Of a DNA stretch of 64,000 nt, positions 1-64,000 are shown piece after piece. The DNA is from Cytophagales bacterium (GTDB taxonomy: Bacteria > Bacteroidota > Bacteroidia > Cytophagales > Spirosomataceae): NCBI GenBank assembly GCA_024742395.1, contig JANSYO010000007.1:1-64000 (forward strand), given 5' to 3'. Made by a program: the position numbers and the translations under genes. How positions within the stretch are numbered: position 1 is the stretch's first letter; each line of letters begins with the position of its first letter. The notes beneath the pieces are model-generated. The model ran no database searches, was not told where the DNA came from, and saw only the letters and a program-made list of their open reading frames with translations.

Positions 1-1
1 G

Positions 2-1696
2 ATTGATAAGAAACCTTGGCTGAAGAAATACCCTAAGGGGGTTTCTCCGGAAATAAATCCCGAGGCATACGATACACTTCTTGAATTGTTAGAAGAGGGC
101 TTTTCAAAGCACAAAAATTCTGCAGCCTATACATTCATGGATAAAAGCATGAGTTTTGAAGAGCTGGACACCTTGAGTATGCACTTTGCTGCTTATTTGC
201 AAAGCTTAGGTTTAAATCAAGGAGATAGGGTAGCTATTCAAATGCCCAACTGCATGCAATATCCGATTGCATTATTTGGTGTCATAAGAGCCGGAATGGT
301 GGTAGTGAATACAAACCCTCTATATACGCCGCGGGAAATGAAGCATCAGTTTAGAGATTCAGGTGCTAAAGCTATTGTGGTAGTGGCCAATTTTGCCTTT
401 AATGTAGATAAAGTCATTGCAGATACAGATATTGAACATGTGGTGGTAACAGAACTGGGGGATCGTCTTGGTTTCCCGAAAAAGCAGATTGTTAACTTTG
501 TGGTTAAAACTGTCAAAAAAATGGTGCCTGCCTATTCATTGACCGGGCACGACAAGTTTAACGCAACCCTGTCTAAAGGTGCTACTCTTAGCTATACCAG
601 ACCAAAACTAAAAAATACGGACATTGCCTTTATTCAATATACTGGAGGTACTACAGGGGTATCTAAAGGAGCCGAATTGAATCATCGTAATATGATTGCC
701 AATGTAGAGGGTATCTGTGAATGGTTTAAACCAAAAATTAGTGTAGCTTCAGATCTTTCTATTCTGGGAGCTTTACCATTCTATCATATTTTTGCCTTGA
801 CGCTTAATGCTCTTTCTGGTATAAAACTAGGATTTCATAACATCATGATAGCCAATCCCAGAGATCAGCCTTCGCTAATTAAGGATTTGAAAAAACACCC
901 GGTAACTATATTCCCTGGCCTAAATACACTTTTTAACGCCTTGATGAACAATCCGGACTTTCAGGCTCTTGACTTTTCAAAGTTGAAAATTACTATTGCC
1001 GGTGGTATGGCCCTGCAAAAAGCCGTGGCCGATGGCTGGGAAAAACTGACAGGATGTAGAATAACGGAAGGTTACGGGCTTTCAGAAACAGCTCCTGTGC
1101 TTTCTTGTAATCCGGTAGATGATTCACAGCAGATAGGAACCATCGGTATGCCTTTCCCATCTACCATGATGAAGATCCTGAAGGACGATGAGACCTGGGC
1201 TGATATAGGAGAAGTTGGTGAGATTTGTGCTTTCGGACCGCAGGTGATGAGAGGTTATTATAATAGGCCGGAAGAAACCGCCAAAGTCTTTATTAAAGAT
1301 GAACATGGTAGAGACTTCTTTAGAACAGGCGATATCGGCCTGCAACTGGAAGATGGTTTCTTCAAAATAGTGGATAGAAAGAAGGATATGATATTAGTAT
1401 CAGGATTCAATGTATATCCAAATGAAATAGAAGATGTTATAGTAGATCATCCGGGTGTGTTAGAGGTAGCTTGTATAGGCGTGCCTGATGAAAGGTCTAC
1501 AGAGGCTGTGAAAATATTTGTAGTTAAGAAAGACAAATCGCTCACAGAAGAAACGCTCAGAGCTTATGCCAAGGAGAATTTAACAGGTTATAAGTGTCCA
1601 AAGCACATTGAGTTTAGAGATGAATTACCAAAGACCAATGTGGGTAAAATTCTTAGAAGAGCTTTGAAAGAAGAAGAGGAAGCCAAAGCAAAATAA
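2..1696 (+). CDS. fadD: long-chain fatty-acid--CoA ligase (5' end cut by window)
   Basis: AMP-forming acyl-CoA synthetase that activates long-chain fatty acids to acyl-CoA for beta-oxidation or lipid synthesis at the inner membrane. The frame is open from base 2, and the first visible residues (IDKKPWLKKYPKGV) match the extreme N-terminus of E. coli FadD, so only one to three codons lie outside the window. The internal TTG at 86 is not the start. Seen in order: the P-loop-like YTGGTTGVSKGA near residue 210, GYGLSETAP, RTGDIG, the fatty-acid signature DRKKDMILVSGFNVYPNEIE, and the catalytic lysine in NVGKILRR near the C-terminus. The length (564 residues visible) fits the family. A hairpin terminator follows directly. 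Confidence 0.95.
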   Translation: MDKKPWLKKYPKGVSPEINPEAYDTLLELLEEGFSKHKNSAAYTFMDKSMSFEELDTLSMHFAAYLQSLGLNQGDRVAIQMPNCMQYPIALFGVIRAGMVVVNTNPLYTPREMKHQFRDSGAKAIVVVANFAFNVDKVIADTDIEHVVVTELGDRLGFPKKQIVNFVVKTVKKMVPAYSLTGHDKFNATLSKGATLSYTRPKLKNTDIAFIQYTGGTTGVSKGAELNHRNMIANVEGICEWFKPKISVASDLSILGALPFYHIFALTLNALSGIKLGFHNIMIANPRDQPSLIKDLKKHPVTIFPGLNTLFNALMNNPDFQALDFSKLKITIAGGMALQKAVADGWEKLTGCRITEGYGLSETAPVLSCNPVDDSQQIGTIGMPFPSTMMKILKDDETWADIGEVGEICAFGPQVMRGYYNRPEETAKVFIKDEHGRDFFRTGDIGLQLEDGFFKIVDRKKDMILVSGFNVYPNEIEDVIVDHPGVLEVACIGVPDERSTEAVKIFVVKKDKSLTEETLRAYAKENLTGYKCPKHIEFRDELPKTNVGKILRRALKEEEEAKAK

Positions 1697-1716
1697 ATTC
1701 AGAGTATCATAAAAAG

Positions 1717-1755
1717 GAAAATCCCCCGCAGAAAACTCCGTGGGGGATTTTTTTG
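1717..1755. terminator. bidirectional intrinsic terminator after fadD
   Basis: The inverted repeat AAAATCCCCC / GGGGGATTTT is followed by a T-run on the plus strand and preceded by an A-run. It sits between the convergent fadD and the barrel/anti-sigma-like gene and could serve both. Confidence 0.8.
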
Positions 1756-1788
1756 TACAGTTTATATAAGGTTTATTGTTTGTTCTCT

Positions 1789-3324
1789 TCAATTGAAACG
1801 GTAGTTTACACCGTAATTAATGCCTAAATATCTTGGTCTGAAGGTAAAGCCCTCTGTTTTTTCAACACCTGAGGTAAGGGTTTGCTGGAAATTAGTACCA
1901 ACAGAAAGTTGCCAGTTGTCTCGTACCATGTAATTAACCTTCATACTTCCTATACCACTCAGGTTAATGGCTTTATAAGCTGAGTTTGCTGAATTCAGTT
2001 TACTGCCACCCACAGGAGTATTATCCAAGACATTATTAATTATGATATCACCAGAAAACCCGGTATTGACAGCCATTTCTAACTTATTAGTTACTGGTAA
2101 ATGGAAGCCAACTTGAATTGGGAGCATTAAATACTTATAATCATTGTCAATGTAAGCTCCGGAGGAGATCACAGTGTTGTCAAAGCTGCTGATATCTTGT
2201 CTAATATAATGCGACTCTAAAAAGGTTCTGATATCTCCTGTTCTCTCATTGTAGCTGTAAACATTGCTTGCCACCCTGGAGCTTCCAGACATATATCTCA
2301 GACCACCCTGCCAGGAGAAGAGCCTACCCATTCTTTTGCCATAATCAAAACCAAAGTTTACACTGGTACCTGATTTCACATCATTATAAGGCTGAGAAAG
2401 CGGAATAGCAAAGGTTTCTCTTTTAACCGGATTAGGGTCTTCTACTACATTGTTAACTTCAAAAGAACTTCTCGGTACATCGCTTGCCGAAACCAAGGCC
2501 GCTCTTTCAAAATTATTGATCTTGAAATTTGGGTCAAAAGGAGAAAGCCCTGAAATTAAACCGAACCAAGATTTTTGTAAAAAGCTTCTATTGTCTTCTG
2601 TATACTCTTCAGGTGTCTCAAAAGACAACTTATTTCTTTTCAAGATAATACTGTTGCCAAATTCATCAAATCTCTTTTTAGCAATGTAATTTATGGAAGC
2701 TACAAGATTTTTAAGGCTGATCTCCTCTTCATCTGTAGTAGTTACAATCTCAGTACTTCTAATATGTGGGGTCTCTTTTATTTCCACATCAGAAATGAAT
2801 AAACCATTGGCAGAATTAGACCTTACTTTTCCTGCCTTTTTGTTTCTTATTTCCCTTTCAGAGTTGTCCGTTAAAACCTGACCGCCAGCTACAGATTGAT
2901 TTTGCTTCGTATCAATTGAAGAAATTTCTTTGCCGTCTTGTTGAATTCCCCTACTTCTTTGGGATTCTATTGTTTTGCTCCCTGAGCTTGGATTAGAAGA
3001 ACTTTCCAAATCATAATTATTGAATATTGAAAAACCCAATACAGCTAAAAGTACGGCTGCAATGCCCACCGCAGTTTTTCTATTCAACCAGAAGAAAATA
3101 AACGGCTTTCTTTCTTCTTCTTTTTCCAATGTTGAAACAATCGATGCCCAAACTGATTCTTCAGGCTTTATTTCTGCTTCTTGAAGCGTATTCTTTATAT
3201 TAATTTCAAATGATTCTTCTGCTTCAAGTTCTGCAGATATATTTTCCCAGATATCCATAGGAGCTTCCAGCTCTGCATCTTGCAGAGTCTTTCTCCATTG
3301 TTTCTCTAAAGAATCTTTTTTCAT
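1789..3324 (-). CDS. putative anti-sigma-type membrane protein with C-terminal beta-barrel-like domain
   Basis: I do not recognise a characterised family. The 511-residue protein has three parts. Residues 1-80 are acidic and predicted cytoplasmic, and carry a duplicated motif, LQxAE..(6)..WxxIxxxLE, at about residues 14-34 and 47-67. One hydrophobic segment follows at about 84-101. After a Ser/Asn-rich linker, the last ~180 residues alternate aromatic and polar residues and end in GINYGVNYRFN, like PorT-type outer-membrane barrel domains with a terminal aromatic residue. It lies 3 nt downstream of an ECF sigma factor gene, the usual place for its anti-sigma partner. Function as a sigma-sequestering protein is inferred from position and topology only. 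A single transmembrane helix joined to a barrel-like domain is odd. Confidence 0.6.
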   Translation of the reverse strand: MKKDSLEKQWRKTLQDAELEAPMDIWENISAELEAEESFEINIKNTLQEAEIKPEESVWASIVSTLEKEEERKPFIFFWLNRKTAVGIAAVLLAVLGFSIFNNYDLESSSNPSSGSKTIESQRSRGIQQDGKEISSIDTKQNQSVAGGQVLTDNSEREIRNKKAGKVRSNSANGLFISDVEIKETPHIRSTEIVTTTDEEEISLKNLVASINYIAKKRFDEFGNSIILKRNKLSFETPEEYTEDNRSFLQKSWFGLISGLSPFDPNFKINNFERAALVSASDVPRSSFEVNNVVEDPNPVKRETFAIPLSQPYNDVKSGTSVNFGFDYGKRMGRLFSWQGGLRYMSGSSRVASNVYSYNERTGDIRTFLESHYIRQDISSFDNTVISSGAYIDNDYKYLMLPIQVGFHLPVTNKLEMAVNTGFSGDIIINNVLDNTPVGGSKLNSANSAYKAINLSGIGSMKVNYMVRDNWQLSVGTNFQQTLTSGVEKTEGFTFRPRYLGINYGVNYRFN

Positions 3325-3327
3325 CTG

Positions 3328-3885
3328 TTAAACTTTCTGAGGCTTTACCCTCTTTAATTCTTCTGTTATTTTTTCCTGCAAGAGCATTTTGGCTCTTGAA
3401 TATTGCGACTTTGACGTACCTTCTGAAACGCCAAGCATCTTCGCTATTTCATGATGCTTATAACCTTCTATCGCATAAAGGTTAAAAATTGTTCTGCACC
3501 CTTCGGGTAGTTCGCCAATAAGACTTAACAATTGGCGGTAAGAAAGATTTTCATCACCCTTATTGGTGTAATGCAAATCTTCGCTAATCATATAATCTCC
3601 CTCTAAACTTTGAGTCAGAGTATTATTTTTCTTTAGAGCTTTTAAAGCTGTGTTAACCACAATTTTTCTAAGCCAGCCTTCCAATGGACTGTCAAATCTA
3701 AAAGTGTTCAAATGCCTGAATACTTTTACAAAAGAATCCTGAAGAACGTCTTTAGCTCTTTCCTGATCCTTCATATATCTTAATGCTACTGCAAATAATT
3801 TGCCTGAAAACATCTCATAGAGCTGTTTTTGGGCTGACCTGTCGTTTTCAAGACAAGCCTTTATTATTTGGTTTTCAATAGACAT
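3328..3885 (-). CDS. ECF-type RNA polymerase sigma factor
   Basis: A 185-residue sigma-70 family factor of the extracytoplasmic-function type. Region 2 is visible at about residues 23-90 (RAKDVLQDSFVKVFRHL, then the EGWLRKIVVNTALKALK core-binding/-10 helix). Region 4 is at about 130-180, with the helix-turn-helix EIAKMLGVSEGTSKSQYSRAK and a leading GELPEGCRTIFNLYAIEGY. I chose the ATG at 3885 rather than the preceding TTG codon at 3888. It is the first gene of a two-gene unit with the downstream membrane protein, which probably sequesters it until an envelope signal arrives. A near-palindrome lies just upstream. Confidence 0.92.
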   Translation of the reverse strand: MSIENQIIKACLENDRSAQKQLYEMFSGKLFAVALRYMKDQERAKDVLQDSFVKVFRHLNTFRFDSPLEGWLRKIVVNTALKALKKNNTLTQSLEGDYMISEDLHYTNKGDENLSYRQLLSLIGELPEGCRTIFNLYAIEGYKHHEIAKMLGVSEGTSKSQYSRAKMLLQEKITEELKRVKPQKV

Positions 3886-3908
3886 CAATCAGGAGATTCG
3901 GGTTATTC

Positions 3909-3929
3909 TTATTAAGTGGTACCTAATAA
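3909..3929. promoter_or_regulatory. 21-bp near-palindrome upstream of ECF sigma gene
   Basis: TTATTA and TAATAA arms flank AAGTGGTACC; 8 of 10 base pairs are symmetrical. It lies 24 bp upstream of the sigma-factor start codon, within the only gap between ribD and the sigma operon, so it may be an operator or part of an autoregulated promoter. No binding protein can be named. Confidence 0.3.
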
Positions 3930-3976
3930 ATGAACCTATCTCCTCAGAAGGGTCAATTATCAGGACACCCAATGTA

Positions 3977-5017
3977 CTAAAATGGTTGGAAACTATTTGA
4001 AAAAAAGCTTAGAATGTCCTCAGGCAATTCTACTCTTTTTTTAAGTGTTATGTTTGGAGGAACTGGCATTGCTTGCATCCCTTTCTTCACATATAACTTC
4101 CGACTTTTCAAAACTCTTATTTCATCAAAATTATTAGACTCAAGAAACAATTTATGCAATCTTGGGCCACCTTCTACTATTAGCGAACTTATGCCTTCTG
4201 CATAAAGTCTTTCAAGAATAAAGTCTGTTACCTCTCTATTTTTATCTATTTTGATAAAGTTGGGTTTGTCAGAGTCTTCTAGTGTAAATACGTAAGTTTT
4301 GGATGATAGGTCGAAAACACGTGAGTCTGGGTCTGTTACCAAGGATGAATCCAAAACTACCCTAATCGGATTTTTGCCCTGCCATTCTCTTGTAGTAAGG
4401 GAAGGATTATCGTGGATAACCGTTTTAGACCCTACCATTATAGCGTCTTCCTCGCTTCTCCATTTGTGAGAATGCATCCTGGCCAACTTGCCACTAATAG
4501 CGATTGGTTCGCCTTCTTCAGTGGCTATAAAGCCATCAGCTGTTTCTGCCCATTTAAGTATTACGTATGGCTTTTTTCTCTCTACGTTTTTAAAGAATCG
4601 TCGATTCAGACTTTTACCTTCTTCTTTTAAAATCCCGGTAATAACCTCAATGCCTGCAGATCTTAATTTTTTAATTCCGTTCCCATCCACTTCAGGAAAT
4701 GGATCCTGATTGCAGATAACTACCCGCTTCACTTTATGTTTTATTAGTAAATCGGCACATGGAGGAGTTTTGCCGTAATGGGAGCAAGGCTCTAAGGTCA
4801 CATAGGCTGTAGACTTACTCAAAAGAGTTTTATCTCTTACGCTGTTTATTGCGTTTACCTCAGCATGTGGGCTACCATATTTCTGATGCCAACCTTCTCC
4901 AATTATACTGTTCTGATAAACAATAACACAACCCACCAGAGGATTGGGGCTGGCAGAACCAAGACCATTAGCGGCCAGTTCTAAGGCTCTTTGCATATAC
5001 AGTTCTTCTGTATTCAT
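3977..5017 (-). CDS. ribD: bifunctional diaminohydroxyphosphoribosylaminopyrimidine deaminase / 5-amino-6-(5-phosphoribosylamino)uracil reductase
   Basis: Catalyses the second and third steps of riboflavin synthesis. The N-terminal cytidine-deaminase-like domain (residues ~1-145) shows the zinc ligands and catalytic Glu in HAEVNAI and the PCSHYGKTPPCADLL signature. The C-terminal reductase domain (from ~150) shows KWAETADGFIA and SLIVEGGPRLHKLFL. Length 346 is normal. It is the last gene of a minus-strand run after three glycosyltransferases, 16 nt from the previous stop, so it may be co-transcribed with them although the functions are unrelated. Flavin supply is relevant to the flavinylated NQR encoded at the other end of the window, but nothing links the loci directly. 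Confidence 0.96.
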   Translation of the reverse strand: MNTEELYMQRALELAANGLGSASPNPLVGCVIVYQNSIIGEGWHQKYGSPHAEVNAINSVRDKTLLSKSTAYVTLEPCSHYGKTPPCADLLIKHKVKRVVICNQDPFPEVDGNGIKKLRSAGIEVITGILKEEGKSLNRRFFKNVERKKPYVILKWAETADGFIATEEGEPIAISGKLARMHSHKWRSEEDAIMVGSKTVIHDNPSLTTREWQGKNPIRVVLDSSLVTDPDSRVFDLSSKTYVFTLEDSDKPNFIKIDKNREVTDFILERLYAEGISSLIVEGGPRLHKLFLESNNFDEIRVLKSRKLYVKKGMQAMPVPPNITLKKRVELPEDILSFFSNSFQPF

Positions 5018-5033
5018 AAAGAGTGAAGATAGG

Positions 5034-6044
5034 TTATTTCAATAGATTCTCAACGATTTTGTAGTTCTGTCTGAACTGAGCTCTCTTTTTCCAGATTTTG
5101 TCAAGGAAAGAGCCAAGTCGAATGCTTATGATTTCATGATCTTCTCTATCTAGCTGTCCCATGAGTCTTCTAAGATGACATTTTTGAAGAGAAATAAATT
5201 TTCCGAAATAATTAAAGGCCCAACTTTTTCGCAAGCGATCAACGGCCGTGAGATTACCCTTTATTTGCTTATAGTAGTAATTATACGGTAGAAGAGAAAC
5301 GTCAGCTTCGCCAAAACCTTTGGTTACCTTTCTAAGTCTTTCCCAGCTTAACCTATCATTTATTATCCAGTGTATAATGCTGATCTCATTAGTAAAGTAA
5401 ATTTTGTAGCCTAAAAGCCTTGAGGCGAGGGTTAGTTCTGAATCACCTCCGCTAGATTGGGATTCACCTTTTCTGTCAGAAAGCAGAGGTTGCCAGTTTT
5501 TTGCCCATAGTTTTTCAAAAATCTCTTTTCTCATGGTGAGTCCGGCACCAAACAAAAGGCCATCTTCAGTAACATCCATGAAATCATCCCCTTTATAGAT
5601 TCTTCCTGTGGCAAAAGCCAGTTTATGTTGCTCCTTTTGATACCATTCAGGCTCTTCGATATCAAATTTGCCTATGGCAGTACATCCTAAAACGCCGACT
5701 TCCTTGTTTTTAAAAACTGTGAGGATATAAGAAACCCAATTTGAAGGAATCAGGTTGTCATCATCTACGTAAGAAATGATGTCAAACTTCGATTCTTTTA
5801 CTCCTCTGATTCGGGCATTTGACAAACCTACCTTCTCTTCTTTTATGATCCTGAGCTGGTTACCTTTGGAGTCGTCCCAGGTATTTCTAGCTATTTCTTC
5901 TGTATTGTCAGTTGAATTGTTATTGATTAGTAATACCTCCCAATTGTCATTTGATAAGTTGTCCTGATTCTGGGCGTGTTTGAGGGTTTCTGCGATAGTC
6001 TGAGCACTATTGTAGCCACAAATAATTATACTAACTCCATTCAT
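5034..6044 (-). CDS. family 2 glycosyltransferase
   Basis: A 336-residue GT-A fold transferase. The start VSIIICGYNSAQTIAETLKHA and the nucleotide-sugar/metal site YVDDDNLIP at about residue 95 are typical of GT2. A Gly-rich acceptor-loop region (LFGAGLTMRKEIF) and GGDSELTLASRL follow. There is no obvious membrane segment, so it probably works at the cytoplasmic face of the inner membrane on a lipid-linked glycan. The start is 6 nt after the stop of the upstream GT2 gene, which suggests translational coupling in a surface-polysaccharide or glycoprotein glycan operon. Donor and acceptor cannot be read from the sequence. Confidence 0.88.
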   Translation of the reverse strand: MNGVSIIICGYNSAQTIAETLKHAQNQDNLSNDNWEVLLINNNSTDNTEEIARNTWDDSKGNQLRIIKEEKVGLSNARIRGVKESKFDIISYVDDDNLIPSNWVSYILTVFKNKEVGVLGCTAIGKFDIEEPEWYQKEQHKLAFATGRIYKGDDFMDVTEDGLLFGAGLTMRKEIFEKLWAKNWQPLLSDRKGESQSSGGDSELTLASRLLGYKIYFTNEISIIHWIINDRLSWERLRKVTKGFGEADVSLLPYNYYYKQIKGNLTAVDRLRKSWAFNYFGKFISLQKCHLRRLMGQLDREDHEIISIRLGSFLDKIWKKRAQFRQNYKIVENLLK

Positions 6045-6050
6045 CAGTTA

Positions 6051-6947
6051 CTATGCTCTATTTAATTTTCTAAAGAAAAGAATAATGGGTGCCAGGCCAA
6101 AAGTGATTTTGCCTACGAGTGGATATAGCTTGATTAACTCTTTTTTATTTTTTGCGGGGCTCAAATATAACTCCATAGCCCAATACACAAAATTTTTACT
6201 TTTTTCTAAAGCGTTCATTTTTGCCATTTCCTGCACTTCTTTTAGAATAGGGAGTCCTTCGGTAAATCGAAGACCCAGATGGTCAGAACCAAACGATACG
6301 TTTTGATTATGTCTTCTAAAAAAATTTAGTCGCTCGCCTATTCTTGAAACCGACACTTCCGGTACCATTTTAGCCCAAAAAAGCCAATCGCCACAATATT
6401 TAAATTGACTGATTTTCTTAAGTGTTTCTAAGGGTACCAAATTCTTTTTGAAAACACAGGAACTGGCATTGTATATAAAAGTTCCCTTTGAAAACTCTGT
6501 TTTCAGGAGTTCTTGTCCGGTTTTTATGAAGGTGGTTTCGTAGGCCGGTTCATGAATTATTTTTCCATTCTCATCTATCCATGCTGAAGCGGAAAAGCTT
6601 AAACCTACTTCGGGGGTTTGATTGAAAATCGACAAGTGTTTTGACAAAAACTCAGGGTGTGCCAAATCATCGCTTTCCGCTATCCAAATGTACTTTCCTT
6701 GAGCAAGCTTTATCCCCTTTTCCCATTGAATGAATGTACTACCTGAATTGCTTTGGGCTTCAATAATGTGGCTGACAAAGGAATTGTTTTTAAACTGATT
6801 GATGACATCCATACTGGAATCAGTGGAACAATCGTCCAGAATAATTAACTCAAAGTCCTGAAAAGTTTGATTCAGAATACTATCAATCCTTTCTTTGAGA
6901 TATCTGGAGTGATTGTAGTTTGGAAGTATGACGCTTACTTCAGGCAT
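6051..6947 (-). CDS. family 2 glycosyltransferase
   Basis: A 298-residue GT2 protein. It begins PEVSVILPNYNHSRYLKERI and has the first Asp cluster in IILDDCSTDSS and the DxD-type site in IWIAESDDLAHPEFL near residue 95, then GDWLFWAKM in the acceptor-binding part. The start codon region overlaps the end of the upstream glycosyltransferase gene by 8 nt, a sign of coupled translation. It is probably one of three sequential transferases building one short glycan. Linkage and sugar are unknown. Confidence 0.88.
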   Translation of the reverse strand: MPEVSVILPNYNHSRYLKERIDSILNQTFQDFELIILDDCSTDSSMDVINQFKNNSFVSHIIEAQSNSGSTFIQWEKGIKLAQGKYIWIAESDDLAHPEFLSKHLSIFNQTPEVGLSFSASAWIDENGKIIHEPAYETTFIKTGQELLKTEFSKGTFIYNASSCVFKKNLVPLETLKKISQFKYCGDWLFWAKMVPEVSVSRIGERLNFFRRHNQNVSFGSDHLGLRFTEGLPILKEVQEMAKMNALEKSKNFVYWAMELYLSPAKNKKELIKLYPLVGKITFGLAPIILFFRKLNRA

Positions 6948-8184
6948 TAACTACCTTAAATGATTCGTAAATTTCATTTCTGGTGCTGCCGCAATTATCA
7001 AAAGTGTATTCTTTTAAGGTCAAATCCTGTGATCTCTCCACCATTTCATCGGCAATTTGAGGAGTTTCTATGAGTTGATTCACTTTTTGAATAAAGTCTT
7101 CAGGCGTATCAGCTATCATACAGTTTTCTCCATCTATCATTGGTAAGCCTTCAGCTCCGTCAGTGGTACTTACGATAGGCACTCTCCAGGAGATTCCTTC
7201 CAGGATTTTCATTCTCATACCACTCACTATTCTTAATGGCACGATCATGATGGCACCATCAAACGCCTGGGAAAGATCTTCCACAAAGCCCAAAAACTCA
7301 ATATTGGGCTTGTCGATATGAAGTTTTTTAAATTCTTCAGACCATTTTGAAATTATCTGAAATTTAACTTCCGGATGAGCTTTTGAGATTTTTGGCCATG
7401 ATTCTTCTAAGAACCAATTGACGGCATCAAGATTAGGATAATGAGCTTCAGGACCAAGAAACACCAGTTTGTTTTTGAACTTAAACGGCGTATTTAAATC
7501 ATGGTGTTTAAAGCTTATAGGCGAAGGAGAGGTATGAAGTAATTCCTTCTTTACTCCGGCTTCAATTAAATACTGAGTATCTTGTTTTGAAACAGTTAAT
7601 ACTTTGTCGTATTGATTCAAGAGGCTAATTTCAAGGTCTTTGGTGGCCTTTATATGCCACAGATCTCTTAGGGTTTTATTCTTTAAAGTCTGATACTCCA
7701 TTTCCAATCTTTTGTACCTTATTTCATGATGTACAAAAATCTTGGGCAAATTTTTTGGCAATAAATGAATGAGGGCGGCAAAATCGATAAACTCTACCTG
7801 AACCAAGTCATAACTGTCATCTTTTAGTTCATCCTGTATTTGTTCAAGGAAGTCAGGATAGTGGCATCTGCTAAGGTCATTTATGGCTAAATGAGTACGA
7901 GGATAGAAGTAGCCTGGACCATTCCTAAGAATCCTTTGTTTAATACTTAATGCCTGCTTGTAAACAGTTAAAAAGAAGGAATCTGGTTTGTGAGCTGGGG
8001 TAGTGAGGATTTTTACATTAGGCCAGAGCTCCTTTAATGCCTGCTTTTTGTGATCGGGAACGTTAGGGCAAATAAATGTTATCTCATGCAGTTTCCTTAA
8101 ATAATCGATCAGATTAAATGTAAAGGCACTCCCGCCGCTATCGATGGGATATGGAAATACAATAGATATAATCGCAATTTTCAT
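6940..8184 (-). CDS. family 4-type (GT-B) glycosyltransferase
   Basis: A 414-residue GT-B fold protein. The N-terminus IAIISIVFPYPIDSGGSAFTFN contains the Gly-rich acceptor loop typical of GT4 enzymes. The C-terminal half has FKNKLVFLGPEAHYPNLDAV, then IEFLGFVEDL and the donor-site segment IVPLRIVSGMRMKILEGIS, close to the Wzz/stp2-like GT4 proteins of exopolysaccharide loci. It is first in the minus-strand run GT4 - GT2 - GT2 - ribD. A -7 box match lies 78 bp upstream. Confidence 0.87.
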   Translation of the reverse strand: MKIAIISIVFPYPIDSGGSAFTFNLIDYLRKLHEITFICPNVPDHKKQALKELWPNVKILTTPAHKPDSFFLTVYKQALSIKQRILRNGPGYFYPRTHLAINDLSRCHYPDFLEQIQDELKDDSYDLVQVEFIDFAALIHLLPKNLPKIFVHHEIRYKRLEMEYQTLKNKTLRDLWHIKATKDLEISLLNQYDKVLTVSKQDTQYLIEAGVKKELLHTSPSPISFKHHDLNTPFKFKNKLVFLGPEAHYPNLDAVNWFLEESWPKISKAHPEVKFQIISKWSEEFKKLHIDKPNIEFLGFVEDLSQAFDGAIMIVPLRIVSGMRMKILEGISWRVPIVSTTDGAEGLPMIDGENCMIADTPEDFIQKVNQLIETPQIADEMVERSQDLTLKEYTFDNCGSTRNEIYESFKVVNA

Positions 8185-8261
8185 TTGACTAATGACAAGC
8201 TCAACCTCGAAAAACTGATAGATTAAAAGGAACTAAGCACCAAATCGGCTTATAACAGTAC

Positions 8262-8269
8262 CAAAGTTA
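8262..8269 (-). promoter_or_regulatory. candidate -7 box of the glycosyltransferase operon
   Basis: On the minus strand this reads TAACTTTG, an exact TAnnTTTG match, about 78 bp upstream of the GT4 start. I see no convincing -33 TTTG at the right spacing. Confidence 0.35.
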
Positions 8270-8310
8270 CAAGTATTTTTGCTTTGGAGTAATTCCTGAG
8301 TAGATGTTTC

Positions 8311-8342
8311 AAAAAAAAGGTTGAGTTTAAACTCAACCTTTT
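8311..8342 (-). terminator. intrinsic terminator of typA
   Basis: A perfect 28-bp palindrome (8315-8342, arms AAAAGGTTGAGTTT / AAACTCAACCTTTT) is followed on the minus strand by an extended T-run. It begins 5 bp after the typA stop. Confidence 0.88.
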
Positions 8343-8347
8343 GTACT

Positions 8348-10162
8348 CTATGCCATTTCTATTTGTCTGCTCATACGTTTACGGTCGTTTTCGTCTAGAT
8401 AGATTTTACGCATTCTTAACGATTTTGGCGTAATTTCCAGGTACTCGTCTTTCTGAATATATTCCATACAATCTTCTAGTGAGAACTGAACTTTTGGTGG
8501 AATTTTGACCGCATCATCGGCACCTGATGAACGCATGTTACTTAATTTTTTAGTGGTTTGCAGGTTAACTACAATATCGTTTTGACGATTGTGCTCACCT
8601 ACTACCATTCCCATATAGATTTCTTCACCCGGATCGATGAAGAAACGACCTCTGTCCTGAAGCTTATCTAAAGAATAAGGAATAGCCGGACCGTTGGCCA
8701 TTGAAATCAGGGAACCGTTGGTTCTTCCTGGCAATGGTCCTTTGTATGGCTCAAACGCTTTGAATCTATGGTTCATGATAGCCTCACCTTGTGTTGCTGT
8801 CAGAACATTGCTTCTCAAACCTATCAATCCTCTCGACGGAATGTTAAACTCTAAATGTTGCAAGTCACCTTTTGGCTCCATGATAAGCAGTTCACCCTTT
8901 CTCTGAGTAGCCAGTTCAATAACTTTACCAGAGCTCTCCTCCGGTACGTCTACTACCAAGGTTTCAATTGGCTCAAGTTTCTCACCATTTTCGCCTTCTT
9001 TAATTATTACCTGAGGCTGACCTACCTGAAGTTCATAGCCTTCTCTACGCATGGTTTCGATAAGGACAGAAAGGTGAAGAATACCTCTACCATAAACCAG
9101 GAACTTATCCTCAGTTTCGCCTGGTTCTACTCTTAATGCCAGGTTCTTCTCCATTTCTTTCATCAGTCTGTCTCTCAAGTGACGTGAGGTGACAAATTTA
9201 CCTTCCTGACCGAAAAATGGTGAATTATTAATAGTGAAGAGCATGTTCATGGTTGGCTCATCAATTGAAATTCTTGGTAAAGCTTCCGGCTGATCAATAT
9301 CAGCAACGGTATCACCAATTTCAAATCCTTCAATACCGGTAATAGCACAGATTTCGCCTGAAGAAACTTCTGCCACCTTTACCTTACCCAGTCCTTCAAA
9401 GACATGAAGTTCTTTAACTTTATTCTTTTTGAAGCTACCATCAGAGGTACATAGCATAACAGGATCTCCTTCTTTCAATACACCTCTAGCTACTCTTCCT
9501 ATCGCGATTCTTCCTACAAATTTTGAGTAATCAAGAGAAGTAATCTGCATTTGTGCAGGTCCTTCAGCTGTTTTGGAAGCTGGTATATGTTCAATAATGG
9601 CATCCAGTAAAGGAACAATGTTGTCCGTTGGTTTTTGCCAGTCAAGACTCATCCAACCTTGTTTTGAAGAACCGTAAAGCGTTGGAAAATCTAGTTGTTC
9701 ATCCGTTGCATTTAAGTTGAACATCAGATCGAAAACCATTTCATGTACTTCGTCAGGACGACAGTTTTCTTTGTCTACCTTGTTTACAACAACAATAGGT
9801 TTCAGACCTAAATCAATGGCTTTACCAAGTACAAAACGAGTTTGAGGCATTGGGCCTTCAAATGCATCGACTAAGAGTATTACGCCATCAGCTAATTTAA
9901 GCACTCGCTCTACTTCGCCACCGAAATCGGCGTGACCCGGAGTATCAATAATGTTGATTTTGGTGTTTCCGTATCTTACAGATACGTTTTTTGAAACGAT
10001 GGTAATACCACGTTCTCTCTCCAAATCATTGTTGTCAAGAATTAACTCTCCAAATTCTTGATTCTCACGGAAGATTTTAGAAGCATGAATGATTTTGTCA
10101 ACCAAAGTTGTTTTACCGTGGTCAACGTGTGCGATAATCGCAATATTTCTGATGTCTTGCAT
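8348..10162 (-). CDS. typA: translational GTPase TypA/BipA
   Basis: A ribosome-associated GTPase of the EF-G family that acts in 50S assembly and stress or low-temperature growth. The G motifs are all present: G1 AHVDHGKTTLVD, G2 region RERGITI, G3 DTPGHADFGGEV, G4 VVNKVDKE, G5 YGSSKQGW. The TypA-specific C-terminal part is recognisable in FNIPSRGLIGLRSNVLTATQGEA and EIYMGMVVGEH. Length 604 is standard. It is a single-gene unit with its own promoter candidate and terminator. Confidence 0.97.
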   Translation of the reverse strand: MQDIRNIAIIAHVDHGKTTLVDKIIHASKIFRENQEFGELILDNNDLERERGITIVSKNVSVRYGNTKINIIDTPGHADFGGEVERVLKLADGVILLVDAFEGPMPQTRFVLGKAIDLGLKPIVVVNKVDKENCRPDEVHEMVFDLMFNLNATDEQLDFPTLYGSSKQGWMSLDWQKPTDNIVPLLDAIIEHIPASKTAEGPAQMQITSLDYSKFVGRIAIGRVARGVLKEGDPVMLCTSDGSFKKNKVKELHVFEGLGKVKVAEVSSGEICAITGIEGFEIGDTVADIDQPEALPRISIDEPTMNMLFTINNSPFFGQEGKFVTSRHLRDRLMKEMEKNLALRVEPGETEDKFLVYGRGILHLSVLIETMRREGYELQVGQPQVIIKEGENGEKLEPIETLVVDVPEESSGKVIELATQRKGELLIMEPKGDLQHLEFNIPSRGLIGLRSNVLTATQGEAIMNHRFKAFEPYKGPLPGRTNGSLISMANGPAIPYSLDKLQDRGRFFIDPGEEIYMGMVVGEHNRQNDIVVNLQTTKKLSNMRSSGADDAVKIPPKVQFSLEDCMEYIQKDEYLEITPKSLRMRKIYLDENDRKRMSRQIEMA

Positions 10163-10182
10163 ATGCTTTGTTAAAAAGTCCG

Positions 10183-10190
10183 CAAAATTA
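10183..10190 (-). promoter_or_regulatory. candidate -7 box of typA
   Basis: The minus strand reads TAATTTTG (TAnnTTTG), 21 bp upstream of the typA start codon. A loose -33 (TTCG) lies 16 bp further upstream. Confidence 0.45.
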
Positions 10191-10512
10191 GAAATATTTG
10201 GGCTAGCGAACTATCCCCTTTTCTTTTATCTACCTGAAACTTCGTAAAATGAAACTATTCATTGATAGAATGCAAATGCGGGTTTCAATTTATAGACTTT
10301 AAAAGACTGATTATCAAAAAATAAGAGGCAAGACTGTGCTGGGGTAATTTTGGATTTTTTATATGTTGGAGCTATTAATTGGAAAAGGCTCGAAAGGATA
10401 TAATATCACCAATTTGTAGCTGAGCCAAAGCTCAGCTACATGATGATTGCCTTTTAGAAGTTATAAAAGCTTCTTCAGGGCATTTTTATAGGTTAGTAAA
10501 AGCTTGTCAATA
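10191..10512. other. 322-bp non-coding stretch with a perfect hairpin
   Basis: No ORF longer than about 20 codons is visible. The stretch holds the typA upstream region and, at 10416-10439, a perfect 10-bp stem (GTAGCTGAGC / GCTCAGCTAC) with a 4-nt CAAA loop. Neither strand has a T-run after the stem, so it is not a classical terminator, though it may stabilise the 3' end of the esterase mRNA, which stops at 10513. Confidence 0.45.
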
Positions 10513-12147
10513 TTATTTAGAGTTACCATACGCCTTATCGTGGAAATGATATCTTTTTTCAACGTTTGATTTTTCGAGGTGACTTTCTGCGTCAATAACC
10601 ATATATGAAGGGTTGCTTTCTGAAGGGTTCATTGCCTCCCAATAAGGTAGATCTTCACCATTAGGGTTTCCGGATTTTATGAAATTAGCAAAATAGCCCA
10701 TCATTGTTTTTGAAGTCTTGAAGTCATCGGCCTCCCAGGCATATTCTTTTATCCTTTCCAGATTTCCCATGGCATATTCTATTTCACATGCATGTGGGGC
10801 TCCCATTGCCTTTGGTGCCGGAGGGGCGTTTTCCGCTTTTAAGGTTCCACCAGCCAAGCCTGAAATCAGAGTTTTGTCTACCAAAGCAGGTCGAAGTTTT
10901 GAATAGAGGTATCTGTAGACTGGCTGTGTACTGTTGTTTTTGTGAAGATCTAACCATTTCCAGGTGCTGTAGGCAATGAACCTGTCTGAGGCCAAATCAG
11001 TTGCTGACCTTTCTATTTCTGCTTCATTACTATGTGGGTGAAGTGCTAAAACTTCTTCAAAGTCTTTTGGGTAGAGCATTTTAGTTTTACTTATAAAGGC
11101 CTCTTTTGTATACGGCATTCCTTGCATGTAGGCCATTGCCGGAATTTCTGCTGAATTCCAACCGGCTAAAAGTGGAACCATAGCTTGCTCTTTTGCATTA
11201 AAAATCTCTATTAAGCTTTTAGGAAGAAAATAGCCGTCAATTACCAAGGGAAAACCAAAGCGGTTCGATTCATTGTAGATTTCATATATCTCCCTTGTGC
11301 TTAAAGCTCTGAGAGCTTCGATTGATTTGATGCCGGCTTTGTCTAAAAATTCTACACCGTTTCTTTCTGCTTGTGCTAAGGGTATTGGAGCCATGGTAGG
11401 AGGTATAGCCGCACCACTTTCACCAATTGCACCTGCAATTAAATTTTTTGCCAAAGGAGAGGCCATTTGTGTGCTTACTCCAATAGAACCGGCAGATTCA
11501 CCGGCAATAGTTACTTTAGAAGGGTCTCCGCCAAAAGCTGCAATATTTTTTTGAACCCACTTTAAGGCAGCTACCTGATCAAGAGCACCATAGTTTCCCG
11601 AAGCTTTGTAGCTGGCTTCTGCACTAAGTTCAGGGTGAGCCAAAAAACCAAAGACATTGAGCCTGTAATTACAGGTTACCACTACGATTCCTTCTTTAGC
11701 CATATTTTCTCCGTCATATCTTGGCTCCGAAGCATCTCCGGCTACGTTTCCTCCACCATAAAAGTATACCAGTACTGGCAGGTTTTTCGTATTTCTCGAT
11801 GCGGGTGTCCAGACATTTAGATAGAGGCAGTCTTCACTCACACCATTTGAACGCGAGTTCATATCTCCGAAGACAACCTTTTGCATGGGCCTTGGGCCAA
11901 ACTCTTTAGTGATTTTAACACCCGTCCAGTTATCAAGTGCTTGAGGGGCCTTCCATCTTAAGTTTCCGATGGGTGGCTTGGCAAATGGAATACCGAAGTA
12001 TTTTTGAATGCCTGTCTTCGTATCGTAATTACCTTCTATTACCCCATTATCTATTTTGACATGAACCGGAAACCCGTTCTGATTCTGTGCTATGATTGCC
12101 ATAGGAATTGAGAGTATAATGCTGAACAGTACAAGTGATTTTCTCAT
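10513..12147 (-). CDS. secreted type-B carboxylesterase
   Basis: A 544-residue alpha/beta hydrolase of the carboxylesterase type-B (para-nitrobenzyl esterase/cholinesterase-like) family with an N-terminal signal peptide (RKSLVLFSIILSIPMAIIAQ). The nucleophile elbow GESAGSIG, the oxyanion-hole segment YFYGGGNVAGDA, the SEDCLYLNVWTP signature and the catalytic His region GAPHACEIEYAMGN are visible. It probably hydrolyses esters, perhaps plant- or algal-type acyl esters, in the periplasm or outside. It is divergent from a NrtR/AraR-type regulator, and a 23-bp palindrome lies 11 bp from its start codon, which suggests local regulation. Confidence 0.9.
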   Translation of the reverse strand: MRKSLVLFSIILSIPMAIIAQNQNGFPVHVKIDNGVIEGNYDTKTGIQKYFGIPFAKPPIGNLRWKAPQALDNWTGVKITKEFGPRPMQKVVFGDMNSRSNGVSEDCLYLNVWTPASRNTKNLPVLVYFYGGGNVAGDASEPRYDGENMAKEGIVVVTCNYRLNVFGFLAHPELSAEASYKASGNYGALDQVAALKWVQKNIAAFGGDPSKVTIAGESAGSIGVSTQMASPLAKNLIAGAIGESGAAIPPTMAPIPLAQAERNGVEFLDKAGIKSIEALRALSTREIYEIYNESNRFGFPLVIDGYFLPKSLIEIFNAKEQAMVPLLAGWNSAEIPAMAYMQGMPYTKEAFISKTKMLYPKDFEEVLALHPHSNEAEIERSATDLASDRFIAYSTWKWLDLHKNNSTQPVYRYLYSKLRPALVDKTLISGLAGGTLKAENAPPAPKAMGAPHACEIEYAMGNLERIKEYAWEADDFKTSKTMMGYFANFIKSGNPNGEDLPYWEAMNPSESNPSYMVIDAESHLEKSNVEKRYHFHDKAYGNSK

Positions 12148-12158
12148 GAATATTTTTC

Positions 12159-12181
12159 TATTGTCTCATATCGTGACAATA
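12159..12181. promoter_or_regulatory. 23-bp palindromic operator candidate between esterase and Nudix-type regulator
   Basis: TATTGTC and GACAATA arms (7 bp, perfect) are separated by TCATATCGT. It lies in the 87-bp gap between two divergent genes, nearer the esterase start. Regulators of the NrtR/AraR family bind palindromes of about this length, usually beside their own gene. Confidence 0.5.
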
Positions 12182-12234
12182 ATAAAGGTGTTTTAAGAAA
12201 AATCCTATTATTTTGCACAATAATTATAATATTG

Positions 12235-12936
12235 ATGACTAAAAAAGGAGAAATAAGCTATTTGCCGAATCTGGCATACGATTCTGTGGTCTTTGGCTTT
12301 TCAGGTGAAAAGCTCAAAATTTTAATTATGGAATATCATAATACGGGTCTGTTTGCTTTGCCCGGAGGTTTTGTGAAGTACGACGAAGACTTGAATACGG
12401 CTGTTAAGCGAGGGTTGAAAGAACGAACCGGTATTGAGGATATATATCTGGAGCAGTTTTACTGTTTTGGAGACAGCAAAAGAAATGCAACAGGAGAAAT
12501 GAAAACAATAATGGAAGCTAACAATCTTCCAATAGAAGAGGAAAATTGGATGCTTGAGCGTTTTGTTTCAGTGGCTTACTATGCTCTAATAAATTATGAA
12601 ATGGTGGTACCTACACCAGATGAACTTTCAGACTCTTGTGAATGGTATGCTCTTGATGAACTTCCACCTTTAATTCAGGACCACTCAATAATTGTAAAGA
12701 AAGCCTTAGAAACATTAAGGCTGAATCTGGAAAGAAAGCTTGTTGGAATGAATTTGCTGCCAGAAAAGTTTACCATGAAAGAGCTGCAAAAAGTCTATGA
12801 AGCTATTTTGGGTGAAGAGCTTAGACGAACCACCTTTCAGCGTAAAATACTAAGTCTTGGGATTCTGAAAAGACATGAAAAGCAATACACTGGAGCATCT
12901 AATAAAGCACCGTATTTATATAGTTTTAATGTATAA
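12235..12936 (+). CDS. NrtR/AraR-family Nudix-related transcriptional regulator
   Basis: A 233-residue protein with an N-terminal Nudix fold (residues ~10-140) and a C-terminal winged helix (~160-233, KFTMKELQKVYEAILGEELR then FQRKILSLGIL), the arrangement of NrtR and Bacteroides AraR regulators. The Nudix box aligns as GFVKYDED...KRGLKERTG: the REUxEE core reads RGLKER, so two metal-binding Glu residues are lost and the domain is probably a ligand sensor, not a hydrolase. The start is the ATG at 12235; the TTG just before it is in frame but unnecessary. It is divergent from the carboxylesterase, its most likely target. Confidence 0.85.
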   Translation: MTKKGEISYLPNLAYDSVVFGFSGEKLKILIMEYHNTGLFALPGGFVKYDEDLNTAVKRGLKERTGIEDIYLEQFYCFGDSKRNATGEMKTIMEANNLPIEEENWMLERFVSVAYYALINYEMVVPTPDELSDSCEWYALDELPPLIQDHSIIVKKALETLRLNLERKLVGMNLLPEKFTMKELQKVYEAILGEELRRTTFQRKILSLGILKRHEKQYTGASNKAPYLYSFNV

Positions 12937-12972
12937 AAAAAGGATGCTCTTCTTAAAAGAGCATCCTTTTAC
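12937..12972. terminator. bidirectional terminator between regulator and OmpH-like gene
   Basis: AAAAGGATGCTCTT pairs with AAGAGCATCCTTTT around a short loop. An A-run lies on the left and a T-run on the right, between two convergent genes. Confidence 0.88.
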
Positions 12973-12989
12973 TATAGCGAAATGATATT

Positions 12990-13589
12990 TTACTTGGCCG
13001 AGGTAGAATCGGCTTTTGCTTCATCACCTTTACCATCTTTCTCTTTAGTGTACTTCTTATTTAGCCCTTCTAAAACCTCCTGAGTTATTTCAAGATTGTT
13101 TTTAGCGTACAAAACTCCTCCGCCTTTAGAGTAACCTATAACCATATCGTAGCGGTCATCCTTGTTGTACTCTTCAAGATACTCTTGAATTTTAGTCAGA
13201 ATTTCATCAGTTCTTTGTGCTTGATCCTGAGCCAAACCGTTAGCGGCGTTGTCTCTGTACATAAGAATATCCTGCTCTTTTTTCTGTAATTGCTGTTGAG
13301 TAGTTTCTGCTTGCTGTTGCGTCATTCCGCCAGCCTGAATTCTACGTTGAAACAAGGCTACTTCATTTTGAAATGATTCCGATTTCTTTTTCAATTCGTT
13401 CTCAAGAGCGAATTGTCTGTTTTGAAACTCACTGACTACATCTTTGTATAATTCGTAATTATTAAGAAGAGTATCTGTGTTTACATAAACAATTCTACCT
13501 GATGACTGACCCGCCGTTCCTTCACTAGTTCCTTGTTTGCAAGATGCGAAAACGACACCAGCCAAGAGAATGATTGCTAATTGCTTCAT
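12990..13589 (-). CDS. OmpH/Skp-family periplasmic chaperone-like lipoprotein
   Basis: A 199-residue protein starting with a lipoprotein signal (KQLAIILLAGVVFASC, lipobox Cys about residue 17). A strand IVYVNTDTLLNNYELYKDV is followed by a long Gln/Glu/Lys-rich coiled coil (~50-130), then VIGYSKGGGVLYAKNNLEITQEVLEGLN, the OmpH/Skp C-terminal signature. Skp-like proteins hold unfolded outer-membrane proteins in the periplasm. The lipobox and Ser/Lys-rich tail differ from soluble Skp and suggest membrane tethering. It is probably monocistronic, with a strong -7 box 35 bp upstream. Confidence 0.88.
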   Translation of the reverse strand: MKQLAIILLAGVVFASCKQGTSEGTAGQSSGRIVYVNTDTLLNNYELYKDVVSEFQNRQFALENELKKKSESFQNEVALFQRRIQAGGMTQQQAETTQQQLQKKEQDILMYRDNAANGLAQDQAQRTDEILTKIQEYLEEYNKDDRYDMVIGYSKGGGVLYAKNNLEITQEVLEGLNKKYTKEKDGKGDEAKADSTSAK

Positions 13590-13623
13590 TTAATGCGTAT
13601 TAATTGGTTTTTAAATTGAGGTG

Positions 13624-13631
13624 CAAATATA
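13624..13631 (-). promoter_or_regulatory. -7 box of the OmpH-like gene
   Basis: The minus strand reads TATATTTG followed by CAC, an exact TAnnTTTG match, 35 bp upstream of the start codon. Confidence 0.5.
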
Positions 13632-13738
13632 TGGTTTTTTAGTAATCTGATATCTAAATATTTCGCCGACCTTTTAATTAGGTGTTTATCAGTACAATAA
13701 ATCAAGGACGATCAGTACTCAGATAGTTCTATGTTTCT

Positions 13739-14095
13739 TCATGAACCGATGTTCTTTAATCTGTATCCTGCAAAACCGGAAAGGCCACCAATTAGGGTAG
13801 CAATAAAAGCACAAATTCCAAAAACCAACACAGGGCTTCCTATAGGGCCTGCTCCCTCAGCACTGCTGGTAAATACCCCGGCCATTCGTATAATAAAGTT
13901 TTGGTTTGAACTAAAATAGATGAAAAGGGCATAGCCAAGCCATAAGCTAGCGACAGCTAAGGAAGATTGAATAAAAGCTTCTTTAGAGGATGTTGCTTTC
14001 CACCGGCAGATTATCCAGGCAGTGGGAGCGATGATCCACCATGGGCCAAAAAAGGAAAGGGCGGCACCGAATATTAGAATCAATAAATAAATCAT
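13739..14095 (-). CDS. small integral membrane protein, unknown function
   Basis: A 118-residue hydrophobic protein with about four predicted helices: ~1-20, ~25-35 with a FFGPWWIIAPTAWIICRW stretch, ~48-62, and ~85-112 with FGICAFIATLIGGLSGFAGY. I know no function. Its ATG overlaps the stop of the penicillin-acylase-family gene upstream by 4 nt (ATGA), so the two are translationally coupled and may act in the same process. Confidence 0.72.
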   Translation of the reverse strand: MIYLLILIFGAALSFFGPWWIIAPTAWIICRWKATSSKEAFIQSSLAVASLWLGYALFIYFSSNQNFIIRMAGVFTSSAEGAGPIGSPVLVFGICAFIATLIGGLSGFAGYRLKNIGS

Positions 14096-16533
14096 TTCTT
14101 TGGTTTTAGGGTTTGGGTTAGAATAATTTTATCAGATGATTCTGAAGAGTTTTTAAGGAAAAGAAGCTCGTTTAATTCTCCGGACTCCCACTTATTTATC
14201 AAATCATCATAATGCTTACTAGCCGGATTTCCTGATTGTCCGCCAGGATAAATGCCATAAGCTCTAGGCCATTCTTTATCCAATTCTACGATCATTCGCC
14301 AAGATGGTCCCCATTTGGACTGTGTAGCGTTCACTATTCTTTTACCACCGCCATTTGTGATTGTATTATCACTAAAAGAAACGAAAGCCGGGATTAAATG
14401 TGCAATAGTCGTTTGCTTTACTTTGCTCCATTCCCAATTGCCTGAAACAGGACCGTATGTTTTGCTAAGAGAATCAAGCGTGCTTGCAAAACTTGAAGAA
14501 ACCACATCTGAAAGTACTTCAAATTTGTCTTTTGTTTTTACGTTGTCAAACCATTTAGAGTTTGGTTGATTAGACATCAGTTCAAAAGTCTTTACCTCAT
14601 CAGGATAAATCATGTTTTCTTCTTCCGGAAATTCATCATCCCATACTTCTTTCAGGAAAATTGCCAGCCAGGTCTCAAAAATGGAGGCGGCTTTGGAATT
14701 AGCTGCATTTTGGTAATTCCATTTCTTAAGAATAGAAATGGCTTCCAGGTTTTTTGTTGTATCAATATTCTTTAAGAAGTAAGGAAGAAACCACTCTGCA
14801 GCCAGGTTATAATTGTCATTTTGTACACTTCTTAGACTGTCTGCGGTGGCCATACTCATTTTTGAAAGGCGTTTATTGATTTGCATGCCACGATAAGGCT
14901 CTGCTGAACTCCAGTCAATGTAATAAGGATACTCTTTCGGATTTACCGGAGATTGATTCGCTGAACTAACGTAACCTCTTTCTGGATTCTTTACATGTGG
15001 GTTTTGTTCTGCAGGAATGTAGCCCTGCCAGTCATGGTCTGCCCGGGTTCCATCTAATAAAAATTTGCCTTGTGCATTCCATTTTAATGGAAATTTGCCA
15101 TTTGGAGTAATAGCGATATCGTTTTGATTACTGGCAAAGATGAAGTTTTGTGCCGGTGCATTATAAAGCTTTAAGGCTGCCCGGTAGTCTTCATAATTTT
15201 TCGAATTATTTAACGAAGTAAAGCAAAGTAAATCAGAGGGAGTAGTGTCATGTGTTATCCATTTCATGGCATAACCTGCCGGCACACTTTTGTTAAAGTT
15301 TTTGTCAGATTCTTCTGTGTAAATTACCGGACCATGATGAGTGCTTATCAAAGTGTCATTTACTACTTTACCTCCTTTCAATGTATAACTTTCTACCCTT
15401 TTGGTGGTTTTCTTCCATCGGTTGTCATGCCAATACTCGTTCATTGAAGCATCTTTGAACTTAATTTTGTAAAAGTCCATAACATCAGGCCCTACATTGG
15501 TTACACCCCAGGCTATATCTTTATTGAATCCAATGATTACGCCGGGAACACCCGGAAAGCACGTTCCATAAACATTAACATCTGGAGAATGTAGCTGTAC
15601 CTGATACCAAATTGATGGGAATGTCAGTCCTAAATGTGGGTCATTGGAAAGTATAGGTAAACCTGTTGCAGATTTGGATCCTGCTACGGCCCAGTTGTTA
15701 CTACCAATTTCGGGACTAGGATTTTTCAAATCAGCGGCAACAGACTTGTCTCCCGGAAAACTGGCAATAATATCGGGTGTTTCCGGAATCTCAAGAGGCT
15801 CAAAAAGCAAGGGACTGCCGTTCGGAATAATGGGATCCTCTAAACCTGGGTAATCAGGGAATAATTCATTGACCATTTCCAAACCATATTTTTGGGCTAC
15901 CTGACTCATTCTGAAATCTGAGCTACCACCATTAAGCTGGTTTCTCATGTTCATTAGCATTAAAAAGGTCTTTTTAGGAGTCCATTTCTCCGGACTGTAA
16001 CCTAAGATCTTGTATTCAATAGGCAGGTCTTTTTCATTTAAGGAACTGATGTAAGCGTTTACGCCTTCAGCATATGCCTCTAAATTGGCTTTTGCCTCTG
16101 GTGCTTCATCCAAACGTGCCATCATGCCATCTGCGGCATGGTTCATTCCAGATCTTCTGTTGTACTGATCATAGGCTAGTGCTCTTTCTCCAACAATTTC
16201 AGTTAGTCTTCCGGCAGATACATATGTGTAAAATTCCATTTGCCATAACCTGTCTGCAGCAACGGTGTATCCCTGAGCGTAATAAAGATCGTGATTGTTT
16301 TGAGCAAAAATATGTGGGATTCTATTGTCGTCAAATTTGATTTGAACTTCTTCCTGAAGGCCATCCAGATCTAACAGCTCTGGTAAGTCTTCTGCATTTT
16401 GCATGTTTTGCCAAAAGCCTGTAAAGGGGCTAAATAGTTTGCCTAAGGCAGGCACTGTTCCTATCGGATTTCCAAGTAGGTAAAGAATTCCGGCCAATAG
16501 CAGTGTAGGCCAGAGTGCTTTAAATATTTTCAT
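14092..16533 (-). CDS. penicillin acylase family (Ntn-hydrolase) protein
   Basis: An 813-residue precursor of the S45 family, which is exported, cleaves itself into alpha and beta chains, and hydrolyses amide bonds such as those of N-acyl homoserine lactones or phenylacetyl amides. An N-terminal hydrophobic segment (~6-22) could be a signal or anchor. The alpha-chain signature RIPHIFAQNNHDLYYAQGY and the beta-chain N-terminus EIGSNNWAVAGSKSATGLPI are present, giving Ser278 as the predicted nucleophile after autocleavage. Further on are SNDPHLGLTFPSIWYQVQLH and the Asn region ANQSPVNPKEYPYYI. The substrate is unknown; acyl-homoserine-lactone quenching is one possibility known for the family. 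Confidence 0.9.
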   Translation of the reverse strand: MKIFKALWPTLLLAGILYLLGNPIGTVPALGKLFSPFTGFWQNMQNAEDLPELLDLDGLQEEVQIKFDDNRIPHIFAQNNHDLYYAQGYTVAADRLWQMEFYTYVSAGRLTEIVGERALAYDQYNRRSGMNHAADGMMARLDEAPEAKANLEAYAEGVNAYISSLNEKDLPIEYKILGYSPEKWTPKKTFLMLMNMRNQLNGGSSDFRMSQVAQKYGLEMVNELFPDYPGLEDPIIPNGSPLLFEPLEIPETPDIIASFPGDKSVAADLKNPSPEIGSNNWAVAGSKSATGLPILSNDPHLGLTFPSIWYQVQLHSPDVNVYGTCFPGVPGVIIGFNKDIAWGVTNVGPDVMDFYKIKFKDASMNEYWHDNRWKKTTKRVESYTLKGGKVVNDTLISTHHGPVIYTEESDKNFNKSVPAGYAMKWITHDTTPSDLLCFTSLNNSKNYEDYRAALKLYNAPAQNFIFASNQNDIAITPNGKFPLKWNAQGKFLLDGTRADHDWQGYIPAEQNPHVKNPERGYVSSANQSPVNPKEYPYYIDWSSAEPYRGMQINKRLSKMSMATADSLRSVQNDNYNLAAEWFLPYFLKNIDTTKNLEAISILKKWNYQNAANSKAASIFETWLAIFLKEVWDDEFPEEENMIYPDEVKTFELMSNQPNSKWFDNVKTKDKFEVLSDVVSSSFASTLDSLSKTYGPVSGNWEWSKVKQTTIAHLIPAFVSFSDNTITNGGGKRIVNATQSKWGPSWRMIVELDKEWPRAYGIYPGGQSGNPASKHYDDLINKWESGELNELLFLKNSSESSDKIILTQTLKPKK

Positions 16534-16634
16534 AGATTAGGGTTAAATATTAGTAAGTTGATTACGCAAAATAGTAAAAAAATGGATTGAATCTTTTTAT
16601 GCTGTAAAGTCGTTTCTAACTAAAAGGCATTTAT

Positions 16635-17138
16635 ATGATTTACCGACTTATTTTTTTTATGACATTATTTTTTGGGTTCATACCTTCTCAAGCTCAGGTT
16701 CAGAGTGGAGCTTTCAATGTTTTACTGAAAACAATGCTATCTGAGTCAATTCCCACTATAAGCATTGAGGAGCTTGAGCAAAAAGACTTATCAGAAATAG
16801 TCTTATTAGATGCCAGAGAGAAAGTAGAATACAATGTTAGTCATATTCAAAATGCCCGTTGGGTAGGCTATGATGACTTCAACCTAAACAGGGTAAAAGG
16901 AATTGATAAATCAAAAGAAATAGTAATTTATTGCTCAATAGGTGTTCGAAGTGAGAAAATAGGCGAGAAGCTAAAAGCGGCAGGCTACAGCAATGTAAAA
17001 AACCTTTATGGAAGCATTTTTGAGTGGGTTAATGAAGGAAATGCTGTATATGATAACTTAGGAAATAAAACCAGTAGGGTTCATGCCTACAATAAGAAGT
17101 GGGGTATTTGGCTGAATAAAGGTGATAAAGTGTATTAG
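16635..17138 (+). CDS. exported rhodanese-like protein
   Basis: A 167-residue single-domain sulfurtransferase with an N-terminal signal peptide (YRLIFFMTLFFGFIPSQAQ). The rhodanese core runs from about 38: EIVLLDAREKVEYNVSHIQNA, then the active-site loop EIVIYCSIGVRSEKI with Cys as the persulfide-forming residue, and GYSNVKNLYGSIFEWVNEG. The periplasmic location suggests sulfur-compound handling or thiol chemistry. It stands alone on the plus strand between two minus-strand blocks and ends at a strong terminator. Confidence 0.87.
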   Translation: MIYRLIFFMTLFFGFIPSQAQVQSGAFNVLLKTMLSESIPTISIEELEQKDLSEIVLLDAREKVEYNVSHIQNARWVGYDDFNLNRVKGIDKSKEIVIYCSIGVRSEKIGEKLKAAGYSNVKNLYGSIFEWVNEGNAVYDNLGNKTSRVHAYNKKWGIWLNKGDKVY

Positions 17139-17160
17139 ACAGCGTAAAAGATATCTTGTA

Positions 17161-17198
17161 AAACAAAAGAAGCAGCTCATAGGCTGCTTCTTTTGTTT
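17161..17198. terminator. bidirectional terminator between rhodanese and porV
   Basis: A perfect 16-bp stem (17161-17176 with 17183-17198) around a TCATAG loop, with A-rich left and T-rich right ends, between convergent genes. Confidence 0.9.
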
Positions 17199-17219
17199 AT
17201 AAATGTTTTTTGGTATTGA

Positions 17220-18374
17220 CTAATTCAAGCCATTATTTGGAGTAGCGTTACTTGCTGTCTTCGTTGGAATATTATAGTTCAAAGTAATTCTCCAGGTATT
17301 CGCCAATGGATTACCAGAAGTAGTAGGGATTAGATAAGCTAAATCCAAACCATAAAGTTCTTTCAATTTAAGGCCAGCACCCATGGTTACATACTTTCTT
17401 CCGCCTTTTGATACAGGCTCAAAGAAGTATCCGGCTCTTATGGCCATTAATTTTTGATAAATATACTCAGCACCAATAGAGCTTGTGAATTCTCTCATCT
17501 CTTCTCCAAATCCATCAGGAGCATCACTAAATGATTTAAAGATAGCTTCTACTGTTCCGTACTTAGGTAAAGTACCGTCTTCTTGTGGTGTAGGAACTAA
17601 TAATTTATTGAAGTCTAATAAGAAGTTAAACTGGTTACTTGGATCAGGGTTAATAGTAAACTTGGTTCCCAGTTTTAAATTCATGGGTAAGAAATACTCT
17701 TTATCTAAACCGTAATTTACTTTACCACCAATATTGCTTAAGGTCAGACCGAAAGCAATGTCATTTTTCTTCAATTCGTCAGAAGGGCGATCTTTGTGAT
17801 AGTAAAAACTCAAATCACCAGCGGCAGATTTAGCCGGTTTACTTGCCTGACTATTAACTACCTGGCTGCCTATAAGATTTGAATTAATGAACTTTAAATT
17901 AATGCCAGCTGAGAAGTCCTGACCCAATTTCATGGCATAACCAGCAGCAAGAGCAAATTCTCTTGATTGAAAATCACCAGCGAATGCACCGGTATTGGTG
18001 GTGAATTCTATTAAACCTTGATTAAAATATGTAAATCCTAAAGTTATGGCCTTTCCTTCGCCTACTTTTTTGTAAGCAGAGGTGTTTAGAAGTCCCATAT
18101 CTCCTACTAAATCTCTTAACCATGGAGCATAAGAGAAGTTAATCCCTGCATCTTTTTCTGCATATGCCAATTTTGCCGTGTTCCAATAAACGGAGTTTAC
18201 ATCCGGAGAACTTGCCACTCCGGCATCACCCATTGCTGCGGCTCTGGAGTCTGGTGAGATGGTAAGAAAGGGCACTGCAGATGAGACAATACGGTAATTG
18301 TTAGTAATCTGTTGGCCGTGGGATACGTTGGAAAAGACGCTTACCAGTAAAATAGCAATGAGACTGTTTCTCAT
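17220..18374 (-). CDS. porV: type IX secretion system outer-membrane protein PorV
   Basis: The shuttle protein of the type IX secretion system, an FadL-like outer-membrane barrel that carries secreted cargo from the translocon to the PorU sortase. I start at the ATG at 18374 because it opens a good signal peptide (MRNSLIAILLVSVFSNVSHGQ); the frame is open further upstream but would overlap porU. Recognisable segments are the N-terminal AVPFLTISPDSRAAAMGDAG, SVYWNTAKLAYAEKDAGINF and FSYAPWLRDLVGDMGLLNTS, and the C-terminal TWRITLNYN. Length 384 is normal. It follows porU by 64 nt, the classic pairing. Confidence 0.95.
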   Translation of the reverse strand: MRNSLIAILLVSVFSNVSHGQQITNNYRIVSSAVPFLTISPDSRAAAMGDAGVASSPDVNSVYWNTAKLAYAEKDAGINFSYAPWLRDLVGDMGLLNTSAYKKVGEGKAITLGFTYFNQGLIEFTTNTGAFAGDFQSREFALAAGYAMKLGQDFSAGINLKFINSNLIGSQVVNSQASKPAKSAAGDLSFYYHKDRPSDELKKNDIAFGLTLSNIGGKVNYGLDKEYFLPMNLKLGTKFTINPDPSNQFNFLLDFNKLLVPTPQEDGTLPKYGTVEAIFKSFSDAPDGFGEEMREFTSSIGAEYIYQKLMAIRAGYFFEPVSKGGRKYVTMGAGLKLKELYGLDLAYLIPTTSGNPLANTWRITLNYNIPTKTASNATPNNGLN

Positions 18375-18438
18375 ATTGTTTGAATAAGATTTTCTTTTTT
18401 GTGCTTCGAAGCGGGTCAAATTTACCATCTTTTTAATT

Positions 18439-21400
18439 CTATTTCCAAAATAACAATGGGCCGGAGGCTGCAGTTTGCTCATTATTTTCAAGATTACTCC
18501 CTGTTATTTTGTAAAAATACTTGCCATTAGTCCTTAAAAAAAGATCAACATTCGTACCAAAGCGAATCATTTTAGAACAAGAATAGCACTCTTTGGTTTC
18601 CTGGAAAATTCTCTGACCATTTGAATTAAAAAATGACAGGTCAAAACTCAGATTTTTTCCAATTCGGTTATGAGTAGCTTCTATGCTTAAAAGATCCTCT
18701 ACAGGGTTGGGATAAAGCTCATCGATCTTTATTGCAAAACTGTTTTGGTCCAGTGTTAATTTAAACGACTCCTCAGTTTTGTTATTATAGACATCTGAGA
18801 TTTTTAGGGAAAGGTAATTAGTTTCAGTATCAGATAGCTCACTTAGAGTATAATTTATCTCTCCTTCTTTATAGCCATTGGTGCTTGTGTAGTAATTACT
18901 TAAATTGATTTTAGTTGAATCATTTACAGTCAGAATGATAGCGTTTTCCTCGATGATTGAACTCAAATTTATGCCGCTTTCATCTTGCACATAAAGTGTC
19001 AAAAGACTGTTGTTTTGATCAAAGTTGTAATTCACCTGAGGGCCTTCTCTGTCTAATTCTGTGTCATTTTCAATTTCCCCTATTAGAAATTCCTTATTTC
19101 CGCCAATTGCATCCAGGGTACTGTCAGCGTTTACAGCATAAAAAAACAGCTGCCCGTTCCCTATTTTCTGATCAATGTTTTTAGGAACAATAAACTCTGT
19201 TTCAAAGAAGCTATTCACGACTTTCACTCTTCCTTCATATAGTTTGTTCTCTGTTTCAGAATACAGCATTTTCGAATTGGTGGCATTCCCTAGTGTGCTC
19301 TTTTCTGTTGGTTTATCAAATAATGAAATGTAGACAAAGCCATTAAAACTTGTGCTTTCAACTTTACCCTTCAGCCTGACTTTCGAAAGTCCTTTTATTT
19401 GATAGTCTATGGGCTTAGAATTATTAATCGACTCTAAAGTGATTTTTGTTTTTGGGTAGGTTAAGGCCATCGATGGATCACCCAGCAAAGAAAAATTCCT
19501 ATTTACCTCACCTTCAATAGAATTATTTTTGGTCACTTTGAAAAGGTCGCCCAATCTCGTAACGGAGCTATCATTTTTAAAGAGGTTTTCATAAAAAGCC
19601 TGATTGATTTTGAAGTTTGTGCTGGAAAAAACGGGCCTTGTGGTAGTCAGCAGTGCAATTGCCCCACCATCCGGATTAAGCAGTGCCAGTTCGGCTCCCG
19701 ATACTACTGCAGGGTTATCATACCTCCCAAATTCGCATGTGGCTGTAAATAAGATGGGCATCCGGTCAAAATTTGTCCACCGCACTATCTGGTCAATTGT
19801 TAGTAGCTTTTCGTCTGTCCAGCCGTCCTCAGAGCCGTGCCCATTGTAGTTAACAATAAAAGCCCCCTTTTTTATAGTTTCTTCAAAAGCTTTATTCGCT
19901 TCAGGAGCTCTCTCTCCAAGTTCTGTTTTGGTTTGAACAAAAGCATCTAAATAAATTTTACTGGCTTTAATAGCTTCACTTTGTTGCAGACTCAATTCAG
20001 AGAATTTTTCAGCATCTCTTTGATGAATATTTAGATCTGCATCATCTGCTATAAAGCTTATGTTTCGTTTCCAGCTACCCATGGTGCGGGTAGAAGAGGA
20101 GTAATGCATAAGTTTTTCTACTACTCTTTGGGCTTCAAGCCTATCTTTAACAGGCAGGCGGCCAACAGAGATATCTAAACTATGATCATTATTGGTGGTA
20201 CTCTGCCATCTTCCATTAACAGATTCGCCCTCTGGCCATTCACCTTCGTGGTCTTCCAGAAAACCGAAATAATCATCGGATGAAAAACTGTAAATAGGTT
20301 CTAAGGATTCTCTGCTTTCGTAGGTAGGGATCATTCTCTCAGGAAAAATGTAATTGATCCCGTTGTTATTTTTTGGGTCAAAGTTTGTGTCACCAAAAAG
20401 TAATAAATACTTAAATTTTGAAGGGTCTTTCTTCCACAGGTCTTTACAAAAATTTCTTATGGCCGTTGGGTCAGTTTTTCCGCCGGAATATTGATTGTAA
20501 ACGCTTCTCAAGGGTACGGTAAGTACATCGAGTTTGTCAAAATTCTTGCGGAAATCAGCTAAAAGTTCTGCTTCTTTTTTAAAATACTCGGGATAGACTA
20601 TTAAGAGATTCGGTACTTCACTTTTAGTTATGTCTATTGGTGAAAAACTTTTTGGAATATCTGGCTTTAGGGTATTTGCTAGGTCAAAAAAGGCAAGTTT
20701 TTGAAAATTTGGATTACCTCTTAGGGTAAACTGATTTTTTGTAGTTTTTGAAAGTATTTCAGGGTTCGTCCATCGGCTTACATCCCATATGAATTGACTT
20801 TCCTTTAATTCCGGAATGCTAAAAAATGATGATTCTTGTTTCAAGTAATACCCCTGATGTTGTGAAGGATAAAAAGCTATTTTTCTTTCACAAATTAACT
20901 CAATATAGTCTAAATATACCCCAGAAGAAATATCTATATCTTGTGGAAGCTGATAGGTTAATGAGATAGGCTCTTGTGCATTCTCAAACAGAAATTCTTC
21001 TTGACTTATTTCGCCTGCTCGGTTGTATCTTTTGAAGTAGTCGTTCCAGCGGTAGTGAATTAATTTTAAATCAATTGTCCCCAGATCTCTGAAGGCTGTT
21101 TTGACTAAAACTTGGGTGTCTTCATAAGTTTGGCTTACTACTTTTGTAAACAAAGAAACGGGCTTAGATAAGTCTCTGCCCATTATATTGAATTCCTTTT
21201 TGAACTCAGAAAAGAAATATTCTCCCAGCCATTCTCTGCCAGAATTAAGTACGTTGGTAAACTCAGGTTCATAGAACTCAAAATGTGCAAGTGTACCTAT
21301 TTCGATTGTTGGGAGTTCTTTTAACTGAGACGCTGTAATTTTTTTCGAAGTCTCAGCAGAATTAAGCTGCATGAAAACGTAAGTCTCATTAGAATATGGA

Positions 21401-21780
21401 TGCTTTTTATGACTTAGGTTAGTTCCTGTGAATATCGTTACATTCGGATCTTCGGCATAAAAAAGTATATAGTCATCCTTGTCAAAGGTGTTATCTTTAT
21501 TATTTGAATACACTGGAATTTCCGTTAATTCGGCATCATTTTCGGCTGAATTACTTTGTGGAAGAAGCTTCTGAAATGAGGCAAAGAAGCGTATTTTGTC
21601 TGGGTGAAGTTTGTCAGTAGAAATCCCATTGTCTTTTAACCAGGCTCTATCTACTTTATAAACCCCATTTTGAGTAATGGCTATCTTAAACCAAATTCCA
21701 CCTGCAGGCCATTGAGCTTGTGCTCCAAATGCCAGGAGAAAGCATAGAAAGCAATATGTGAAATGCTTTAGGCTTTTCAT
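18439..21780 (-). CDS. porU: type IX secretion system sortase PorU (C25 cysteine protease)
   Basis: A gingipain-like C25 peptidase at the outer surface that removes the C-terminal sorting domain of secreted cargo and attaches the cargo to anionic lipopolysaccharide. The 1113-residue protein has a signal peptide, an N-terminal beta-rich propeptide region and a caspase-like domain with catalytic His648 in NYNGHGSEDGW and Cys682 in FTATCEFGRYDNP. Its tail, from about residue 1010 (DELYPNPVEDLLSIEA), resembles a type A sorting domain, which PorU is known to keep. It lies 6 nt after the SprT-like gene, and porV follows. Confidence 0.95.
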   Translation of the reverse strand: MKSLKHFTYCFLCFLLAFGAQAQWPAGGIWFKIAITQNGVYKVDRAWLKDNGISTDKLHPDKIRFFASFQKLLPQSNSAENDAELTEIPVYSNNKDNTFDKDDYILFYAEDPNVTIFTGTNLSHKKHPYSNETYVFMQLNSAETSKKITASQLKELPTIEIGTLAHFEFYEPEFTNVLNSGREWLGEYFFSEFKKEFNIMGRDLSKPVSLFTKVVSQTYEDTQVLVKTAFRDLGTIDLKLIHYRWNDYFKRYNRAGEISQEEFLFENAQEPISLTYQLPQDIDISSGVYLDYIELICERKIAFYPSQHQGYYLKQESSFFSIPELKESQFIWDVSRWTNPEILSKTTKNQFTLRGNPNFQKLAFFDLANTLKPDIPKSFSPIDITKSEVPNLLIVYPEYFKKEAELLADFRKNFDKLDVLTVPLRSVYNQYSGGKTDPTAIRNFCKDLWKKDPSKFKYLLLFGDTNFDPKNNNGINYIFPERMIPTYESRESLEPIYSFSSDDYFGFLEDHEGEWPEGESVNGRWQSTTNNDHSLDISVGRLPVKDRLEAQRVVEKLMHYSSSTRTMGSWKRNISFIADDADLNIHQRDAEKFSELSLQQSEAIKASKIYLDAFVQTKTELGERAPEANKAFEETIKKGAFIVNYNGHGSEDGWTDEKLLTIDQIVRWTNFDRMPILFTATCEFGRYDNPAVVSGAELALLNPDGGAIALLTTTRPVFSSTNFKINQAFYENLFKNDSSVTRLGDLFKVTKNNSIEGEVNRNFSLLGDPSMALTYPKTKITLESINNSKPIDYQIKGLSKVRLKGKVESTSFNGFVYISLFDKPTEKSTLGNATNSKMLYSETENKLYEGRVKVVNSFFETEFIVPKNIDQKIGNGQLFFYAVNADSTLDAIGGNKEFLIGEIENDTELDREGPQVNYNFDQNNSLLTLYVQDESGINLSSIIEENAIILTVNDSTKINLSNYYTSTNGYKEGEINYTLSELSDTETNYLSLKISDVYNNKTEESFKLTLDQNSFAIKIDELYPNPVEDLLSIEATHNRIGKNLSFDLSFFNSNGQRIFQETKECYSCSKMIRFGTNVDLFLRTNGKYFYKITGSNLENNEQTAASGPLLFWK

Positions 21781-21786
21781 GAATGT

Positions 21787-22494
21787 TTAACGATCATTCA
21801 ATACGCTTATTTCTGCTAATAGCGGAATGGAATACTTTCTTTTGGTGCCTATTTCCAGACAAATGGCTCGGGTGCGTTTGGTTTCTAATTTCTGGAATGT
21901 ACGTTTTTTAAATATAAAAGATTGGCCTAAGTCTATCTCATCTAGGTGAATAGCGGCCATTTTTCTACCAGAATCAAAAGACTTTAAGGCTTTTATTAGT
22001 GTAGCATCCCTTGTAGAGGAGGCTTTAGGGTTAATCATATGAGCCGATAAAGGCTTTAATATCTCAGCAGGAAAAACTACTTCGTTCAGTAGCGGAGCCA
22101 TTAATTCTCTGAAAGCTTCTTTCCACTCTTCGCCATGAGGGAGTGTTTTCTTTCTTCGCTTTTCTCTGTAAGAGATAAAGACTCGTTGATGTGCCACTTC
22201 ATGAATATAGGTGACTAAAAAGTTGTAAATATTCAGATCATGATTCACGGTAATGGTATGATGACCATTTAAGTATTTGTAATTGCCTAGACAGGTACTA
22301 CGGGTTCCAGTGATTTTAAAAGAAAAGGGGTGTTCTTCCCATAAAAGTACGGCATAATCCAAAGCTTCATTCGGGATTTTGGTTTCTAGCATATTTCTGA
22401 AGTCAATAGACGAAACTCTCTTTACCCTTGTTTGTCTTGGCAAACTGGCGGCTGCAACGGTCCTACTTTTAAACAGTCCTTTGAACTTTAACAT
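21787..22494 (-). CDS. SprT-like zinc metallopeptidase domain protein
   Basis: A 235-residue protein. The central SprT-like domain contains the zinc-binding HExxH as YIHEVAHQRVFISYR near residue 135, with PHGEEWKEAFRELMAPLLNE after it carrying the third-ligand His. SprT-like/Spartan-type domains act on DNA-bound proteins or as small metallopeptidases; the substrate here is unknown. Genes of this type are often found directly upstream of porU in Cytophagales in my experience, and the 6-nt gap implies co-transcription. It should not be confused with the gliding/T9SS protein of the same name, SprT/PorT. Confidence 0.85.
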   Translation of the reverse strand: MLKFKGLFKSRTVAAASLPRQTRVKRVSSIDFRNMLETKIPNEALDYAVLLWEEHPFSFKITGTRSTCLGNYKYLNGHHTITVNHDLNIYNFLVTYIHEVAHQRVFISYREKRRKKTLPHGEEWKEAFRELMAPLLNEVVFPAEILKPLSAHMINPKASSTRDATLIKALKSFDSGRKMAAIHLDEIDLGQSFIFKKRTFQKLETKRTRAICLEIGTKRKYSIPLLAEISVLNDR

Positions 22495-22525
22495 ATACTT
22501 TATCTGACCTTTAAGAAAGGAAGCT

Positions 22526-22533
22526 CAAATCTA
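22526..22533 (-). promoter_or_regulatory. -7 box of the SprT-like-porU-porV operon
   Basis: The minus strand reads TAGATTTG (TAnnTTTG), 32 bp upstream of the SprT-like start codon. No good -33 is visible. Confidence 0.45.
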
Positions 22534-22605
22534 ATCAATATTGCTTTGTACTAACTAAGAAATGGATTCGATCATTTAAGAGACAAAGGTTTGAACCAAA
22601 AGATT

Positions 22606-22613
22606 TAGATTTG
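22606..22613 (+). promoter_or_regulatory. -7 box of cysS
   Basis: TAGATTTG, followed by TGC, lies 21 bp upstream of the cysS ATG. It is the same octamer as the divergent box at 22526-22533. Confidence 0.45.
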
Positions 22614-22634
22614 TGCGGAATTTAAGCACATTGA

Positions 22635-24122
22635 ATGAGAGAACTGAAGATTTTCAATACACTTACTAGAAATAAAGAAGTATTCACTCCACTTACTGAA
22701 GGATATGTAGGAATGTATGTCTGTGGTCCCACGGTGTACAGTAATGCCCACTTGGGGAATGTTCGTACATTTTTAACTTTTGATGTGCTGTTTCGCTTTC
22801 TGAGAAGTATCGGATACAAAGTTCGTTATGTAAGGAATATTACTGATGTAGGTCATTTGGTAGGAGATGGTGATGAAGGTGAAGATAAGATTGGTAAAAT
22901 GGCTAAGCTGGAACAAATAGAGCCCATGGAGGTGGTTCAGCGTTATACCAATGATTTTCACGATGTTTTACGGCAGTTCAATTTTTTATCCCCTAGTGTA
23001 GAACCTACAGCTACGGGTCATTTAATAGAGCAAATAGAAGCTGTGAAAGATTTAATAGAGAAAGGTCTCGCCTATGAATCAAATGGCTCGGTCTATTTTG
23101 ATATCAATAAGTACAATGAACAAGGCGGCAATTATGGCAAGTTAAGTGGCCGTATACTTGAAGACTTATTAAATGAGACCAGAGAACTGGACGGTCAGTC
23201 AGAGAAAAGGAATCCGCTGGATTTTGCAATCTGGAAAAATGCCTCTCCGGAGCATATTATGCAATGGCCGAGTCCGTGGGGAATGGGTTTCCCTGGCTGG
23301 CACCTGGAGTGTAGCTGTATGAGTGCAAAATATCTGGGGGATCAGTTTGATATTCATGGCGGAGGTATGGACCTCAAGTTTCCTCACCATGAATGCGAAA
23401 TTGCCCAGGGTACCAGCCTTAACGGCGTGTCTCCTGTGCGTTACTGGATGCATACCAATATGCTCACCGTGAACGGACAGAAGATGTCTAAATCTTTAGG
23501 AAATAGCTTCTTGCCTGCTCAATTATTCACTGGAGATCACGATCTTTTAGATCAGGCATATAGCCCAATGACCGTACGTTTTTTCATGCTCCAATCGCAG
23601 TATAGAAGTACTTTAGACTTCTCTAATGACGCTTTGAAAGGATCACAAAAGGCCTTTCGCCGTTTACTTAATGGCTTAAGAATTGTCAAGACCTTGTCTT
23701 ATGTGAGTTCTGAAGAGCCTACAGATGAAAAGAAAAAGAAAAACGTAGAAGAAGCAATTGAAGGTTTCTATGAGGCCCTGGGTGATGACCTAAATACAGC
23801 CGTAGGTATTGCTCATCTGTTTACCATGCTGAAATACATCAATATGATGTACATGAATCAACTTAACCCATCGGCCTTAGGCGAAAATACTTTCAATGAA
23901 CTGAAAGAAAAATACATTCATTTCTTTGAGGATATTTTGGGTTTAAAAGAAGAGCAAAATGAGTCTGATGCATCTGTGTTAAACGGAATGCTAGAGTTAT
24001 ATAAAGAGTATAAGAGCAACCGCCAATTTGACAAGGTAGATCAGATAAGAGCTTATTTTAAAGATAATAATATGGTGGTAAAAGATCTAAAGCACCGAAT
24101 AGACTGGGCCTGGGAAGAGTAA
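22635..24122 (+). CDS. cysS: cysteine--tRNA ligase
   Basis: A class I aminoacyl-tRNA synthetase that charges tRNA-Cys. Visible features are the zinc/Cys pocket MYVCGPTVYSNAHLGNVRTF with a HLGN form of the HIGH motif, WHLECSCMSAKYLG, the zinc ligands in DLKFPHHECEIAQ, and KMSKSLGN for ATP. The C-terminal helical part is short, as usual for Bacteroidota. Length 495 is normal. The ATG at 22635 follows a promoter candidate by 21 bp. Confidence 0.97.
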   Translation: MRELKIFNTLTRNKEVFTPLTEGYVGMYVCGPTVYSNAHLGNVRTFLTFDVLFRFLRSIGYKVRYVRNITDVGHLVGDGDEGEDKIGKMAKLEQIEPMEVVQRYTNDFHDVLRQFNFLSPSVEPTATGHLIEQIEAVKDLIEKGLAYESNGSVYFDINKYNEQGGNYGKLSGRILEDLLNETRELDGQSEKRNPLDFAIWKNASPEHIMQWPSPWGMGFPGWHLECSCMSAKYLGDQFDIHGGGMDLKFPHHECEIAQGTSLNGVSPVRYWMHTNMLTVNGQKMSKSLGNSFLPAQLFTGDHDLLDQAYSPMTVRFFMLQSQYRSTLDFSNDALKGSQKAFRRLLNGLRIVKTLSYVSSEEPTDEKKKKNVEEAIEGFYEALGDDLNTAVGIAHLFTMLKYINMMYMNQLNPSALGENTFNELKEKYIHFFEDILGLKEEQNESDASVLNGMLELYKEYKSNRQFDKVDQIRAYFKDNNMVVKDLKHRIDWAWEE

Positions 24123-24124
24123 AA

Positions 24125-25126
24125 CTATAAGTATTTTTCAATTAGGTTTGCGGCAAGCTTAAAGGGAAAGCTCAGTTTAACTGCCAGTTTACTTGGAGGG
24201 GTAGGGAAGCTCAATGGCTGACCATAAACACAAGCAATTTTTTTTAGTTCTCTGAAGTGGTTTGCTACTACTTTTGATTCGTAATCTGCGTAAAGCGGCT
24301 TTAAATCTGGCCTATCAGATAGTTTGTAACGATTTTGTTTAGTTGCAATGTTGTCTTCTAAGTCCGGATTGAATGTGCTGAAATGAAAGAATACCAAAGG
24401 ATAGTTTTCGTTAACATAATAGTCCTCATTTTTTAAGGAGATAGTCCTTTCCTGTAGATTCCAATAGGCCATATTCATGCCTGCATGTTTTTCAACTAAA
24501 ACACCTTCAAAATAGGAGGGAACCAGATTGCACCATAGCTGATCTACAAAGAGTCCATTGCATAAATCATGTTTGCATTGATCTTTCAGCCTCTCTTGCC
24601 ACCAATCAATAAACCGCTTAGACTCGGAGGAATTATTTATTGCCACAAAACCTAAATTGAAAACCCCATGATTGAGCATGTCATGCTCATGTGTAAAATA
24701 TGTATGATGGTCGTCTGTAATAGGTTCGGTTAAATGCGGTGTAAGAATGATATTATGACTGGCCAGTTTCTGAGTAATTACAGATAGCGGCTGGTAAACC
24801 AGAATGTCCGGATCAAGATAAATGAAATGATCAGCCTCCGGGTGCTTGCCAAATAAATGAGTAAAATAGAAAGGTTTAACAGCTGTGTTTAATTCAATAA
24901 TATCGTAATTATCGTGCATCCAATGGAAGTTCTCGATAGTTATATCTTGAACTTCAATAATTTGACAACCTGAAAAGGTCTTAGCGTATTCGGCGGGGAT
25001 ATTTTCAAATTTATCAGCCAGCCCTATATAGAATGTTACATCAGGATTTGTTTGCTTCACCGAGTCTGCCAAAGCTTTGGCTTGCGAAAGGTAATTATTA
25101 GAACAAATCGTAAAGGCTACAGTCAT
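24125..25126 (-). CDS. GT8-like nucleotide-sugar glycosyltransferase
   Basis: A 333-residue GT-A fold protein. It begins TVAFTICSNNYLSQAKALAD (I use the ATG at 25126; the earlier TTG in frame adds three residues). The DxD-type site FIYLDPDILVYQPL lies near residue 98, followed by LNHGVFNLGFVAINNS and FVDQLWCNLVPSYF, as in GT8/DUF707-like sugar transferases. It probably modifies a cell-surface glycan. It converges tightly on cysS (2-nt gap), so both depend on read-through or shared 3' structure. The sugar is unknown. Confidence 0.8.
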   Translation of the reverse strand: MTVAFTICSNNYLSQAKALADSVKQTNPDVTFYIGLADKFENIPAEYAKTFSGCQIIEVQDITIENFHWMHDNYDIIELNTAVKPFYFTHLFGKHPEADHFIYLDPDILVYQPLSVITQKLASHNIILTPHLTEPITDDHHTYFTHEHDMLNHGVFNLGFVAINNSSESKRFIDWWQERLKDQCKHDLCNGLFVDQLWCNLVPSYFEGVLVEKHAGMNMAYWNLQERTISLKNEDYYVNENYPLVFFHFSTFNPDLEDNIATKQNRYKLSDRPDLKPLYADYESKVVANHFRELKKIACVYGQPLSFPTPPSKLAVKLSFPFKLAANLIEKYL

Positions 25127-25182
25127 AGGGGGCAATGCTTTTTGAAATGGTTGGCAAAGGTATAGACCATTTTTATTATTGC

Positions 25183-26004
25183 CTACTTTTCATTTAAAAC
25201 ACCCTCAGCCAGCCAGTTTGCAATGGCCTGTCTATTATTGGGTATAAGAAGTCTCCTTTGGTCAAAAGAATTTGAAATATTTCCGAGTTCAATATAGACT
25301 GTCGTAGGGATGGTTTCTCTTAGCATCCATAAGTTTCTTGATTTAACTACTCCTGAATAGCCTCTCCCTTTTTGATGCTCGTCGTACTTGCTCTTTACGT
25401 TCGAGAGCATACTAGTGGCCAGAGATTTACCTGACTCGCTATTAGGGTTATGATAAAAGAAGACGTCGACTTTGTGGTCTTCGTATCTTGAGTCTACATG
25501 AGTAACAATAGTTCTGTGTACTTCATAGCCTTTAGCTTTGTTTTCATGATACAGTGCGTTTATAGCGTCTGTTCTTTGCTTAAGTCTGGCCTTTTGATTT
25601 AAAGGCATTCCTTCGCCCCCCCATATAGTTTCATCTTTATCTGGTGATAAAATTTCGGAGTCTCTTATCCCGTCGTTTTCGTCTCGGGTTATCATATATA
25701 CTTTGGCTCCATGAGTTATTAGGTTTCTGGCTAGTCTCAGGCTTACATCATAAGCATACTCATCTTCACACAGCCAATTTCCATCCTTTTCATACATAGC
25801 ACCGGGGTCGGGCCCTCCGTGACCGCTAACTATGTAATAAACATGTCCCTTTAGGCGGCTGTCATAAATTGGAGTTTTTGCGTAGTCTTTACCAAATATG
25901 GAATAGTTGACGTAGCGAATTACTTTAGCTGCTGGCTCTTCATTAAAGGAAGACAAAATAAAGATTCCGCAGACTGCAATTGCAGCTGACAATAATTTTT
26001 TCAT
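25183..26004 (-). CDS. periplasmic N-acetylmuramoyl-L-alanine amidase
   Basis: A zinc amidase of the Amidase_3 (AmiC) type that cuts the bond between MurNAc and L-Ala in peptidoglycan. The 273-residue protein has a signal peptide (KKLLSAAIAVCGIFILSSFN). The zinc ligands are His in IVSGHGGPDPGAM, Glu in LCEDEYAYDVSLRLA and His in IVTHVDSRYEDH; the catalytic Glu is in TTVYIELGNISNS. The family core is complete without an added binding domain. It is divergent from the M28 lipoprotein gene. Confidence 0.88.
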   Translation of the reverse strand: MKKLLSAAIAVCGIFILSSFNEEPAAKVIRYVNYSIFGKDYAKTPIYDSRLKGHVYYIVSGHGGPDPGAMYEKDGNWLCEDEYAYDVSLRLARNLITHGAKVYMITRDENDGIRDSEILSPDKDETIWGGEGMPLNQKARLKQRTDAINALYHENKAKGYEVHRTIVTHVDSRYEDHKVDVFFYHNPNSESGKSLATSMLSNVKSKYDEHQKGRGYSGVVKSRNLWMLRETIPTTVYIELGNISNSFDQRRLLIPNNRQAIANWLAEGVLNEK

Positions 26005-26114
26005 TTTTTTACGGTTTATTAGAAAAGCAGGTTTTAAACCTTGTTACTTTGAAGGTCAAAAATGTATTGAACTACACTTAATCCATTCCAAAGAATTTAT
26101 TCAAAAATAGAAGA

Positions 26115-27134
26115 ATGAACGGAACAATCAAAATAAGCTTATTAATGCTCTCTGCAACACTGCTGACAAATTGCAAAAACTCCAGCACTGAAAGTAGTGA
26201 AAAATCTACAGAGCAAAAGGTAATCACGGTGCAAGCTCCCGACTTTGACTCGGCACAGGCGTTTGAAAAACTAAAAACTCAGGTAGAGTTTGGTGTAAGG
26301 GTGCCCAATACATCAGGTCATAAGGCTTGCGGAGACTGGATTGTTCAGAATTTAAAGGAATATGGTTTAGAAGTTATAGAACAGCCTTTTGAAGCTTTTA
26401 GCTACACAGGTAAGAGACTGAATGCAAGAAATATTATTGGTGCTTATAAGCAAGAGGCTACTAAAAGAATTATTCTGGCAGCCCACTGGGACACAAGAGA
26501 AATCGCAGACCAGGACGATGAAAGACAAAAGGAGCCCATTCCTGGAGCAAATGATGGTGCCAGCGGCGTAGCGGTACTTTTGCAAATTGCCGAAACTATC
26601 TCTGAAGCTTCTGAAAAACCAGATATTGGAATTGATTTTATTTTCTTCGACGCAGAAGATGGAGGGACTCCTGCTGACTTTAAAGGTAACAGCCTGAACG
26701 ATTATGGTGGTTATCTGATGGGGTCAGAATATTGGTCGAAAAACCTTCATAAAGAAAACTACTCCGCTTTTTATGGAATACTTTTAGATATGGTAGGTGC
26801 CAATGGAGCCACTTTTATGAAAGATAAGGTGTCTATGCAGGTAGCACCTTCTGTGGTTAATAAAGTATGGAATATAGCAGCATCTAAAGGATTTGGTTCG
26901 TATTTTGTCCCTACGCAGGGAGGGGATATCATGGATGATCACATTCCTGTGATAATCAATACCAAGATACCGATGATTGATATCATTGATCAGAAGAAGA
27001 ATGGTAACCAAACATTTTTTGATCACTGGCACACACATGACGATAATCTGAGTGCCATTAATGTTAATACATTAGAAGCTGTGGGAGAAACCGTACTTCA
27101 AACTGTTTATCAAGAAAACGGAATCGTGAAATAA
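26115..27134 (+). CDS. M28-family lipoprotein, glutaminyl-cyclase-like
   Basis: A 339-residue lipoprotein (LLMLSATLLTNC lipobox) with an M28 metallopeptidase fold. The motifs ILAAHWDTREIAD, PIPGANDGASGVAVL, FIFFDAEDGG and FFDHWHTHDD supply the His, Asp, Glu and His expected for zinc binding. The AHWDTR and GANDGASG pair is closer to glutaminyl-peptide cyclotransferases than to aminopeptidases, so N-terminal pyroglutamate formation on exported proteins is a real alternative to peptidase action. Such Gln cyclisation is known for Bacteroidota exported proteins cleaved before Gln. I infer this from motifs only. Confidence 0.82.
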   Translation: MNGTIKISLLMLSATLLTNCKNSSTESSEKSTEQKVITVQAPDFDSAQAFEKLKTQVEFGVRVPNTSGHKACGDWIVQNLKEYGLEVIEQPFEAFSYTGKRLNARNIIGAYKQEATKRIILAAHWDTREIADQDDERQKEPIPGANDGASGVAVLLQIAETISEASEKPDIGIDFIFFDAEDGGTPADFKGNSLNDYGGYLMGSEYWSKNLHKENYSAFYGILLDMVGANGATFMKDKVSMQVAPSVVNKVWNIAASKGFGSYFVPTQGGDIMDDHIPVIINTKIPMIDIIDQKKNGNQTFFDHWHTHDDNLSAINVNTLEAVGETVLQTVYQENGIVK

Positions 27135-27151
27135 AAGATGTAAACGAGCAT

Positions 27152-27183
27152 AAAAAAAGGGAAACGCAAGTTTCCCTTTTTTT
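27152..27183. terminator. bidirectional terminator
   Basis: A 14-bp stem (AAAAAAAGGGAAAC / GTTTCCCTTTTTTT) with a GCAA tetraloop between convergent genes. Confidence 0.9.
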
Positions 27184-27203
27184 ATTATGATCCGATAGAC
27201 TAC

Positions 27204-28154
27204 CTATTTGATATTAAAAGAAGTCTGACCAATTCTGTATCCTTCAGAATATAATTCAGCAGTATAGTCACCAGACTCGTACTGTGCACCACGATCGTAA
27301 ATAAAATCAACAGTCTGTCCATCATTAGAGAACATGATAGTTTGCTTAGCTGTATAAACTGTTTCTTTGCCAGCAAATTTGAATGTTCCAGAACCTGTTG
27401 CCATATCAGAAATTACACTTCCCGTAGGATCCAATAACCTCATATAGATGGTTTTGTTTTCCTTCTTAGTTAGAGGATTTTCTGCCAGTTTGAAAGCAAT
27501 CTTAATCTTATCTACTCTTTTGGACTTAAATTCTCCTCCGTCTCTTTCTTTACCTCTTGAGTTGATGGCAGAAATTGAGTAATTCATTGGCTTAAGAGCA
27601 GAGGCTAAAGAAACTTTCTCGTTTAGTTCGGCATTCTTTACATTTATTGCATATACACTGTCTGTAAGAGTTGCCGCCTTGGTTTCTAATTGAGTTTTTT
27701 GATCCTCAAGCTCTGTTTTTTGAGTGATAAGCGTTTCATTCTCATTGGTCAAAATCATGTTTGCTTCTCTAAGCTTCATGATTTCACTGTCCTTCTCTTT
27801 CAGAGCCAGTTCGTATCCAGAGATCTTGTCCTGATACTCTTTAAGACTTACATTCTTAGAGTAGATAAGGTTTCTCTTATCTTTTTCCAATTGAGCTTTT
27901 AAAGCTTCCAGCTCATCTACCTGACCACCTAAAGCAGTTACTTCTGCAATACGAGAATCAAGTTGAGTGCTAATAGAGTCAAGTTTAGAGCTTGTAAGCA
28001 TTAAATCTCTGTTGATTTCGCTTACTTCTATCACTTTTTCATCTACCTTCTGTCTTTCTTTGAAATATAAATATCCAAAGATTGCAGCCAATGCTATGGC
28101 CAAAATTAGACCGGCTTTCACGGCAGAGCTGTTATTTCTTTCTGTTTGTTCCAT
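27204..28154 (-). CDS. membrane-anchored coiled-coil protein, unknown function
   Basis: A 316-residue protein with one transmembrane helix near the N-terminus (about 13-30, AGLILAIALAAIFGYLYF). A long heptad-rich coiled coil runs from about 35 to 185. A C-terminal beta-rich domain of about 115 residues follows (IKIAFKLAENPLTKKENKTI, then RLLDPTGSVI, YESGDYTAELY). The domain would lie in the periplasm if the N-terminus is inside. The overall pattern is one I associate with conserved Bacteroidota proteins of unknown function, sometimes mis-named SMC-like because of the coiled coil. Probably a structural or spacer role in the envelope. Confidence 0.75.
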   Translation of the reverse strand: MEQTERNNSSAVKAGLILAIALAAIFGYLYFKERQKVDEKVIEVSEINRDLMLTSSKLDSISTQLDSRIAEVTALGGQVDELEALKAQLEKDKRNLIYSKNVSLKEYQDKISGYELALKEKDSEIMKLREANMILTNENETLITQKTELEDQKTQLETKAATLTDSVYAINVKNAELNEKVSLASALKPMNYSISAINSRGKERDGGEFKSKRVDKIKIAFKLAENPLTKKENKTIYMRLLDPTGSVISDMATGSGTFKFAGKETVYTAKQTIMFSNDGQTVDFIYDRGAQYESGDYTAELYSEGYRIGQTSFNIK

Positions 28155-28199
28155 TTTTTTAATTTCTAATTGTCAATTCTTATTTAGGTTAAAGTAGGT

Positions 28200-28207
28200 C
28201 AAAAGTA
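28200..28207 (-). promoter_or_regulatory. -7 box of the coiled-coil protein gene
   Basis: The minus strand reads TACTTTTG (TAnnTTTG), 46 bp upstream of the start codon. Confidence 0.45.
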
Positions 28208-28525
28208 CGCTTTAATTTTTTAAATAATGATTTGAGTGCATTTGGTGCCTTTAGCTTACCTGAGTACTGAGACCGGCTTTATAGTTCTAATGTACTTGTA
28301 CAGTACATTAACTGTGGATTATGTCCAATATTATAATCGTGTAAATAATTTTAAGTTTTTTTTAAGGAAACGTTTGCGGTTAAATTGTTTTCTTGCTTAA
28401 AATATAAATTTACCTTGATTTTTGTCCTTTTAAATAATTAGCATGTGATAGATAATTTCAGTGGTTCATATGAAATTAAGTGAATTGTATTTATCTAATT
28501 TTAAAAACACTTTATTTTTTAATTT
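28208..28525. other. non-coding stretch of 318 bp with a 23-bp palindrome
   Basis: This is the region between the coiled-coil gene promoter and the 3' end of the DUF423 gene. It has no credible ORF on either strand. At 28288-28310 it holds TAATGTACT-TGTAC-AGTACATTA, perfect 9-bp arms around a 5-bp centre, which could be an operator. No T-run follows, so it is not a terminator. The rest is AT-rich sequence without clear structure. Confidence 0.5.
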
Positions 28526-28897
28526 TCAATCCTTAAGAAATGCCCAGAACATTAATGCCCAACCAGCAATAAAAGCTGTTCCGCCTATAGGAGCTACAGC
28601 TCCGAACGTCTTAATGCCAGTTAGGCAAATAAGATACAGCGAGCCTGAGAAAATAATTGTTCCCACTAAAAAGGAGAGTCCGCTGAAGCGAATCCATTTA
28701 TTCTGTATTTGCCCGCTAAGTATACCTGAAAAAAGCAAAGCTAAGGCATGATAAAACTGATAACTAACGGCCGTTTCGTAAGTGTCAAGGCAATTATTTG
28801 CAACAAGGCTCTCTTTAAATGCATGAGCACCAAATGCTCCAATGACTACGGCAAGCAGACCGAGTATTGCCCCCGATTTAAGAAATAATTTATTCAT
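28526..28897 (-). CDS. DUF423 family membrane protein
   Basis: A 123-residue integral membrane protein with four predicted helices. The N-terminal GAILGLLAVVIGAFGAHAF and the following YETAVSYQFYHALALLFSG are the recognised DUF423 (YgdD) pattern. Function is not established in the family. Its ATG overlaps the stop of yggS upstream by 4 nt, making it the third gene of a tightly coupled operon with the MazG-like and YggS genes. Confidence 0.88.
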   Translation of the reverse strand: MNKLFLKSGAILGLLAVVIGAFGAHAFKESLVANNCLDTYETAVSYQFYHALALLFSGILSGQIQNKWIRFSGLSFLVGTIIFSGSLYLICLTGIKTFGAVAPIGGTAFIAGWALMFWAFLKD

Positions 28898-29556
28898 GAT
28901 CTTGCTCCGAAAATGGAACTTCCTACCCGAACCATGGTGCTACCTTTCTCAATAGCTAGCTTAAAATCACCACTCATTCCCATAGAAAGTTCTTCTAAGT
29001 TATAGTCTTTAAATTCTTGTTTTGCTCTTTCAAAAATACCTTTTAGGCTATTAAATTCTTCTGAAACTATGTTTTGGTCGTCTGTAAAAGTGCTCATACC
29101 CATGAGTCCCAGAATTCTGATGTTTTCTAATTCTTTGAGATGAGGATTATTTAGTAGCTCAAATAAACCCTTTTCTGAAAGACCTGACTTGGTTTCTTCT
29201 TCAGCAATGTGAACTTGGAGCAGACAATTAATTATCTTTTGATTTTTGCCGGCCTGTTTATTGATTTCTTTTAGCAGTTTGAAGGAATCAACGGAATGAA
29301 TTAATGAAACAAAAGGAGCAATGTATTTGACCTTATTTGTTTGTAAATGACCTATCATATGCCATTCAATATCAGAAGGTAATTCCTGACTTTTAGAAAC
29401 CAATTCCTGAACATAGTTTTCCCCAAAACGTCTATGACCTTCCCCATAAGCTTCAAGAATTTTATTGTTGTTTTGTTTCTTTGAAACTGCAATAAGCTTT
29501 ACATTTTCAGGAAGGTCTTTTTTGATCGCCAGAATGTTTTCTTTGATTGATGTCAT
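28894..29556 (-). CDS. YggS/PLPBP-family pyridoxal-phosphate homeostasis protein
   Basis: A 220-residue single-domain alanine-racemase-fold protein that binds pyridoxal phosphate and buffers its level; no enzyme activity is known. The PLP lysine is in NVKLIAVSKKQ near residue 26. HRRFGENYVQELVSK, WHMIGHLQTNKVKYI and LSMGMSGDFKLAIEKGSTMV are the family signatures, the last binding phosphate. It overlaps the genes on both sides by 4 nt. Confidence 0.95.
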   Translation of the reverse strand: MTSIKENILAIKKDLPENVKLIAVSKKQNNNKILEAYGEGHRRFGENYVQELVSKSQELPSDIEWHMIGHLQTNKVKYIAPFVSLIHSVDSFKLLKEINKQAGKNQKIINCLLQVHIAEEETKSGLSEKGLFELLNNPHLKELENIRILGLMGMSTFTDDQNIVSEEFNSLKGIFERAKQEFKDYNLEELSMGMSGDFKLAIEKGSTMVRVGSSIFGARS

Positions 29557-30020
29557 TTCTCCAAAATTCCTTTAAGGTCTGCTGGTGAGTAATTTACGCT
29601 TTTCAGTGTTTTATTGTCTCCCTCTCTATAAACCAGAAACTTATCTCCATCTTTTTTATAATAGGAATTTGTGCCTTTTGCTTTGTAATGTTCTACTGTG
29701 GCCCGGGCTTCTTCTTCATTGGAGCAGGCCTTGCTCATGTTTGACCGCTGCACCTCCTCAAAAAGCTCTTTAAATTTATGGCCAAGCCCGAATTCCAGAA
29801 TTGCACCTGATAAAACGTATTGAATATCACACAATGCATCGGCTACTTCTACGAGGTCGTTTTCCTTAATAGCCTCAGCCAGTTCTTTTAATTCCTCTGA
29901 GATTAATTCAACCCTTAGGTCGCAGCGGTTTTTAGAGGGAATTTGAGGCTTTTCGAGAATTGGGTGATGAAAAGTACGATGAAAATCAGCCACTTGGGTT
30001 AGTGAATCTGGGGATTGCAT
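29553..30020 (-). CDS. MazG-like nucleotide pyrophosphohydrolase
   Basis: A 155-residue all-alpha NTP pyrophosphatase-type protein. The metal-binding pattern is visible as ELISEELKELAEAI (ExxE) followed by VEVADALCDIQYVLSGA (ExxD), as in MazG and phosphoribosyl-ATP pyrophosphohydrolase-like proteins. The C-terminal part (KAKGTNSYYKKDGDKFLVY) is typical of the longer Bacteroidota version. It probably removes non-canonical NTPs or dUTP-like nucleotides. First gene of the MazG-yggS-DUF423 operon. Confidence 0.85.
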   Translation of the reverse strand: MQSPDSLTQVADFHRTFHHPILEKPQIPSKNRCDLRVELISEELKELAEAIKENDLVEVADALCDIQYVLSGAILEFGLGHKFKELFEEVQRSNMSKACSNEEEARATVEHYKAKGTNSYYKKDGDKFLVYREGDNKTLKSVNYSPADLKGILEK

Positions 30021-30155
30021 TTTAAAAGGATTTTTTCGGTGTAAAAATTAAGGATACCGTAAAATAAATTATCGATTCCAATGGTTTGCAAAGTTCTCAT
30101 AATTCAAGTAATATTGCTAAGAACTTTTAAGTCAAATATTCTTAAATCTAAAATT

Positions 30156-30788
30156 ATGAAGAAATTAGTTAGGTTGTTAAGCGTGCTTGCCCTAGCATCC
30201 ACAGTAGCTTTCGTGTCTTGCAAAGGAGATAAAGGTGATCAAGGTCCTAAGGGAGACACTGGTGCTCAAGGTACTCCCGGAACCAATGGTACAAATGGTA
30301 TTGATGGTAAAGATGGTGCAGACGGTAAGGATGGTAATGCAAATGTGAAAAGCTTTTCGCACACAGTAGCGGTAGCGGATTGGACAAACACTGAAGTTCC
30401 TGGAATTGGAACAGGTTCTACAAGTACATGGGGAGCTACATCAGTTTCGAACGATTTAATTACTGCTGATAAATTAGTTCTTGCTTTCTTAGTTAGTGGT
30501 GATTTCAAGTATAGCTTACCATTATCTCTTTCTAAAGAAATTGATCAGTCTGTTGAATCTCTTCAGTATTCTTACTCAGAAGGAAAAGCAAACCTTTATT
30601 ACAAGAGCCAGTCTCAGTTGTTTGGAGGAAGTACTTCTTATGCTCCTAGCTCAAGCTTAAGCTTTAAGTTTATCGTAGTAGAAGAAACTCTTGCTGCAGG
30701 CCTTAAAACCTCTGGTGTTTCTCTATCTGATTACGATCAAGTAATTAACTACCTGAACAAAACAGTTACAATCCCTACACAATTGTAG
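30156..30788 (+). CDS. collagen-like repeat lipoprotein
   Basis: A 210-residue lipoprotein. I start at the ATG at 30156, which opens a lipoprotein signal (MKKLVRLLSVLALASTVAFVSC); the longer frame from 30081 adds an unlikely leader. Directly after the lipid-bearing Cys come about a dozen uninterrupted Gly-X-Y triplets (GDKGDQGPKGDTGAQGTPG and on to GKDGADGKDGN). A C-terminal globular domain of ~140 residues, rich in Ser and aromatic residues, follows. Such triplets can form a trimeric collagen stalk that lifts the head domain off the outer membrane. The head is unrecognised. It ends in a strong terminator. Confidence 0.85.
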   Translation: MKKLVRLLSVLALASTVAFVSCKGDKGDQGPKGDTGAQGTPGTNGTNGIDGKDGADGKDGNANVKSFSHTVAVADWTNTEVPGIGTGSTSTWGATSVSNDLITADKLVLAFLVSGDFKYSLPLSLSKEIDQSVESLQYSYSEGKANLYYKSQSQLFGGSTSYAPSSSLSFKFIVVEETLAAGLKTSGVSLSDYDQVINYLNKTVTIPTQL

Positions 30789-30812
30789 AATTGTACGACA
30801 ATCATATAATTA

Positions 30813-30841
30813 GCCTCTTCGGTTTTCGAAGAGGCTTTTTT
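30813..30841 (+). terminator. intrinsic terminator of the collagen-like lipoprotein gene
   Basis: A 9-bp perfect stem (GCCTCTTCG / CGAAGAGGC) with a GTTTT loop and a T7 tail, 11 bp before the next gene's start. Confidence 0.88.
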
Positions 30842-30852
30842 ACTTTATTCGC

Positions 30853-31962
30853 TTGAAGAATTTCCTAATTTTATTCTTTTGCTTTTTCTCAAAATTTATT
30901 GTTCAAGGGCAATTCCTTAAGGATACCGAGAATCATAGGTTGGTTAGATCAGGTCTTGATAAGGTGTATAATTTTGAATTTGCCGAAGCCGAAGAGGTAT
31001 TACGGCCAGTTCTTATTAAATACAAGGATCATCCCGTTTCATATTTACTGAAAGCCACTATACTTCAATGGCAAAATGATCCTATAGGAGCCTCATCAAA
31101 ACAAAAAGAGTATATTACAATACTTGAAAAGTGTATTTCTTTATCGGAGAATCTACTTAGGACAAATAAGTTTAATTCCGAAGCTACTTTTTACTTACTT
31201 ACTTGTCATGGGTACATTGCTAAATTGCACCATTTTAACAATGATTATATAAAGGCAGGTTTGGAAGCCAAAAAAGCTTATAGCTATCTAAAAGATGGTT
31301 TTGCAATGGTAGGTACGAATCCGGACTTTTTATTGACAAATGGTCTGTACTTATTTTATAGAGAACAATACCCAGAAACCCACCCTTCAATACGTCCAAT
31401 AATTTATTTTTTTAAATCAGGCAATAAGAAAGAAGGGCTGATGAGTTTGCAGAAAGCCTCAGAGAAAGCTTTATTTTCACAATTGGAGGCAAAAAAATAT
31501 TTAGGTGGGATTCTACTGAAATATGAAAATAACAATTCAGAGGCATTAAGGATCTTTAGCTCATTAAATCATGATTATCCTAGAAATCCAGATTTTCAAA
31601 TAAAGTTTTGCGAAGCCCTAATAGCAAATAAAAAGTGGGCAGAAGCCCGAATAGCTATAGAAAAATTGAAGAAGTTTTCTGGTGCTGATGCTGGCATGGC
31701 CTATTTGGTTTTTAAAGGAATATCAGAGTTTGAATTAAATGATAAAATGTCAAGTTCGTCTAACCTTTTTAAATCTCTTCAGGTAAAAGGTCATGGTAAC
31801 TATACAGACGATTTAAAATCGATGTGTTACTTATATTTGGGTAAGATTTCAATTGACATCAAAGATTTGGCCATGGCAAAAGAGTACTTGGAAGATTGTC
31901 TGGCTATCGCAGAATATTCTGGAATTAAAAGGGAGGCAAATTTGCTGCTTCAACAACTATAA
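30853..31962 (+). CDS. exported TPR-like protein, unknown function
   Basis: A 369-residue protein with a signal peptide (NFLILFFCFFSKFIVQGQ) and helical repeats of tetratricopeptide type: LDKVYNFEFAEAEEVLRP near 34, then LLKATILQWQND, YLGGILLKYENNNSEALRI near 215 and FCEALIANKKWAEARIAI near 255. It probably acts as a periplasmic scaffold. The start is a TTG at 30853, with no ATG available near it; the signal peptide supports it. The start lies only 11 bp after the upstream terminator, so it needs read-through or a promoter inside the preceding gene. It ends 2 nt before pyrC. Confidence 0.78.
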   Translation: MKNFLILFFCFFSKFIVQGQFLKDTENHRLVRSGLDKVYNFEFAEAEEVLRPVLIKYKDHPVSYLLKATILQWQNDPIGASSKQKEYITILEKCISLSENLLRTNKFNSEATFYLLTCHGYIAKLHHFNNDYIKAGLEAKKAYSYLKDGFAMVGTNPDFLLTNGLYLFYREQYPETHPSIRPIIYFFKSGNKKEGLMSLQKASEKALFSQLEAKKYLGGILLKYENNNSEALRIFSSLNHDYPRNPDFQIKFCEALIANKKWAEARIAIEKLKKFSGADAGMAYLVFKGISEFELNDKMSSSSNLFKSLQVKGHGNYTDDLKSMCYLYLGKISIDIKDLAMAKEYLEDCLAIAEYSGIKREANLLLQQL

Positions 31963-31964
31963 AT

Positions 31965-33305
31965 ATGAAGGATTTACTAATTAAGAATGGAAGTCTGGTT
32001 AATGAAGGAAAGATCATTGAGTCAGATATACTTGTAAAAGACGGGAAAATTGAGAAAATAGCGGCTGATATCACACCTCAAGGTAATGAGCAAGTTATTG
32101 ACGCAACTGGCAAAATGATATTTCCGGGTGTAATTGATGATCAGGTACACTTTAGAGAACCTGGTTTAACTCAAAAGGCCAATATCTATACAGAATCAAG
32201 AGCTGCGGTGGCAGGTGGTACTACCAGCTTTATGGAAATGCCAAATACCGTTCCCAATGCCCTTACTCAGGAATTACTTCAGGATAAATATGACATTGCT
32301 GAACGAAGCAGTCTGGCAAATTATTCATTTTATATGGGAGCCTCTAATGATAATTATGAGGAGGTAATGAAGACTGATATTAATAGGGTATGTGGTCTGA
32401 AGATATTTATGGGTAGCTCTACGGGCAATATGCTGGTAGATAGTGAAAATACACTATCTAAGCTTTTTTCTGAATATCCGTCTTTAATAGCCACTCACTG
32501 TGAAGACGAGAGTACAGTAAAGGCTAATTTAGAGCGTTATAAGATGCTTTACGACGGTAAAGATGTGCCATATGATATTCATGCTTTAATAAGAAATGAA
32601 GAGGGCTGCTATATATCTTCAAAAATGGCCACTGATTTGGCCAAAAAATATAATACTCGGTTACACATTTTGCATATTTCTTCGGCAGAAGAAATTGAAC
32701 TCTTTACGAATGATATTCCCTTGAGTGAAAAAAGAATTACTGCTGAAGTTTGTGTGCATCATATGTGGTTTGATGCTGAAGATTACAAAAAGAAGGGTAA
32801 TCTTATTAAATGCAATCCGGCCATAAAGCATAATCACCGGGAGAAGTTGTTTCAGGCTATGCTTGATAATCATTTTGATGTGATTGCTACTGATCACGCT
32901 CCGCATACCTGGGACGAAAAACAACAGGATTATTGGCATGCACCATCGGGACTTCCACTGGTACAGCATAGTCTTTCTGCTATGTTAGATTTTTACTCGA
33001 AAGGTAAGATTAGTTTAGAGAGAATTGCAGAGAAGATGTCACACGCTCTGGCTATTTGTTTTGAAATTAAGGACAGAGGATACATCAGAGAAGGTTACTG
33101 GGCAGATTTGGTTTTGGTTGATCTCAAAGGTAAAACCGAAGTAACTAAGGAATCCCTTTATTACAAATGTGGTTGGTCGCCTTTTGAAGGTCATAAGTTC
33201 AGTTCCAGAATAACAGATACTATTGTCTCTGGCCATCTTGCTTATTCCAATGGAAAGATAAACGAAAGCAAATTTGGAGAAAGGCTAGAGTTTTGTAGAA
33301 ACTAA
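31965..33305 (+). CDS. pyrC: dihydroorotase
   Basis: A class I amidohydrolase of pyrimidine synthesis that closes carbamoyl-aspartate to dihydroorotate. The 446-residue protein shows the Lys that is carbamylated (VCGLKIFMGSS), His ligands in ATHCEDE and LHILHISS, and the catalytic Asp in DVIATDHAPHTWDE. The first metal motif reads DDQVHFREPGL, with Gln in place of the first His of the usual HxH. I know this variant from other Bacteroidota dihydroorotases, so it is a clade feature, not damage. It is coupled to the TPR gene by a 2-nt gap and ends at a terminator. Confidence 0.93.
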   Translation: MKDLLIKNGSLVNEGKIIESDILVKDGKIEKIAADITPQGNEQVIDATGKMIFPGVIDDQVHFREPGLTQKANIYTESRAAVAGGTTSFMEMPNTVPNALTQELLQDKYDIAERSSLANYSFYMGASNDNYEEVMKTDINRVCGLKIFMGSSTGNMLVDSENTLSKLFSEYPSLIATHCEDESTVKANLERYKMLYDGKDVPYDIHALIRNEEGCYISSKMATDLAKKYNTRLHILHISSAEEIELFTNDIPLSEKRITAEVCVHHMWFDAEDYKKKGNLIKCNPAIKHNHREKLFQAMLDNHFDVIATDHAPHTWDEKQQDYWHAPSGLPLVQHSLSAMLDFYSKGKISLERIAEKMSHALAICFEIKDRGYIREGYWADLVLVDLKGKTEVTKESLYYKCGWSPFEGHKFSSRITDTIVSGHLAYSNGKINESKFGERLEFCRN

Positions 33306-33339
33306 AAAAAAAGCTCCCTTGAAAAAGGGAGCTTTTTTT
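33304..33339. terminator. bidirectional terminator between pyrC and small ORF
   Basis: AAAAAAAGCTCCCTT pairs with AAGGGAGCTTTTTTT around GAAA. The right arm overlaps the stop codon of the convergent 66-residue gene. Confidence 0.9.
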
Positions 33340-33538
33340 AAGCAAATTGAGGGCGGTTAAAAATTTTGTTAAGAATAGTTTGATATATAGTGCCGAACTT
33401 ACTGTAGCACCATTCTTTTAACTGCTTAATTTCACTTGGCACAAGTTGTTTTATTCCCTTGTCCAATTCTCTTTCAAACAACTTCTTGTCAAAACTAACC
33501 TTTTCCAAAATCAATTTTACGTACTCTAACATAGTCAT
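33338..33538 (-). CDS. small conserved helical protein (66 residues), unknown function
   Basis: A short gene with a well-formed protein: TMLEYVKLILEKVSFDKKLF, then ELDKGIKQLVPSEIKQLKEW, and CYSKFGTIYQTILN near the end. It is charged, helical and has one Cys, with no signal or membrane segment. I recall very similar short proteins in other Cytophagales with the same MTMLEYVK start and WCY..FG segment, so I think it is real. It has its own region between ispH and the pyrC terminator, and its stop codon sits in the terminator stem. Confidence 0.75.
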   Translation of the reverse strand: MTMLEYVKLILEKVSFDKKLFERELDKGIKQLVPSEIKQLKEWCYSKFGTIYQTILNKIFNRPQFA

Positions 33539-33617
33539 ACGATTGACAGGTTTTAGTTAACTCTTATATATAAACTGTACAGTAAATATATAGAATAATG
33601 TGACATCAGTCAATAGC

Positions 33618-34853
33618 CTATTTGGCATATTCTAAAGATGTTATCGCCTCATTAAGGTCTTTGGTCTCATTGAAAAATGCTGATAACTTTAGCAATACCT
33701 TCTCCATGATAGCATCAGGGCAGGATGCTCCGCAAGTAAGCAGTATGGTGGTCTTCTCTTTTTCCGGTAAATAGTTTTTTGAAACTTTAACAGTTTTTTG
33801 ATGAAGATCATAATGTTCTATTTCTTTGCTGGAAAGTAGACTTTCTGCTGATCTTACAAAATAAGTGGGTAATTTTTCTTCACACAGTTCCACTAAATGA
33901 CTGGTATTAGAGCTATTGTAGCCACCTACCACAACGGCAAGGTCTGCTTTCTCACGCAATAGAGCATACGTGGCCTCCTGATTATCGTTCGTTGCATAAC
34001 ACAGAGTATCTCTTGTGTTAGCAAATCTCTCTGTTGCCATTTCTCCCTCTACTGCATAGTGCCCGATGATAACATCCTTCAAATAATCTGAGATTTCTTG
34101 AGTTTCAGAAGCTAACATGGTGGTTTGATTTACCACCCCTATTTTTTGAAGGTGCTTCTCAGGATCAAAGCCTTCTGAATATTGGCCCTTGAAATCGTCG
34201 TAAAATTCATGGGTGTTACGCTTGCCACGAATATAGTCGGCTAATTTTTCTGCCTCTTTTAAATCCTTTAGTACAATAGTTGGAGTAGTTGCTTTGCTGT
34301 GTGAAAACGTTGCCCTGGTTTCCTCATGATTAGGTTTCCCATGTACCACAACGGTATATCCTCTTTCGCCAATTTGACCTGCACGGTTCCAAACTTTCTC
34401 TACAAACGGGCAGGTGGTGTCAAATTGATATGGGTTAATGCCGATCTCATTCAAACGGTTTTGTATATCAATAGTAGTTCCAAAGGCCGGTACAATCACG
34501 ATATCCTCTGCAGATAAATCACTCCAGTCAAGCAAGTCATTACCCTTGGTGTCCATGAGAAATTTTACGCCACGCGATAGCAGATCAGCATTCACTTCAG
34601 GGTTATGAATCATTTCACTTAAAAGAAATATTCTCTTATGTGGGTTTTCTTCGAGGGTTTTGTAGGCAATCTCAACTGCATTCTCTACTCCATAGCAAAA
34701 ACCAAAATGGCGGGCTAGGTAAAATTCTACGGTGCCAAGATCAAGATGAGTAGCTGTGAAGTCTCTCTTTAATTTATCGCTTTGGCGTCGAATTTCTTTG
34801 ATTTTGCCAATGATACCGCTTTTATAAAACTCAGGGATGTCAAATTTCTTCAT
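33618..34853 (-). CDS. ispH: 4-hydroxy-3-methylbut-2-enyl diphosphate reductase
   Basis: The last step of the non-mevalonate isoprenoid pathway, making isopentenyl and dimethylallyl diphosphate. The three [4Fe-4S] cysteines are in HFGFCYGVENAVE, FDTTCPFVEKVW and LTCGASCPDAIMEKVL. The 411-residue length is the long form, with an N-terminal extension of ~45 residues and insertions relative to the ~315-residue E. coli enzyme; this resembles the cyanobacterial/plant type. It is probably monocistronic, with a -7 box 49 bp upstream. Confidence 0.95.
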   Translation of the reverse strand: MKKFDIPEFYKSGIIGKIKEIRRQSDKLKRDFTATHLDLGTVEFYLARHFGFCYGVENAVEIAYKTLEENPHKRIFLLSEMIHNPEVNADLLSRGVKFLMDTKGNDLLDWSDLSAEDIVIVPAFGTTIDIQNRLNEIGINPYQFDTTCPFVEKVWNRAGQIGERGYTVVVHGKPNHEETRATFSHSKATTPTIVLKDLKEAEKLADYIRGKRNTHEFYDDFKGQYSEGFDPEKHLQKIGVVNQTTMLASETQEISDYLKDVIIGHYAVEGEMATERFANTRDTLCYATNDNQEATYALLREKADLAVVVGGYNSSNTSHLVELCEEKLPTYFVRSAESLLSSKEIEHYDLHQKTVKVSKNYLPEKEKTTILLTCGASCPDAIMEKVLLKLSAFFNETKDLNEAITSLEYAK

Positions 34854-34902
34854 TTGTTGAACCAGGTGTGTTTTAGAAACAAAAACTTACTGCCTATGGT
34901 TG

Positions 34903-34910
34903 CAAAAGTA
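34903..34910 (-). promoter_or_regulatory. -7 box of ispH
   Basis: The minus strand reads TACTTTTG followed by CAACC, an exact TAnnTTTG match. Confidence 0.5.
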
Positions 34911-34942
34911 ATATTTCTTAGAGAAGGCTTATGATTATTATA

Positions 34943-34950
34943 TAAATTTG
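34943..34950 (+). promoter_or_regulatory. -7 box of the Wzi/RemB-like gene
   Basis: TAAATTTG lies 17 bp before the ATG at 34968. It is divergent from the ispH box 32 bp away. Confidence 0.4.
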
Positions 34951-34967
34951 GAGCTTGCTATCAAGCT

Positions 34968-36650
34968 ATGCCCCAGAAACCATTTCGTTTATTTATTTTT
35001 TTTGTTCTGCTTTCTATAAAGCTATCAGGACAAAGTGGTTTCATTCCTTATAGTTCTGAATATTATCATCTCATTGATAGGTTTGAGGTAAAGTCTGGTT
35101 ACTTGAGTAATGATTTCCACGATAATGTAAAGCCATTTGAGAGGAAAAGGGTATTGAATTACTTGAATTCTGTGCCACTGGATAGTATGAGGCTTACGAA
35201 GGTAGATAGCTTTAATTTATCCTATTTAAAAAACGATAACTGGGAGTGGGACAGTATCAGGCCAGTATTGACTAAGAAGCCATTGTTGAAGGTTTTCTTT
35301 AAAGAGCCGGCAGATTTTTATCATTATAAAAATGATGATTTTGATATACACGTCAATCCTATTTTGAATTTTGGCGGGGGTTCTAACAGCAGTCAATCCG
35401 AAAAGCAAGGTCAGTTTATTAATACCAGAGGAATACGTATTCGTGGTTCGGTAAATAATAAATTGGGGTTTTATACCCTTTTTACTGAGAATCAGGAAAG
35501 TAGTCCGTTTTATGTCAGAGAATATTCTCTTGGGCTTGATGGATATCCTTACAATGGTTTCACAAAAATAGTTAATGGTGATTCTGTGGCTTTTGTCAGA
35601 GATTATATACAAGCTGAGGGCTATATGGTTTTTTACCCAAGTCGGCATATTATGTTAAAAATGGGGCACTCTAAGAATTTTGTTGGTTCAGGTATGCGTT
35701 CCATGATCTTAAGTGATTTTAGCTCACCATATTTTAATTTTCAGGCTAGTGTGCGTTTGGGAAGGCTGGAGTATATGAATATTCTGGCCAAAATGAATAA
35801 CCGCCAGGAAGACTTCAGTGTTGCAGACTTAGAGGTAATTCCACCAAAGTTTATGGTCTTTCATCACCTGAATGTTAATGTGACGAAGAACTTTAATATG
35901 GGTCTTTTTGAAACTGTCATGTTTGGGAACAGAAAGTTTGATATGAACTATTTGAATCCCGTGATATTTTATCGCTTTGTAGAGGGTCTGGTGGGTAGTT
36001 CAGACAATGCTATTGTAGGAGCTGACTTTAAATTGAATCTTCTTAAAAGTATTTCCTTTTACGGTCAACTCATTCTTGATGAATTTAATAGAAAGGAAAA
36101 TCAAAAGGAGGGTTGGTATGGTCAGAAAAATGCAGGTCAGTTGGGTTTTAAATATATTGATGCCTTTACGTTAAAGCAGTTTGATATTCAAGGCGAGTTT
36201 AATTATGCCAGACCTTACACCTACAGTCATTATACTACGTATTCCAACTTAGTAAACTATAATTTACCGATTGCCCACCCTTTAGGTGCAAATTTCAGAG
36301 AGTTTATAGTAAAAGGAAGATATCAGCCGATAAACCGACTCTACTTGCGGGCTACCTATATGTGGAACAGTAAGGGATATGACGACGCACTGGCTAACTG
36401 GGGTGGTGATATCACAAGAAATTATAGAGAAGACAGACCTCTCGAATTTGGAAATCAAATAGGTCAGGGCTTTAAGATAGAGACCTCACTAACCAATTTT
36501 GAAGCTTCATACATGCTATGGCACAATCTTTTTTTAGATAGCTCATTTCAAATGAGAAGACAAATGGCATTGGGAGAAAAGCTGACAAAAGAGAACCTTT
36601 TTAAGTTCGGTATGAGATGGAACGCCTTCCAAAACGATTACTTATTCTAA
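34968..36650 (+). CDS. Wzi/RemB-like outer-membrane beta-barrel protein
   Basis: A 560-residue protein with a signal peptide (FRLFIFFVLLSIKLSGQ). A short periplasmic segment is followed by a long barrel region of alternating aromatic and polar residues. Segments such as FINTRGIRIRGSVNNKLGFY, MLKMGHSKNFVGSGMRSMIL and YFNFQASVRLGRLEYMNI resemble capsule-assembly Wzi proteins and the gliding-associated RemB of flavobacteria. A role in surface polysaccharide retention or adhesion and gliding is therefore likely but not shown. It ends in YLF, with a terminal aromatic residue expected for a barrel. It overlaps the convergent small gene by 9 nt. Confidence 0.72.
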   Translation: MPQKPFRLFIFFVLLSIKLSGQSGFIPYSSEYYHLIDRFEVKSGYLSNDFHDNVKPFERKRVLNYLNSVPLDSMRLTKVDSFNLSYLKNDNWEWDSIRPVLTKKPLLKVFFKEPADFYHYKNDDFDIHVNPILNFGGGSNSSQSEKQGQFINTRGIRIRGSVNNKLGFYTLFTENQESSPFYVREYSLGLDGYPYNGFTKIVNGDSVAFVRDYIQAEGYMVFYPSRHIMLKMGHSKNFVGSGMRSMILSDFSSPYFNFQASVRLGRLEYMNILAKMNNRQEDFSVADLEVIPPKFMVFHHLNVNVTKNFNMGLFETVMFGNRKFDMNYLNPVIFYRFVEGLVGSSDNAIVGADFKLNLLKSISFYGQLILDEFNRKENQKEGWYGQKNAGQLGFKYIDAFTLKQFDIQGEFNYARPYTYSHYTTYSNLVNYNLPIAHPLGANFREFIVKGRYQPINRLYLRATYMWNSKGYDDALANWGGDITRNYREDRPLEFGNQIGQGFKIETSLTNFEASYMLWHNLFLDSSFQMRRQMALGEKLTKENLFKFGMRWNAFQNDYLF

Positions 36651-36962
36651 ATCAGGTGCCGCCCCAATCCCGAAAGTTTCAAGTTTAGGATTGACTGTTT
36701 TCTTCGTAATCTTTATTCGAAAGAAAGTAATATTCTTTCTTTTTATTCCATGGATAAAAGTACCCTTGGCTTTCATGCTTCTGTAAATAGCTGTGTAATT
36801 GAACCCCTCAGTACTCCAATCATTGATTAATAATATTGACTCCATGGACCTAAAAGCTACACTTAAGTTTGAAAAATAGGCGATATGAGCTTCACTTCCT
36901 TTAAAAGGAAGTTGTTCATGGTTAAAGTGAATTTCAACCTTAATTATTTCAAAGGTTTTCAT
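36642..36962 (-). CDS. hypothetical protein (106 residues)
   Basis: A plausible short gene in otherwise non-coding sequence: it begins KTFEIIKVEIHFNHEQL and continues with RSMESILLINDWSTEGFNY and a basic C-terminal part. Mixed alpha/beta composition, no signal or membrane helix, no family recognised. It overlaps the end of the convergent Wzi-like gene by 9 nt. The composition is protein-like, but a chance ORF cannot be excluded. Confidence 0.5.
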   Translation of the reverse strand: MKTFEIIKVEIHFNHEQLPFKGSEAHIAYFSNLSVAFRSMESILLINDWSTEGFNYTAIYRSMKAKGTFIHGIKRKNITFFRIKITKKTVNPKLETFGIGAAPDLE

Positions 36963-37191
36963 ACGAATTGATGGTTCTTGTCTTGCCTGAAGAAAGTGTT
37001 AAATATATTGAAAAATAAATAGATAATTTTTCAACAGTGAAACAATTTGAACTACCTGTGCGTTTAAAGGTCATGTTGTTTCGAATGAAAAGCACGAAGC
37101 TAATTTCGAATCTAACAAATTCCTCCTCTTCACTTCTTCCTCTCCTTGTCATTTACTTTCCATTTCGAACTGATTAGTTTGATCTATTTGT

Positions 37192-37199
37192 TATTTTTG
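37192..37199 (+). promoter_or_regulatory. candidate -7 box of ferritin
   Basis: TATTTTTG (TAnnTTTG), 32 bp before the ferritin ATG. A TTGATCTA stretch upstream (37179-37186) resembles part of the iron-island palindrome but lacks the left half. Confidence 0.35.
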
Positions 37200-37231
37200 A
37201 TCAATTCAAGTTCTTAAAGAAATTAATATTT

Positions 37232-37735
37232 ATGATTAGTGAAAAGATGAGTCAAATGCTCAATGAGCAGTACAATAAAGAAGTTTACTCAGCCAATTTA
37301 TATTTATCCATGTGTTCCTATTTTCTGGATAGGGATTTGGACGGGTTCGCAAACTACTTTAAAGTACAATCTCAGGAAGAGTTACTTCATGCAGAAAAGC
37401 AGTTCGACTATATTCATGAAGTAGATGGTAAGATAACTATGATGGCTATAGATGCTCCACCAGTTGAGTTTGATTCAATAGAAGATTGTTTTGAGCAGAC
37501 GCTGGCTCATGAAAAATTAGTTACTAAAAGTATTTATGGTCTTGTAAAGCAAGCTTTAGAAGAAGGAGATTTTGCAACTCACACCTTTCTGCAATGGTTC
37601 ATAACAGAGCAAGTAGAAGAGGAGGCTAGTGTGAAGGCTTTGCTGATGAAATTACGGATGATAGGAGATAACTCCTCTGCACTTTATTTGTTAAACGATG
37701 AGCTTTTGAAAAGACAATTAGCTCCTGAAGCTTGA
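37232..37735 (+). CDS. non-heme ferritin
   Basis: An FtnA-type iron-storage protein forming 24-mer shells that oxidise Fe(II) and store it as ferric mineral. The 167-residue four-helix bundle shows ferroxidase ligands: Glu in NKEVYSANLYLSM (residue 17), Glu and His in EELLHAEKQFDY, Glu in LAHEKLVTKSI and Glu/Gln in FITEQVEEEASVKALL. There is no haem-binding Met of the bacterioferritin type. It is the first gene of the iron island and is separated from the next by a terminator. I see no full copy of the island's palindrome here, as might be expected if storage is regulated opposite to uptake. Confidence 0.94.
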   Translation: MISEKMSQMLNEQYNKEVYSANLYLSMCSYFLDRDLDGFANYFKVQSQEELLHAEKQFDYIHEVDGKITMMAIDAPPVEFDSIEDCFEQTLAHEKLVTKSIYGLVKQALEEGDFATHTFLQWFITEQVEEEASVKALLMKLRMIGDNSSALYLLNDELLKRQLAPEA

Positions 37736-37761
37736 GCTTGATCCATTCAAAAATGTCATTT

Positions 37762-37790
37762 AAAGCGGCTCAGGCTGCTTTTTTTATTTT
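37762..37790 (+). terminator. intrinsic terminator of ferritin
   Basis: AAAGCGGC pairs with GCTGCTTT (one G-U) around TCAG, followed by a T-rich tail. Confidence 0.8.
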
Positions 37791-37800
37791 TATGGGGTCA

Positions 37801-37819
37801 ATTTAGACTTAATCTAAAT
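37801..37819. promoter_or_regulatory. iron-island palindrome copy 1
   Basis: ATTTAGACTTAATCTAAAT: perfect 7-bp arms (ATTTAGA / TCTAAAT) around CTTAA. It lies 8 bp upstream of the -7 box of the Cys-rich peptide gene, where a repressor would block polymerase. Related copies are at 38082-38100 and 44235-44253. The form resembles DtxR/MntR-type boxes, by inference. Confidence 0.65.
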
Positions 37820-37827
37820 AAATATAA

Positions 37828-37835
37828 TATCTTTG
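37828..37835 (+). promoter_or_regulatory. -7 box of the Cys-rich peptide gene
   Basis: TATCTTTG (TAnnTTTG), 18 bp before the ATG at 37854 and 8 bp after palindrome copy 1. Confidence 0.55.
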
Positions 37836-37853
37836 TGCATCTATTAAAACTTG

Positions 37854-38012
37854 ATGGAGCACTTAACAACAGAATTTTCTACTGAAACGCAAAACGAGGA
37901 GAAGAACCCTTTTTTTTCTACACCTTGGGATAATCAAGGCTGTGTGCTAAAGAAATGCTGCAAAAAGTATAAAAAGAAAGGCAGGCACTGCGGTGGTTGT
38001 CCGAAAAAGTAG
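37854..38012 (+). CDS. 52-residue cysteine-rich basic peptide
   Basis: A short gene that is easily missed. It starts at an ATG 18 bp after an exact -7 box. The N-terminal half is acidic (EHLTTEFSTETQNEEKN). The C-terminal half is rich in Lys and Cys (GCVLKKCCKKYKKKGRHCGG, then CPKK), giving five to six Cys in 23 residues in a C-x4-CC-x9-C-x2-C pattern. No signal peptide. The Cys layout suggests metal binding. It is controlled by the same palindrome as the imelysin and TonB genes, so a role in iron handling is likely but inferred. Confidence 0.75.
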   Translation: MEHLTTEFSTETQNEEKNPFFSTPWDNQGCVLKKCCKKYKKKGRHCGGCPKK

Positions 38013-38044
38013 CCCTCTATCCCCCTAAATTCTTTTAGATAAGC

Positions 38045-38075
38045 TTGTGAATATAATTACTGGCTCATACTTTTG
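38045..38075 (+). promoter_or_regulatory. promoter of the DUF4856-imelysin operon
   Basis: -33 element TTG at 38045-38047, a 20-bp spacer, then -7 TACTTTTG at 38068-38075. Transcription should start near 38082, inside palindrome copy 2. Confidence 0.6.
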
Positions 38076-38081
38076 CGGCCT

Positions 38082-38100
38082 ATTTATAATTGTTCTAAAT
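38082..38100. promoter_or_regulatory. iron-island palindrome copy 2
   Basis: ATTTATAATTGTTCTAAAT matches copy 1 at 15 of 19 positions, including all of the right arm TCTAAAT. It overlaps the predicted transcription start and lies 14 bp before the ATG of the DUF4856 gene. Confidence 0.55.
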
Positions 38101-38114
38101 ACAAATAAAATTAG

Positions 38115-39191
38115 ATGAAAAGAATATTGTTTCTTTTGACTCTTGGCCTGGTGGCTTGTGATAATACAGAAGTTGATAAAGAATTAGTCATACCTGCAAA
38201 GTATGATGGAGCTTCCTATGAAACCAATGCTTCTCTTGAGATTCAAATGACTGAGGCTTTAGCATCAATGTCTGCAGAAATGAAAAAGGGTAGAATAGGA
38301 ACAAAAGTAGATGCTTCCGAAATTGTAAAGTATTTTTCAGTACTCAGAGCTTCTTCATCTGATTATTTTGCCGGATTGATTGATTCTGATTGGATGCCTG
38401 CTTTAATAAAAAACAGTGGTGGACAACTTTTTGACGCCGGAAAACAAGGTGGGCTATATGGCGAATATCTTTTTACGCAGTATGGAATTGAAAATGAGCA
38501 GGTAATTGAGAAGGGATTATACGCAGCCTCCTTTTATAATCAGGCCAGAAAAATTGCAGAAACGGAGAAAACCGCTGCAGCATCAGATAAAATTATAGCT
38601 CTTTGGGGTGCACACCCAGATTTTGCCAACAGTAACAACAGTTCATTACATTCTAACCCAGATAAGTTTATTGCTAATTACATTGCGAGGCGTGATAAAA
38701 ATGATGGTTTAGGTTTTTATACAAATATTCAAAACGGTTTAATTAAACTTCGGGCAGTTAACTCTGCCTCTACAGATTATCCTGCTGAGAGAGCGGAGGC
38801 AATTCAGGAGATTTTTGAAAACTGGGAAAAAGGAAGTGCCGCTACGGCAATCAATTATATTTATGGGGCTTTAGGGAAGTTGTCATCCACAAACCCTGAT
38901 GAGGCTACCATTAGTTCAGCTATGCATTCTTTTTCTGAGGTTCTTGGTTTTATTCTTGGTTTCAGAACAGTAGAAGATAAAATAATTTCTGACGCAGAAA
39001 TTGATGAAATTCTCGTACTACTAAACACACCTGAGGGTCAAACGCCGACTACTCTAAACTTACTTTCTAATCCGGTGGAAGAATTGCCTAAAGTATTACA
39101 GGTTTTATCGAAACTAAAGGCTATATACGGTTTTTCTGATCAGGAAATGGAGGATTTTAAGCAGAATTGGGTTAGCGAGCAAAACAGATAA
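38115..39191 (+). CDS. DUF4856 family lipoprotein
   Basis: A 358-residue lipoprotein (RILFLLTLGLVAC, lipobox Cys about residue 15). The opening of the mature part (VIPAKYDGASYETNASLEIQMTEAL, given here in part) and later GGQLFDAGKQGGLYGEYLF and IIALWGAHPDF agree with DUF4856, a Bacteroidota family of mostly helical surface or periplasmic proteins that I know from iron-regulated loci next to imelysins. Molecular function is unknown. It is the first gene of the operon DUF4856 - imelysin - imelysin - di-heme protein - HTTM and is 2 nt from the next gene. Confidence 0.75.
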   Translation: MKRILFLLTLGLVACDNTEVDKELVIPAKYDGASYETNASLEIQMTEALASMSAEMKKGRIGTKVDASEIVKYFSVLRASSSDYFAGLIDSDWMPALIKNSGGQLFDAGKQGGLYGEYLFTQYGIENEQVIEKGLYAASFYNQARKIAETEKTAAASDKIIALWGAHPDFANSNNSSLHSNPDKFIANYIARRDKNDGLGFYTNIQNGLIKLRAVNSASTDYPAERAEAIQEIFENWEKGSAATAINYIYGALGKLSSTNPDEATISSAMHSFSEVLGFILGFRTVEDKIISDAEIDEILVLLNTPEGQTPTTLNLLSNPVEELPKVLQVLSKLKAIYGFSDQEMEDFKQNWVSEQNR

Positions 39192-39193
39192 AT

Positions 39194-40228
39194 ATGCGGA
39201 TAGTTGTTTTGTTTTTAATAGGCTTCACTTTTTTGTCATGCAATGATTCTACAGATCCTGTAAATGAGGTGAAGTTTGATAGAACGGCCTTTCTTGAGAA
39301 TTATGCTAATAGTTATATAATACCTGGCTTTCAGGAAGCGGCCAACAAAGCTGAAGTGATGCATTTGGCCATTGAACAACTTAATGGCAGCTCAGATTTA
39401 GAAGAAGTAAAACAGCTGTGGAAGGATGCTTATTTATCTTATATAAACGTCTCACAATATAACATTGGTCCTGCTGAAGAAGAAGTACTTACAAAATCTT
39501 TAGTAGAGGAAGTGGCTACTTTCCCGGTGAATATAACTGCCGTAAATGCCAAAATTGATTCAAAAGATTTCAAGTTAAACGACTTCCAACGTGACACCAG
39601 AGGTTTCTTTACCATGGAATACATACTTTTTGAGAACTTTAATGAGTCATCATTACTCTATTTAACTGAAATATCTTCTGATTTAAATTCAAGAATAGCA
39701 GCGGTTAATAAGGAATGGCAAGGTGATTACAAAAGTACTTTTGTGAAAAACGATGGTACCTCCGCCGGAAGCTCTACCTCACAGTTATACAATGAGTTCT
39801 TAAAAAGTTTTGAAAGTCTAAAGAATTTTAAATTGGGCTTACCATTAGGCTTAAGACCTGGACAAACGGCTGCTGTTCCCGGAAATGTAGAAGCTCTGTA
39901 TTCAGGAAACTCTTTGCTTTTTGCTGAGCAACATTTTAAATCTTTGAAGAACTTCTGGTTAGGCTCAAATCAAAAGGGCTTTAAGGATTATCTTCTATCA
40001 GTAGAAGGTGGAGAGGCGTTAGTAAGTAGTACAGAAACTCAAATACTGGCCGTAGAAAATGCTTTTTCCTCAGTTAGTCCTTCTGATTTTAGTTCTGAGA
40101 ATCTCGATGGCAATGTCTCTTTGATTGATCTGCATACTGAACTTCAAAAACTTACCAGATACTTTAAAAGTGAAATGTCTTCACTATTGGGAATTGCTAT
40201 AACTTTTAGTAGCGGAGACGGCGATTGA
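39194..40228 (+). CDS. imelysin-family (M75) lipoprotein, divergent copy
   Basis: A 344-residue lipoprotein (VVLFLIGFTFLSC). The imelysin fold is suggested by a helical pair-repeat with VKQLWKDAYLSYINVSQYNI and FQRDTRGFFTMEYILFEN in the first half, and GLPLGLRPGQTAAVPGNVEA and FKDYLLSVEG in the second. The family's GxHxxE motif reads GFFTME, so the His is missing. Imelysins (IrpA, EfeO M75 domain) are periplasmic iron-uptake proteins, and peptidase activity is doubtful. Between DUF4856 (2 nt) and the second imelysin (18 nt). Confidence 0.85.
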   Translation: MRIVVLFLIGFTFLSCNDSTDPVNEVKFDRTAFLENYANSYIIPGFQEAANKAEVMHLAIEQLNGSSDLEEVKQLWKDAYLSYINVSQYNIGPAEEEVLTKSLVEEVATFPVNITAVNAKIDSKDFKLNDFQRDTRGFFTMEYILFENFNESSLLYLTEISSDLNSRIAAVNKEWQGDYKSTFVKNDGTSAGSSTSQLYNEFLKSFESLKNFKLGLPLGLRPGQTAAVPGNVEALYSGNSLLFAEQHFKSLKNFWLGSNQKGFKDYLLSVEGGEALVSSTETQILAVENAFSSVSPSDFSSENLDGNVSLIDLHTELQKLTRYFKSEMSSLLGIAITFSSGDGD

Positions 40229-40246
40229 TAATATATAAACACAAAA

Positions 40247-41392
40247 ATGAAAAAAGCGTTACTCTCTTTATTCCTTATCGCAGCTGTCTTCTCATGCAAA
40301 GAAGATGATTTGGAACCAACTCAAGTTAGCAAAACAGAGGTTTTGACCACTTATGCCGAAATTGTCTATGCAAATTATGAAGATGCCGTAAGTACAGCAA
40401 AGGTTCTTCAAACAGCTATAAATGATTTTCTTGCCGCACCTTCTGAAGAAGGTTTGATTAAGGCTCGTCAGGCTTGGATTGACTCAAGAAACCCTTATGG
40501 GCAAACAGAGGCTTTCAGGTTTTATGGTGGTCCTATTGATTCAGAGGATGGGCCTGAGGGTCTTATTAACGGCTGGCCGCTTGATGAAAGTTATATTGAC
40601 TATGTAGAAGGAAATGCTAACAGCGGTATAATTAATGATGCTGTTAGTTACCCGGTGATAGATGCACAGACGCTTATTGACGCCAATGAAAATGGTAGTG
40701 AAACCAATCTAAGTACAGGATACCATGCCATTGAATTTTTACTTTGGGGGCAAGATCTTTATGAGGATAGCCCGGGTAAAAGAGCTTACACCGATTATAC
40801 AACGGCTCCAAATGCGGCACGAAGAGCTGAATATTTAAAAGTTGTTACCGATCTGTTGATTGAAAACTTAACAGAAGTTATGGATGCATGGGCTCCTTCA
40901 ACGGCCTATAGAGCTAGCTTTATTGCTGGAGGCGATGAATCTATTGCTAAAATGTTTAGAGGGATTGGTGCACTGAGTAAAGGTGAATTGGCAGGAGAAA
41001 GAATGACTGTAGCTCTTGCAAATAAAGATCAGGAAGACGAACATTCTTGCTTCAGCGATAATACAAAAGCAGACATTGAGATGAATTTCAGAGGAATTAG
41101 AAATGTATATGTAGGAGCTTACGAAAGGGTAGATGGTTCACAGGTTACGGGTGCTTCTCTTGCTGATTTAGTGAATGAGAAGGATTTGGTAAAGAACGAA
41201 ACTATATTAAACCTTCTTTCTGCTACTTTTGGAAGCATTATTGGGATTCCCCAGCCATTTGATTCAGCTTTACGAGCTGGAGATCCTGGCAAAAAAATTG
41301 AAAACACTATCATTAATCTTAGAAACCTAAGTGATGCTATTGTGGATGGTGCGTTGCAACTAGGCATTCAGGTTAATGCAGAGTTAGATTAA
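40247..41392 (+). CDS. imelysin-family (M75) lipoprotein
   Basis: A 381-residue lipoprotein (LLSLFLIAAVFSC). It keeps the complete GxHxxE motif in STGYHAIEFLLWGQD, preceded by ARQAWIDSRNPYGQTEAFRF and DDxxGPEG-type acidic loops. The second half contains FRGIGALSKGELAGERMTVA and CFSDNTKADIEMNFRG, the duplicated half of the bilobed imelysin fold. By comparison with EfeO and IrpA it probably binds Fe in the periplasm. Next gene starts 12 nt on. Confidence 0.93.
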   Translation: MKKALLSLFLIAAVFSCKEDDLEPTQVSKTEVLTTYAEIVYANYEDAVSTAKVLQTAINDFLAAPSEEGLIKARQAWIDSRNPYGQTEAFRFYGGPIDSEDGPEGLINGWPLDESYIDYVEGNANSGIINDAVSYPVIDAQTLIDANENGSETNLSTGYHAIEFLLWGQDLYEDSPGKRAYTDYTTAPNAARRAEYLKVVTDLLIENLTEVMDAWAPSTAYRASFIAGGDESIAKMFRGIGALSKGELAGERMTVALANKDQEDEHSCFSDNTKADIEMNFRGIRNVYVGAYERVDGSQVTGASLADLVNEKDLVKNETILNLLSATFGSIIGIPQPFDSALRAGDPGKKIENTIINLRNLSDAIVDGALQLGIQVNAELD

Positions 41393-41404
41393 TTACTGTT
41401 TAAA

Positions 41405-42772
41405 ATGAGATTGAGAATTCTCTTATTTTCCATTGTTGGTTTACTTAATTGTAAACCTGAAGATGTAGTACTGGAGTATGAAGAGAATGAAGAACTCTCA
41501 GGTGGTAGCTTAACCACTTTTGACTTGGGGGAGAATGCTTTTGGGCATTCTCCTTCTAATTTAAGCTTTGAGGAAGAAAACGACTTTGTAATAGGTAATT
41601 CTTTTTTTAGATCAAACTGGACCTCGGCTCCAGCCTCGGCAACTGCTCGTGATGGTCTGGGTCCAATATTCAATGCCAGTTCGTGTGGCGGTTGTCATCC
41701 AAAAGACGGACGAGCCGCTCCTCCGGAAGTATATGGAGAACCTTTAAGTGGATTACTGATTAGACTCAGCAGCATTGCCAATGTAGATGATCCAATCTAT
41801 GGTGGACAACTACAAGATAAAGGGCTTCTAGGGGTTAAGCCCGAAGCAAAAGTGGCTGTCTCATACACTGAAATTCCTGGTAAATATGCAGATGGAACCA
41901 GTTACTCCTTAAGAAAACCGAACTATGAGTTTTCTGAATGGGCTTACGGTGAAATAAGCCCGGGTTTTTTATTCTCTCCGAGAGTAGGGAATCAACTGGC
42001 CGGAGTGGGTTTACTTGAAGCAATACCTTCTCAAACGATTCTGGCTCTGGCCGACGAAGACGATCTGAATAAAGATGGAATAAGCGGAAGAGCTAATTTT
42101 GTTTGGAACGAACAAAAACAGATAACCGAATTAGGTAGGTTTGGATGGAAAGCAAATCAGCCTGATTTGCTGCAACAAACTGCCTCTGCTTTTAATGGTG
42201 ACATTGGGATTACTACTTCCCTATTTATGAAAGACCATACAACTTCAGCACAATCAGAGCTTCAGTCTTTGCCTAATGGTGGCGAACCTGAAATATCTGA
42301 CGAAAATCTGAAAAGAGTTGTTTTTTATCTTCAAACATTAAGTGTGCCTGCCCGCCGAAATGTTAAAGATCCAGCAGTACTTAGAGGTAAAACTCTTTTC
42401 ACAGAATTAAAATGTGCTTCATGCCACATTCCATCATTTAATACAGAGAGTTCTAATGCTATATCGGTATTGAATAATCAAACCATACGACCTTACACTG
42501 ACTTACTATTGCATGATATGGGGGAGGGTCTGGCAGACAACAGACCAGATTTTCTGGCCAATGGGAAAGAATGGCGTACGACTCCGTTATGGGGCATAGG
42601 TATGATTAAGACGGTAAATGATCATACCTTTTTACTACATGATGGCAGAGCCAGAAATATAGAAGAGGCGATATTGTGGCATGGGGGTGAAGCCGAAAGT
42701 TCTAAACAGAAATTCCTTTCTTTGTCTGCTGAAAATAGAAAAGATCTTTTGACATTTTTAGAAAGCCTTTAA
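41405..42772 (+). CDS. di-heme c-type cytochrome lipoprotein (DUF1111/thiol-oxidoreductase family)
   Basis: A 455-residue lipoprotein (ILLFSIVGLLNC). Two CxxCH haem c sites are visible: FNASSCGGCHPKDGRA near residue 98 and LKCASCHIPSF near 340, plus LLHDMGEGLADNRPDF and TTPLWGIGMI segments typical of the di-heme oxidoreductase (DHOR) family. Such genes are found beside imelysins in many iron-regulated operons of Gram-negative bacteria. It probably passes electrons to or from iron in the periplasm. No other cytochrome lies nearby. HTTM follows 2 nt later. Confidence 0.9.
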   Translation: MRLRILLFSIVGLLNCKPEDVVLEYEENEELSGGSLTTFDLGENAFGHSPSNLSFEEENDFVIGNSFFRSNWTSAPASATARDGLGPIFNASSCGGCHPKDGRAAPPEVYGEPLSGLLIRLSSIANVDDPIYGGQLQDKGLLGVKPEAKVAVSYTEIPGKYADGTSYSLRKPNYEFSEWAYGEISPGFLFSPRVGNQLAGVGLLEAIPSQTILALADEDDLNKDGISGRANFVWNEQKQITELGRFGWKANQPDLLQQTASAFNGDIGITTSLFMKDHTTSAQSELQSLPNGGEPEISDENLKRVVFYLQTLSVPARRNVKDPAVLRGKTLFTELKCASCHIPSFNTESSNAISVLNNQTIRPYTDLLLHDMGEGLADNRPDFLANGKEWRTTPLWGIGMIKTVNDHTFLLHDGRARNIEEAILWHGGEAESSKQKFLSLSAENRKDLLTFLESL

Positions 42773-42774
42773 GA

Positions 42775-44196
42775 ATGGCTAATATTAACCAATTCCTTTT
42801 TAAAAATGTGCCCATTTACCCATTGGTCACTTTTAGAATGGTCTTGGGATTTCTAATGTTTGTCTCAACCCTTCGATTTATTTATTTGGGCTGGATAGAA
42901 GATCACTATATCAACTCAAAATTCCAGTTCAAGTTTTATGGTTTTGAGTGGGTACAACTTTTGCCTCCTTTTTGGATGTATGCATTGCATGGACTCATGC
43001 TGCTGGCATCCTTATTTGTACTATTAGGCTTCTTATACCGTTGGTCTTCAATCCTGCTGTTTTTGACTTTCACTTATCTTGAATTAATTGACCTCACGTA
43101 TTATCTAAATCATTATTACTTTATCTCACTGGCATGTTTACTAATGATTTTTTTGCCAGCTAACAGGAATTTAAGTTTGGATGCCTGGTGGCAACCGAGT
43201 ATTAAAACTAACCAAGCCAGAGCCTGGCACATAAATATTCTAAAGTTTCAAATTTTTGTCGTTTACTTTTATGCCGGTATAGCCAAAATAAACTCAGATT
43301 GGCTAGTAAATGCTTTGCCACTAAAAATTTGGCTGCCAGCTAACGATAAAGTCCCTCTGTTGGGCTGGCTTTTTGTGCAGGACTGGGCTCCTTATGTATT
43401 TAGTTGGGGAGGTATGTTTTATGATACTTTCATTATTTTTTTTCTCCTCAATGCTCGCACAAGGCCTATCGCATACATCTTCGTTTTGGTTTTCCATGCC
43501 ATCGTAGGGATACTATTTCAGATTGGTGTTTTCCCGGTGGTAATGATGGGTATTACCTTGATCTTCTTTTCAGATAAATGGCATTTACAATGGCAACTGG
43601 CACTACAAAGTTTCTTAAGAAAAGGAGCTGAGATTTTAAGACTAAATTGGTTTAAAAAGAAAGCGATAAACGGTGATTTAAATAAAGGAAAATTAACAGT
43701 AGACACTGGTCTGGAAGAAGCTTCAATGATTTCAAAACCAGCCTTTTGGGGCTTTCACTATATTTTTCTAACCATCTATGTGTTGTTTCAACTACTTTTT
43801 CCAATCAGGTATGTGCTTTATCCCGGCAATCTTTTTTGGACAGAGGAAGGGTATCGGTTTAGTTGGAGAGTGATGTTAATGGAAAAGGCAGGAACTGCCA
43901 CTTTTTATATTAAAGATGCTAAAACGGGTAGAGTAGGGATTGTCAATAACAGCGAATTCTTAAACCTTCATCAAGAGAAGCAAATGGCATTTCAGCCGGA
44001 TATGATACTTCAATTTGCCCACTTTTTGGGTAATTATTATAAGTCCCAAGGAATGCATAACCCGGAAGTAAGAGTAGAAGCTTTTGTTACACTGAATGCC
44101 AGACCGGGAAGACTTTTGATAGATCCCGAGCGAGATCTTATGAAAATAGAGGATAGCTGGGTACATAAAGATTGGATTATTCCATTTAAGGATTAA
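42775..44196 (+). CDS. HTTM-domain (vitamin K-dependent gamma-carboxylase-like) membrane protein
   Basis: A 473-residue integral membrane protein. The N-terminal ~280 residues hold six or more helices, with VTFRMVLGFLMFVSTLRFIY, ELIDLTYYLNHYYF and FQIFVVYFYAGIAKINSDWL as HTTM signatures shared with gamma-carboxylase. A further helix lies near 325-345, followed by a soluble C-terminal domain of ~130 residues (LFWTEEGYRFSWRVMLMEK then AGTATFYIKDAKTG). It is the only polytopic membrane protein in the iron operon and so is the best candidate for a permease or membrane-bound modifying enzyme in it. The activity is unknown. Confidence 0.88.
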   Translation: MANINQFLFKNVPIYPLVTFRMVLGFLMFVSTLRFIYLGWIEDHYINSKFQFKFYGFEWVQLLPPFWMYALHGLMLLASLFVLLGFLYRWSSILLFLTFTYLELIDLTYYLNHYYFISLACLLMIFLPANRNLSLDAWWQPSIKTNQARAWHINILKFQIFVVYFYAGIAKINSDWLVNALPLKIWLPANDKVPLLGWLFVQDWAPYVFSWGGMFYDTFIIFFLLNARTRPIAYIFVLVFHAIVGILFQIGVFPVVMMGITLIFFSDKWHLQWQLALQSFLRKGAEILRLNWFKKKAINGDLNKGKLTVDTGLEEASMISKPAFWGFHYIFLTIYVLFQLLFPIRYVLYPGNLFWTEEGYRFSWRVMLMEKAGTATFYIKDAKTGRVGIVNNSEFLNLHQEKQMAFQPDMILQFAHFLGNYYKSQGMHNPEVRVEAFVTLNARPGRLLIDPERDLMKIEDSWVHKDWIIPFKD

Positions 44197-44234
44197 ATGA
44201 TGAGCAAGATCATTTAAAAAAGTACTTAAAATTT

Positions 44235-44253
44235 ATTTGGACTTGATCTAAAT
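44235..44253. promoter_or_regulatory. iron-island palindrome copy 3
   Basis: ATTTGGACTTGATCTAAAT matches copy 1 at 17 of 19 positions. It contains the -33 TTTG and ends 3 bp before the -7 box of the TonB receptor promoter. Confidence 0.65.
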
Positions 44254-44264
44254 AGGTACTTTTG
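44236..44264 (+). promoter_or_regulatory. promoter of the TonB-dependent receptor
   Basis: -33 TTTG (44236-44239), a 17-bp spacer and -7 TACTTTTG (44257-44264). It is embedded in palindrome copy 3, so a bound repressor would cover it. Confidence 0.7.
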
Positions 44265-44279
44265 TCGTCTGAAATTATC

Positions 44280-46691
44280 ATGAGGTACTTAACTGCAATA
44301 ATTTATCTTCTTCCTTTCTTGAGTTTTGCTCAGCAAGAAAACTTAAAAGGAAAAGTGTTTTCCGAGTCAAAGGAAGCTTTGGCTGATGTGGTTATTACTG
44401 TCAGCTCACAAAAAGACGTTTACTTCTCAAAAGAGGATGGCTCTTTTATAATACCTCAATTAGCATTAGGTAATTACATACTGAACTTTCAGTTGTTAGG
44501 TAAAGAGAACAAGTCGCTTGAGTATGTTCATAAAGCTGGATCTTCAATACTTCTTGTAGAAATGACTGAAGATGGGTTTACTTTAGAAACTGTTACCGTA
44601 AAAGCTAAAGCAGATAATGATTTTGGTCGTACTCACCTTAAATCCATTGAAGGAACTTCTATTTATGAAAGTAAGAAGTCTGAGGTGGTTGTACTGGAGG
44701 ATATCAATGCAAACCTATCTACCAATAACGCCAGACAGGTATATGCCAAGGTGACAGGACTGAATATTTGGGAAAGTGACGGAGCTGGCTTGCAGCTGGG
44801 GATAGGAGGTCGAGGATTAAGCCCAAACCGTACGGCCAACTTCAATACTCGACAAAACGGCTATGATATTTCAGCGGATGCTTTAGGATATCCTGAAAGT
44901 TATTATACACCGCCTACAGAGGCTTTAAGAAAGATAGAGGTTATTCGAGGGGCGTCTTCACTTCAGTACGGAACACAGTTTGGCGGGATGTTAAATTTCG
45001 TTTTTAAGAAGGGGCCATCTGATAAGAAGATTGAGCTTACCAGCAGGCAAACGGCGGGGAGCTGGAATTTCTTTGGTTCTTTTAACAGTTTAGGAGGCAC
45101 TGTAGGAAAGCTAAACTATTACGCATTTTATCAGCACAAACAAGGTGATGGCTGGAGGCCCAATTCTGGATTTAATCAGGACAATGCTTACATTGATTTA
45201 ACCTATAAGTTTACTGAGAACTTTAAGGCAGAATTTAATTATACACACAGCAATTACACCGCTCAGCAAGCCGGTGGATTAACTGATGCTATGTTTAATG
45301 CTGACCCAAGACAGTCAGTTAGAAGTAGAAACTGGTTTGATGTCAAATGGGATTTAGCTGCTTTGACTCTGGACTGGGAACTAAGCCCCAAGACTAAAAT
45401 CAATTCCAGGACTTTTGTGCTTGATGCAGGCAGATCTTCCCTTGGGAATCTTGAAAGGATCAATGTGGCAGATTTGGGCGGTAACAGAACGTTGATTGCA
45501 GGAAAATTTGAAAACATTGGCAATGAAACCCGTTTGCTTACAAGATATAGTCTCGGTAACCAATATGGAGCTTTTTTAATTGGCAGTAGATATTACAAAG
45601 GATACACTACAGCAAAACAAGGTGATGCCTCTGCTGGTGATGATCCTGATTTCTCTTTCCTGAATCCTGAATATCCTGAGAATTCTGACTTTCTTTTCCC
45701 CAATACCAATATCTCTTTCTTTGTTGAAAATATATTTAACCTTTCTGAAAAGTTGAGTATTACACCCGGGCTTCGGTATGAATACATCAATACGGCGTCA
45801 GAAGGTTATTTCAGGCAGCGAGTTTTTGATTTTGCAGGTAATCTGGTCTCAGACGTTAAGAAAACAGAAAATGACTCTCGGAAAAGAGCTTTTGTAATTG
45901 CCGGAATAGGAGCCTCTTTCAGGCCAAATGAGAATCTGGAGATTTACGGCAACTTATCTCAAAACTACAGAGCCATAAACTTTACAGATCTTCGCATTGT
46001 GAATCCTAACTTTGCTGTAGACCCCGACCTCAAAGATGAAAAGGGATTTACAGCTGATTTTGGGTTTAGAGGTAAGAAATCAAATTATTTAAGTTATGAT
46101 TTTACTCTATTCTATGTTGCATACAATGGTCGCATAGGTCAAATTTTGAAGGCAGATCAGCCACCACTTTATCTTGACTACAGGCTACGTACCAATGTGG
46201 CCGATGCCAGAAACATAGGTTTAGAGTCTTTTGCAGAATTGGATATACTAAAGATAGTCAGGCCATCTACAAAAAAATCACTTTCAATTTATCTTAACGG
46301 AGCGGTTATAGATGCTAAATATTATCATACAGATGAGACCAGCATCAAAGACAAAAAAGTAGAAATGGTGCCTCCAGTTATGGTTCGTACAGGGCTGAGT
46401 TATAAATCCGGAGGCTTTGGAATGTCTATACAATGGAGCTACGTTAAAGAACATTTTACTGATGCTACCAATGCTGTCAGAACAGCTACAGCCGTGGAGG
46501 GCATTATCCCAACTTACCAAATAGCTGACTTATCCGCATCTTACATCTGGAGAATGTTTACTCTGGAAGGAAGCGTAAATAATCTGTTCAATGAAATGTA
46601 CTTCACCAGAAGAGCTGAAGCCTATCCTGGCCCTGGAATTATTCCATCAGACGGAAGAGGTTTTTATTTGACTTTACAAGTGAAGTTATAG
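44280..46691 (+). CDS. TonB-dependent outer-membrane receptor (FecA-like)
   Basis: An 803-residue receptor. I use the ATG at 44280, which opens a signal peptide (MRYLTAIIYLLPFLSFAQ); the upstream TTG at 44262 lies inside the -7 box. A carboxypeptidase-regulatory-like domain (~20-95, LKGKVFSESKEALADVVITV) precedes the plug (LRKIEVIRGASSLQYGTQFG then GMLNFVFKKG) and a 22-strand-type barrel ending GRGFYLTLQVKL. The plug lacks an obvious signalling extension. In this island it probably imports a ferric chelate. The box-bearing promoter fits iron repression. It faces the SLC12-like gene with only 7 nt between stops. Confidence 0.93.
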   Translation: MRYLTAIIYLLPFLSFAQQENLKGKVFSESKEALADVVITVSSQKDVYFSKEDGSFIIPQLALGNYILNFQLLGKENKSLEYVHKAGSSILLVEMTEDGFTLETVTVKAKADNDFGRTHLKSIEGTSIYESKKSEVVVLEDINANLSTNNARQVYAKVTGLNIWESDGAGLQLGIGGRGLSPNRTANFNTRQNGYDISADALGYPESYYTPPTEALRKIEVIRGASSLQYGTQFGGMLNFVFKKGPSDKKIELTSRQTAGSWNFFGSFNSLGGTVGKLNYYAFYQHKQGDGWRPNSGFNQDNAYIDLTYKFTENFKAEFNYTHSNYTAQQAGGLTDAMFNADPRQSVRSRNWFDVKWDLAALTLDWELSPKTKINSRTFVLDAGRSSLGNLERINVADLGGNRTLIAGKFENIGNETRLLTRYSLGNQYGAFLIGSRYYKGYTTAKQGDASAGDDPDFSFLNPEYPENSDFLFPNTNISFFVENIFNLSEKLSITPGLRYEYINTASEGYFRQRVFDFAGNLVSDVKKTENDSRKRAFVIAGIGASFRPNENLEIYGNLSQNYRAINFTDLRIVNPNFAVDPDLKDEKGFTADFGFRGKKSNYLSYDFTLFYVAYNGRIGQILKADQPPLYLDYRLRTNVADARNIGLESFAELDILKIVRPSTKKSLSIYLNGAVIDAKYYHTDETSIKDKKVEMVPPVMVRTGLSYKSGGFGMSIQWSYVKEHFTDATNAVRTATAVEGIIPTYQIADLSASYIWRMFTLEGSVNNLFNEMYFTRRAEAYPGPGIIPSDGRGFYLTLQVKL

Positions 46692-46698
46692 AATGGCT

Positions 46699-48933
46699 TT
46701 ATTTAATTTCTTTACCTTCTTCCGTATTGACAAAGAGTATGTTGCAAAGGCCATCATAACCCGCAAATACTTCAGGACCATTGTGTTTTAATTCTTCTGA
46801 GAGGAAACCTAGTATAAGCAAATCGGCATCCATGCTTCTTTCTTTTATTATCGCTTTTGAGTCGTCTGCTTCTTCCCGGATCAAGAATTCAATATTGTTT
46901 AAACTGATAGGCAACTGACCTGCCGAAACCAGATTCAGCAATCGTTCTTTTTCGTTTTCAATGCTGTCCTGAGGGAAAATACTGAATACTTTGATATGCC
47001 CTCCTTTCCAATCAGGGTGAGCTGAAATAACATATGCAATCAGAATCATCAGATTGGCGTTGTCGAAATCTTTTCTTGTTATCCAGATATGGATTTCCTT
47101 TTGCAAACCGTATTGCCTCTCTGAGGTAGCAAGAATACCTATGTCAAATTTCACCGCAGAAATAAGCTTGAAGTTTTCAATAATAACATCAAGTTCTTGT
47201 ACCTGGCTGCGATTATAATCAAGCAACATTAAGTTGTTTTCGGTGCCCGAAATACTAGGCAATTGAATCACCTGATTAATGGAATCCTTGAAACTACTAT
47301 TGACAATGGCATCTACATAGACCTCACTTTTGCTGATATCAGCAATTTTAATGAGCCTGTTTTTTGCCTGAAGGGCTTCTAAATGAGATTGCTTACTTAG
47401 GTATCCATCAATATGATGAATATAAGTGCCGAAACCATACTTATGAGAGATCCACCGGGTAAGATTGAATGAATCATGCCTTTTGAATGAATTCTGACTC
47501 AGGAATATGGCTGAGGGTCTCCAGCTTTTTGAAGCTTCTTTGTCTGATTTTTGAAGGAAGACATGAATTTTTCTACTTACCTGAAAAATAACACCCTGAA
47601 AAATCAAAGCAATGTTCTTCTTATCCTTGTTGAAATAACTAATTACAAAATAAAGTCCAAGGATTAGTATAAGTGCCCCAAGAGCATATCCGGGATTCAT
47701 AAAAAACATCAATCCAAAACAAGCGAAAGCCCCAAAAAGAGAAATATACCATTTCGACTTAAACTTTGGTCTGTAAGAAGGGTCTGCGGCAAAATGCTGA
47801 AAAAAGGAAATTAAACACAGCGAACCATAAGTCACCATAAAGAAGATGGAAATGACTTCTGCCACTGCATCTAAGGCACCCATCATTATAAAAAAGAGAG
47901 CTATTATAACTGTAATTAATGAGGCATTATAAGGCTCATCGTTCTGGCCTCTTCCTAATGAAAGCCAGGTGTTTATTTTTCCTATAGGAATTACATTATC
48001 TCTGGAAATAGCCTGAAGAGTTCTGGGTGCTACCATTAAAGACCCCAGGGCTGAAGAAATTGTAGCAGCAGCCAGTCCTAAGGGAATAATCCACCAGCCT
48101 TGAATGGCAATGTCACTCATTACCAAATTATTTGTGTCTGCCAATTGCTCAGGACTGGCAGAAATGGAGAGCTTATAAGCCATCAAAATATAGATAAGCA
48201 TACCACATATCGTAGCGGCCAGTGTTCCCAGAGGAATAGATTTGCCTGGGTTCTTTAAATCTCCGGATAATCCTACACCGGCTGTCATACCCGTAAATGC
48301 CGGAAAGATTATAGCGAAAACCGTAAAAAACGACGGGTGACTGAGTACGCTTTCCTTTTGAGGAACGATATCTGAAGAAACTGGTTCTCCTAAAAAGAAG
48401 GCGATTAAGGAGAATATTAAAGTAACAACTACCACATAGAGTGCCTTTACACCCAGCTGGGCCCCTTTAGAAAGTACAACTGAGGTAAGGATTATCAGAG
48501 CAGGTACGGCTACAAATTGCATTTGATGCAAAAGCCAGTCAAGCCAGGGAACAAAAATGAATTTGCTGAAAAGGAAATCAAAAAAGGGCTTAAAGGCTTC
48601 TGTAAATGCTATAATATAAAAGGCAACGCTAATAGCCTGAGATAAATAAAGTGCAATCCCGATAGTAGAACCAATTACCAAACCGAATGAGCGTGAGATG
48701 ATGTAATATTCACCACCTCCTTCTACTTTCTGATTAGTTGCAATCTCTGCTATGGCCATTGCAGTAGGAATAGTGACTGCATGACCAATAATAATGATCC
48801 CTATAGTACCCATCAGGCCAACTGTACCTACACTAAAACCAAAACGAAGAAACATGATGGCTCCTAAGATGGTAGAAATAGCAGTGAAGAATACTGGTGC
48901 TGTTCCGAACTTACTTGATTGCATCTGATTCAT
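46699..48933 (-). CDS. SLC12-like cation-chloride cotransporter (APC superfamily)
   Basis: A 744-residue membrane protein. About twelve helices fill the first ~440 residues; the first helix region FGTAPVFFTAISTILGAIMF and GGGEYYIISRSFGLVIG match the Na-K-Cl/K-Cl cotransporter branch of the APC superfamily. A large C-terminal cytoplasmic alpha/beta domain follows (~450-744, with IWITRKDFDNANLMILIAYV and ADLLILGFLSEEL), as in SLC12 proteins. It may use Na+ or K+ gradients to move chloride; the ions are not readable. The gene is convergent on the iron island with a 7-nt gap and no visible terminator. Confidence 0.85.
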   Translation of the reverse strand: MNQMQSSKFGTAPVFFTAISTILGAIMFLRFGFSVGTVGLMGTIGIIIIGHAVTIPTAMAIAEIATNQKVEGGGEYYIISRSFGLVIGSTIGIALYLSQAISVAFYIIAFTEAFKPFFDFLFSKFIFVPWLDWLLHQMQFVAVPALIILTSVVLSKGAQLGVKALYVVVVTLIFSLIAFFLGEPVSSDIVPQKESVLSHPSFFTVFAIIFPAFTGMTAGVGLSGDLKNPGKSIPLGTLAATICGMLIYILMAYKLSISASPEQLADTNNLVMSDIAIQGWWIIPLGLAAATISSALGSLMVAPRTLQAISRDNVIPIGKINTWLSLGRGQNDEPYNASLITVIIALFFIMMGALDAVAEVISIFFMVTYGSLCLISFFQHFAADPSYRPKFKSKWYISLFGAFACFGLMFFMNPGYALGALILILGLYFVISYFNKDKKNIALIFQGVIFQVSRKIHVFLQKSDKEASKSWRPSAIFLSQNSFKRHDSFNLTRWISHKYGFGTYIHHIDGYLSKQSHLEALQAKNRLIKIADISKSEVYVDAIVNSSFKDSINQVIQLPSISGTENNLMLLDYNRSQVQELDVIIENFKLISAVKFDIGILATSERQYGLQKEIHIWITRKDFDNANLMILIAYVISAHPDWKGGHIKVFSIFPQDSIENEKERLLNLVSAGQLPISLNNIEFLIREEADDSKAIIKERSMDADLLILGFLSEELKHNGPEVFAGYDGLCNILFVNTEEGKEIK

Positions 48934-49120
48934 TTTAAGTATCTACAATACTATGCATTTTATTGCGGAATCCTAAACGCAAGGTTTTAGCTATTGCCTC
49001 GTTGGCAACATAACAAGAGAGGCGTTCAATGAAAGCACCAACTTAAAATGGAAATAGAACCAGTGAGTTTTTAATTTGTATGAACTTTGTGGCCGCAAGA
49101 GAGAACAAACCGGGGAAATC

Positions 49121-49858
49121 CTAAATCTTTCTTTTTAATTCAAAATGTTTACCCAGATATACTCTTCTTACCATTTCATCTGCCGCCAGTTCTTCTGCAG
49201 TACCATGCTTGAGTATTTTACCTTCAAAGAGAAGATACGCACGGTCAGTGATCGAAAGGGTTTCATTCACATTATGGTCTGTAATTAAAATGCCAATGTT
49301 TCTGTGTTTCAGCTTCGCTACTATTCCTTGTATTTCTTCTACTGCAATAGGGTCAACACCAGCGAAAGGCTCATCCAATAGTATGAACTTGGGGTCCACT
49401 GCCAGAGCACGGGCAATTTCTGTTCTTCTTCTTTCGCCGCCAGAAAGTACGATTCCTTTGCTCTTTCTTACATGTGTTAAAGAAAACTCTTCCAAAAGAT
49501 CTTCAGTTTTCTCTCTTCTTTGAGACTTATTGAGGCCTGTTTTGGCAAGTTCTAAAACACCAATGATGTTTTCTTCTACAGTTAGGTCTCTAAAAACAGA
49601 CGCTTCCTGTGCTAAATAGCCAAGACCTAGTTTGGCTCTTTTATACATAGGCAAAGAAGTGATCTCCATATCATCAAGCCATACACTTCCTGAATTAGGC
49701 TGAACCAATCCTACCGCCATATAAAATGAAGTGGTTTTGCCTGCACCATTTGGGCCTAGCAAACCAACAATTTCGCCTTGTTCTACCTGATAGCTGACAT
49801 TGTCATTTACCTTTCTTTGACCGTATTTCTTGACTAAATTTTCTGTTCTTAAAATCAT
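49121..49858 (-). CDS. lptB: lipopolysaccharide export ABC transporter ATP-binding protein
   Basis: The ATPase that drives lipopolysaccharide extraction by LptFG and transfer across the periplasm. The 245-residue domain shows Walker [18 protein letters not shown]-loop LAQEASVF, signature [16 protein letters not shown], Walker [15 protein letters not shown] and the H-loop LITDHNV. The ARKYGQR.V start and close fit to LptB identify the branch. It follows recJ by 45 nt on the same strand and has its own -7 box in that gap. Confidence 0.94.
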
Positions 49859-49875
49859 ATAACATGAGAGTTGCC

Positions 49876-49883
49876 CAAAATTA
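49876..49883 (-). promoter_or_regulatory. -7 box of lptB
   Basis: The minus strand reads TAATTTTG (TAnnTTTG), 17 bp before the lptB start codon. Confidence 0.4.
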
Positions 49884-49903
49884 GTGCAATTTGACGTATC
49901 ATT

Positions 49904-51628
49904 TCAGAACTTAACATCCTTTATGAATAATTGCAGATTGCTTTGTCCTCTAAAAGTGTTTTCTTCAATAGAGTAAACCATCTCGAAAGTGTTTGCTTTA
50001 ACGAGTCGATCATGGAATTCTTCCTTCATTCCAAAACCTAATGCTGTAAAAGTTATGCCGGTTTCTTTTTCAAGAACTTCCAGTTTCAGATGTTTTTCCT
50101 TCAATACCCTTGGATCTGAGGCCAGCGAAAGTCCTTTTGTTTTGAAGACAGGTCGCATGTTTTTCGGACCAAAAGGCCCCATCTGTTGCATAATCCTGTA
50201 AAATTTTGGAGAAATGGTTTCCAATTTGATTTCTATATCTACGTCTATTTGTGGGGTTAGTAACTCATTAGAAATATTTTGACGTACCACCTCATCAAAT
50301 GCAAGTCTGAAGGAATCGATCTGTCCAATCGGAATGGTCATGCCCGCTGCATGCATATGGCCTCCGTATTGTTCTAAGAGATGAGAGCAAGATTCAATAG
50401 CTTCATAGAGATTGAAGCCCGAAACTGAACGAGCGGAGCCTGCAGCATAACCATCTTTAGTTTTTGTAAAAATTACAGTGGGCCTGTAATGATGCTCTAT
50501 GCACCGCGATGCTACTATTCCGATAACTCCCTTGTGCCAATCTTCTCTAAACAAAACAGTACTTTTAGCTTCATTTAAAAGCCACTCATCTTTTTGAATC
50601 ATGGCTAAAGCTTCTTCCGTTATTCTGCTGTCATGTGTTCTTCGCTCCGTATTGTGAGCTTGAATTTCATGAGCAAAATCTACAGCCTCCTTATAGTCAT
50701 CACTGAGTAAAAGCTTCACGGCGGCGGTGGCATGCTTTATTCTTCCTGCAGCATTTATTCTAGGCCCTATTGTAAAAACTACGTTTTCAATACTCATGTC
50801 CCCTTGAAAGCCCGACACCTCCTTTAAGGCCTTTAAGCCTGTACGAGGATTGGTATTCATCTTTTTTAATCCATAATGGGCAAGAATCCTGTTTTCCCCA
50901 ATGATGGGCACAATATCAGAGGCTATACTAACCATGGCTAAATCCAGGAAATTATAGAGATCTTCAAGGGGGATTTCTCTTTTCAGACAAAAGGCAGTAA
51001 GCAGCTTGAATCCAACTCCATTTCCTGTCAATTCTTTGAAAGGATAAGAGCAATCTTTTCTTTTGGGATCCAATACAGCCACAGCTGCTGGCAGTTCCTC
51101 TCCCGGTTCATGGTGATCGCAGATTATAAAGTCTATACCTTTAGTCTTGGCATATTCTATTGTTTCAATTGATTTAATTCCGCAATCCAGGGCAATGATT
51201 AAAGTAGTGTCTTTCTCTTTGGCCCAGTCTATGCCTGTTTTAGAAATTCCATAACCTTCTTTATATCTATCTGGGTTATAGTGAAGAATTTTGCTGTGGT
51301 ATTGTGATAGAAATCCATAAACCAGGGCTACTGCGGTAGTTCCATCTACATCATAGTCACCATAAATAACAATTTGCTCATTAGTGGCAAGTGCCTTTTC
51401 AAGTCTTTCAAGTGCCACCTCCATATCTTTCATTAAGAACGGATCATGAAGATTTTCAAGAGAAGGCCGGAAAAAAAGTTTGGCTTGTTCAAAATTTTCA
51501 ACTCCCCTTTGCCATAGCAAAATGGCCAAATCTTCAGTAATACCAAGCTCTTGACACAAGGAGGCTATAATTTCAATTTCTTTTTGTGTGGATGGCTGAG
51601 GAAGCAGGTGCCAACGTTTTTCTTTCAT
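49904..51628 (-). CDS. recJ: single-stranded-DNA-specific exonuclease RecJ
   Basis: A 5'-3' exonuclease of the DHH family used in recombination and mismatch repair. Motif I YGDYDVDGTTAVALVYGF, the DHH motif FIICDHHEPGEELPAAV, ALDCGIK and GPRINAAGRIKHA are present, then the DHHA1-type segment SGFNLYEAIESCSHLLEQYG with GGHMHAAGMTI. The C-terminal OB-fold region ends the protein. Length 574 is usual for Bacteroidota. A TAAATTTG (51632-51639, minus) just before the start could be a promoter but would leave almost no leader. Confidence 0.95.
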   Translation of the reverse strand: MKEKRWHLLPQPSTQKEIEIIASLCQELGITEDLAILLWQRGVENFEQAKLFFRPSLENLHDPFLMKDMEVALERLEKALATNEQIVIYGDYDVDGTTAVALVYGFLSQYHSKILHYNPDRYKEGYGISKTGIDWAKEKDTTLIIALDCGIKSIETIEYAKTKGIDFIICDHHEPGEELPAAVAVLDPKRKDCSYPFKELTGNGVGFKLLTAFCLKREIPLEDLYNFLDLAMVSIASDIVPIIGENRILAHYGLKKMNTNPRTGLKALKEVSGFQGDMSIENVVFTIGPRINAAGRIKHATAAVKLLLSDDYKEAVDFAHEIQAHNTERRTHDSRITEEALAMIQKDEWLLNEAKSTVLFREDWHKGVIGIVASRCIEHHYRPTVIFTKTKDGYAAGSARSVSGFNLYEAIESCSHLLEQYGGHMHAAGMTIPIGQIDSFRLAFDEVVRQNISNELLTPQIDVDIEIKLETISPKFYRIMQQMGPFGPKNMRPVFKTKGLSLASDPRVLKEKHLKLEVLEKETGITFTALGFGMKEEFHDRLVKANTFEMVYSIEENTFRGQSNLQLFIKDVKF

Positions 51629-51680
51629 AGGACAAATTTATAAAAACTGGCACAAAATTTGGGCTGTTTAAATCAAGATC

Positions 51681-51757
51681 GACAATGGGAGGTTGTTACA
51701 TCTCCATGAGCGATTTACACTTCTTTCTTATACGGAGGGTAAGTCGCTAAGTTTGTC
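51681..51757 (+). ncRNA. candidate structured RNA / leader (branched, two hairpins)
   Basis: An outer helix GACAA / TTGTC (51681-51685 with 51753-51757) encloses a small stem (GGAG / CTCC, 51688-51705 region) and a long hairpin: AGCGATTTAC (51709-51718) pairs with GTAAGTCGCT (51739-51748), extended past one A-G mismatch by CTTC / GGAG. The non-Watson-Crick pairs are all G-U when read on the plus strand and would be A-C on the minus strand, favouring plus-strand transcription. A terminator hairpin follows at 51766. No known RNA class is recognised; it may be a small RNA or the attenuating leader of the barrel gene at 51830. Confidence 0.45.
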
Positions 51758-51765
51758 AAAAAAAG

Positions 51766-51795
51766 AAAAGGGTGCCCATTGTGGTGCCCTTTTTG
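51766..51795 (+). terminator. terminator-like hairpin after the candidate RNA
   Basis: AAAAGGGTGCC pairs with GGTGCCCTTTT around CATTGT (two G-U pairs), with a T-run, 35 bp upstream of the Omp85-type gene. It can end the candidate RNA or attenuate the downstream gene. Confidence 0.6.
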
Positions 51796-51829
51796 CCATC
51801 CTAAGTATTCTTTTTTTCGTATTAGGATT

Positions 51830-52897
51830 ATGTCAAAAAGAATTCTATTATTTTTTCTCTTTCCCATTTTGGGCTTTGCCCAGCAAAAAGAACAACTCTT
51901 AATAGATAAATCAATTATAGCCCTTCCGGTGGCCTTTAGGTTTCCAGAAACTGGCTGGGGTGGAGGTGTGGCAGGTACGGCTAGTTGGTCATGGGCTAAA
52001 GATAGTGCCTGGGCAAAACCATCTCAAGCTTCCTTAGGTTTAACTTTTACCCAGAATAAACAGGTTTTGGCCTTCTTCCCATTTCAGGTCTTTTGGGCGA
52101 ACAATAAATATTATGCTAATGCAGACATAGGCTGGTTTAAATATAATTTCTTCTATTACGGAATAGGAGAAGATGCCGTTGCTGAAGAGCGTTACGATGT
52201 TAAGTTTCCAAGAGTAAAACTACTGATTGGAAAGCAAATAAAACCCAATGTGTATGTGGGTGCCAGAGTTAATTATGAAGAATATAGGATTACGGGTACT
52301 GCTGAAAATGGTGAATTAGCCTCCGGGAGAATTAATGGAAGTGATTACAGTAGGACATCTGCGTTAGGGCCGGCATTGCTAAGAGATACCAGAGACGCAG
52401 TTTTTTATCCCAGAAAAGGAATGTTTGGTGAGCTGAATATATTACAGTCTTCTAAAATTTTTGGAGCAGACAGAAGCTTTACTCAAGCAACAATTGATGT
52501 ATCATTGTATAAATCATTATCAGACAAAATGGTTTTAGCCTCTAACTATTATGGTGTTTTTACTTTTGGCAAAGAGGTGCCTTTTAGTCAGATGGCTCAG
52601 CTGGGTGGTCCTAAAAAAATGAGAGGAATATATCAGGGCTTCTTCAGGGATAAAAATGCGGCCTTACTTCAAGGTGAATTGCGATGGGAGATTTGGAAAT
52701 TTATCGGCATGGTTGGTTTTGGTTCAGTAGGGTTTCTTGGGAATGAAACGGATTTCTTAAGGCTTAATTTGCCAAAATTCACCTACGGGGCAGGCCTTAG
52801 AATATCTACCAAAAACCACCTTAACTTACGTCTTGATTATGGTCTTTCTCCTTATGGAGAGGGTAATTTCTATGCCACTATCGGTGAAGCATTTTAA
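51830..52897 (+). CDS. Omp85/BamA-type outer-membrane barrel protein without POTRA domains
   Basis: A 355-residue protein. I start at the ATG at 51830, which opens a signal peptide (SKRILLFFLFPILGFAQ); upstream frame codons cross the terminator hairpin. The mature protein is almost only a 16-strand-type barrel with the surface-antigen (Omp85) signatures GPALLRDTRDAVFYPRKGMF, AQLGGPKKMRGIYQGFFRD and a C-terminal GNFYATIGEAF. No POTRA repeats fit in the remaining ~20 residues, so this is a single-barrel Omp85 member, not BamA or TamA itself. A transport or insertion role is possible. Confidence 0.82.
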   Translation: MSKRILLFFLFPILGFAQQKEQLLIDKSIIALPVAFRFPETGWGGGVAGTASWSWAKDSAWAKPSQASLGLTFTQNKQVLAFFPFQVFWANNKYYANADIGWFKYNFFYYGIGEDAVAEERYDVKFPRVKLLIGKQIKPNVYVGARVNYEEYRITGTAENGELASGRINGSDYSRTSALGPALLRDTRDAVFYPRKGMFGELNILQSSKIFGADRSFTQATIDVSLYKSLSDKMVLASNYYGVFTFGKEVPFSQMAQLGGPKKMRGIYQGFFRDKNAALLQGELRWEIWKFIGMVGFGSVGFLGNETDFLRLNLPKFTYGAGLRISTKNHLNLRLDYGLSPYGEGNFYATIGEAF

Positions 52898-52900
52898 ACG

Positions 52901-52930
52901 AAGAGGCTCCCGTTAAAACGAGAGCCTCTT
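52901..52930. terminator. hairpin between convergent barrel gene and ilvE
   Basis: AAGAGGCTC-C-CGTT pairs with AACG-A-GAGCCTCTT with one mismatch. The T-tract is weak on both strands, so termination efficiency is uncertain. Confidence 0.55.
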
Positions 52931-52953
52931 GTGAAATGGGGCGGGTTATAGAA

Positions 52954-54024
52954 TTAATGAACCTTGTATACCCAGTTGAATTTATCTTCTTCTTTTCCTT
53001 TTCTTATTCCATCCAAAGATTCTTTAAGAATGCTGGAAATTGATTTTTCAGTGATGGCTGGAAGATCATAATCGTTACCTTCAAAACCTACGCCTGAGAA
53101 AGGAGAAACCACGACAGCAGTACCTGCTCCAAAAACTTCAGTAACAGAGCCGTTTTCAATACCTTCTACAATATCCTTCACAAATACATCCTGCTCAGAA
53201 ACTTCATAACCTTTTTCTCTGGCTATCTTTATTAGGGAATCTCTTGTTATTCCTTTCAGGATGGTCGTACTCGTTTTTGGAGTCAATAATTTACCATCTT
53301 GAACAAAGAATACGTTCATAGTACCCGATTCCTCAAATTTGGTGTGTGTTTGAGCATCTGTCCACAGAAGTTGCGTGTAACCCTGCTCCTGAGCTAATTT
53401 AGCAGGATAAAGCGAAGCGGCATAGTTGCCGGCACATTTTGCATAACCTACACCACCAGTAGCGGCTCTTATAAACTCCGTCTCAATTTTAACTTTTGGA
53501 GGGTTAGAATAGTATTTACCTGCAGGGCTCATAATAATCATAAATCTATAATTATGAGAAGGTCTAACCCCCAGATATACATCTGAAGCAAACATAAATG
53601 GTCTTAGGTAAAGCGAATTGTCTTCACCAGAAGGAACCCAAGCACTATCCAGTTTTAATAGTTCATTCAGTCCGCCCATGAAAATGTCTTCAGGTACAGT
53701 AGCCATGCACATACGCTCAGCTGAAATGTTGAATCGTTTAAAATTCTCTTCCGGTCTGAACATTACTACTTCGTCATCTACATTCCTAAAGGCTTTCATC
53801 CCCTCAAAAATAGATTGGCCATAATGTAAAGATGCTAAAGCGGGGTTATAAGAAATGTCGCCATAAGGTAGAATTTCAGGAGTCTGCCAGACGCCATTGA
53901 CGCAGTCAGCCACGAGCATATGATCAGTAAAGAGTGTCCCGAAAACGATATTGTTTGGGTCTAATTGATGAGCTCTGCTCTCTTTTACTTTGGTGATCTT
54001 GAAATCTGTGGCTTCTTCTACCAT
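52954..54024 (-). CDS. ilvE: branched-chain-amino-acid aminotransferase
   Basis: A fold-type IV PLP enzyme moving the amino group between Glu and Leu, Ile or Val. I start at the ATG at 54024 (MVEEATDF...), giving 356 residues, normal for the class II type; the frame reaches 11 codons further without support. The Schiff-base Lys is in GGVGYAKCAGNYAASLYPA. The phosphate-binding region FEESGTMNVFFVQDG and TKTSTTILKGITRDS are visible. A stand-alone gene between convergent hairpin and a long 5' gap. Confidence 0.94.
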   Translation of the reverse strand: MVEEATDFKITKVKESRAHQLDPNNIVFGTLFTDHMLVADCVNGVWQTPEILPYGDISYNPALASLHYGQSIFEGMKAFRNVDDEVVMFRPEENFKRFNISAERMCMATVPEDIFMGGLNELLKLDSAWVPSGEDNSLYLRPFMFASDVYLGVRPSHNYRFMIIMSPAGKYYSNPPKVKIETEFIRAATGGVGYAKCAGNYAASLYPAKLAQEQGYTQLLWTDAQTHTKFEESGTMNVFFVQDGKLLTPKTSTTILKGITRDSLIKIAREKGYEVSEQDVFVKDIVEGIENGSVTEVFGAGTAVVVSPFSGVGFEGNDYDLPAITEKSISSILKESLDGIRKGKEEDKFNWVYKVH

Positions 54025-54242
54025 AATTGAAATAGTGTTTTGTAAAATAAATATCAATAATTAATCCGGTTCGCTCTTCTGAGGAATAGAATTAAGACAC
54101 AATATTTGATAATAAAGTGCATACTTTCAAGACTTTTCTTTAAAATAGTTGTCATGACAACTAAAATCTTTTTTTACGGTAAATTTATTGACCTTTTTTC
54201 TTTGGTTTTTACCTTTTTAAAAAGTGCTAAATGAAGTCAATA

Positions 54243-55682
54243 TTACTTGTTTGGAGTTAGTTCTGTCCACATTTCTTTACGATCATTCAGTGGGTTGTCA
54301 GAAACATAATCCATTTGAACGGGTTCCAATACTGCTAAAGGCCTGACTTTAGCACCTTTTCGAAGTGTAGCCATAGTATCTGAGCCTAGAATATCTTCTA
54401 AAGCTTTGAAAAGGTAGGTTTCATCTGGGTCTCCAAAGGGTTTGTAAGGGATAATATTATCTACTACTTCTATGTCAGGCTTAAATCCATCTGGGGTTCC
54501 GTAATCAGCCTCACCCAAATAATTTACAGATCTTAATACAATAGGTTGCATTCCCCATGACCACCTTTTAGGATCTTGGTCGTCATCAATTGTAATAGAG
54601 CCCACACTTTTACCGTAAGTATGTTGGCCTATTAGTATAACTTCCATAAAAGGTTTCAGGTTATTTATTAACAGTTCGCTTGCAGAGGCTGAGCCATTGG
54701 AGACTAAGAAATAGACTCTGTCCAGATTACCCAGATTGTTGATGTTTCCAATTCCACTTCTTGACTTAAAAAAATAAGTGTCAAAAACTCCACTACCATA
54801 CTGTCTGATTCTTTCTTCTGTTTGTTCGGCGTTCCAAATTTGACGAGTCATTACTTTATTTTCGTCAAGGTTTTTGACTATTAAAGAACTCAAGAGTTCT
54901 GCTGAAGAAATATACCCGCCAGGGTTAAACCTTAAGTCTACTACTAATTCATTTATTCCTGAAGATTTGAACTCTCCAAACATTTTATTAAGATCATTAT
55001 CATTACTTGTCAGGAATTGAGTGTAAACAAAATAGCCTATTTTTTTGTTGGCCAACTCTATAATAGAATAATGCTGTAAGGCATTTGACTGAGTAACTTC
55101 TTTAGTCATTTCAATAGTTACCTCTGTATCATCAATATAGCCTTTATTATATGTACCCAGAGTTACTGTAGCAGATTCTGAATCTCTTAAGGCAGAATTG
55201 TAGTTCTGATTTGTCAAGTCTTGTCCATTCACTTTTGTAATTATATCTCCTCTTTTTAAACCCTTTCTTTCGGCTACACTGTTTTTTACTACATAGGCCA
55301 CAGACAATATTATTCGGCTGACATTTTGACTATTGTTGGCTCTGAGGGCCTGGGTTTTTATTCCGTAAGTGCTTGTGATACCATTCAAAGAGTTTCTTAA
55401 TTCTTCAGAGCTTTCTTCTATCCATGAAAACCGATCTACCACGCCAGGTTCTACAAGTAGAGACTTGAAATAATCGTCAGGTGCTAACGTAAGGTCTGTC
55501 TTCGTGACATCAATCATATCATCCTCCCAGAGATAATACTCTTTCATTTTGGCGTAAATCCAATTGTTTACATCAGAGTTCTCTACTTTGGTTTCAAATA
55601 GAGGGGAGATGTTTAACCTTTTACAAGCTACACCCAAAATGCCCAAAAGTATAACTACTAATCCAAGTTTGACCGAACGCAT
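54243..55682 (-). CDS. S41-family peptidase lipoprotein (C-terminal processing protease-like)
   Basis: A 479-residue lipoprotein (KLGLVVILLGILGVAC). Order of parts: an N-terminal helical segment (~35-110 with WIYAKMKEYYLWEDD), a PDZ domain at ~150-210 (AYVVKNSVAERKGLKRGDII, then VNGQDL) and the S41 catalytic domain with VVDLRFNPGGYISSAELLSSL, Ser in FLVSNGSASASELLINNL and Lys in GQHTYGKSVGS, forming the Ser-Lys dyad. It trims or degrades periplasmic proteins. The Bacteroidota lipoprotein version is often larger and loosely regulated by substrate tails. Confidence 0.88.
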   Translation of the reverse strand: MRSVKLGLVVILLGILGVACKRLNISPLFETKVENSDVNNWIYAKMKEYYLWEDDMIDVTKTDLTLAPDDYFKSLLVEPGVVDRFSWIEESSEELRNSLNGITSTYGIKTQALRANNSQNVSRIILSVAYVVKNSVAERKGLKRGDIITKVNGQDLTNQNYNSALRDSESATVTLGTYNKGYIDDTEVTIEMTKEVTQSNALQHYSIIELANKKIGYFVYTQFLTSNDNDLNKMFGEFKSSGINELVVDLRFNPGGYISSAELLSSLIVKNLDENKVMTRQIWNAEQTEERIRQYGSGVFDTYFFKSRSGIGNINNLGNLDRVYFLVSNGSASASELLINNLKPFMEVILIGQHTYGKSVGSITIDDDQDPKRWSWGMQPIVLRSVNYLGEADYGTPDGFKPDIEVVDNIIPYKPFGDPDETYLFKALEDILGSDTMATLRKGAKVRPLAVLEPVQMDYVSDNPLNDRKEMWTELTPNK

Positions 55683-55856
55683 ATTTCCTGCAATTATCTT
55701 TTATTCTTAACGTAAATCTATAACGAAAGGATGCAAAAAATGATGTTTTTGACCTTTTAATTCTTTGTTTAGCTATATAAATCACTGCATTATTAGGTTT
55801 TCTTTGGGGGAATCGCAGGATACGTGGTATTATTTAATGAGTCTGTCTATTTTCAT

Positions 55857-55886
55857 TTTGACAATCCATGAAAAAATATAACTTTG
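55857..55886 (+). promoter_or_regulatory. promoter of the nqr operon
   Basis: -33 TTTG (55857-55860), 18-bp spacer, -7 TAACTTTG (55879-55886), ideal for Bacteroidota. Transcription should start near 55893, about 40 bp before nqrA. Confidence 0.72.
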
Positions 55887-55934
55887 TGAGGAGTCCAGAA
55901 TTATTGATCCAAACTCAAAGAAAAATCGGATTTT

Positions 55935-57263
55935 ATGGGAAAATCGGTTCGCCTTAAGAAAGGCTACGACATTAAACTTATCGGAGAGGCTTCCAGCCAA
56001 ATTCAAGAAATTCCCTCTGCAGAAATATTTGCTGTCAAACCTACTGACTACTTATCTCTTACGCCAAAGTTGGCAGTAAAGGAAGGTCAGGAGGTACTTA
56101 TTGGAGACAGTTTGTTTTACGATAAAAAAAGGCCTGAAATCAATTTCCCTTCTCCGGTTAGTGGAGAGGTAGTAGAAATTGTCAGGGGAGCAAAGAGGAA
56201 AATTCTTGAAGTCAGAGTACTGGCGGATAAAAGCCAGAAGGCTGCTAAAGTGAAGGTGCCAGGCAGCCTAACTGCTGAAAGTATAAAGGAGGTTATTTTA
56301 AAAGGTAATTTATGGGGTGTTATCAGACAAAGACCTTTTTCAACAATCGCCAATACCGAAGATAAGCCAAAGGCAATTTTTGTATCAACTTTTGATTCTG
56401 CTCCATTAGCTCCTGATCTTTCTTTTGTGATTTCTCAAGACAAGGAGGCTTTCAAAAAAGGTTTAGAGGTCTTGAATACCCTTTCAGACTCAAACCTATA
56501 TATAGGAGTAAGCGGTAAAGATAATTTAGAGATAAATGTCGGTGAAGTAACAACTTTTGAGGGGCCGCATCCTGCAGGCAATGTAGGTATACAAATACAC
56601 CATACATCGCCTATCAGAGCCAATGAGCTTGTTTGGTATGTAGATACGCAGGATGTTATCCTTCTGGGTGATTTGTTTTTAACTGGTGAGTATAAACCTG
56701 AGAGAATTGTGGCAATTACGGGCTCTGAGGTGAATGACCCGAAATATCTAAAGTTGCGAATTGGTCAATCACTCACTTCAGTTTGGGAGGATTTTGTGCC
56801 AGGACAGGGAGTGAGATATATCCAAGGAAACGTGCTTACAGGCACTACCTCTAAACCGGAAGATTTCCTTTCGTTTTACACCTCGCACTTAACTGTTATT
56901 CCGGAAGGAACAGAGGCCGAGTTTTTAGGATGGTTATTGCCCTCAGCAAAAAAACTAAGTTTATCCCGAACGTACTTTTCATGGTTAATGCCGAAAAAGA
57001 AGTATGCTATTGATACAAACACACATGGAGAAGAGAGAGCATTCGTGGTCTCTGGTCAATATGAAAAGGTGTTGCCTATGAATATTATGCCGGTGCAATT
57101 ACTGAAGGCCATAATGGCAAAGGATATTGAGCGAATGGAGGCTTTAGGTATATATGAAGTAGCTGAGGAAGATTTAGCCTTATGTGAATTTGTGTGCTCG
57201 TCAAAAATTGACGTTCAAAAAATAGTAAGAGAAGGCCTTGATTTGATGCAAGAAGAAGGCTAA
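55935..57263 (+). CDS. nqrA: Na+-translocating NADH:quinone reductase subunit A
   Basis: The soluble, quinone-associated subunit of Na+-NQR, which couples NADH oxidation to sodium export across the inner membrane. The 442 residues begin SVRLKKGYDIKLIGEASSQI and show the lipoyl-like FPSPVSGEVVEIVRGAKRKI, GPHPAGNVGIQIHHTSPIRA and IVAITGSEVNDPKYLKLRIG. There is no membrane segment. First gene of nqrABCDEF-apbE, with a strong promoter upstream. Confidence 0.97.
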   Translation: MGKSVRLKKGYDIKLIGEASSQIQEIPSAEIFAVKPTDYLSLTPKLAVKEGQEVLIGDSLFYDKKRPEINFPSPVSGEVVEIVRGAKRKILEVRVLADKSQKAAKVKVPGSLTAESIKEVILKGNLWGVIRQRPFSTIANTEDKPKAIFVSTFDSAPLAPDLSFVISQDKEAFKKGLEVLNTLSDSNLYIGVSGKDNLEINVGEVTTFEGPHPAGNVGIQIHHTSPIRANELVWYVDTQDVILLGDLFLTGEYKPERIVAITGSEVNDPKYLKLRIGQSLTSVWEDFVPGQGVRYIQGNVLTGTTSKPEDFLSFYTSHLTVIPEGTEAEFLGWLLPSAKKLSLSRTYFSWLMPKKKYAIDTNTHGEERAFVVSGQYEKVLPMNIMPVQLLKAIMAKDIERMEALGIYEVAEEDLALCEFVCSSKIDVQKIVREGLDLMQEEG

Positions 57264-57285
57264 ACCATTAAATAAGAATACACAA

Positions 57286-58443
57286 GTGAAATTTATTCGA
57301 AATCTCGTTGATTCTGTCAAACCCAACTTTGAAAAGGGTGGGAAGTTAGAAAAGTGGCATCCGGCGTTTGAGGCATTTGAGACTTTACTCTTTGTGCCTG
57401 GAGAAACCACGAAAAATGGTGTGCATATTAAAGATGCCATGGATATGAAGAGAACCATGATGACAGTGATCATCTCTCTTATTCCATGCTTACTTTTCGG
57501 GATGTGGAATGTAGGTCATCAACATTATTTGGCGTTCGGGATGGAGGCCAGTTTAATGGAGAAATTCATTTTTGGTGCATTGAAAGTACTTCCAATAATA
57601 GTGGTTTCTTATGCAGTGGGTTTAGGAGTAGAGTTTATTTTTGGAGTTATTAAAGGTCACCCAATCAGTGAAGGATACCTTGTAACCGGATTACTTATTC
57701 CTTTGACTTTGCCTGTCACTGTACCTTTATGGATGGTGGCTCTTGGAGCCGTTTTTTGTACATTATTAGGTAAAGAAATTTTTGGAGGTACAGGTTTTAA
57801 CTTTATGAACCCGGCTTTATTAGCCCGAGCCTTTATGTTCTTTGCATTTCCGGCATTTATGTCAGGTGAAGTTTGGACAGATTTATCACCAGAGGCAGGT
57901 CAAACTATACTTGATGCTTATTCTGGTGCTACCAACCTAGCAATATTTGATAACGACTATTCTGCAATTCAGTCAGTTCCTGATTTATTTTGGGGATTTG
58001 AGCAGGGCTCAATCGGAGAAACTTCAGCTTTTGCCTGTTTACTGGGAGCTGCATGGTTAATAATTTCAGGTGTTGGTAGCTGGAGAATAATCGTTTCTGT
58101 GTTTGCAGGTGGTTTTCTGACAGGTCTGTTAATGAATTTTCTTGCCCCTGCTGATAATCTAATGCATTCTATGCACATGCCTGCATTAAATCATTTATTA
58201 ATAGGAAGTTTTGCTTTTGGTGCGGTCTTTATGGCTACTGACCCCGTAACTGCTGCACATACTCAAAAGGGAAAAGTTATTTATGGATTATTAATTGGTG
58301 CCTTTACGGTAATATTAAGGGTGTTTAACCCAGCATATCCTGAAGGCGTTATGTTAAGTATTTTATTGTTCAATGTTTTTGCTCCATTGATTGATCATAT
58401 CGTGGTAGAACAACATATCAAAAGCAGATTAAAGCATGCATAA
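57286..58443 (+). CDS. nqrB: Na+-translocating NADH:quinone reductase subunit B
   Basis: The main membrane subunit, with a covalent FMN on Thr. A GTG start at 57286 (FIRNLVDSVKPNFEKGGKLE). About ten helices; the FMN site is YSGATNLAIFDND near residue 215, and riboflavin-binding helices surround FVMMDPVTAAHTQKGK-like residues near 315 (here FMATDPVTAAHTQKGK). ApbE, encoded downstream, attaches the FMN. Length 385. Its stop overlaps nqrC by 8 nt. Confidence 0.97.
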   Translation: MKFIRNLVDSVKPNFEKGGKLEKWHPAFEAFETLLFVPGETTKNGVHIKDAMDMKRTMMTVIISLIPCLLFGMWNVGHQHYLAFGMEASLMEKFIFGALKVLPIIVVSYAVGLGVEFIFGVIKGHPISEGYLVTGLLIPLTLPVTVPLWMVALGAVFCTLLGKEIFGGTGFNFMNPALLARAFMFFAFPAFMSGEVWTDLSPEAGQTILDAYSGATNLAIFDNDYSAIQSVPDLFWGFEQGSIGETSAFACLLGAAWLIISGVGSWRIIVSVFAGGFLTGLLMNFLAPADNLMHSMHMPALNHLLIGSFAFGAVFMATDPVTAAHTQKGKVIYGLLIGAFTVILRVFNPAYPEGVMLSILLFNVFAPLIDHIVVEQHIKSRLKHA

Positions 58444-59143
58444 TAACCGATATACATTTTTATATGCAATAGGTATTTCAGTTGTCACCGCTATTATTTT
58501 GGTGCTAACTTCTGAGAATTTGAAGCCTCTTCAAGAAGCCAATGTGGCTCTCGATAATAAGAAGAATATTCTTAAGTCTGTTTTAGTAAACTCAGATGAT
58601 CGTGAAACTATTGAATCTACTTATAACTCTTCTGTTGAAGAATTGGTAGTTAATAGTAAAGGCGAAGTGGTAGAAGGGATTGATATTGAAGATGTGGATA
58701 TGAAGAAAGAGGTAGCTAAAGCTCCAGAAGATAGAAACCTTCCTCTTTACATATATACATTAGAAGGTGGCGACAAAGCTTATGTGATTCCACTTAGAGG
58801 GGTAGGACTATGGGGGCCTATATGGGGATACATTTCTTTAGATAATAATTTCAATACCGTGAAGGGAGCCTTTTTTGATCATAAAGGTGAAACTCCAGGT
58901 TTGGGTGCAGAGATTGCAGAAGGTCCTTTTCAGCAGCAATTTCAGGGGAAAATGATGTACAATGATGCCGGTGAGTTCGTATCGGTAAATGTTATGAAAG
59001 CTACCCAGAAATCAGATATTGGAGAGGAACATAGAGTGGATGCCATTTCTGGTGGAACTATCACCTCTAATGGAGTGGATGAAATGATAGCTAATTGTGT
59101 GGAGCCTTATTTAAGTTATTTTGAAAAATTAAAAGCAAACTAA
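58436..59143 (+). CDS. nqrC: Na+-translocating NADH:quinone reductase subunit C
   Basis: A periplasm-facing flavoprotein subunit with one N-terminal helix (TFLYAIGISVVTAIILVLTS). The FMN-binding domain has covalent attachment at the Thr of DAISGGTITSNGVDEM near the C-terminus. PLRGVGLWGPIWGYISLDNN and GETPGLGAEIAEGPFQQQF are signatures. 235 residues. Overlap with nqrB ensures coupled translation. Confidence 0.97.
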   Translation: MHNNRYTFLYAIGISVVTAIILVLTSENLKPLQEANVALDNKKNILKSVLVNSDDRETIESTYNSSVEELVVNSKGEVVEGIDIEDVDMKKEVAKAPEDRNLPLYIYTLEGGDKAYVIPLRGVGLWGPIWGYISLDNNFNTVKGAFFDHKGETPGLGAEIAEGPFQQQFQGKMMYNDAGEFVSVNVMKATQKSDIGEEHRVDAISGGTITSNGVDEMIANCVEPYLSYFEKLKAN

Positions 59144-59144
59144 A

Positions 59145-59807
59145 ATGGCAGAAGTTGCAGAAAAAGTAAAGAAAGAGCCATTATTCTCGAAGAAGAATCT
59201 TCAGGTAATAAAGGATCCTTTTGACGATAACAACCCCGTTACTGTTCAGGTTTTGGGTATCTGTTCGGCATTGGCCGTGACTGTTCAATTAAAGCCTGCA
59301 TTAATCATGTCTTTAGGGGTGATTTTTGTAAGTGCCTTTTCCAATTTAATAGTTAGTGGTTTAAGAAAATCTATTCCTACGCGGGTTCGTATTATTGTAC
59401 AGCTAATTGTAGTAGCTACTTTGGTGACTATTGTAGATCAGGTCTTGAAAGCCTACATGTTTGACATAAGTAAGAAGCTTTCTGTTTTCGTTGGCTTGAT
59501 TATTACAAACTGTATTATCATGGGTCGACTGGAAGCTTTTGCTTTGGGTCAAAAGCCATGGCCGGCATTTCTTGATGGTATTGGAAATGGAATTGGATAT
59601 GGGATTATTCTGGTAGCAGTGGCTTTTTTCAGAGAGTTGTTAGGCTCAGGTAGCCTCTTCGGTATGAAGGTTATTCCACAATGGGCCTATGATCATGGTT
59701 ATGTAAATAATGGACTTATGGTGCTTCCACCTGCAGCCTTATTTCTAATCGGGATTTATATATGGGTTCAGCGTAGTAGAAATCCTAAATTAGTCAACGT
59801 TTCTTAA
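59145..59807 (+). CDS. nqrD: Na+-translocating NADH:quinone reductase subunit D
   Basis: A six-helix membrane subunit of 220 residues that, with NqrE, holds an iron site between two Cys of each subunit. The Cys residues are in VLGICSALAVTVQLKPA and GLIITNCIIMGRLEAFALGQ. LDGIGNGIGYGIILVAVAFF and RELLGSGSLFGMKV are conserved. It starts 1 nt after nqrC. A short basic N-terminal extension precedes the first helix. Confidence 0.97.
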   Translation: MAEVAEKVKKEPLFSKKNLQVIKDPFDDNNPVTVQVLGICSALAVTVQLKPALIMSLGVIFVSAFSNLIVSGLRKSIPTRVRIIVQLIVVATLVTIVDQVLKAYMFDISKKLSVFVGLIITNCIIMGRLEAFALGQKPWPAFLDGIGNGIGYGIILVAVAFFRELLGSGSLFGMKVIPQWAYDHGYVNNGLMVLPPAALFLIGIYIWVQRSRNPKLVNVS

Positions 59808-59817
59808 GTAGAGATAT

Positions 59818-60432
59818 ATGGAAAATCTTTTAAACTTATTTATAAAGGCAATTTTTGTAGAGAACGCAGTTTTCGCATTCTTCTTAGGAATGTGTTCTTT
59901 TCTGGCTGTATCTAAAAAATTGAAAACGGCATTTGGATTGGGTCTTGCAGTAGTGTTTGTCATGGTCTTGACTACACCTCTTAATTATGTAATTTTAAAT
60001 TACATGTTGGCAGAGGGTGCCTTAGCTTGGATTCATCCTTCGTTGGCCACTGTAGATCTTACATTTCTATCTTTTATCCTTTTCATCTCTACAATAGCAG
60101 GTGCGGTTCAGTTGGTTGAAATGGTGGTAGAGAAATTCGCTCCGGCTCTTTATAGTGCTTTGGGTATATTCTTGCCCTTAATTACTGTAAACTGTTCTAT
60201 TTTGGGTGCGTCCTTGTTTATGCAGGAAAGAGAATATAATATGTCTGAGACCTTTGTTTTCTCATTAGGAACAGGGATAGGATTCTTTTTAGCCATTGTA
60301 TTATTGGCGGCAATCAGAGAAAGATTGCAGTATTCAAAAGTGCCGCCAGCTTTGCAAGGGCTCGGTATTGCGATGATAGTCACTGGATTAATGGCTATCG
60401 CTTTCTTAAGTTTTTCAGGTATTAAATTGTAA
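59818..60432 (+). CDS. nqrE: Na+-translocating NADH:quinone reductase subunit E
   Basis: A six-helix partner of NqrD (204 residues) with the two iron-binding Cys in AFFLGMCSFLAVSKKLKTA and LPLITVNCSILGASLFMQER. EFVFSLGTGIGFFLAIVLLA-like sequence (here TFVFSLGTGIGFF) and AAIRERLQYSKVPPALQGLG are conserved. It sits between nqrD (10 nt) and nqrF (11 nt). Confidence 0.97.
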   Translation: MENLLNLFIKAIFVENAVFAFFLGMCSFLAVSKKLKTAFGLGLAVVFVMVLTTPLNYVILNYMLAEGALAWIHPSLATVDLTFLSFILFISTIAGAVQLVEMVVEKFAPALYSALGIFLPLITVNCSILGASLFMQEREYNMSETFVFSLGTGIGFFLAIVLLAAIRERLQYSKVPPALQGLGIAMIVTGLMAIAFLSFSGIKL

Positions 60433-60443
60433 ACAGAACTTAT

Positions 60444-61748
60444 ATGCTACCTATACTTCTTAGTAGTATCGTTGTTTTTATTCTTGTTGTACTTCTTTTT
60501 GTTTTTCTGATTATTCAGGCGAAAGCGAAACTCTTACCACAAGGTGATGTGAACATCGTTATCAATGGAGATAAAGAAAATGCTTTAACTGTGAAGCCAG
60601 GAGATACTCTTCTGAATGTTTTGGCTAATCATGAGCTTTTTCTTGCTTCTGCCTGTGGAGGTGGAGGGACATGTGCAATGTGTAAATGCAATGTTTATAG
60701 TGGGGGAGGCGAAGTATTACCTACTGAAACCAACCACCTTAACAGAAGGCAGGTAGCTGAAAAACAACGTTTGGCTTGTCAGGTGAAAGTTAAGGAAGAT
60801 ATGGAAATTCGTATCCCTGATGAGGTATTTGGAGTTAAGAAATGGGAGTGTGAAGTTGTTTCTAATTACAATGTAGCTTCCTTTATCAAAGAATTTGAAG
60901 TTAAACTTCCGGAAGGTGAAACACTTGATTTTGAGGCTGGTGGCTATATCCAGGTTGATGTACCTAAAACAGAGGTAGAGTACAAGGATATAGATATTAC
61001 AGCTCACCCATTATATCATGAAACACCAGATAAGTTTAAATCAGAGTGGGACAATTTTAATCTGTGGCCATTGAAAATGGTGAATGACGAGGAAGTCTTC
61101 AGAGCTTATTCCATGGCAAATCACCCAGCTGAAGGTAATCGTATTAAATTAACGATTCGAATTGCTACTCCACCTTGGGATAGAGCCAAGAATGGCTGGA
61201 TGGACGTCAATCCTGGTATTTGCTCTTCTTACGTATTTAGTAAGAAGCCAGGCGACAAGGTGACAATTTCTGGTCCTTATGGAGAGTTCTTCATCAAAGA
61301 TACCGATGCCGAAATGTTATACATAGGCGGGGGGGCAGGTATGGCTCCAATGAGATCTCACCTTTATCACCTGTTTCACACCTTAAAAACAAAACGTAAG
61401 GTTACATTCTTCTATGGTGGTAGAACTAAGAGAGAGCTATTCTATATCAATGAATTCAAAGAAATAGAGAAGGAATTTCCAAACTTTAAGTTCTTTGTAG
61501 CTCTGGATAACCCATTACCTGAAGACAACTGGACTCTTAAAAAGGATATCAATGATCCTGAAGGAGATGGTTTCAAAGGTTTTGTTCATAATGTTGTAAT
61601 ACAAGAGTTTTTAAGTAAACATGAAGCTCCTGAGGACATTGAATTATATTTCTGTGGCCCACCAATGATGAATCAGTCTGTTTTGAAAATGGCAGATGAC
61701 TGGGGAATTCCTGATGAGAACGTTTCTTTTGACGATTTCGGTGGATAG
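60444..61748 (+). CDS. nqrF: Na+-translocating NADH:quinone reductase subunit F
   Basis: The NADH-oxidising subunit of 434 residues. One N-terminal helix (PILLSSIVVFILVVLLFVFL) is followed by a 2Fe-2S ferredoxin-like domain with Cys in SACGGGGTCAMCKC and RLACQ, then a ferredoxin-reductase domain with the FAD motif FRAYSMANHPAEGNRI and NADH site IGGGAGMAPMRSHL. ELYFCGPPMMNQSV and a C-terminal FDDFGG complete it. The stop overlaps the likely apbE start. Confidence 0.97.
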   Translation: MLPILLSSIVVFILVVLLFVFLIIQAKAKLLPQGDVNIVINGDKENALTVKPGDTLLNVLANHELFLASACGGGGTCAMCKCNVYSGGGEVLPTETNHLNRRQVAEKQRLACQVKVKEDMEIRIPDEVFGVKKWECEVVSNYNVASFIKEFEVKLPEGETLDFEAGGYIQVDVPKTEVEYKDIDITAHPLYHETPDKFKSEWDNFNLWPLKMVNDEEVFRAYSMANHPAEGNRIKLTIRIATPPWDRAKNGWMDVNPGICSSYVFSKKPGDKVTISGPYGEFFIKDTDAEMLYIGGGAGMAPMRSHLYHLFHTLKTKRKVTFFYGGRTKRELFYINEFKEIEKEFPNFKFFVALDNPLPEDNWTLKKDINDPEGDGFKGFVHNVVIQEFLSKHEAPEDIELYFCGPPMMNQSVLKMADDWGIPDENVSFDDFGG

Positions 61749-62760
61749 AAAAATAAAGCAGGTTTTAGCTGTACTGTGTTTTATATGTTTAGTTTCCTGT
61801 AAACAAGAAACTAAACCTTACTCGCAGATTACTGGTGCTGCACAGGGAACAACTTTCAAAATTGTTTTTGAATCTGTTTCTGAACAAGACTATTCTTCAT
61901 CGATAGACAGTCTGTTAAAGGTTATTGATGAGAGTATGTCGCTATGGGATCAAAACTCGTTGATTTCAAGAATTAATACCTTTGAGGATACTTTAATAAT
62001 TGATTCTCATTTTAAGAAAGTATTTGAAAGAACTACCCACTTCTATAATGTAAGTGAAGGCCGTTTTGACCCTACTGTTGGGCCTTTGCTGACCGCTTGG
62101 GGCTTGGCAAGAAAAAGTAATTTGCCCATACCAACTCAAACACAGATCGATAGTCTCCTGGGTTATGTGGACTTTTCTTCCTTTGAATTAAAAGGAAATA
62201 AACTTCAGAAGTTGAAATCGAATATTGAACTGGACTTTAATGCAATAGCACAGGGATACAGTGTAGATGCTTTGGGAGATTTTTTAGAGGAGAAGGGTAT
62301 TAAGAATTATTTGATTGAACTGGGAGGCGAAATAAAGACCAAAGGTTACAATCAGTTTAAGGAGCCATGGAAGGTAGGTATAGAAAGACCTGACTTTAAT
62401 GATTCAGACAGTAATAATGCCATTCAGACAGTGGTTGGGTTATCTGACTTGTCTTTGGCTACCTCGGGCAGTTATCGAAAATATGTAGAGTTTGATGGTA
62501 AGAAGTATAGTCATACTATCGATCCCAGAACGGGGTGGCCCGTTAATCATAACCTATTAAGCGTATCAGTGATTACACCTTCAGCCATGGATGCAGATGC
62601 TCTGGCTACCATGTTTATGGTCTTAGGCAAAGAGAAGGCATTAGAGTACGCAAACAAGAATGATATTCTGGTTCAATGTATCTCAGATAACCTTGGCGAG
62701 CTTGAGGTAAGCTTTTCAGAGGGCTTTGAAGAAATCCTTATAGAGCAAACCAATAACTAG
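61741..62760 (+). CDS. apbE: FAD:protein FMN transferase
   Basis: Transfers FMN from FAD to Thr residues of NqrB and NqrC. I propose a GTG start at 61741 overlapping nqrF by 8 nt because it opens a lipoprotein signal (DRKIKQVLAVLCFICLVSC); the ATGs at 61696 and 61714 in the same frame would lie well inside nqrF and put acidic and hydrophobic residues before the signal. The 339 residues show GAAQGTTFKIVF, LDFNAIAQGYSVDALGDFL, IELGGEIKTKG, LATSGSYRKY and IDPRTGWPVNHNLLSVSVI with Mg/FAD ligands. Its stop overlaps the convergent small gene. Confidence 0.94.
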   Translation: MDRKIKQVLAVLCFICLVSCKQETKPYSQITGAAQGTTFKIVFESVSEQDYSSSIDSLLKVIDESMSLWDQNSLISRINTFEDTLIIDSHFKKVFERTTHFYNVSEGRFDPTVGPLLTAWGLARKSNLPIPTQTQIDSLLGYVDFSSFELKGNKLQKLKSNIELDFNAIAQGYSVDALGDFLEEKGIKNYLIELGGEIKTKGYNQFKEPWKVGIERPDFNDSDSNNAIQTVVGLSDLSLATSGSYRKYVEFDGKKYSHTIDPRTGWPVNHNLLSVSVITPSAMDADALATMFMVLGKEKALEYANKNDILVQCISDNLGELEVSFSEGFEEILIEQTNN

Positions 62761-62945
62761 CTATTCTCGCAAGGCTCACCAACTGTTTTTCCACAGGCTC
62801 CGCAGACAGCTCCCTCTTTCTGAAGCATGGGATTATTATTGGCACAGGTTCCTTTAAATTCACCGTTTTTAACAAAAATTAAACGAACGCTGAAAAGAAA
62901 AAAAGCGAATAGCACTACGGCTAAAGTGATAAGCAATAATTTCAT
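62757..62945 (-). CDS. small CxxC membrane protein, NqrM-like
   Basis: A 62-residue protein with one helix (LLLITLAVVLFAFFLFSVRL) followed by a Cys-rich tail: FKGTC, then VCGACGK and GEPC. NqrM, the factor that places iron between NqrD and NqrE in Vibrio, is also a short single-helix protein with a KGSC-type motif after the helix and lies next to apbE. The position beside the nqr operon, the length and the helix-KGTC order agree. Here it is on the opposite strand and overlaps the apbE stop by 3-4 nt. Assignment is inferred, not certain; a generic membrane protein is the alternative. Confidence 0.68.
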   Translation of the reverse strand: MKLLLITLAVVLFAFFLFSVRLIFVKNGEFKGTCANNNPMLQKEGAVCGACGKTVGEPCENS

Positions 62946-63042
62946 ATAGTAAAAGTAGATAATTCTATTAACAATTCTGGAAAACTTTGTCTTATTGTAA
63001 GTTTTGACTATTTTGTTATTCCCTTAATTAACTAACAATATT

Positions 63043-63492
63043 ATGGTCACAAAAGTTGAGTCTGTACTGGAAGGAAAAAATTTGAAAGAGATTGTTGCCG
63101 TCAGGCCTGAAACATCTGTGATAGATGCTCTTGGTGTTATGGAGAAATATGGAGTGGGAGCAGTCCTGGTTATGGATGGAGAAGACCTACGTGGTATTTT
63201 TTCTGAAAGAGATTATGCACGGAAGGGAATTATCAAAGGGAGAAAGGCTAAGAGCACACAAATGATAGAAGTTATGACACATAACGTTTTTACTGTGGAG
63301 CTCAATAAGAGTATTAAGGAGTGCATGGAAATTATGGATACCAAAGGGATTCGTCACCTTCCTGTAATTAATGAAAACGAAAAAGTAGTAGGCGTGCTTA
63401 GTATTAGAGATATAGTAAATGCTTTGATCATGGAGCAGCGTCAGCATATTAATTTTTTAGAGAATTATATATCAGGCTCAATTGCAGGCTAG
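63043..63492 (+). CDS. two-CBS-domain protein
   Basis: A 149-residue protein made of a CBS pair: residues ~12-62 (VRPETSVIDALGVMEKYGVG then GAVLVMDGEDLRGIFSERDY) and ~75-135 (MTHNVFTVELNKSIKECMEI, then GIRHLPVINENEKVVGVLSI). CBS pairs bind adenosine nucleotides and usually regulate another domain; none is attached here, so it may act on a partner. It ends 33 nt before the phosphatase gene, whose promoter overlaps its 3' end. Confidence 0.92.
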   Translation: MVTKVESVLEGKNLKEIVAVRPETSVIDALGVMEKYGVGAVLVMDGEDLRGIFSERDYARKGIIKGRKAKSTQMIEVMTHNVFTVELNKSIKECMEIMDTKGIRHLPVINENEKVVGVLSIRDIVNALIMEQRQHINFLENYISGSIAG

Positions 63493-63508
63493 GCTTTTAC
63501 TACCTTTG
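63482..63508 (+). promoter_or_regulatory. promoter of the SixA-like gene
   Basis: -33 TTG (63482-63484), a 16-bp spacer and -7 TACCTTTG (63501-63508). It overlaps the last codons of the CBS gene. Confidence 0.5.
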
Positions 63509-63525
63509 CGAAAAGTTAAGAGCAA

Positions 63526-64000
63526 ATGGTAAAACGATTGTATATTGTTCGTCACGCACAAGCGGAAGATGGATACCTAAGGGACGTAGAAAGAAATCTT
63601 ACCTCCAAAGGTATTATGCAATCTGCCAAGCTGGGACGGTCACTAAAAGAAGAGGGAATTTCCATTGGAAAGATTTTAAGTAGCCCGGCCAACAGAGCTT
63701 TTCAAACAGCCAAAGTTTTTCTGGAACAATACAATAGAGAGGAAGACGAGATTGTAGTACTTGAAGGATTGTATGGTGGTGGCCCAAGAGGATATTTGGC
63801 AGCTATTAATGGAATAGCTGAAGAAGAGGAATCCGCGGCTGTTTTTGGCCATAATCCTGATATTACTTTTTTTGCGGAATACCTGACAAGGGACGATATT
63901 CAGGGAGATATGAAAAAAGCGACTATTATTGTTATGGAATTTGAGAACCTGAACTGGGCAGAGATCTCCGGAAACACCGGAAAGGTTCTGAGAAGAATTG
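63526..64000 (+). CDS. SixA-like phosphohistidine phosphatase (3' end cut by window)
   Basis: A histidine-phosphatase-superfamily protein; 158 residues are visible and the frame is still open at the window end. The catalytic motif is YIVRHAQAEDG, the RHA form of SixA. ERNLTSKGIMQSAKLGRSLK, ILSSPANRAFQTAKVF and the second catalytic His in VFGHNPDITFFAEYL follow. SixA removes phosphate from His in phosphorelay proteins. The usual length is about 160 residues, so only a few codons are missing. Confidence 0.9.
   Translation, partial: MVKRLYIVRHAQAEDGYLRDVERNLTSKGIMQSAKLGRSLKEEGISIGKILSSPANRAFQTAKVFLEQYNREEDEIVVLEGLYGGGPRGYLAAINGIAEEEESAAVFGHNPDITFFAEYLTRDDIQGDMKKATIIVMEFENLNWAEISGNTGKVLRRI

Follow-up and report, generated by a model that had tools for sequence, protein, structure and literature searches.

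Three probable Fur boxes at the promoters of an iron-uptake island, one of them ahead of a Cys-rich microprotein

We analyzed a 64-kb stretch of DNA (the window) that carries an iron-uptake island with an inverted repeat at each of three promoters. The three repeats are very probably Fur boxes through which Fur would repress the island. We assign them to Fur because their consensus is a published one, because box enrichment is linked to Fur across genomes, and because the boxes lie ahead of iron genes. The first-pass annotation had proposed one metal-responsive repressor site at the three promoters, and this is borne out by the promoter position, the iron genes downstream, and conservation in relatives. 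Its further suggestion, that the repressor is DtxR/MntR-like rather than Fur-like, does not hold: a Fur box with this consensus has been published for a relative, and the enrichment persists without DtxR. Thus, for the regulator of this imelysin iron-uptake operon, which is found in many Bacteroidota, the evidence points to Fur, not DtxR. Fur control of an iron-uptake island is an ordinary mechanism. Less expected is that one of the three promoters would drive production of a tiny, strongly conserved Cys-rich protein.

The three boxes and the genes behind them

The island is laid out as follows.

37232..37735, + strand: ferritin gene, adjoining the microprotein gene
37801..37819, no strand: predicted Fur box 1, ATTTAGACTTAATCTAAAT, in the promoter region of the microprotein gene
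37828-37835, + strand: TAnnTTTG (-7-type) promoter element TATCTTTG, by eye, 8 bp after box 1
37854..38012, + strand: gene for a 52-aa Cys/Lys-rich microprotein of a conserved family, stop included
38068-38075, + strand: TAnnTTTG promoter element TACTTTTG, by eye, 6 bp before box 2
38082..38100, no strand: predicted Fur box 2, ATTTATAATTGTTCTAAAT, upstream of the lipoprotein-imelysin operon
38115..39191, + strand: 358-aa lipoprotein-like protein, first gene of the operon
39194..40228, + strand: imelysin-family (Peptidase_M75) protein, E 4e-26
40247..41392, + strand: imelysin-family (Peptidase_M75) protein, E 1.1e-69
41405..42772, + strand: di-haem oxidoreductase (DHOR), E 1.3e-109
42775..44196, + strand: HTTM / vitamin K-dependent gamma-carboxylase-like membrane protein, by family search
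44235..44253, no strand: predicted Fur box 3, ATTTGGACTTGATCTAAAT, upstream of the TonB receptor; weakest of the three
44257-44264, + strand: TAnnTTTG promoter element TACTTTTG, by eye, 3 bp after box 3
44280..46691, + strand: TonB-dependent receptor, by family search

We re-read the three 19-bp boxes in the sequence and found the letters and coordinates exactly as first described. The claimed pairwise identities are also correct (17/19 for boxes 1 and 3, 15/19 for boxes 1 and 2), boxes 2 and 3 agree at 15/19, and the right arm TCTAAAT is identical in all three. The boxes had been called palindromes; an inverted repeat is indeed present, but it is imperfect, and 16/19 positions of box 1, 14/19 of box 2, and 12/19 of box 3 match the reverse complement. 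A TAnnTTTG element does lie near each box, with gaps of 3 to 8 bp. The distance from the ATG to the start of the box is 53, 33, and 45 bp for boxes 1, 2, and 3, and all three have the promoter position near the start codon that is expected of a Fur box. We chose 81 segments because they carry a box; 80 of them passed, and in those TAnnTTTG occurred within 40 bp of the box center 48 times, against twice for a scrambled word; because of the pre-selection, this count describes geometry and is no enrichment test. The box-pair spacings in that sample include close relatives.

The placement of the boxes recurs in relatives. A congener has a box with 3 mismatches at the microprotein promoter (GTTTATAATTAATCTAAAT, L097:7611) and another, also with 3 mismatches, at the equivalent site ahead of the TonB receptor (L097:11551). 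Upstream of the first gene of the operon, a box at ≤3 mismatches was found at 47/72 loci elsewhere versus 3/72 in the control; the sample was 74 loci, of which two with too little upstream sequence were dropped, and some of its genomes were already in our earlier set of relatives. Judged by title, six of the 72 loci are not from Bacteroidota, and all six lack a box within 5 mismatches. The nearest named relative of the operon is Jiulongibacter. The first gene had been assigned to DUF4856; this was not confirmed, as searches of Pfam (E ≤ 0.001) and of NCBIfam (E ≤ 0.01) gave no match to the 358-aa protein. Rfam gave no match over positions 37100-44700, and the ferritin gene lacks its own box at ≤2 mismatches.

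Fur, DtxR, and other candidate regulators

The Fur box of Riemerella anatipestifer, ATTTAGAATTATTCTAAAT, is described as shifted by purified Fur in EMSA and reportedly lies no more than ~100 bp from the start codon (PMC5609570). Mn(II)-dependent binding of Fur to an R. anatipestifer promoter with ATTTAGAATTATCCTAAAT is also reported (PMC10986502). In the same species, genes related to those of the island respond to fur and to iron. By analogy with this demonstrated binding, Fur would bind and repress in the host as well. The Fur of Porphyromonas (PgFur) is reported to form a divergent subfamily (PMC6613475), and therefore the box is not to be assumed phylum-wide; outside the host class, the strict box was absent from many genomes with a Fur match.

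The host genome holds six Fur-family genes, namely, a Fur orthologue with HDH and CxxC motifs (by eye) that matches solved Fur proteins and five further genes. DtxR is represented by a single homologue that exceeds the family cut-off (C65:18854, E 3.1e-17). Neither regulator locus carries a close box: there was none within 2 mismatches in the 3.4-kb fur locus and nothing below 4 mismatches in the dtxR locus (3.2 kb).

We counted box matches, with a reversed control, in 197 genomes of the host class. There were 677 matches (control, 87) in the 158 genomes with both Fur and DtxR, 89 (15) in the 26 with Fur and without DtxR, 8 (2) in the 10 with DtxR and without Fur, with one genome contributing half of these matches, 0 (0) in the 2 with neither, and 1 (0) in a single genome with an intermediate Fur match. 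Box abundance tracked Fur across genomes, with a mean of 4.16 boxes per genome with Fur and 0.67 without, in statistics that treat genomes as independent though ancestry is shared. The exception was G225, which has no Fur-family gene (PF01475), yet has 4 matches versus 0 in the control. The contrast is mostly between families; only three families hold genomes of both kinds, and their mean boxes with and without Fur were 1.0 versus 0.57, 0 versus 2.33, and 0 versus 0.67. At least one match was present in 4/12 genomes without Fur, and 21/184 genomes with Fur had zero boxes, including all 7 of family f85. Enrichment did not require DtxR. Because the box is enriched where Fur occurs without DtxR and is low in the 12 genomes without Fur, DtxR is dispensable for this enrichment. 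Iron regulons should be readable from sequence in this class, given that most of its sampled genomes show enrichment of one Fur box consensus.

There is a modest chance that Fur shares these promoters with a second iron-responsive regulator, which would be compatible with Fur as the binder of the boxes. Table 4 of PMC5609570 lists a TonB receptor, a vitamin K-dependent gamma-carboxylase, an imelysin, and a hypothetical gene, neighbors by locus tag, as putatively Fur regulated, and the -Fe/+Fe ratios that it gives for them are similarly high in the wild type and in the fur mutant; therefore, a further iron regulator may take part. Deletion of the MerR-like regulator MliR in Bizionia is reported to lower an imelysin-like transcript (PMC9478572). 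A number of relatives have two boxes per promoter, although paired boxes could both be Fur sites.

A DtxR/MntR-type repressor is a very unlikely binder of the boxes. The DtxR homologue in the genome and the iron response that, in the same Table 4, persists without Fur would fit such a repressor. Boxes are also somewhat fewer in genomes that have Fur and lack DtxR (mean, 3.42 versus 4.28; two-sided P, 0.046, on the same assumption of independence), and in the 13 families with both states of DtxR, the mean without it was lower in 7, higher in 4, and equal in 2. However, the 26 genomes with Fur and without DtxR remain strongly enriched, and they include box-rich ones (15 versus 0 in G300, 12 versus 3 in G229, and 10 versus 2 in G060), whereas the ten genomes with DtxR and without Fur have just their 8 versus 2. 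The DtxR/IdeR operator consensus is TTAGGTTAGCCTAACCTAA, and its half-site spacing differs by eye from that of the boxes. We reject DtxR as sole regulator on account of the persistence of enrichment in genomes lacking it. A literature search for DtxR in Bacteroidetes returned no paper that was relevant by title.

We consider it just as improbable that the boxes are mainly bound by a different Fur-family protein, of the PerR or Zur type. The PerR box is TTATAATNATTATAA, which the island boxes resemble, and five genes besides the Fur orthologue could supply such a protein. However, family f23 of the phylum sample keeps other Fur-family genes in 5/6 genomes examined and yet has no box (control, 2) in its 6 genomes; the Fur match is absent from 5 of these and weak in the sixth (G075, E 9e-12), and DtxR is kept in 5. 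The genes downstream of the boxes belong to iron uptake, haem, and Fe-S assembly, and the published gel shifts used Fur, as described in PMC5609570 and PMC10986502.

Chance level and the wider regulon

A chance origin had been called unlikely, and we agree: only three sites in the 64 kb lie within 2 mismatches of ATTTAGA-N5-TCTAAAT (ATTTAGANNNNNTCTAAAT). Simulated with a first-order Markov model, the window yields on average 0.073 matches at ≤1 mismatch, and none of 300 simulations reached three. The Poisson P for three matches in 6.5 kb is ~7e-8, a value that flatters the boxes because the pattern was taken from those same sites. With a looser 17-position pattern and 3 mismatches, there were 4 matches (3 places, one counted on both strands) versus 1.09 expected, and 2/100 shuffles reached 4.

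In the whole genome, 15 sites are within 1 mismatch of ATTTAGANNNNNTCTAAAT, a count without control at that level; at ≤2 mismatches there was no excess, with 86 matches versus 105 in the reversed control. Therefore, we replaced the loose scan with the palindrome-completed consensus ATTTAGAATNATTCTAAAT, which at ≤2 mismatches gave 9 matches versus 1 in the control. The 9 include boxes 1 and 2, which thus match the Fur box established in the phylum. Box 3 has 4 mismatches (counted by eye) and is near variants of relatives such as ATTTGGATTTAGTCTAAAT. The idea that the boxes are chance AT-rich repeats, which the lack of genome-wide excess of the loose 14-position motif at 2 mismatches might favor, can be dismissed, given the simulations and the conserved position of the box ahead of the same genes in relatives.

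Boxes in this genome lie upstream of iron-acquisition, haem, and Fe-S genes, and some sites lie inside unrelated genes. The regulon probably takes in hemA, two more TonB-receptor operons, and a sufS-like gene, each with a box upstream. Of the 15 sites from the ≤1-mismatch scan with ATTTAGANNNNNTCTAAAT, C301:5594, C351, and C367 fall within open reading frames, and C301:48224 is apparently coding sequence (by eye); these were not counted as regulon. Two further sites are of uncertain membership, one (C112) between Glu/Leu dehydrogenase-like and NhaA-like genes (named by eye) and one (C345) upstream of a multihaem cytochrome c gene.

With Fur as the repressor, plentiful iron would leave Fe(II)-loaded Fur bound to the inverted repeat at each promoter, where it would block RNA polymerase. 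When iron is scarce, Fur would be released, and three transcripts would be made, encoding the Cys-rich microprotein, the lipoprotein-imelysin-dihaem-HTTM operon, and the TonB receptor.

The Cys-rich microprotein and known systems

What is new here is a microprotein under strong constraint, which would be made in iron starvation and is sometimes encoded beside ferritin. A search of the host order found its family in 50/241 genomes, with 51 matches, of which 30 were fetched and examined. A Fur-like box was present at 28 of these 30 loci. Ferritin was a neighbor in 5/30, most homologues not being beside ferritin; the adjacency also occurs in L097, L161, L181, L184, L190, and L193. The pN/pS in a 22-codon core was 0.01 to 0.08 in four homologue sets, and the microprotein is under strong purifying selection.

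Pfam gave no match to the island microprotein, and 28 members of the family gave three single-member hits (E 0.045 to 0.07) that we took as noise. The island microprotein had no match in NCBIfam or PHROGs, and a PDB profile search with the family returned nothing convincing. A literature search for the string KKCCKKYKK found no paper, and a word search found only papers unrelated by title. Thus, no described family in Pfam, NCBIfam, PHROGs, or the PDB matched, and the family appears to be new. The structure model (mean pLDDT, 62; one helix) is not interpretable.

Bfd is the bacterioferritin-associated ferredoxin. We raise, as a speculation with rather little probability, that the microprotein represents an undescribed Fur-controlled family of the host order that would be made in iron starvation and act on or with ferritin, for example, as a metal- or Fe-S-binding iron releaser, a counterpart of Bfd with unrelated sequence. 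Bfd resembles the microprotein in being small, with at least four Cys, in its expected iron-starvation control, and in a gene sometimes beside a ferritin-type gene. Unlike Bfd, the microprotein is Lys-rich and has the Cys pattern CC-x(8-10)-C-x2-CP.

The imelysin domain is common to LruB (NCBIfam NF047655) and the island proteins. However, the island imelysin is far under the curated cut-off for LruB (175.5 versus 850 bits), and the island operon combines two imelysins, a di-haem oxidoreductase, and an HTTM protein. R. anatipestifer belongs, by kinship, to a different order of the same class as the host, and hemA, sufS, and the microprotein are absent from Table 4 and the passages of PMC5609570 and PMC10986502 on which we draw. 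Its Fur box has the same 19-bp consensus as the island boxes, and its Fur regulon, as given there, has imelysin, gamma-carboxylase-like, and TonB-receptor genes, as in the island.

Three boxes at the promoters of one iron island

When we re-read and scanned the window sequence, the three 19-bp sites were present exactly as the first-pass annotation had described them, with one box per promoter within 2 mismatches:

37801-37819, box 1, at the promoter of the 52-aa Cys-rich peptide (microprotein) gene (37854-38012, + strand)
38082-38100, box 2, at the promoter of an operon encoding a 358-aa lipoprotein-like protein, two imelysin-family proteins, a di-haem oxidoreductase and an HTTM/gamma-carboxylase-like protein
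44235-44253, box 3, at the promoter of the TonB receptor gene

A scan of the whole 64-kb window with ATTTAGANNNNNTCTAAAT at ≤2 mismatches found no site besides these three, and 0 of 300 simulated windows held three sites at ≤1 mismatch. The 358-aa first gene of the operon was named DUF4856 in the first-pass annotation; Pfam and NCBIfam searches were both without a match.

Throughout this genome (5.54 Mb in 440 contigs), 15 sites matched at ≤1 mismatch, including the three of the window. Four of the 15 are inside coding sequence and look like chance matches. The remaining places include the gap separating hemA (glutamyl-tRNA reductase) from a gene for a histidine kinase. Two TonB-receptor operons, one of them with a gene for a PepSY protein, are each preceded by a pair of sites spaced 61-62 bp apart; a multihaem cytochrome c gene also has a site upstream, and so does a sufS-like gene, at 45 bp if a GTG start is assumed. 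At C345:167924 (locus L029, on contig C345 of this genome) a consensus box stands ~50 bp 5' of the multihaem cytochrome c gene heading a putative alternative complex III operon, which was named by eye. The first-pass annotation would have taken a motif common at random intergenic sites as refuting its reading. The loose pattern at ≤2 mismatches did not exceed its reversed control (86 versus 105 matches), so by that yardstick the reading is refuted for the loose motif; it is not refuted for the consensus ATTTAGAATNATTCTAAAT, which had 9 matches versus 1 for the control.

Conservation of the boxes and of the microprotein

Among named organisms, the operon search gave Jiulongibacter sediminis (locus L097) as the nearest relative, with 62% identity in the first gene; genome G002, listed as a congener, gave a match with identity and contig coordinates equal to those of L097. 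This congener has boxes at all three corresponding promoters (positions in L097):

7611, peptide promoter, 3 mismatches
7899 and 7961, operon promoter, 1 and 3 mismatches
11551, TonB receptor promoter, 3 mismatches

Among 14 relatives' loci encoding a first-gene homologue, 11 contained a match to the half-site pattern at ≤2 mismatches, at any position within the 3-4 kb of the locus; two of these 11 homologues are weak. In a second collection overlapping the first, upstream sequence was long enough in 72 of 74 loci, and a box lay in the 400 bp upstream of the operon's first gene in 47 of the 72 at ≤3 mismatches (reversed control, 3) and in 55 at ≤4 (control, 11). In a number of relatives' upstream regions (L097-L200) a second box lies ~32, 38-44 or 60-66 bp from the best one, which suggests that several dimers bind; close relatives inflate the counts of these spacings. 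The spacings are close to 3, 4 and 6 helical turns.

The 52-aa microprotein has homologues in 50 of the order's 241 sampled genomes, the window's own included (E ≤ 0.01). We fetched 30 loci (L171-L200) of the 51 matches, and the consensus CVxKKCCKKYKxKGKHCKKCP was present as a pattern in 30/30. Met1, Cys35, Cys36, Lys38, Cys46, Cys49 and Pro50 are invariant among 28 aligned members. In the stretch from 400 bp before the ATG to 60 bp after it, 28/30 loci have a box at ≤4 mismatches (reversed control, 1/30) and 20/30 at ≤3 (control, 0/30); in many, the box starts 51-59 bp 5' of the ATG. The pN/pS of the 22-codon core was 0.01, 0.02, 0.04 and 0.08 in four homologue groups, with synonymous sites near saturation, so the gene product is translated and under constraint. 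Pfam, NCBIfam, PHROGs and PDB gave no convincing match to a described family, and the homologues form one new-looking family.

A ferritin gene lies inside the same 3-kb locus as the microprotein in 5/30 cases, from three families, and is absent from 63/63 comparison loci of similar size, their lineages being unmatched. It stands next to the microprotein in L097 and L161 and is not adjacent in most homologues. Ferritin stands beside the microprotein, on either side, in several families (window 37232-38012; L097, L161, L181, L184, L190, L193). The order in L161 is two boxes, peptide, 111-aa gene, ferritin. The 111-aa protein (L161:14277-14609) has no Pfam match; a 110-aa ORF (L181:504-836), like it by eye, also lies beside microprotein and ferritin. 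That the microprotein plays a ferritin-linked part in iron release is a guess, drawn from its adjacency to ferritin, its Cys content and the Fur box upstream.

The predicted regulator

This genome's Fur gene, on contig C279 immediately 5' of a purA-like gene, encodes a protein that matches Fur proteins of solved structure (best match 9ire, E 5e-19). The genome's DtxR homologue matches metal-dependent regulators of solved structure, among them DtxR, IdeR, MntR, ScaR and SloR; ScaR and SloR are manganese regulators. We tallied boxes in a class sample of 197 genomes, scored as Fur+ (E ≤ 1e-30 to this Fur), Fur- (no match or E > 1e-20) and DtxR+ (PF01325 at E ≤ 1e-8).

Box matches and reversed-control matches in the class sample
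Fur+DtxR+, 158 genomes: 677 and 87
Fur+DtxR-, 26 genomes: 89 and 15
Fur-DtxR+, 10 genomes: 8 and 2
Fur-DtxR-, 2 genomes: 0 and 0
Intermediate Fur match, 1 genome: 1 and 0

In the phylum sample (148 genomes), the six genomes of family f23 leave this Fur unmatched, or weakly matched in one; they have 0 boxes (control, 2), and five of the six retain DtxR. By these tallies and f23, DtxR is not required for the box, which is scarce where Fur is absent. The Riemerella anatipestifer Fur consensus, ATTTAGAATTATTCTAAAT, is reported with gel shifts (PMC5609570; PMC10986502), and the consensus of the window boxes is the same as the Fur box published there (PMC5609570). From the box distribution and this published binding we therefore conclude that Fur is very probably the regulator of all three boxes. 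The first suggestion, perhaps a DtxR/MntR-like rather than Fur-like regulator, is not supported in view of the 89 versus 15 matches in Fur+DtxR- genomes and of the published box (PMC5609570). The island is very probably an ordinary Fur regulon; on this reading the first-pass annotation spotted the regulon correctly and inferred the wrong regulator.

Some results speak against this reading. Fur+ genomes average 3.42 boxes without DtxR versus 4.28 with it (two-sided P 0.046, treating genomes as independent despite kinship). Of the 13 families with both DtxR+ and DtxR- genomes, 7 had a lower mean without DtxR, 4 a higher one and 2 the same; in an 8-family subset of these the contrast was more even. 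Tentative readings of the lower count are an effect of genome size and a role of DtxR that is shared or linked. The Fur contrast lies mainly between families, because only three hold both Fur+ and Fur- genomes, and one of these three has a Fur- genome with no fewer boxes. At least one box match occurs in 4/12 Fur- genomes, and none in 21/184 Fur+ class genomes. No Fur-family gene was found in the 99%-complete genome G225, yet it has 4 consensus boxes versus 0 for the control; a recent loss, an assembly gap or another binder may each account for this.

Repression by Fe-Fur is most likely for the three units. In iron-rich cells, Fe-Fur would sit on boxes 1 and 3, just upstream of TAnnTTTG, and on box 2, just downstream of it, and would prevent transcription at each; iron starvation would release all three units together. 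In R. anatipestifer, the iron response of the corresponding genes is reported to persist in a fur mutant (PMC5609570). Thus, Fur may not be the sole regulator there, and a further iron regulator may contribute. Table 4 of the same paper lists the neighbouring tags RAYM_09779 to 09794 (a TonB receptor, a vitamin K-dependent gamma-carboxylase, an imelysin lipoprotein and a hypothetical protein) as putatively Fur-regulated, and these are the same kinds of gene as in the window island (PMC5609570).
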